22,413 nucleotides of DNA from a virus. Below are positions 1 to 22,413 of the stretch, piece by piece; position 1 is the first letter of the stretch; every line of letters begins with the position of its first letter. The translations under genes were made by a program, and so were the position numbers. The notes under the pieces are model-generated. The model ran no database searches, was not told the DNA's origin, and worked only from the letters and a program-made list of their open reading frames with translations. The stretch is taken from IMG/VR virus record IMGVR_UViG_3300032285_001294, positions 1 to 22,413 of that record; one strand, written 5' to 3'.

Positions 1-1
1 C

Positions 2-148
2 CTATCTTCATTGTTTATGATGATGCAATATCTTAAAACTCAATTCGATTTTATTTGGGTAATTTCTCACTTAGAGCAAATGAGAGATATTGTAGATGGA
101 CTTATTGAAATTAAAAAGATAGATGGGTTCTCTAAGATTAACTTTTAG
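2..148 (+). CDS. 46: C-terminal end of Rad50/SbcC-like recombination ATPase (T4 gp46-like), 5'-truncated
   Basis: The frame is open from the window edge to a TAG at 146-148 and encodes 48 residues. They contain WVISHLEQMRDIVDG followed by IEIKK and a short Ser/Lys tail. In Rad50/SbcC/gp46 ABC-type ATPases the protein ends with a hydrophobic strand, the H-loop histidine (ISH), a short helix, a 'D-x-x-IEI' strand and a few polar residues, which is what is seen here. T4 gp46 pairs with the gp47 nuclease to resect DNA ends for recombination-dependent replication; that role is inferred from the family. The Walker and signature motifs lie outside the window, so another SMC-like ATPase cannot be excluded. 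The last 11 bases overlap the convergent minus-strand regulator gene. Confidence 0.6.
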   Translation, partial: LSSLFMMMQYLKTQFDFIWVISHLEQMRDIVDGLIEIKKIDGFSKINF

Positions 149-311
149 TAACTGGTAATACATTTTTGGGTGGGGTTCTTTTTAAGGACTCCACTCTTTC
201 TTTTATAAGGGTTTCTACTAACCCATTTATTTTATATCCTCTCTCTTTACAAAATTCCTTTAATGCTTGGTGTATTTCTGCATCTATTTGTATCATTGCG
301 TACTTTTTCAT
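138..311 (-). CDS. small ribbon-helix-helix (RHH) type DNA-binding protein
   Basis: This 57-residue protein reads from ATG at 311-309 to TAA at 140-138 on the minus strand. It has the RHH (CopG/Arc/MetJ-like) layout. A short basic strand (YAMIQID, about residues 4-10) is followed by helix A (AEIHQALKEFCKERG, 11-25), a turn, helix B (INGLVETLIKERVES, 28-42) and a Lys/Pro-rich tail. Such proteins dimerise and the paired strands insert into the major groove of short direct or inverted repeats. The gene is transcribed away from the tail-fibre gene and shares a 92-bp control region with it. Two perfect 10-bp direct repeats (316-335) lie a few bases before its start codon, which suggests autoregulation. 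Its 3' end overlaps the end of the upstream ATPase gene. The fold is inferred from pattern only. Confidence 0.72.
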   Translation of the reverse strand: MKKYAMIQIDAEIHQALKEFCKERGYKINGLVETLIKERVESLKRTPPKNVLPVTKS

Positions 312-315
312 AACT

Positions 316-335
316 TTCTTTAGTTTTCTTTAGTT
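316..335. repeat. tandem 10-bp direct repeat, possible RHH operator
   Basis: TTCTTTAGTT occurs twice back to back (316-325 and 326-335), and a partial third copy (TTCT) starts at 336. The 10-bp period is one helical turn, so both copies face the same side of the DNA, a common arrangement for RHH dimers binding cooperatively. The repeat lies in the leader of the minus-strand RHH gene, 4 bases from its start codon. Operator function is inferred. Confidence 0.5.
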
Positions 336-360
336 TTCTATATATAATTATAATGATAAA

Positions 361-377
361 AAATATTAAGAATATTT
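361..377. repeat. 17-bp inverted repeat in the divergent control region
   Basis: AAATATT-AAG-AATATTT is a perfect 7-bp inverted repeat with a 3-base centre. It lies between the divergent RHH and tail-fibre genes, and its right arm is part of the ATATTTAT promoter-like motif. It could be an operator overlapping a promoter. In DNA this A/T-rich it could also arise by chance. Confidence 0.3.
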
Positions 378-379
378 AT
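372..379 (+). promoter_or_regulatory. ATATTTAT late-promoter-like motif before the tail fibre
   Basis: ATATTTAT lies 24 bases before the fibre start codon. The same octamer or a one-base variant recurs in most of the other intergenic gaps of this window. It resembles a -10/-7 element, possibly a phage late promoter. The low-GC background weakens the case for any single site. Confidence 0.3.
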
Positions 380-403
380 CAATAAGATTAATAGAAAACA
401 TAC

Positions 404-3400
404 ATGGCAAGAATCAAAAAATATGGTATAACATACGACCAACCATTAAGCGCATATGGTACATTCGTATTAGATACAGAACCAAATTCAAAATATTTTA
501 AAGTAACTCAATTTAAAGATACTTTTACCGGTGGTAAAAATGGATTTTTAATTGAAGGTAGTAAACATTTACTTGAAAGTACTGAATTAAAAGTACAAGT
601 ATTAGATGTTGCGGGGAATCCATTGTATGTTGAATATGGAAATGGTATACCTGAATATTATGAAGGTACATCTAAATTGGTTGCTGTTTATGTTTATGAA
701 GATACTCCAATTGGAGAAGCAACTATTACAATATTAGGCGAATTAAAAACATATGAAGATTCTGGTGGAGTTACATTAGATATTCCAGATGATTGGAAAG
801 GAAATTATAATGTTAAATGGAATAAAAAATTTACTATAAATAGACTTTTATCAAATGAAGATAAAGTTAGATTTTATAGAAGACCGGCTATTAGTATAGA
901 TGAAATAGTTAAACCTGTATTTTCTACAACATTTGCTACTGTTACTAAAAAAGGATTTGTTAATGGTACTCCTATTGTTCCTGTGGCAGGTACTTACATA
1001 TCTGATTATAAATTACCTACATCATATAAATTAACAACAACTGATAATACAACATGGACCGGTTCTATGGTAGGTAGTTCAATTGAACTTACTGATTTGG
1101 GATATACAGCAACAATATCAGATGTTATTAATAAAAACGAAATATTAGTTACTCAGCCATATACATTAGATGGGATAGTTGAATCTTTTTCTGGACAAAG
1201 ATATACATCTTCTTTTAATTATATTGAAGGTATTACAAATATAGCAACTGTTTTGACTGGTTCTTTTGCTAAAATTAATATTACTGATTTAACAACATTT
1301 GTGGGTGATGTTAATAGAGTTAAAATATTTAGAAAATCTCAATCACAAATTGGAGATTATCAATTTATTCAAGAAATAAAATTAGAATCAAATGAATTAT
1401 TAGTTGATTTAGAATCACAAACAACTAATTTAGATTACTACGGAATTTTTACAGAAGATGTAATTAAAAATTATTGGGTAACTTCATCTAATTCATTAAC
1501 TGCTACATTTAATCAAAATTATTTATATGATTCTGTTAAATTAAGTAGTAATACATCTAAATATTTTCATACATCAAAATCATTATCAACAACAGAAGGT
1601 AAAGAATATACTTTAAGTTTTAATATTAGAGTAAGTGGTAGTATTGATTCTTCTAACTATGTTAGAGCATTTTTAAGTGGTTCAAAAGAATCAACAAATG
1701 GAACAATTCAAGTAGAGCAAAATATTACAACAATAACATCTCAAAATAGTTTATTACAAAAAACTACATCTACTGATAATATAGAAGCTGAGCAAATAGA
1801 TAATCCTAAACTTTATTTTGAAGTTGTTGGAAATAATTGGTACATATCAAATGTTAGTTTTACATCTGCACAAGAGACAGCATTTTCTCCAGATGAAATA
1901 ACATTTATACAATCAGTACCAAGAAGTTTACCGGTGGAAACATTTGATTATAGATTTGAATTTTATGATATAAATAATAATTATATTCCTGTATTAGTTG
2001 AAAAAACAAAAACATTTAATGGAGGTAATTTACAAAATATACAAAAAAGTTTAGTATTTAGTCCAAGAAGTTTAACGTTTCAATTTGATTCTGGTTCAAA
2101 TCCAGTACCACCAACTGTAGCTGGATTTAGTGTTACTAAAAATTTATTAACTGGTTCTGTAACATATACATCACAATCTTATGATTTTGATGGTAATGAA
2201 TTATTTGCTGCAGATTATGCTGGTTATATAACTAATGGTGGTGGATTCCCTGGTTTACTTGATGATTGGAAAACTGATTCACCAAGTATGACTGTTGGAC
2301 ATTTTACTGGTTCTAGAGAAAATAAATTAGTTCAAATTGTAAAAATAACTGGAGAAGTGGAAGGTTATACAGACACAATAATTTTTACAAAAGTATTAGA
2401 TGGATTTGGTGGAGTTAATCATTTGATTAGACCTTATAGAGGTACTCAAATTAGAAATAGCAGTACTCAAAGTTTAGAAATACAAGCAGTAAGAATTGAT
2501 GGTGTTAATGATATTGAATTAAGTAGTACAACTCAACCATCAAAAGGATGGCCAACAATTCAATTGCACGTATTACATACAGCTTCTGCTGACTGGTCTG
2601 TTCCTGAAAAATTTATAAATCTATCGGTTGCATCTTCAAGCAAATATGTAAAAGGATTAACATCTGGCTCATTAGGTAGTGGTGAGATAAATTATAACGC
2701 TTCATTTGATAGAGATTCTATTGATACGAGAAGAACAATATATTTAATGTCATCAGCATCAGCTGCATCAGGTCCGGCATATCTAACATCTGGGTCTGTA
2801 TTAGCATCTATTATATTAGAAGATTTACAAGATGGATTAGATACTGGAGTAATTGCATACAATACAGATGCATTTAATATTAATTTTAGAAATAATTTAA
2901 ATTTCACTCCTCAGTTTGCATATGCAACTGCATCGTTTACTATAAGAGGAACAAATGGTGAATTGGTAACATCATCATTTAAGGTGTATCCTTCAATGTC
3001 AATTAACGCAGATTACACCCCAGAATATTGGATGTATTATACAACACAAAGTTGCTATACTGCTTCAATAGCTGTTAGTGCAATTGATGAAAATAAAAAT
3101 CCAATATATGCTGGTGCTGTTAATGGGTTAGGATTACCTAATAAGCAAAGTAAAAAATTAACTATAACATTTACATATACTGAACCATATACTTTATCAC
3201 AAACAAGTATAGATAAAACATTTACAATTGTACCTGATGGTAAACCTGGTGATGAAAGTATTGTATTTGAAGTTAATCCATTAAATATAAATTTAAAAGC
3301 AAATTCAAGAGGAGAAGTAGCAAGTTATCAATCATCTATTACTGATATAAAACTTAAACAAGGTTCTAGATATTTGGTATTTACATCAAGTATTTCTCAA

Positions 3401-6400
3401 TCGGGAACATTTTATATTGCAAAAGAATCTATAATAACATCAAGTATAACTGGTGGATTGGTTCATTTTACTTCATCATTTGGTGTACCATATACTGCTT
3501 CACTAATAGTAAGTGCTTCATCTGGATTATGTGCATTGAGTGGTAGTATTACTTACCCATTAGTAATTCATCCATATTATACATCATCAATATATACACA
3601 AAGTGTTGTACAACAATATACAAAAATATTAGATGGTCCACCACCAATAGAAGTTATTATAACTCCACTTTCTGCAAATGTAAAGGCAAATGAAGTTGGA
3701 TATATTTCTGATTATACTGCATTAGATACAACTATTAGAGTAAAAGAAGGTTCTGATTATCTTACATTTGTAACCAAATCATTTGCATCGGGAGATGCTG
3801 GTAAGGGTACATTTAGTATATTATATGGAGGAGCTGTAACATCATCAAATATTGTAATAGCAAATGTTGCATCATCATCTGCAACAACAGCTACGGTTAG
3901 ATTTAATAGATTTGATTATCCATATGTATCAGCAAGTGTATTATATAATATTCAAGTTTATCCATATTCATTAGGACCTGGTCATCAATATACATCTTCA
4001 ATTATAGAAAGAACTCAAACATTTACTAAGAATGTTGCACCAAGTGGTTCTAGAAATGTAAATTTATCCGCAACATATCAAACTGTAAATTTTGATGAAG
4101 ATGGAGTAGCGGTTACACCATCTCCTGATGAAAGTATTATATTAACTGCAAACGCATTTGGTACTACTGGTTCTGTTTGGTATGAGTTTTTTAAAAATGA
4201 TAACACAACATCCGAAACAGGAATAATACCTGATAATTTCTATGAAGTTGTTCCCGGTGATGCAACAACACCTGGTGAAAATGCAACATGGACTGTTAAA
4301 ATAAGAGATGGTAATAATTCTACATCTTCTCCAATTGTAGCACAAAGTTCTTTAACTATTTCTGGTATAAAAGCTGGAGCAAAGGCTTATAATGTATTAG
4401 TAACAAATGAAAACTCATCTGCAATATATAAAGTTTCTGGACAAATTACATTTGATGGAACTGGTACTAGAATTTTAGCAACAAAAGGAGATGTTCCTTT
4501 ATTACATAAATCAACATTTAGTGCAACAACTAATGACCAATTTGGTAACCCTATTGGTTCTTTAGGAGAATATAGAGTTACAATAGAGCAAGTATCTGCA
4601 CATATTCAAAATCATTTAGCAGGAGGGCTTATAGTAGGAAATGTAGTACCAACGGTTAGTAACGAAGCAAAGATAGGAGATATAACTGGTTGGGATTATC
4701 CTGAATCAAATCCAACAGCATTTATAGTTTATAAAGTTGATATTGAAAATGGAAGACAAGTTTTATATAAAACTCAATCATTTGCAATTCAATATGAAGG
4801 AAATACTGGACCTGGTATTGTAATGAGAGGTGAGTGGAGTGCATCGCTGGATTATATAGGAAGTGTAGAAACAACAAACTATCGTAGAGATGCTGTAATA
4901 TATGGTACAAACCCTGTAACATTTTATGCATCAGTTAGTGGTAGTGGACCTAATACACATGATAATAATTCAGTATTGATAGGACCTCAAGCACCATCTG
5001 GTACAACAGCAGATACACCATATTGGCAATATTTAGGAACTCAAGAATTCTTTGTAGCAGCTAAGATTGCAATATTTGAAGAATCCTATGTTAAGAATAC
5101 AATTAATATTGGTACTAAAGGTGGTACAAGTGCATTTGCAAATATTGTATTAGCTGGAGGACGTAATGACCCATATATGGCTATGGGACAAACAGGTACA
5201 CAAGGTAGTAGTGGTGACCAAACATCAACGGGAGTTATTGGATATAATAGACCGGGAATATTTTTAGGTATATACGAAGATGGCTCTAATGGTACAACGG
5301 GAAGATTTTCAATAAAAGCAAGTGGTACTTCTGGTAGAGGTATGTATTGGGATGGTTCTCAATTAACAATTGTTGGTAGTATTAGGCAAGTTGAACCTGG
5401 ACAAAATGAAGGAAGTTTAAGAGGAGCTTGGACTAGTGGTTTCACATATTATGCAAATGATGTAGTAACATATGGTGGTCAAAGCTGGCAATGTACATCA
5501 TCCACATCTCATGTAGCAACAAATAATACTAACACATCAACTGGTTATCCTGGTGCAGGGCCTTGGAGTGTAGCTGCAGCAGCTGGTTCTTCTGGTACTG
5601 CTGGAACTGGTGGAAGTAGTGGTGTGAATGGAGCAACTGGAGCTCCCGGCGCTGGTGTAGTATATAGAGGTGTTTGGGCCGAATATGAGCAAGATGGCAC
5701 AACTCCAAAAGATTACTTTAGAACATCAGATAGAATTGATATCGTTAAAGGTAGTAACAATCAATATTATATTTGTAAAACATCATACACACCAAATTCA
5801 GTAGATCCTGGTGGTACATCTACAAGACCTATTGATGGTGGTTCTTATTCAACTTATTGGACTTCATTTGGAGCAACATTTAGTTCTGTTGCAACTGGAA
5901 TTTTATTAGCAGAAAATGCAACAGTTACAAGAGGATTAGTATTAGGTACTGAAGGTTCTTATAGTGGATTTTTAAGAAGTGCAAATGCAAATACATTAAC
6001 ATCTGGAACTGGTTTTTATTTAGATGTAAATGGTAATTTTAGATTTGGTGAAAGTGTTATTGCGGGAAATAACTATGTATATTGGAATGGTAGTCAGCTA
6101 GATATATCTGGTAAGATTACAGCAACCGAAGGAAATATTGGAGGATTTACTATTGCTAATAATGTATTAGCAGCATCTGGAAGTTTATTACAAATAGATA
6201 CTCAAATTCCACAAATATCATTTTTTAGAAAAGGAGATTTATCATCTGCTAAAGTTGTATTAAATCCAAACGCATCTTTATCAGACCCATCAGCCGCAGC
6301 CGTATATGGTGCAAGTACTATGGATTGGACAGGTACTACATCGGTATCTGCTGTTGCTGGAACAACGGCTAATGTTGATACATATGTTATTACGGATGGT

Positions 6401-7894
6401 ATTAGTGTTAAAGGTATAACTACAACAGATGGTAGTACGGTTACTAATTTAGTAGCAGGTGTAACCGATGTACAAGTTTATATTCCACAAACGGCATTAT
6501 CTCAAACATCTGGAATTATATCAACTACTACTGCATATCCACCAAACTCACCAAACGGATATGGAGATACTTATTACTCTAGGTATCCCGGGTCAAGAAA
6601 TTCAGCAGCAAGATGGTATGTTCAACTTTATGATTCCACAGGAACTACATTGATAACGGAAGCACAAGTATCTAGTGCGGAAACATATAGATACAGTGGG
6701 TATAGTTATACATATTATATATCCAGTCCAACGTACCCATATTATTGGACAGGACCTTATACAACCGGAGGTTCATCAACAATAGCATATGCTGGTGATA
6801 TATCTGGAGGATATAAATCAACGACAATAAATGTACCATCAACAGGTCAATATAAAGTAGCATTGTGTTTAAGAGTAATTGGTGTAGCGGGTAGTATTAC
6901 TGATTCTGTTGCAGCAACTACCACATATTACGCAAATACAGCAACGGCAACTCATACAATGAGTGGAGCTATTTCATATTCAGATGTTAAATTTAAAGGA
7001 AACGTAAACAAATCAGAAATTACAGGTGGTGGATTCCAAGTAGTTTCAAATGAATCATCATATGTAAGAATATCAAGAATTGATCCAGGCTCTTATTCAT
7101 ATAGTTCTAATATATTACAAACGCGTGGTGGTACTACTGATATTGGAGCTGGTGGAGCTAATTTAGCTGACCAATGGGGTAATGATGCTCTTTATAGTAA
7201 TGGTGGTGGATATTTTACTGGTAGATTACGATGTGGTGGGGGTAATGGTGTTATAACAGCTTGGAAAGAAGTATTTAAAATTGATGGACCTTATGTAACA
7301 GCAATAGCAGACCAATATTACGCTACATTTTCAGCTAATTTATTACCATATGCTAATAATACTTGGGATTTGGGTAGTACATCAGTTGGCTGGAGAGATA
7401 TTTTTACAATTGGAGCAGTTACAACTACATCTGATAGAACTAAAAAAACAAATATAACACCATCTACATTAGGATTGGATTTTATAAATAAATTAAATCC
7501 TGTATCATATACTATGATAACTGGTAGTCAAGTGTGGGAAGAGTTACCACCAACAATTACTGTATTGGAAGAGGAAGCTCAATATGATGGGGAATATGTT
7601 ATAAAAGAAGCAATATATAAAGAAATCCCAAATCCACAAACTCCAGAAGTTATAGAAGTAATTCCTGGTAAAAGAACGCATTATGGATTAATTGCACAAG
7701 ATGTTAAATTGGTTTTAGATGATATAGGATTAACTACAAAAGATTTTGCTGGATATGTAGCCGAAGACCCAATAGAACATACAAAATTAGGATTACGATA
7801 TGAAGAATTTATATCACCTATGATTAAAGCAATACAAGAATTATCAGCAAAAGTGGATAAATTGGAAGCTGAAATAAGTAGTTCAAAAATTTAA
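404..7894 (+). CDS. giant tail fibre / host-recognition protein with C-terminal S74 intramolecular chaperone
   Basis: This 2496-residue, Ser/Thr-rich, beta-type protein is probably trimeric. The N-terminus (about 1-175) is a distinct module likely to attach to the baseplate. Middle modules are joined by linkers of the type FTKVLDG (near 664, 942, 1073 and 1208); two of the modules, from about 950 and 1083, are duplicates 129 residues apart. Three modules starting RG-x-W (R1475, R1673, R1755), with later Trp residues, resemble phage carbohydrate-binding modules. A collagen-like Gly-X-Y run spans 1728-1751. Two YW(D/N)GSQL repeats (Y1648, Y1893) have the look of fibre or tail-tip repeats. The C-terminus from S2343 (SDRTKK, then GLIAQDVK) is an S74 chaperone. 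Its Ser-Lys pair S2343/K2348 has the known spacing, so self-cleavage before S2343 should release about 154 residues. There is no Shine-Dalgarno sequence before the ATG. The glycosyltransferase genes downstream suggest that the fibre may be glycosylated. Confidence 0.88.
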   Translation: MARIKKYGITYDQPLSAYGTFVLDTEPNSKYFKVTQFKDTFTGGKNGFLIEGSKHLLESTELKVQVLDVAGNPLYVEYGNGIPEYYEGTSKLVAVYVYEDTPIGEATITILGELKTYEDSGGVTLDIPDDWKGNYNVKWNKKFTINRLLSNEDKVRFYRRPAISIDEIVKPVFSTTFATVTKKGFVNGTPIVPVAGTYISDYKLPTSYKLTTTDNTTWTGSMVGSSIELTDLGYTATISDVINKNEILVTQPYTLDGIVESFSGQRYTSSFNYIEGITNIATVLTGSFAKINITDLTTFVGDVNRVKIFRKSQSQIGDYQFIQEIKLESNELLVDLESQTTNLDYYGIFTEDVIKNYWVTSSNSLTATFNQNYLYDSVKLSSNTSKYFHTSKSLSTTEGKEYTLSFNIRVSGSIDSSNYVRAFLSGSKESTNGTIQVEQNITTITSQNSLLQKTTSTDNIEAEQIDNPKLYFEVVGNNWYISNVSFTSAQETAFSPDEITFIQSVPRSLPVETFDYRFEFYDINNNYIPVLVEKTKTFNGGNLQNIQKSLVFSPRSLTFQFDSGSNPVPPTVAGFSVTKNLLTGSVTYTSQSYDFDGNELFAADYAGYITNGGGFPGLLDDWKTDSPSMTVGHFTGSRENKLVQIVKITGEVEGYTDTIIFTKVLDGFGGVNHLIRPYRGTQIRNSSTQSLEIQAVRIDGVNDIELSSTTQPSKGWPTIQLHVLHTASADWSVPEKFINLSVASSSKYVKGLTSGSLGSGEINYNASFDRDSIDTRRTIYLMSSASAASGPAYLTSGSVLASIILEDLQDGLDTGVIAYNTDAFNINFRNNLNFTPQFAYATASFTIRGTNGELVTSSFKVYPSMSINADYTPEYWMYYTTQSCYTASIAVSAIDENKNPIYAGAVNGLGLPNKQSKKLTITFTYTEPYTLSQTSIDKTFTIVPDGKPGDESIVFEVNPLNINLKANSRGEVASYQSSITDIKLKQGSRYLVFTSSISQSGTFYIAKESIITSSITGGLVHFTSSFGVPYTASLIVSASSGLCALSGSITYPLVIHPYYTSSIYTQSVVQQYTKILDGPPPIEVIITPLSANVKANEVGYISDYTALDTTIRVKEGSDYLTFVTKSFASGDAGKGTFSILYGGAVTSSNIVIANVASSSATTATVRFNRFDYPYVSASVLYNIQVYPYSLGPGHQYTSSIIERTQTFTKNVAPSGSRNVNLSATYQTVNFDEDGVAVTPSPDESIILTANAFGTTGSVWYEFFKNDNTTSETGIIPDNFYEVVPGDATTPGENATWTVKIRDGNNSTSSPIVAQSSLTISGIKAGAKAYNVLVTNENSSAIYKVSGQITFDGTGTRILATKGDVPLLHKSTFSATTNDQFGNPIGSLGEYRVTIEQVSAHIQNHLAGGLIVGNVVPTVSNEAKIGDITGWDYPESNPTAFIVYKVDIENGRQVLYKTQSFAIQYEGNTGPGIVMRGEWSASLDYIGSVETTNYRRDAVIYGTNPVTFYASVSGSGPNTHDNNSVLIGPQAPSGTTADTPYWQYLGTQEFFVAAKIAIFEESYVKNTINIGTKGGTSAFANIVLAGGRNDPYMAMGQTGTQGSSGDQTSTGVIGYNRPGIFLGIYEDGSNGTTGRFSIKASGTSGRGMYWDGSQLTIVGSIRQVEPGQNEGSLRGAWTSGFTYYANDVVTYGGQSWQCTSSTSHVATNNTNTSTGYPGAGPWSVAAAAGSSGTAGTGGSSGVNGATGAPGAGVVYRGVWAEYEQDGTTPKDYFRTSDRIDIVKGSNNQYYICKTSYTPNSVDPGGTSTRPIDGGSYSTYWTSFGATFSSVATGILLAENATVTRGLVLGTEGSYSGFLRSANANTLTSGTGFYLDVNGNFRFGESVIAGNNYVYWNGSQLDISGKITATEGNIGGFTIANNVLAASGSLLQIDTQIPQISFFRKGDLSSAKVVLNPNASLSDPSAAAVYGASTMDWTGTTSVSAVAGTTANVDTYVITDGISVKGITTTDGSTVTNLVAGVTDVQVYIPQTALSQTSGIISTTTAYPPNSPNGYGDTYYSRYPGSRNSAARWYVQLYDSTGTTLITEAQVSSAETYRYSGYSYTYYISSPTYPYYWTGPYTTGGSSTIAYAGDISGGYKSTTINVPSTGQYKVALCLRVIGVAGSITDSVAATTTYYANTATATHTMSGAISYSDVKFKGNVNKSEITGGGFQVVSNESSYVRISRIDPGSYSYSSNILQTRGGTTDIGAGGANLADQWGNDALYSNGGGYFTGRLRCGGGNGVITAWKEVFKIDGPYVTAIADQYYATFSANLLPYANNTWDLGSTSVGWRDIFTIGAVTTTSDRTKKTNITPSTLGLDFINKLNPVSYTMITGSQVWEELPPTITVLEEEAQYDGEYVIKEAIYKEIPNPQTPEVIEVIPGKRTHYGLIAQDVKLVLDDIGLTTKDFAGYVAEDPIEHTKLGLRYEEFISPMIKAIQELSAKVDKLEAEISSSKI
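5585..5656 (+). repeat. collagen-like Gly-X-Y segment within the tail fibre
   Basis: Eight consecutive Gly-X-Y triplets (GSS GTA GTG GSS GVN GAT GAP GAG) encode fibre residues 1728-1751, flanked on each side by an RGxW module. In phage fibres such runs form a trimeric triple helix that acts as a stiff or flexible connector between receptor-binding modules. The triplet register is seen directly; the trimer is inferred. Confidence 0.7.
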
Positions 7895-7901
7895 AAACTA
7901 T

Positions 7902-7909
7902 ATATTTAT
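7902..7909 (+). promoter_or_regulatory. ATATTTAT promoter-like motif
   Basis: The motif lies in the 34-base gap after the fibre gene, 19 bases before the start of the small coiled-coil gene. The gap is almost purely A/T, so this match on its own is weak. Confidence 0.25.
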
Positions 7910-7928
7910 ATATATAAAATAATATATT

Positions 7929-8219
7929 ATGGCACAACAAATTGAAAAAGTATCTCAAGATGTATTGGATAAAATCAATAAATCTCAAACTGAAGCTAAT
8001 GCATTAATTTTTGAATTAGGTCAAATTTCTTTAAGAATTAGAGAATATAAAAATGAATTACAAAAATTAGAACAAATTAAAGTATCAATGGAGGAGCAAT
8101 TTGATAATTTATCATTACAATTGGAAAACACATTAACCGATTTACAAAGAAAATATCCTAATGGTGAATTGGATTTACAGGAAGGAGTTGTAAAATTTGA
8201 AATACCTGAAGGAAAATAA
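7929..8219 (+). CDS. small coiled-coil protein, paralogue of the protein at 11635-12000
   Basis: This 96-residue protein is mostly a long amphipathic helix (about residues 5-77) rich in Leu, Gln, Glu and Lys with heptad-like spacing. It ends in a short conserved tail: a KYPNGELDLQEG turn, then a strand (VVKFEIPEG). It aligns without gaps to the downstream 121-residue protein over about 65 residues (ELGQISLR / RFGEIYLR; RKYPNGELDLQEG / EKYPQGRINFQDG). There is no signal peptide or membrane segment, and I do not recognise a named family. Its place directly after the fibre gene would suit a fibre assembly factor, a minor virion protein or an adaptor for the glycosyltransferases. None of these is shown by the sequence. 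Confidence 0.8.
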   Translation: MAQQIEKVSQDVLDKINKSQTEANALIFELGQISLRIREYKNELQKLEQIKVSMEEQFDNLSLQLENTLTDLQRKYPNGELDLQEGVVKFEIPEGK

Positions 8220-8220
8220 A

Positions 8221-8252
8221 TTTGGTAATTTCAAAATAATTTCGTATATTTG
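8221..8252 (+). promoter_or_regulatory. Bacteroidota-type promoter upstream of the glycosyltransferase cassette
   Basis: TTTG at 8221-8224, a 20-base spacer and TATATTTG at 8245-8252 match the published Bacteroidota primary-sigma consensus (TTTG, 19-21 bases, TAnnTTTG) at every fixed position. Transcription would start near 8258-8260, leaving a leader of about 11-13 bases before the ATG at 8271. The match lies wholly in the intergenic gap. It suggests that the host polymerase can transcribe the cassette independently of the structural operon. Confidence 0.55.
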
Positions 8253-8270
8253 TTATATTAAATAATTTTA

Positions 8271-10436
8271 ATGCGTAAAAAGTTACTTTATGTGGCACCC
8301 CACCTATCTACTGGAGGACAGCCACAATATCTATACAAACAAGTAAAAGAATTTATAAATGATTTTGATATCCAAGTTGTTGAAATAAACAATAGTGGGG
8401 GTGATGCATTTGTAGTTCAAAAAAATAGAATAAAATCTTTAACAATAGTTCATACTTTAGGGGAAGATAAATCTAAAATATTAGATATAATTGATGAATT
8501 TAAACCTGATATTATACACTTTCAGGAAATACCTCAATTTGATTTATCTTTTAATATTTTAGATAGAATCTTTAGAAAAGATAGACCTTATTTTATTGTT
8601 GCAACAACACATGGTTCTCTTACAACGGTATCCGATATTATTTATCATCCAGATAGATACGTTTTAGTATCTGAATGGAGTAGGCAAAGATTTGAAGGAT
8701 TGGGAATTGAAACTGATTTATGGGAATACCCAATCGAAGAATATACTTTTGATAAAAAAGCTGCACAAAAAGAATTGGGATTAGACCCAACATGGAAGCA
8801 TGTTCTTAATGTTGGATTGTTTGCACCTGGTAAAAATCAAGGTGAAATATTTGATGTAGCTAGGCAATTAGAAAAATATAAAATTAAATTTCATTTTGTA
8901 GGTAATCAAGCTGGAAATTTTGAACATTATTGGTTGCCATTAATGAAACATAAACCAGATAATTGTATAATATGGGGAGAACGTAATGATGTAGATATTT
9001 TTTACGCTGCATGTGATATGTTTTACTTTAGTTCTAAATTAGAACTAAATCCACTCTCAGTTAAAGAAGCTCTTTCATATAAATTACCTTCTATATTTAG
9101 AAAATTACATACATATTTAGATACCTACGATAATAATCCATTAGTAACATATATTGATGATGATATTAAGGCAACAAAAGGAATTGTATTAAATATATTA
9201 AAGCCTGAATTTAATGAAATACCAGGTTGGTTTTCATTTTCCGATGTATATGATAAAATGGTTAAAATCGCACCATTTAATTCAAATTTTGTTGAGATTG
9301 GTTCTTGGTTTGGTAAATCTACAAATTATTTAATTAAAAAAATATTAGAATCTAAAAAAGATATAAAATTTACAACTATTGATACATTTAAGGGAAGTGA
9401 TGCATCTGAGTTAGATAGAGTAATTGTAAACGCACATAATAACGATATATTTTATGATTTTGTAGAAAATACAATAATATCAAATAACTACGATTCATTT
9501 GATATAATAAAAGATACATCATATAACGCATCTAAATTATTTCAAAATAATAGTATTGATTTTTTGATGATAGATGCTGACCATTCATACGAATCTGTAA
9601 CAAACGATATAAGAACTTGGTTTAATAAAATAAAACCTGGTGGTTATATTGGTGGAGATGATTATGGAGTTTTTAGTTCTGTAACAAATGCAGTAAATGA
9701 TTATTTTTATGGACAAGTAGAACAAAATTTTAGAAGTTATATTAAAAGAAAACCTCGTATTCAAATAAAACATATGTTGACAAGACCTAATGATGTTAGG
9801 GAACGAATCAGTATGGCATCTATAAAGCAATTACAAAAATATGGAATGGTATATCAACCAATTGTAAATAAAGTGTATGAAGATATACCACCGGCAGAAG
9901 GATGTAGAAGGCCTGAACATATATCTCCAACAAATACTCCAGGTGAACTACATCCTGGTGCTGGATTGGGATGGATAACTGGTAGACATTATGGATGTTA
10001 TTTAGCACATAGAGGAGCATTGGAAAGTATGAGTGATGATTTTGATTATACATTAATATTTGAGGCTGATGCATTTATCTACACTGGTATAGAAGAATTT
10101 GTTGAGGCAATATATAGAGCATGTTTTATTTCAGAAAGAGATAATGTTCCATATATAAGTTTTGCAAATAATCCATCAAGAGCAAAAGAAAATATAGATG
10201 AACTATTTTCAAAAACTGCATTTAATCAAGACCTTGCACATTGTTATTTAATTCCAAATAGAGAAAAGCAATGGTGGTTAGATAGAATGGAAGATTGTGG
10301 ATGGGATGTAGGTGACCTTTGGTATAACCATGTATTTTATAATCATCCAAGACCAAGATATACTACAAATAAAATGTATAGTAAGCAAGCAGAGGGATAT
10401 TCTTTATTAGATGAAACAAATAAAACTTGGAGTTAA
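8271..10436 (+). CDS. three-domain GT4 glycosyltransferase / SAM methyltransferase / GT25-like glycosyltransferase fusion
   Basis: The 721-residue protein has three domains. Residues 1-310 are a GT-B, GT4-like transferase: a donor loop HLSTGGQPQ (11-19), GLFAPGKNQGE (182-192), and the EX7E pair E258/E266 inside ELNPLSVKEAL. Residues 317-480 are a class I methyltransferase of the Methyltransf_24 kind: motif I VEIGSWFGKS (341-350), IDTF (370-373), FLMIDADHSYE (431-441) and KPGGYIGGDDY (455-465). Residues 495-721 resemble GT25 LPS transferases: MLTRPNDVRERI, GCYLAHRGALE (575-585) and LIFEADAF (595-602), an acidic E-A-D triplet where the family has its metal-binding acids. Together these could build and methyl-cap a short glycan. 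A host-type promoter precedes it, and its stop overlaps the next start as TAATG. Substrates are unknown; the fibre, host LPS or glycosylated DNA are all possible. Confidence 0.8.
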   Translation: MRKKLLYVAPHLSTGGQPQYLYKQVKEFINDFDIQVVEINNSGGDAFVVQKNRIKSLTIVHTLGEDKSKILDIIDEFKPDIIHFQEIPQFDLSFNILDRIFRKDRPYFIVATTHGSLTTVSDIIYHPDRYVLVSEWSRQRFEGLGIETDLWEYPIEEYTFDKKAAQKELGLDPTWKHVLNVGLFAPGKNQGEIFDVARQLEKYKIKFHFVGNQAGNFEHYWLPLMKHKPDNCIIWGERNDVDIFYAACDMFYFSSKLELNPLSVKEALSYKLPSIFRKLHTYLDTYDNNPLVTYIDDDIKATKGIVLNILKPEFNEIPGWFSFSDVYDKMVKIAPFNSNFVEIGSWFGKSTNYLIKKILESKKDIKFTTIDTFKGSDASELDRVIVNAHNNDIFYDFVENTIISNNYDSFDIIKDTSYNASKLFQNNSIDFLMIDADHSYESVTNDIRTWFNKIKPGGYIGGDDYGVFSSVTNAVNDYFYGQVEQNFRSYIKRKPRIQIKHMLTRPNDVRERISMASIKQLQKYGMVYQPIVNKVYEDIPPAEGCRRPEHISPTNTPGELHPGAGLGWITGRHYGCYLAHRGALESMSDDFDYTLIFEADAFIYTGIEEFVEAIYRACFISERDNVPYISFANNPSRAKENIDELFSKTAFNQDLAHCYLIPNREKQWWLDRMEDCGWDVGDLWYNHVFYNHPRPRYTTNKMYSKQAEGYSLLDETNKTWS

Positions 10437-11584
10437 TGATTTACGATAATTTGAAAAAAAATAAAAATAATATTGTTGAAGTTATAAACAAAGTAAATAT
10501 TAACTTTGTTAGAGGACCTTTTGTAGAAATAACAGGACCAAAACCAGCCGAATATAAAGTTGAATTTATAGATAATAAAACTAATAAAATTCTTTATAAA
10601 AGCACAATTGGAAATAATTGTTGGTGTAAATGCAGTATAGAATATTTTGTTGATTGGAAAATAAAAATATATGAAAACGATAAAATATGGCATGAAAGTA
10701 TTTTTAATGCTACCGATAAAAGAATTTATATTGCATTAGACTCTAAAGCATTAGGAGATTCATTAGCATGGTTTCCATATTTTGATGAATTTAGAAAAAA
10801 ACATAAATGTAAATTAGTAGTTTCTACATTTATGAATGATATGTTTAAAGATGAATACCCAGAAATTGAATTTGTAACTCCTGGTACAAATGTTACTAAT
10901 TTATATGGTATGTATTGCATGGGATTATTTTACAATGAAGATAGTACTATAAATGGATTAAAATCTCCAAATAATTTTAGAGAACAGACAATGCAAAAAA
11001 TGTGTTCTGATTTATTGGGTTTAGATTATGTTGAAATTAAACCAAAAATAAAAAAAAGAAATATTGAAATTGATGAAAGTTTAAAACAAGTTTGTATTGG
11101 AATACATGGAACTGCACAATCTAAATTTTGGAATAATCCAACCGGATGGCAGGATGTGGTTGATTGGTTAAATAATAGAGGATATACTGTAAGACTTTTG
11201 TCAAAAGAGGGAGATAATTATATGGGAAATAAACTACCAAACGGAATAGTTAAACACCCAGAAGGACCTTTAGAATTGGTTATGGATGAAATGAGAAAAT
11301 CTAAAGCATTTATTGGTATTGGTAGTGGATTGAGTTGGTTAAGTTGGTCTTTGGATGTTCCAACTGTTTTAATTAGTGGGTTCTCATATGATTGGGCTGA
11401 AATGCAAGATTGCATACGAATTGCGGCACCAAAAGGTAAATGCGAAGGATGTTTTAATAGATTGAGATTAGATGCTGGTGATTGGAATTGGTGTCCTGAC
11501 CACAAAGGAACTGATAGACAATTTGAATGTACCAAATCAATATCATCTCAACAGGTGATAAAAGAATTAGAAAAGTTCTTATAA
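10436..11584 (+). CDS. TibC/BAHT-type protein O-glycosyltransferase with iron-finger cysteines
   Basis: I start this gene at the ATG of the TAATG overlap with the previous stop, giving 382 residues; an in-frame TTG at 10427 is less likely. Residues 18-95 form a small beta domain (INFVRGPFVEI, CWCKC, WKIKIYEND) typical of the autotransporter strand-loop-strand O-heptosyltransferase family. A GT-B, GT9-like catalytic part follows: IALDSKALGDSLAWFPYFDE (99-118), GIHGTAQSKFWN (222-233) and IGIGSGLSWLSW (293-304). The C-terminus carries C336, C339, C353 and C365. In TibC, four cysteines in this region bind Fe(III) as an 'iron finger'. That family puts heptose on Ser/Thr of repetitive beta-structured adhesins. 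The repetitive, Ser/Thr-rich fibre encoded nearby is a natural candidate substrate. The family assignment is strong; the sugar and target are inferred. Confidence 0.85.
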   Translation: MIYDNLKKNKNNIVEVINKVNINFVRGPFVEITGPKPAEYKVEFIDNKTNKILYKSTIGNNCWCKCSIEYFVDWKIKIYENDKIWHESIFNATDKRIYIALDSKALGDSLAWFPYFDEFRKKHKCKLVVSTFMNDMFKDEYPEIEFVTPGTNVTNLYGMYCMGLFYNEDSTINGLKSPNNFREQTMQKMCSDLLGLDYVEIKPKIKKRNIEIDESLKQVCIGIHGTAQSKFWNNPTGWQDVVDWLNNRGYTVRLLSKEGDNYMGNKLPNGIVKHPEGPLELVMDEMRKSKAFIGIGSGLSWLSWSLDVPTVLISGFSYDWAEMQDCIRIAAPKGKCEGCFNRLRLDAGDWNWCPDHKGTDRQFECTKSISSQQVIKELEKFL

Positions 11585-11599
11585 AAATAAAAAAAAGAT

Positions 11600-11607
11600 A
11601 TAGTTAT
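11600..11607 (+). promoter_or_regulatory. ATAGTTAT promoter-like motif
   Basis: A one-base variant of the recurring ATATTTAT motif lies 27 bases before the start of the second coiled-coil gene. It is embedded in an A/T-only gap and is weak on its own. Confidence 0.2.
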
Positions 11608-11634
11608 ATATACAAACAATTAAAATAATAATTT

Positions 11635-12000
11635 ATGGCAGAGTTAGACAAAATTCCACAACAAACGCAGATTACAATTGAAACTGCTAAAATAGACGAG
11701 GATGTATTTAAATCATTAAACGATTTAAATAATCAAATCGGTCAATATGTAGGTAGATTTGGTGAAATTTATCTTAGAAAAAAGGAAATCCAAGAAGAAA
11801 TAATCAGAATGGATGATACTTTAGAAAGATTGGAAGATGATTTTAGAAGTATGAACAATGAATTGAGAGAAATGCTTGATGGTATTGATGAAAAATATCC
11901 ACAAGGTAGAATCAATTTCCAAGATGGTACAATACAATACCAACCAGGTGCACCAACTAGAAAACAACTAGCTGAGCAACAATCACAACAAGGTATGTAA
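11635..12000 (+). CDS. small coiled-coil protein, paralogue of the protein at 7929-8219
   Basis: This 121-residue protein has an N-terminal strand-like stretch (QTQITIETAKID, residues 10-21), a long charged helix (about 24-84) and the motif EKYPQGRINFQDGTIQYQPG shared with the smaller paralogue. A polar Gln-rich tail follows (EQQSQQGM). The N-terminal extension and Gln-rich tail are absent from the other copy. It closes the glycosylation cassette, so the two paralogues bracket the two glycosyltransferase genes. No membrane segment, signal peptide or named family is recognised. A structural or adaptor role for the paralogue pair is inferred from position. Confidence 0.8.
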   Translation: MAELDKIPQQTQITIETAKIDEDVFKSLNDLNNQIGQYVGRFGEIYLRKKEIQEEIIRMDDTLERLEDDFRSMNNELREMLDGIDEKYPQGRINFQDGTIQYQPGAPTRKQLAEQQSQQGM

Positions 12001-12021
12001 TTTGTAAAAGACTAATCTTTA

Positions 12022-12029
12022 ATATTTAT
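12022..12029 (+). promoter_or_regulatory. ATATTTAT promoter-like motif next to the NMNAT-ligase start
   Basis: The motif ends only 5 bases before the ATG at 12035. If it is a -10 type element, the transcript would be nearly leaderless or would start inside the gene. It is kept only because the same octamer recurs in other gaps. Confidence 0.18.
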
Positions 12030-12034
12030 ATGAT

Positions 12035-14914
12035 ATGAAAGGATTAGCAAAATTTTTAGTGGAATCAATATTATTGGAAGCGGCTCCGATAGACAAGGTA
12101 ATAGTTGTTTATTCAGGCCGCTTTCAACCTTTTCATAAGGGCCATTACGCTACTTATGATAATTTAGTAAAAAAATTCGGAAAAGATAGTGTATATATTG
12201 CAACTTCTAATGTTACCGATAATAAAAAATCTCCATTTAATTTTAGTGAAAAGAAAGCAATAATGACAAAAATGTTTGGGATTCCCTCAAACAAAATTGT
12301 TAATATTCGTAATCCATATGCACCTGAGGAAATCCTAAATAAATATGATAAAGATACAACTGGTTTAATAGTTGTAGTTGGTGAAAAAGATGAAAATCGT
12401 TTGGGTGGTAAATATTTTACCCCATATAAAGGAAAAGTAGAAGAACCTTATTTGGATAGAGGATACGTTTATGCAGCACCCGCAACATCAAATCCTATTA
12501 GCGGTACTGATGTTCGTTATTGGTTAAGTGCTGGTAGTGAAGCAGAAAGAAAGAAAAATTTTACAAAAGCATATCCTAAGTTTGATGACCAAATTTTTAA
12601 AATGATTACTCTTAAGTTGAAAAAGCTTAAAGAATGTATCAATGAAGAAATTAACTTAAATGTAAAGGTTGGAGATACTCTATTGATGGGTAAATTCAAA
12701 AATAAAAAAGTATTGGTTAAAGATATTGGTAAGGATGAATGGGGAATGCCAACTATAAATGGTAAAAAAGCAGTAACATTTAGAATACCTAAGAAAGATG
12801 ATTTAAAAGAATTTGCATTTGGAACTGGGGCAGCTGGTGCTGGTACACCTGCTAGTGGATTTCCTGGAGGAATTGGAACTGGATTAAGTTTACCATCCGG
12901 ATATATAAATGGTTCACCAGACCCAAAGGATGTTAAAAAAACAGCAAAGAATTTAAAGAAAAAAGATGATGACCAATATGAACCAGTTGATGAAATAGCT
13001 GTACAAGCTGATAGAATACCTGGTGGGTTAGCAAAAGGTAAAACTTTAATTGATTTGGCTAAGAAGTGGGATGTTAAGGAATATTATGACCCAAAGCAAT
13101 TTGCAGCAGAATATATTAAACCTAGATTGATGGCTGGTATTAAAGTTGAAATGGAACACACAACGGATGTTCGTATTGCAACTGAAATAGCTATGGACCA
13201 TTTGTGGGAAGATTTACATTACTACGAAAAGCTATCAAAAATTGAAAACGAAAGTTTATTAGAATATAGTGGAGCTGATGCGTTTTATAATGATGGTAAT
13301 ACAGTAACTGGATATCAATGGAATCCTGATTGGGAAGATTATGATACTGCCGGATATTATACAAAAGATTTGCCAGGTTGGGCTAACTATCACGAAAAAC
13401 CATCTGAGCACGAAATTAAAAGATTAAAAAATCAAGCTAAACTTCCTGTTGATAATCACGATGATAGTGTACACAAATATAATCGTACATTAAAGTATGA
13501 TTATAAATTACCATCTGATTTTATAAAGGGCGATGGTAAGAGTACGGCTGGTACAACTGATGCATATCCTAATCAATACGATAACCAACCGGGAACTGAT
13601 GAAAGAATCAATATGGACCCGAATGTTGATATTGATGGTGAGTTGATAAAAGATGAAGAAAGACATATTGCTAAAAGTGTAAAATTAAGAAACCCAATTA
13701 AAGAATCAATATTATTAGAAGGTGGGGCTTATGGTCATATGAATCATCCATTTGATATTGAAATGAATCTTACATTTGGTGATTTGAAAAATATTGTTAA
13801 AAAAGCACTTAATGGTGATTTAGAATTAGCAAGAGAAAAGACTGATGGACAGGCATTAGCAGTTAGTTGGGTAGGTGGTAGATTAGTTGCTGCTCGTAAT
13901 AAATCTCACTTAAAGAACAAAGGAGCTGGTGCTATGAGTATAGGACAAGTTGCTAGTAAATTTGGTGGTAGAGGTGGATTAACCGATGCTTATAATTTTG
14001 CTATGCAAGATTTATCAAAAGCAATTTCTGGATTAAGTGAAGCTCAAAAGAAAAAAGTATTTAAGGATGGTGCATGTTTTATGAATTTGGAAGTAATATA
14101 CCCAACATCAGTAAATGTAATTCCTTATGGACAGCCTTTATTAGTATTTCATGGTACATTTGAATATGATGATGCTGGTAATATAATAGGAGAAAATCAA
14201 GACGCAGCTAAAGTATTGGCTGGTATGATTAAACAAATTAATGCAGATGTTCAATCAAAATATACAATACAAGGACCACCAATGCAATCATTACCAAAAT
14301 CAGATGATTTGGTATCTCACCAAGGAAAATATTTAGGAATGATTTCTAAACTACAATCTGAATTTGGATTAAAAGATTCAGATGGAGTGGCCGATTATCA
14401 TCAGGCTTGGTGGACTAACTTTGTTGATAAGAATGCAAAGAAGTTAGATGCACAACAAAAATTAGGATTGGTTAAGAGATGGGCATTTGGTAATAAAACA
14501 TTTAGAATAGCTGATATAAAAGATGATAAATTAAAAGCTTGGGCTGAGCAAATTGATAAGCAAGACCAACAAAAGATATCAAAACAAAATCTAATGAGAT
14601 TTGAAGAAATATTCTTAGGTGTTGGAGCAGATGTATTATCATTTATGACATCAGTACTTACTGCAAATCCTGATTCTGCTAAAAAACAAATGGTAGCTCG
14701 TTTAAATAGTACAATATCTCAAGTAAAAGCAAGTGGTGACCCTAAGAAGATTGAAAAATTAAAATTAGAGTTACAAAGATTAAATGCTTTGGGTGGATTT
14801 GATAAAATTGTACCAAATGAGGGTATTGTATTTGTATATGGAGGTAACACTTACAAATTAACAGGTGCATTCGCACCGCTAAATCAAATTTTAGGTATTT
14901 TCTTCGATAAATAA
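12035..14914 (+). CDS. NMN-adenylyltransferase-like / DUF5661-like / KxDG ligase-like fusion, putative internal head protein
   Basis: The 959-residue protein appears to hold three domains. Residues about 20-200 are a HIGH-type nucleotidylyltransferase: SGRFQPFHKGH (27-37) and ISGTDVR (155-161), as in NadM/NadR NMN adenylyltransferases, which make NAD+ from NMN and ATP. Residues about 319-404 resemble DUF5661 (GIKVEMEHTTD, EIAMDHL, YYEKLSKIE). Residues about 567-959 carry covalent-nucleotidyltransferase (DNA/RNA ligase) motifs: K602-T-D-G, LEVIYP around E686, EGIVF (929-933) and YKLTG with K941. The N-terminus MKGLAKFLVE resembles T4 capsid-targeting leaders such as MKTYQEFIAE. SILLE occurs both at 11-15 (before Ala) and at 558-562 (before Gly), each fitting the gp21 cleavage rule (Leu/Ile-x-Glu before a small residue). 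Cleavage would free the ligase-like part from the NMNAT part. Domain calls are good; packaging, processing and substrates are inferred. Confidence 0.8.
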   Translation: MKGLAKFLVESILLEAAPIDKVIVVYSGRFQPFHKGHYATYDNLVKKFGKDSVYIATSNVTDNKKSPFNFSEKKAIMTKMFGIPSNKIVNIRNPYAPEEILNKYDKDTTGLIVVVGEKDENRLGGKYFTPYKGKVEEPYLDRGYVYAAPATSNPISGTDVRYWLSAGSEAERKKNFTKAYPKFDDQIFKMITLKLKKLKECINEEINLNVKVGDTLLMGKFKNKKVLVKDIGKDEWGMPTINGKKAVTFRIPKKDDLKEFAFGTGAAGAGTPASGFPGGIGTGLSLPSGYINGSPDPKDVKKTAKNLKKKDDDQYEPVDEIAVQADRIPGGLAKGKTLIDLAKKWDVKEYYDPKQFAAEYIKPRLMAGIKVEMEHTTDVRIATEIAMDHLWEDLHYYEKLSKIENESLLEYSGADAFYNDGNTVTGYQWNPDWEDYDTAGYYTKDLPGWANYHEKPSEHEIKRLKNQAKLPVDNHDDSVHKYNRTLKYDYKLPSDFIKGDGKSTAGTTDAYPNQYDNQPGTDERINMDPNVDIDGELIKDEERHIAKSVKLRNPIKESILLEGGAYGHMNHPFDIEMNLTFGDLKNIVKKALNGDLELAREKTDGQALAVSWVGGRLVAARNKSHLKNKGAGAMSIGQVASKFGGRGGLTDAYNFAMQDLSKAISGLSEAQKKKVFKDGACFMNLEVIYPTSVNVIPYGQPLLVFHGTFEYDDAGNIIGENQDAAKVLAGMIKQINADVQSKYTIQGPPMQSLPKSDDLVSHQGKYLGMISKLQSEFGLKDSDGVADYHQAWWTNFVDKNAKKLDAQQKLGLVKRWAFGNKTFRIADIKDDKLKAWAEQIDKQDQQKISKQNLMRFEEIFLGVGADVLSFMTSVLTANPDSAKKQMVARLNSTISQVKASGDPKKIEKLKLELQRLNALGGFDKIVPNEGIVFVYGGNTYKLTGAFAPLNQILGIFFDK

Positions 14915-14933
14915 TCGTTTTCTTTATTTTGAT

Positions 14934-14941
14934 ATACTTAT
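14934..14941 (+). promoter_or_regulatory. ATACTTAT promoter-like motif
   Basis: A one-base variant of the recurring ATATTTAT motif lies 24 bases before the start of the zinc-ribbon gene. It is the only candidate signal in this 51-base gap ahead of the zinc-ribbon and terminase pair. Confidence 0.22.
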
Positions 14942-14965
14942 ATATACAAATATATCGTATATAAT

Positions 14966-15649
14966 ATGGCAAAGGAATTTAAGAAAAAATTTATGCATCC
15001 AACTCGTAGAAAGTTGGTTGATATGGTAATGCATGGTGCAGAGTATGAAAAAGATGCATTTATTTCATTTGCAGGAGCAGATAAACAAAAAGTAAAAAGA
15101 GAAATTGGTGAAAAGTGGACTGATGAGGATGGAAAGACTTATGAGCAATTAGAAGCAGGTAAAATACAAATATCAGATTTAGGTGATATTATGGCTGAGA
15201 CTAGAGCTTATTTAGATAAATTAAATAGCTGTAAAGCCGAAGATTGTAAAACAATAAAATTGGGTAGAGTTGATAAAAAATTAATATCTAAGACTGGATA
15301 TTGTTTACATTGTTTAACAAAAAAAGAAGCAAAAATTAAATATGATGGACTTTGGCAAGAGTATGAAGATTATAAAATATATTCAAATATGATTGACCAT
15401 GGTAAAGATGTGATTGCACAATTTCAACAAGCATATAATGATGCTAAGCAGGAATATGAAGTTGTTAATGAAGATGGTACTATTGAGAAGTGGAGTATGG
15501 AAAGAGATGTTAATGAATTAAAAGCAGAAATATTAACTGATATTACTAATTTTGAAAAAGAAATTGAAGAAGTTACAAAATTAAGAAATGCGGCTTATGA
15601 AAAACTAAAATATAAAAATTACGATTTAGTTAAAGCTCCTAAAGATTAA
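14966..15649 (+). CDS. zinc-ribbon protein in the small-terminase position
   Basis: This 227-residue soluble protein has a basic N-terminus (MAKEFKKKFMHPTRRKLVDM), helical regions, and a four-cysteine set C89-x4-C94 and C113-x2-C116 (KTGYCLHC) that looks like a zinc ribbon. A long charged helix follows (about 120-215). The gene ends 1 base before the large-terminase start, so the two are probably co-translated. In T4 the gene just before the large terminase encodes gp16, the small terminase that recognises DNA and stimulates packaging. Position and helical content fit that role, but a zinc ribbon is not a standard gp16 feature and I see no helix-turn-helix. The protein could instead be a packaging regulator or another DNA-binding protein. 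Confidence 0.82.
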   Translation: MAKEFKKKFMHPTRRKLVDMVMHGAEYEKDAFISFAGADKQKVKREIGEKWTDEDGKTYEQLEAGKIQISDLGDIMAETRAYLDKLNSCKAEDCKTIKLGRVDKKLISKTGYCLHCLTKKEAKIKYDGLWQEYEDYKIYSNMIDHGKDVIAQFQQAYNDAKQEYEVVNEDGTIEKWSMERDVNELKAEILTDITNFEKEIEEVTKLRNAAYEKLKYKNYDLVKAPKD

Positions 15650-15650
15650 T

Positions 15651-17246
15651 ATGAGTACTGGTATAACACAAAAGAAATCTTTAAAAGATATAATTGCAGA
15701 AGAATACAAAAAGTGTGCGGTAGACCCAATTCACTTTATGAAGAAGTATTGTATGATTCAGCATCCGGTGAGAGGTAAGATACCATTTCACCTTTTCCCA
15801 TTTCAGGAAAGAACACTTACTCAATTTAAAGATAATAGATTTAATATAGTATTGAAATCACGTCAAACTGGTATCTCAACCCTTTCGGCTGGTTACGCAC
15901 TTTGGAAAATGATATTCAATACGGATTTTAATGTGCTGGTTATTGCAACTAAGCAAGATGTAGCAAAGAACTTAGTAACTAAGGTGAGAGTAATGCATGA
16001 ATTACTTCCTAGTTGGCTTAAAGGAGGTTCTTTGGAAGATAACAAACTTTCCCTTCGTTTACAAAATGGCTCTCAAATTAAGGCTATTGCTTCATCTCCT
16101 GATGCAGGACGTTCCGAAGCCTTATCACTTCTTATATTTGATGAGGCCGCCTTCATTGATGATATTGATGAGATTTGGGTGGCAGCTCAATCTACATTAT
16201 CAACGGGTGGTAGTTGTATTGCATTATCTACTCCAAATGGTGTGGGTAATTGGTTTCACCAAACTTGGTTAGGGGCTGAGGAAAGTAGAAACCCATTTAA
16301 TACAATACGATTACATTGGACCGTACATCCTGAAAGAGACCAAAAATGGAGAGATGAGCAAGAAAAACTATTAGGACAAAAGAAAGCAGCTCAAGAGTGT
16401 GATTGTGATTTTGTATCTTCTGGTGAAACTGTAATTGAACCCGAAACTTTAATGTTTTATAAGGAAACATACATACAAGACCCAATTGAAAAAGGTGGAT
16501 TTGATGGAAACCTTTGGAAATGGGAACATCCTGATTATAACAAATCATATATGGTTGTGGCCGATGTGGCTAGAGGCGATGGCGCCGATTATTCTACGTG
16601 TCATGTAATTGATATAGTCAATTCAGTTCAAGTGGCTGAATATAAAGGTAGAGTTGATACAAAAGATTTTGGAAATTTCTTAGTGGCACTTTCAACTGAA
16701 TATAATGATGCTTTACTTGTTATAGAGAATGCAAACATTGGTTGGGCAACAATTCAGCAAGTAATTGATAGAGGATATAAAAACTTATTCTATATGAGTA
16801 AGGATTTAAAATATATTGATATTGAACATCAGATGACAAATAGATATAGAGCTGAAGAAAGAGGATTGGTAGCTGGTTTTTCAACCACATCTAAGACTAG
16901 ACCTTTAATTATATCTAAATTAACTGATTATTTTAGAGAAAAATCAATTGTAGTTCGTTCTTCTCGTTTGATAGATGAATTATTTACATTTATCTATATG
17001 AATGGTAGAGCTGAAGCAATGAAGGGTTATAATGATGACTTAGTGATGGCATTTTCAATTGGATTATGGGTAAGAGATACTGCACTTAGATTAAGACAAG
17101 AAGGTATTGATTTAACTAAAAGTGCGGTTGGTGGTATATCATCACATACTTATAATGGCATATATGGTGGCGGTAGCGGAATGGATGATAACCCTTGGCA
17201 AATGAAAGTTGGTGATGGATTTGAAGACTTATCCCAGTGGTTGTAG
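15651..17246 (+). CDS. terL: large terminase subunit (T4 gp17-like)
   Basis: The DNA-packaging motor, 531 residues, docks on the portal, pumps DNA by ATP hydrolysis and cuts concatemers at headful. The ATPase domain has Walker A SRQTGIST (70-77), Walker B LLIFDEA with D164/E165, and the coupling motif STP (193-195). The RNase-H-like nuclease domain has its acidic triad at D305 (VVADVARGD), E359 (LLVIENAN) and D463 (YNDDLVMAFSIG), in the same order as in T4 gp17. The Gly-rich stretch near the C-terminus (about 494-511) is probably a flexible tail. The length is somewhat shorter than T4 gp17 (610), and all motifs are intact. It follows the zinc-ribbon gene by one base and precedes the portal gene. 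The genes for tail sheath and tube (T4 18 and 19), which lie here in T4, are absent. Confidence 0.96.
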   Translation: MSTGITQKKSLKDIIAEEYKKCAVDPIHFMKKYCMIQHPVRGKIPFHLFPFQERTLTQFKDNRFNIVLKSRQTGISTLSAGYALWKMIFNTDFNVLVIATKQDVAKNLVTKVRVMHELLPSWLKGGSLEDNKLSLRLQNGSQIKAIASSPDAGRSEALSLLIFDEAAFIDDIDEIWVAAQSTLSTGGSCIALSTPNGVGNWFHQTWLGAEESRNPFNTIRLHWTVHPERDQKWRDEQEKLLGQKKAAQECDCDFVSSGETVIEPETLMFYKETYIQDPIEKGGFDGNLWKWEHPDYNKSYMVVADVARGDGADYSTCHVIDIVNSVQVAEYKGRVDTKDFGNFLVALSTEYNDALLVIENANIGWATIQQVIDRGYKNLFYMSKDLKYIDIEHQMTNRYRAEERGLVAGFSTTSKTRPLIISKLTDYFREKSIVVRSSRLIDELFTFIYMNGRAEAMKGYNDDLVMAFSIGLWVRDTALRLRQEGIDLTKSAVGGISSHTYNGIYGGGSGMDDNPWQMKVGDGFEDLSQWL

Positions 17247-17263
17247 GGTTTTGATAAATTACG

Positions 17264-17271
17264 ATATTTAT
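17264..17271 (+). promoter_or_regulatory. ATATTTAT promoter-like motif before the portal gene
   Basis: An exact copy of the recurring octamer lies 47 bases before the portal start, in the 72-base gap that follows the terminase. A TTTTG at 17249-17253 is too close upstream to be a Bacteroidota -33 element paired with it. Confidence 0.28.
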
Positions 17272-17318
17272 GTTATATAATGTCAAAATAGGATTTTTGT
17301 AGAAATTAATAATAAATT

Positions 17319-19097
17319 ATGGCAGAGCAAGAACAAGACGATAGAAGTTTTTTTGGTAGGTTAAAGAAGTTATTCTCAACCCAAGCGGTTGTTACTGTTG
17401 ATAAAGATGGTAAACGTAGGGTTGTTGATACTGATGACCGTCAGATGAATACAAACTTCGTAAATCTTAGAGATAGATATACAAAGTTACAAAGGTCTTA
17501 TTACGAAACTCAAACGGGCGCTCAATCAATGGCGTACCATCAAGTTCGTAGAGAATTATTTAGAGATTATGATGCTATGGATAATGACCCAATTATAGCA
17601 TCTGCATTAGATATATACGCTGATGAATCAACAACTAAAAATGAATATGGTGATGTATTAAACATTCGTTCTAAGAATGAGAATGTAAATGCATTACTTC
17701 ATAATCTTTTTTATGATGTTATGAATATAGAATTCAATTTATGGCCTTGGGTTAGAAATTTGGTTAAATATGGTGATTTCTTTTTAGCATTAGAGATTGC
17801 AGAAGGTAAAGGTATTGTTAATGTAATGCCATATTCAGTTTATAATACTGAACGATTGGAAGGTACTGACCCTGGTAATCAAAATTATGTTAAGTTTAAA
17901 ACTGAAATAGATAGATTTGGTAAAAAAGAATATGAGAACTATGAAATGGCTCATTTTCGTTTATTATCAGATACAAACTTCCTTCCTTATGGTAAAGCTA
18001 TGATTGAAGGTGGTCGTAGAGTTTGGAAACAAATATCTTTAATGGAAGATGCTATGATGATTCATAGAATTATGAGAGCACCTGAAAAAAGAATATTTAA
18101 AATAGATATTGGTAATATCAATCCTACTGAGGTTGATAACTATATGCAAAAGATTATTAACAAAATGAAAAAAACTCCATTTGTTAATAAAGATACTGGT
18201 GATTACAACTTAAAATACAATATTCAAAACCTTACCGAAGATTTCTTTTTACCTGTTCGTGGTGGAGATAGTGGTACGGCTATTGAAAATTTATCTGGAT
18301 TAGAATATACAGCAACGGAAGATATTGATTATTTAAAAGCTAAATTATTTGCAGCACTTAAAATACCTAAAGCATTCTTAGGATATGAGGAAGGTATTAG
18401 TGGTAAAGCAACTCTTGCAGCTCAAGATGTTCGTTTTGCTAGAACTATTGAAAGAATACAAAGAACAGTTGTTAGTGAATTTACTAAAATAGCAATTGTA
18501 CATTTAGCAGCTCAAGGTATAGAAGATGCTGAAATGACAAATTTTGAATTAAATCTTACTAATTCATCTACAATATATGAGCAAGAAAAGGTAAATCTAT
18601 GGAGTGAAAAGACTAGATTAGCATCTGACCTTAAGAATTTAAATATGTTATCTACCGATTGGGTATATCATAATGTATTTACAATGAGTGAAGATGAGAT
18701 AGATGTTGAAAGAGCTAAAATGATATTAGACCTTAAAGACCGTTTCAGATATACTTCAATTGAACAGCAAGGACAAGACCCAGCTAATCAACCACAACCA
18801 ACAAACGTTGAGGAAGAAATTGAAAAGATGAAGCAGGAAATAAATGATAACGATAAGGGTGGTAGACCAAGAGAAGGAAATACCTATGGTAAAGATAAAC
18901 ATCCGCTAGGTAGAGACCCTTTGGGTAACAAAGAAAATGAGGCAGAGCGAAAAAGAGAGAAGAGAATGGAATCAAACATGAAACTAGCAAAACAATATAT
19001 AAACAAAATTTCAGAAAAAAAGAAGATTTTGGTGGAAAAAACTGAAAATTCAAGTCTTTTAGATGAAAAAAATATATTAGATGACACCAAATTTTAA
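17319..19097 (+). CDS. 20: portal vertex protein (T4 gp20-like)
   Basis: This 592-residue portal subunit should form the dodecameric ring at one capsid vertex, where it initiates head assembly, docks the terminase and passes DNA. Recognisable T4-type features are the N-terminal RDRYTKLQRSYYE region, the block DNDPIIASALDIYADE followed by NEYGDVLNIRSKN (about 88-118), and the clip/stem region (LKAKLFAALKIPKAFLGYEEG, split by residue runs typical of gp20, about 343-363). T4 gp20 is 524 residues; the extra length here is mainly a highly charged C-terminal tail (from about 500: GGRPREGNTYGKDKH, then Lys/Glu-rich helices). It lies after the terminase and before putative core proteins, as in T4. 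No Shine-Dalgarno sequence precedes the ATG. Confidence 0.93.
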   Translation: MAEQEQDDRSFFGRLKKLFSTQAVVTVDKDGKRRVVDTDDRQMNTNFVNLRDRYTKLQRSYYETQTGAQSMAYHQVRRELFRDYDAMDNDPIIASALDIYADESTTKNEYGDVLNIRSKNENVNALLHNLFYDVMNIEFNLWPWVRNLVKYGDFFLALEIAEGKGIVNVMPYSVYNTERLEGTDPGNQNYVKFKTEIDRFGKKEYENYEMAHFRLLSDTNFLPYGKAMIEGGRRVWKQISLMEDAMMIHRIMRAPEKRIFKIDIGNINPTEVDNYMQKIINKMKKTPFVNKDTGDYNLKYNIQNLTEDFFLPVRGGDSGTAIENLSGLEYTATEDIDYLKAKLFAALKIPKAFLGYEEGISGKATLAAQDVRFARTIERIQRTVVSEFTKIAIVHLAAQGIEDAEMTNFELNLTNSSTIYEQEKVNLWSEKTRLASDLKNLNMLSTDWVYHNVFTMSEDEIDVERAKMILDLKDRFRYTSIEQQGQDPANQPQPTNVEEEIEKMKQEINDNDKGGRPREGNTYGKDKHPLGRDPLGNKENEAERKREKRMESNMKLAKQYINKISEKKKILVEKTENSSLLDEKNILDDTKF

Positions 19098-19114
19098 TAA
19101 ACATTAAAAAGTTT

Positions 19115-19122
19115 ATATTTAT
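19115..19122 (+). promoter_or_regulatory. ATATTTAT promoter-like motif before the prohead-core genes
   Basis: An exact copy of the recurring octamer lies 41 bases before the start at 19164. It could drive the core-protein and protease genes, which are otherwise tightly packed (overlaps or gaps of 14 bases or fewer) to the window end. Confidence 0.28.
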
Positions 19123-19163
19123 ATGTGTTAGTTTATAGACGTAGGTTAAATATAGGGCAATAA

Positions 19164-20042
19164 ATGAAAAAAATAAAACATTCCAAGGTTAAGAATACTG
19201 GAGTGTTATTTGAGCTTTTGGTAAGACAGATAACATTAGAGGTACTTAATGGCGATAAAACTGAAAACGCTAAAAACATAGTAAAAGAATTCTTTGCAGC
19301 AGGCACTGAATTAAATAAAGAATTACGTCTTTATGATTTACTATTAAAAGAAAAATACAATTCAGAATCAAAAGCTGAAATGTTTGTTGATACTGTATCA
19401 CAAGCTCATTCTAAATTGAATGAAACAAAGCTTTCAAAAGAAAAATACAATCTTATTAAAGAAATTAATTCAAAATTTGAATTAGAACAATTTCTTTCAT
19501 CTCCTATAACTAACTACAAAGTATTAGCTTCAATATATAAAGTATTTGAATCTAAAAAGTCTGAAAATTACGATATTAAAGATGTATTTAATTCCAAAGT
19601 AACCCTTATTGAAAATATTATTTCAAGACCTGCAGTTGCTAAAACTAACAAAACGGATGATACTAAATTAATTGAATCGTATAAGCAGCAAGATAAAGAT
19701 TTAAGATTATTAACTTATAAGATTCTTGTTGAAACTTTTAATAAAAAATATACTAATTTAGATAATAATCAAAAGAATTTATTAAAAGAATATATTAATA
19801 ATATTTCTAATACATCTAAATTTAAAGATTATTTAGCTGTAGAACTTCCAAAAATCGTATCTGAATTAAAATTAATTAAATCTAAAATCCAAGATAAAGT
19901 AACTACTATCAAATTATCTGAAACTATTTCTGTTTTAGAAAAAATGAAAGTTGGTAAAACTGTATCTGATAATCAAGTTTCATCTATAATGCTTTCTTAT
20001 GAGTTAATCAAAGAATTAAAATCTAAGGTAAATGGAAAATAG
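19164..20042 (+). CDS. Lys-rich helical protein, probable prohead core/scaffold component
   Basis: This 292-residue, strongly charged, nearly all-helical protein has no signal peptide or membrane segment. The N-terminus KNTGVLFELLVRQITLEVLNG (about residues 11-31) is the most distinctive part. It looks like a block I associate with uncharacterised proteins near the portal gene in marine T4-like phages. The remainder is Lys/Glu/Ile-rich helix. The gene lies between portal and protease, where T4 has the core genes 67 and 68. A scaffold or internal head role is therefore likely but is inferred from position and composition. Its end overlaps the next start by 11 bases (ATGGAAAATAG), suggesting translational coupling. 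Confidence 0.82.
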   Translation: MKKIKHSKVKNTGVLFELLVRQITLEVLNGDKTENAKNIVKEFFAAGTELNKELRLYDLLLKEKYNSESKAEMFVDTVSQAHSKLNETKLSKEKYNLIKEINSKFELEQFLSSPITNYKVLASIYKVFESKKSENYDIKDVFNSKVTLIENIISRPAVAKTNKTDDTKLIESYKQQDKDLRLLTYKILVETFNKKYTNLDNNQKNLLKEYINNISNTSKFKDYLAVELPKIVSELKLIKSKIQDKVTTIKLSETISVLEKMKVGKTVSDNQVSSIMLSYELIKELKSKVNGK

Positions 20043-20589
20043 ATTAAAAGAAATAATCAGAGGTATTGTTAAAGAAATTCAAGAAGAAAAAGATTTGGAT
20101 GAAATGACTGGTACTGGTGCAGTTGCTGGATATAATACTCCTAACGCATTTTCTAAACCAGGTCAAAGTGCAAAGAAAAATCAAAGATTGGCTAAAGTTA
20201 GTGGTGGTGAGGTAGTAGATGATTTAGAAGAAGCTAAAGTATTAAATCTTAAGCAAGAAAAAGAAAAACCAACATCGGTTAAAGATATTAAAGATGATAA
20301 AATTGCAGATGTGAGTGGTATGGAAGTTGCAAAAGATGGTTTACATTTAGCAGAAAATCGTTGGTTAGCAATTAAAAATGAAGAAGGTTCTCCTAAAGCT
20401 AAAATGAGTAGAGGTGTTGCTTCTATCAAACAACAATTAGGTGAAGTGGAAAAATTTGTAAACTGGTATTCTAAAATAAAAAATGAGAATGGAGTTAAAA
20501 GAGGAGATTATTATAAAAGAACTCACAAAAGTTTACATAAAATCAAAGAAAGATTAATGAATCTTTCAGAAAAAATAAGAACATTATAA
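20032..20589 (+). CDS. putative prohead core protein with MTGTGAVAGY motif
   Basis: This 185-residue, highly charged protein starts with an amphipathic helix (RLKEIIRGIVKEIQEE, residues 4-19) directly followed by MTGTGAVAGYNTPNAF (25-40), a Gly/Thr-rich stretch I associate with head-region proteins of marine T4-like phages. The middle is acidic and probably disordered; the C-terminal half is helical (about 105-185) and basic. The N-terminal helix is similar to that of the next protein (RLKELVKEVMTEE), suggesting a shared targeting or assembly signal. The start ATG lies inside the end of the previous gene, preceded by a weak AAGG. The position matches the T4 67/68 core genes. Scaffold function and protease processing are inferred. 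Confidence 0.82.
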   Translation: MENRLKEIIRGIVKEIQEEKDLDEMTGTGAVAGYNTPNAFSKPGQSAKKNQRLAKVSGGEVVDDLEEAKVLNLKQEKEKPTSVKDIKDDKIADVSGMEVAKDGLHLAENRWLAIKNEEGSPKAKMSRGVASIKQQLGEVEKFVNWYSKIKNENGVKRGDYYKRTHKSLHKIKERLMNLSEKIRTL

Positions 20590-20590
20590 T

Positions 20591-21091
20591 ATGAGCACAT
20601 CAATTACAAAAGAAAGACTAAAAGAATTAGTTAAAGAAGTAATGACAGAAGAGTCTGAATATCAGGCTTTTTTCGCTAAAGCATTAGCAAAAGCTGGTAA
20701 AAGTATCAACGATATGTCTGATGAAGAAAAGAAAGCATTTTTTAATAAAGTAGATACCGCTTGGAATGGTAAGGGTGAAAAGAATGAAGAATTGACAGGC
20801 GGACAAAAGAAATTGGATGTTGATAAAGATGGTGATATTGAAGCAGATGATTTAGCAGACTTAAGAGCTGATAAAAAAAACGAAGCAAGAGATGCTAATG
20901 GTAATGAATTTCCTGAAATGGATGATGTTAAAGCAGCTGTTAAAAAAATGATTCAAAATAACGATGTTGAAAGACTTTTAAGAAATAAAGTGATTGCTTA
21001 TTTACAAAAGGAAAAAGGATTTACTGGAGCTGGTAATACAAACAGTAGTAGATTATATGATAAAGTAATTAATGATTTACTTAAACACTAA
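20591..21091 (+). CDS. putative prohead core protein with an EF-hand-like calcium loop
   Basis: This 166-residue acidic protein begins 1 base after the previous stop. It has an N-terminal amphipathic helix (ERLKELVKEVMTEESEYQ, 8-25), then AFFAKALAKAGK, and then a loop DVDKDGDIEADD (76-87). The loop places Asp/Glu at all six EF-hand ligand positions (D76, D78, D80, D82, E84, D87) with Gly at position 6. The flanking LADLRADKKNEA resembles the exiting helix. The C-terminus is helical. It lies just before the prohead protease, in the core-gene position. Calcium binding is likely from the loop; whether calcium stabilises or triggers anything in the prohead is unknown. Confidence 0.82.
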   Translation: MSTSITKERLKELVKEVMTEESEYQAFFAKALAKAGKSINDMSDEEKKAFFNKVDTAWNGKGEKNEELTGGQKKLDVDKDGDIEADDLADLRADKKNEARDANGNEFPEMDDVKAAVKKMIQNNDVERLLRNKVIAYLQKEKGFTGAGNTNSSRLYDKVINDLLKH

Positions 21092-21105
21092 GAATTAGAA
21101 TAAGA

Positions 21106-21702
21106 ATGAAGAATCTTTTAATAGAAACAAAATTATTTGAGGGTAAGGTACAAGAAGATGAAGGTGGAAGAACCATTGTAAAAGGCATTCTACAAAGAGC
21201 TGGTGCTGAAAACCAAAACGGAAGAATATATCCAAAAGAAATTTTAATGAGAGAAGCTAAGAAATATGAGCAATTCATTAAAGAAAGAAGAGCATTAGGT
21301 GAATTAGACCATCCGGATTCTACTGTTATTAACTTAAAAAATGTTTCTCATAATATTAGAGAAATTCATTGGGAAGGTGATGATTTATGTGGAACTGTTG
21401 AAGTTTTATCTACACCATCTGGTAATATCCTTAAAGAATTATTAAAAGCTGGTATCTTATTAGGTATTTCATCAAGAGGTATGGGTTCTACTAGACCTTT
21501 AAATGGTAATAAAGTAGAGGTACAAGAAGATTTTGAGTTGATTGGTTGGGACTTTGTTTCAAACCCATCTACACATGGTGCATTTATGGTACCTGTAAAC
21601 GAATCGGTTAATAGAGGTTTACAACAAATCGGAACTGATGTTTGCGGAGAATTCTGTAAAGCACAAGACTTAATGAGAGAAATAATAACTGAAATAGCAT
21701 AA
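21106..21702 (+). CDS. 21: prohead core protease (T4 gp21-like)
   Basis: This 198-residue serine protease of the herpesvirus-assemblin-like phage fold should degrade the scaffold and trim head proteins before DNA packaging. Visible features are NGRIYPKEIL (38-47), the catalytic-His region GELDHP with H69, and GISSRGMGS with S122/S123 as the nucleophile candidates. A conserved WDFVSNPSTHGAF block follows, as in T4 gp21 relatives. The N-terminus MKNLLIETKLFEGK contains LFE before Gly, a fit to the gp21 cleavage rule, so autoprocessing is plausible. It follows the core genes after 14 bases and is followed after 2 bases by the last gene. The placement (portal, core, protease) is that of T4. Confidence 0.93.
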   Translation: MKNLLIETKLFEGKVQEDEGGRTIVKGILQRAGAENQNGRIYPKEILMREAKKYEQFIKERRALGELDHPDSTVINLKNVSHNIREIHWEGDDLCGTVEVLSTPSGNILKELLKAGILLGISSRGMGSTRPLNGNKVEVQEDFELIGWDFVSNPSTHGAFMVPVNESVNRGLQQIGTDVCGEFCKAQDLMREIITEIA

Positions 21703-21704
21703 GA

Positions 21705-22413
21705 ATGGCAAAGAATTTTGATATATACGATTTCGTACACAACAATAAGATAACTTTAAAAGTTGAAGCACCAAAGGGTACTACAATATCTAAAGGATAT
21801 AACGATATCCGCAAGACTAGCTTAAATGAAGTAAAAATAGTTAATGGTAAGTTCAGCTTAGCTGAAAACTTAAATGATGGTGATAGAAAATTATCACCTG
21901 AAGTTAAAAAGCATTTCTTAGAAATTATTTCAACTTATAATACTTTCCAAGACCAAATGAAGCGTAAAAGTGATATGACTGAAGTTGCAAATACTTTAGG
22001 TGCTATTGTTGAAGCGGCAAAGGAAATGACGTTAAGAGAAAGTGGTGATTGGTTTGATAATGTGACTGTAAAAAGAAATATGCAGGAATTAGATAAATTG
22101 GGTAAATCATTTGATAAGTTCGCTGTAGAAGCAAAAGCAATGGATGAAAGATTACATTCTTTATATGAGGATATGGGTCACATCTTAAATAGATATTACG
22201 AAATTGCTGATATACCTGAAGATACAATGAAGGAAAGATTAGCAATGAAAGATGAAGCTATGAAACCAGCAATTCCTTATAAATTGGGAAATATGGATTT
22301 AGATAAAACAAAAATTGCTGGACAAAGTATTCATTTTATTTTATCTCAAGGAGAAAAACATCATTTATATAAAGCAGCAGTAGCAGCATTATATAAAGCA
22401 GGATATAAGTTTA
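21705..22413 (+). CDS. head-region protein of unknown function in the gp22 scaffold slot, 3'-truncated by the window
   Basis: The frame opens at an ATG 2 bases after the protease stop and runs 236 codons to the window edge without a stop. The N-terminus (MAKNFDIYDFVHNNKITLKV) is a short strand-rich part. Residues 65-175 are strongly helical and charged (EVANTLGAIVEAAKEMTL, MDERLHSLYEDMGHILNRYY). A more compact part follows (GQSIHFILSQGEKHHLYKAA). In T4 the gene after 21 is 22, the major scaffold protein, and the helical centre suits that role. The N-terminal and C-terminal portions do not look like gp22, and the protein is not gp23 as far as it is visible. The family is not recognised. Confidence 0.8.
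   Translation, partial: MAKNFDIYDFVHNNKITLKVEAPKGTTISKGYNDIRKTSLNEVKIVNGKFSLAENLNDGDRKLSPEVKKHFLEIISTYNTFQDQMKRKSDMTEVANTLGAIVEAAKEMTLRESGDWFDNVTVKRNMQELDKLGKSFDKFAVEAKAMDERLHSLYEDMGHILNRYYEIADIPEDTMKERLAMKDEAMKPAIPYKLGNMDLDKTKIAGQSIHFILSQGEKHHLYKAAVAALYKAGYKF

Follow-up and report, generated by a model that had tools for sequence, protein, structure and literature searches.

A candidate phage-encoded O-glycosylation cassette beside the giant tail fibre gene of a T4-like phage

The DNA analysed here (the window) is a stretch of 22,413 nucleotides from a T4-like phage whose large group is known from metagenomes. A giant tail-fibre-like protein of 2496 aa, the proposed acceptor, is encoded on the plus strand at 404..7894; its shaft (aa ~300-1600) is conserved in relatives and its tip (aa 1700-2496) is highly variable. 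The genes that follow on the same strand encode a small predicted coiled-coil protein, cc1 (7929..8219), the protein P0003, in which a GT4 glycosyltransferase domain (8271..9215), a sugar O-methyltransferase-like domain (9291..9665) and a GT25-like domain (9771..10433) are joined, the TibC/BAHT-family heptosyltransferase P0004 (10436..11584) and a second predicted coiled-coil protein, cc2 (11635..12000). The open reading frames were confirmed at these positions. The order fibre, cc1, P0003, P0004, cc2 is nearly invariant among 80 related IMG/VR loci. P0003 and P0004 are adjacent in 79 of them, the exception (L019) being a sequence that begins 90 bases upstream of the TibC gene, and the fibre lies upstream wherever the locus reaches that far. 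The arrangement is not due to chance. A cassette of fibre, transferases and coiled-coil proteins had been proposed in an earlier, sequence-only reading of this DNA; its genes, domains and order were borne out, with the GT25 label alone being weak by sequence. The same reading described cc1 and cc2 as small paralogues bracketing the transferases, and HHalign agrees (99.6%, E 3.8e-24). In the TerL-based locus set, matches to the cc1/cc2 HMMs were confined to cassette-bearing loci. The cassette sits in the late/structural region.

P0004 had been read as a TibC-like glycosyltransferase, and it passes the curated Aah/TibC equivalog model TIGR04414 with 285.3 bits over residues 23-383 (cut-off 200). 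It also matches the PDB entry of TibC, 4rap (E 1.2e-54). Enzymes of the TibC/AAH family are dodecamers that transfer heptosyl from ADP-heptose to serine. In P0004 the catalytic Asp is kept (D111, equivalent to TibC Asp-110), as are three of the four sugar-binding residues (T229, K233 and W304, for Thr-226, Lys-230 and Trp-305 of TibC) and all four iron-finger cysteines (C339/C342/C356/C368), which are invariant in 8 aligned phage sequences. Arg-286 of TibC, the adenine contact, is Val-285 in P0004, and Pro-300 is replaced by Gly; because of these two replacements the donor of P0004 may differ. In the family Arg-286 has been described as highly conserved, and its substitution by Ala abolished or largely diminished activity (PMC4358343). 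In the tree, phage P0004 branches outside the well-supported clade (100/99) of TibC and other classical BAHTs. It differs from the TibC/AAH enzymes (PMC4358343) also in being a phage gene and in its neighbours, which are the fibre and P0003 and not an autotransporter partner with SLS acceptor repeats. For TibC itself, modification was demonstrated on serine and not on threonine (PMC4358343), which corrects the Ser/Thr specificity assumed earlier for this family.

The GT4 domain of P0003 scores 41.5 bits against Glycos_transf_1 (PF00534; Pfam gathering cut-off 26.4), and the methyltransferase domain 67.7 bits against Methyltransf_24 and 31.2 bits against TylF. Foldseek matched the methyltransferase domain to MeT1, NovP, SpnH and MycF, and by sequence and predicted structure it is most similar to sugar O-methyltransferases. 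The third domain reaches 13 bits (E 0.093) against Glyco_transf_25 (PF01755), below the gathering cut-off of 24; in a Foldseek comparison the predicted structure matched that of mimivirus R655 (E 8.9e-7), which is a putative collagen glycosyltransferase of GT25 type. Of the proposed GT4-methyltransferase-GT25 fusion, the first two parts are clear by sequence, and the third is a weak sequence match with a fold match beside it. Phage glycosyltransferases often glycosylate DNA, and the targets of the transferases could be modified bases of the phage DNA, as they are in T-even phages; 'DNA methyltransferase' is the label of the PHROG to which the methyltransferase domain matches. Such a role is very improbable, however, as the enzyme families are directed to proteins or sugars, the methyltransferase domain matches sugar O-methyltransferases, the position is in the structural region and no base-modification gene was seen in the window.

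The fibre had been described as Ser/Thr-rich and repeat-built. The first description is true (S 10.7%, T 11.4%) and not distinctive: the Ser/Thr content is 18.6-23.7% in relatives that have no cassette at this position and averages 20.4% in those that have one. As the fibres of the two groups are equally rich, Ser/Thr enrichment was dropped as evidence for glycosylation. As to the second, repeat structure at the DNA level was looked for in the fibre gene and none was found; the description does fit the predicted protein. An AlphaFold2 model of part of the shaft (2036..4438; mean pLDDT 75.7) suggests tandem beta-sandwich domains of cadherin/Ig-like type and not a beta-helix, with best Foldseek matches to protocadherins (E 2e-11) by similarity that is local only. 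The SLS repeats that form the canonical TibC acceptor (TIGR04415) gave no NCBIfam match in the fibre; canonical acceptor repeats were rejected, and the fibre, which had been taken for an adhesin of the established acceptor type, lacks the known repeat.

Two short stretches of the fibre deserve mention. A Gly-X-X stretch, GQTGTQGSSG (5186..5215), is found only in part of the clade, and a collagen-like stretch, GSSGTAGTGGSSGVNGATGAPGAG (5585..5656), is proposed as a place where Ser could be modified, purely from its analogy to the [ST][ST]G repeats. Runs of at least three Gly-X-X triplets with Ser/Thr are missing from 25/37 fibres of the clade, so this motif cannot be the sole acceptor; with even short runs in just 12/37, a GTSG acceptor universal to the clade was rejected. 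The mimivirus R655/R699 system (PMC9546862) likewise combines a virus-encoded GT25-type enzyme with collagen-like proteins. There the sugars are linked to hydroxylysine on collagen, whereas the collagen-like stretch here is very short; no lysyl hydroxylase gene was seen in the window. The fibre tip, in which relatives share little identity, carries a match to the Peptidase_S74 intramolecular chaperone (7430..7522; 39 bits, cut-off 22). Co-occurrence of the transferases with S74 fibres had been suggested as a genome check. Among 30 fibre tips of the clade 16 carry S74, and out of 72 loci whose S74 domains are similar a single one has TibC close by; an association of the S74 tip with TibC was rejected.

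The shaft co-varies with the transferases. Given TerL, the partial Mantel r of the shaft is 0.49 with TibC and 0.58 with P0003 (p 0.001), and the co-variation holds also within the subsets of loci with and without the Hld-type genes described below. With the next downstream genes, NT and p7, the values are -0.03 and -0.12. Neighbouring genes can move together, and linkage and co-variation fall short of proving a substrate. If the adhesion region were only exchanged as a module, fibre and cassette would be linked with no enzyme-substrate relation, and the region is indeed recombining, with low tip identity between relatives. Overall, however, the shaft co-varies with the two transferases (0.52 and 0.60) and the tip does not (0.09 and 0.05), at tip distances that are near saturation (median 0.76). 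The tip lies closer to the glycosyltransferases than the shaft does. Because of the saturation the contrast between tip and shaft is not decisive against modular exchange, to which only a slight chance is given.

The enzymes may also glycosylate a protein other than the fibre, such as another virion appendage, cc1/cc2 or a host surface protein. Many clade fibres are without obvious GTSG-type sites, cc1 and cc2 are bound to the cassette (cc2 co-varies with TibC at 0.66), and one relative has TibC away from the site. In this relative (L182), which is without the cassette at the usual place, a GT4-TibC fusion is found elsewhere on the same contig (L299), and its use as a TibC-free control was therefore withdrawn. 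Against another protein target speaks that, where the locus extends far enough, the large structural gene regularly adjoining the cassette is that of the fibre, and that the fibre shaft co-varies with both transferases. Another target is unlikely.

Outside the clade, a GT4 of the P0003 type is fused to TibC in 34/79 dereplicated loci of other phages. Strict [ST][ST]G runs occur within 6 kb of TibC at 35/79 of the phage loci outside the clade, against none of 146 control loci without TibC (0/75 TerL loci, 0/71 S74 loci). Bacterial cousins of P0004 adjoin secreted GTSG-repeat proteins, and the TIGR04415 repeat is missing in 17 of the 18 bacterial genomes having such enzymes.

HldE makes ADP-heptose, the donor for the LPS inner core. 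One or two HldE-C-like and/or HldE-N-like genes lie directly behind the TibC-like gene in 36/77 spanning loci, and such genes are present in 5/79 TibC loci of other phages. The best-scoring NCBIfam models of their products are the rfaE domain I/II models TIGR02199 (E 4e-25 to 2e-29) and TIGR02198 (E 1e-24 to 2e-28), with scores of 88-102 and 87-100 bits that are under the curated equivalog cut-offs (181.5 and 345). In the window itself there is no HldE-like gene. A search for GmhA in 15 partial clade contigs and in phage Mel-JY01, LR756501, LR756508 and a Flavobacterium phage gave no match, and a full phage-encoded heptose pathway was rejected on this ground. GmhA is present in the huge TibC-bearing phage LR756504 and a heptose-kinase-like gene in the huge phage LR756501, neither of them adjoining TibC.

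The main rival explanation is that the enzymes modify the host surface (LPS/O-chain) late in infection, for instance to block superinfection or to aid progeny release; their place near the fibre would then reflect a shared involvement with receptors. ADP-heptose is an LPS donor, and soluble GT4, GT25 and GT9-like folds are found in LPS synthesis. In pelagimyophages (PMC7029224), too, glycosyltransferases lie in the tail-fibre region and rfaE (HldE) is among the phage genes, and the published reading is O-chain modification; the enzymes there are mostly GT8, and the account of the tail-fibre glycosyltransferases does not mention a TibC-type enzyme. P0004, in contrast, scores 285 bits as a protein heptosyltransferase and 26 bits against the LPS heptosyltransferase I model, and it has the TibC iron finger; its cousins in phages and bacteria lie near [ST][ST]G-repeat proteins, and the transferases co-vary with the fibre shaft and not with neighbouring genes. 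Modification of the host surface is rather unlikely.

A phage-encoded O-glycosylation (O-heptosylation) cassette aimed at the phage's own giant fibre is the best explanation and, after comparison with hundreds of relatives, is considered probable. The core of the earlier proposal, the fibre as substrate, is kept through the HldE linkage, the GT4-TibC fusions, the co-variation of the shaft and the [ST][ST]G links, while its Ser/Thr, acceptor-repeat and S74 grounds are given up. The TibC-like enzyme most likely moves heptose from an ADP-heptose-type donor onto serines of the fibre. In the present phage the donor would be supplied by the host; among the relatives, many carry HldE-like genes for kinase and adenylyltransferase themselves. 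Further sugars would then be added to the glycan by the GT4 and GT25-like modules of P0003, whose methyltransferase would O-methylate one of these sugars. Modification probably falls on the conserved shaft or on short Gly/Ser/Thr stretches and not on the variable tip, and cc1/cc2 may act as assembly or substrate-presenting partners. From the enzyme families, most of the active-site residues, gene linkage and co-variation we infer this donor, acceptor and order of steps, and an effect that may be masking, stiffening or receptor choice.

Glycans are carried by virion proteins of mycobacteriophages, namely capsid and tail tube (Freeman et al. 2023, as cited in PMC12619734). Judging from that citation, the targets differ from the fibre acceptor proposed here, where genes of heptose-donor type are linked in relatives. 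Sugar-decorated fibres could alter cell recognition and infection. If the proposal is true, many phages encode enzymes, and some also donor genes, that glycosylate the fibre contacting the host, an extra layer of control on adsorption and recognition that receptor prediction from sequence ignores. The TibC family would be widened from virulence autotransporters to a second acceptor class, the [ST][ST]G-repeat proteins of phages and bacteria. Chances are about even that non-autotransporter TibC-family enzymes, often GT4-fused and sometimes HldE-linked, form a widespread undescribed phage glycoprotein system, heptosylating serines of [ST][ST]G-type or beta-sandwich phage fibres and of secreted GTSG-repeat proteins in some bacteria. 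The idea is directly testable in the named Microcystis phage Mel-JY01, whose host is recorded and in which a GTSG-repeat reading frame adjoins the gene for a GT4-methyltransferase-TibC fusion of 1226 aa.

The window represents a single strand of the late region of a T4-like phage. The fibre gene (2496 aa; 404-7894) is followed by cc1 (7929-8219), the 721-aa multi-domain protein P0003 (8271-10436), the TibC-like protein P0004 (10436-11584, with an in-frame TTG at 10427) and cc2 (11635-12000), a paralogue of cc1. Downstream of cc2 are a nucleotidyltransferase-like protein and then the terminase, portal and prohead protease. Among named phages, the terminase is closest to those of Flavobacterium immuto phages (58%) and, next, of Microcystis phage Mel-JY01 (55%). 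The 959-aa protein encoded at 12035-14914 has an NMN-adenylyltransferase-like domain at its N-terminus, and beyond it a KTDG that appears, by eye, to resemble a nucleic-acid ligase motif.

P0004 scored 285 bits against the Aah/TibC model TIGR04414 (cut-off 200) and 26 bits against the LPS heptosyltransferase I model, and matched the solved TibC structure 4rap with an E value of 1.2e-54. In the alignment to TibC, the catalytic Asp-110, Thr-226, Lys-230, Trp-305 (TibC numbering) and all four iron-binding cysteines are kept, Arg-286 is replaced by Val and Pro-300 by Gly; the functional roles of these residues have been described (PMC4358343). In a tree of 45 rows, the phage and phage-like bacterial sequences fall outside a single well-supported clade that unites TibC with the classical bacterial autotransporter heptosyltransferases (BAHTs). 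A literature search, covering mainly freely accessible papers, brought up no account of phage enzymes of the TibC type. P0003 contains GT4 and methyltransferase domains and a third domain that is weakly GT25-like by sequence (13 bits). Its predicted structure (mean pLDDT 65.8, the best regions being the methyltransferase and third domain) matches the putative GT25-type collagen glycosyltransferase R655 of mimivirus as well as the sugar O-methyltransferases MeT1, NovP, SpnH and MycF.

A P0003 homologue lies directly upstream of TibC at 79 of the 80 IMG/VR loci where the closest TibC relatives occur; the exception, L019, starts just 90 bases before TibC. In the terminase-based set, cc1 and cc2 are restricted to cassette-bearing loci. 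At four related loci (L182, L185, L194, L195) a fibre-like gene directly precedes the nucleotidyltransferase gene and no cassette is present there; the L182 contig carries a GT4-TibC fusion at another place (L299). A DUF6445 gene is found between fibre and cc1 in some relatives (L063 6934-7530, L080 4475-5080 and L077), and near TibC in other phages (L252, L391). In one relative (L007 172-2141), the place of the fibre, just upstream of cc1, is taken by a radical SAM/SPASM protein together with a protein of 314 aa that has no Pfam match.

An HldE-C-like gene is located between TibC and cc2 in 36 of the 77 loci spanning this gap, 25 of which additionally have an HldE-N-like gene. The best NCBIfam matches are heptose adenylyltransferase and heptose kinase domains, with scores below the curated cut-offs, and the usual HxGH and GAGD motifs are present in the sequences. 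Both genes are absent from the window, and thus the donor in this phage would be supplied by the host. Two huge phages with a TibC-like gene carry a heptose-7-phosphate kinase-like gene (L088; LR756501 209213-210175) and a GmhA gene (L096; LR756504 430182-430640).

Autotransporters are typically beta-helical, whereas the modelled part of the fibre shaft is predicted to be a chain of beta-sandwich domains, and a profile search of the fibre found no canonical TibC acceptor repeat. Pairwise shaft distances track TibC (partial Mantel 0.49) and P0003 (0.58), given terminase distances (p 0.001), although physical linkage may contribute. These correlations hold within relatives both with (Hld+) and without HldE-like genes; the downstream genes NT and p7 are not tracked in the same comparison. 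Across the nine Hld+ loci, a small subset, the shaft also correlated with NT (0.44) and the variable tip with P0003 (0.46); tip distances are near saturation. GTSG-like stretches, found in 12 of 37 fibres of the window clade, are short and often missing, and hence glycosylation may also occur on the shaft. An intein splicing domain is matched by 4 of 30 aligned fibre C-termini and Gp53-like_C by 2; one shaft is therefore common to tips of different types.

Outside the window clade, strict [ST][ST]G runs occur within 6 kb of TibC at 35 of 79 dereplicated phage loci, as against 0/75 terminase loci (Fisher p 7e-13) and 0/71 S74-fibre loci (3e-12) without TibC; the 35 may be biased by the choice of the three query sequences, all taken from loci with GTSG-repeat neighbours, and the loci are not independent. 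A single ORF encodes both the TibC domain and a P0003-like GT4 at 34 of these 79 loci. The simplest reading is of GT4 and TibC working on a shared substrate, which would be a protein and, in the window phage, the fibre. Modification of the host O-chain is the published alternative for similar gene sets (PMC7029224); glycosylation of virions is known in mycobacteriophages (PMC12619734). In Mel-JY01, the protein labelled 'methyltransferase FkbM' (L082 4750-8430; PP395634.1) is a 1226-aa GT4-methyltransferase-TibC fusion, and a nearby, mostly unannotated reading frame has very long GTSG-type triplet repeats.

TibC cousins in Methylobacter, Methylomicrobium, other Methylococcaceae and other Gammaproteobacteria adjoin secreted proteins rich in GTSG/SSG triplets. 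The 151 genomes surveyed from the order that contains Methylobacter include six with the phage-like TibC type (304-327 bits), all of which have a tandem G[ST][ST] run; such a run is present in 9 of the remaining 145 and in none of the three with classical BAHTs (>650 bits). Only a part of these runs lies in the TibC neighbour itself, the genomes are relatives of one another, and some non-Ser/Thr codons also fit the DNA pattern. The secreted GTSG/SSG-repeat proteins adjoining bacterial TibC-like genes at L118-L120, L113, L114 and L124-L126 are possibly new glycoproteins without an autotransporter.

Extra proteins with long PTPAP/APTP runs lie just upstream of cc1 at L035 (3896-7525), L037, L042 and L044, directly followed by a prolyl-4-hydroxylase-like 2OG-Fe(II) oxygenase (PF13640, 62 bits), a pair that possibly reflects hydroxyproline modification in a phage appendage.
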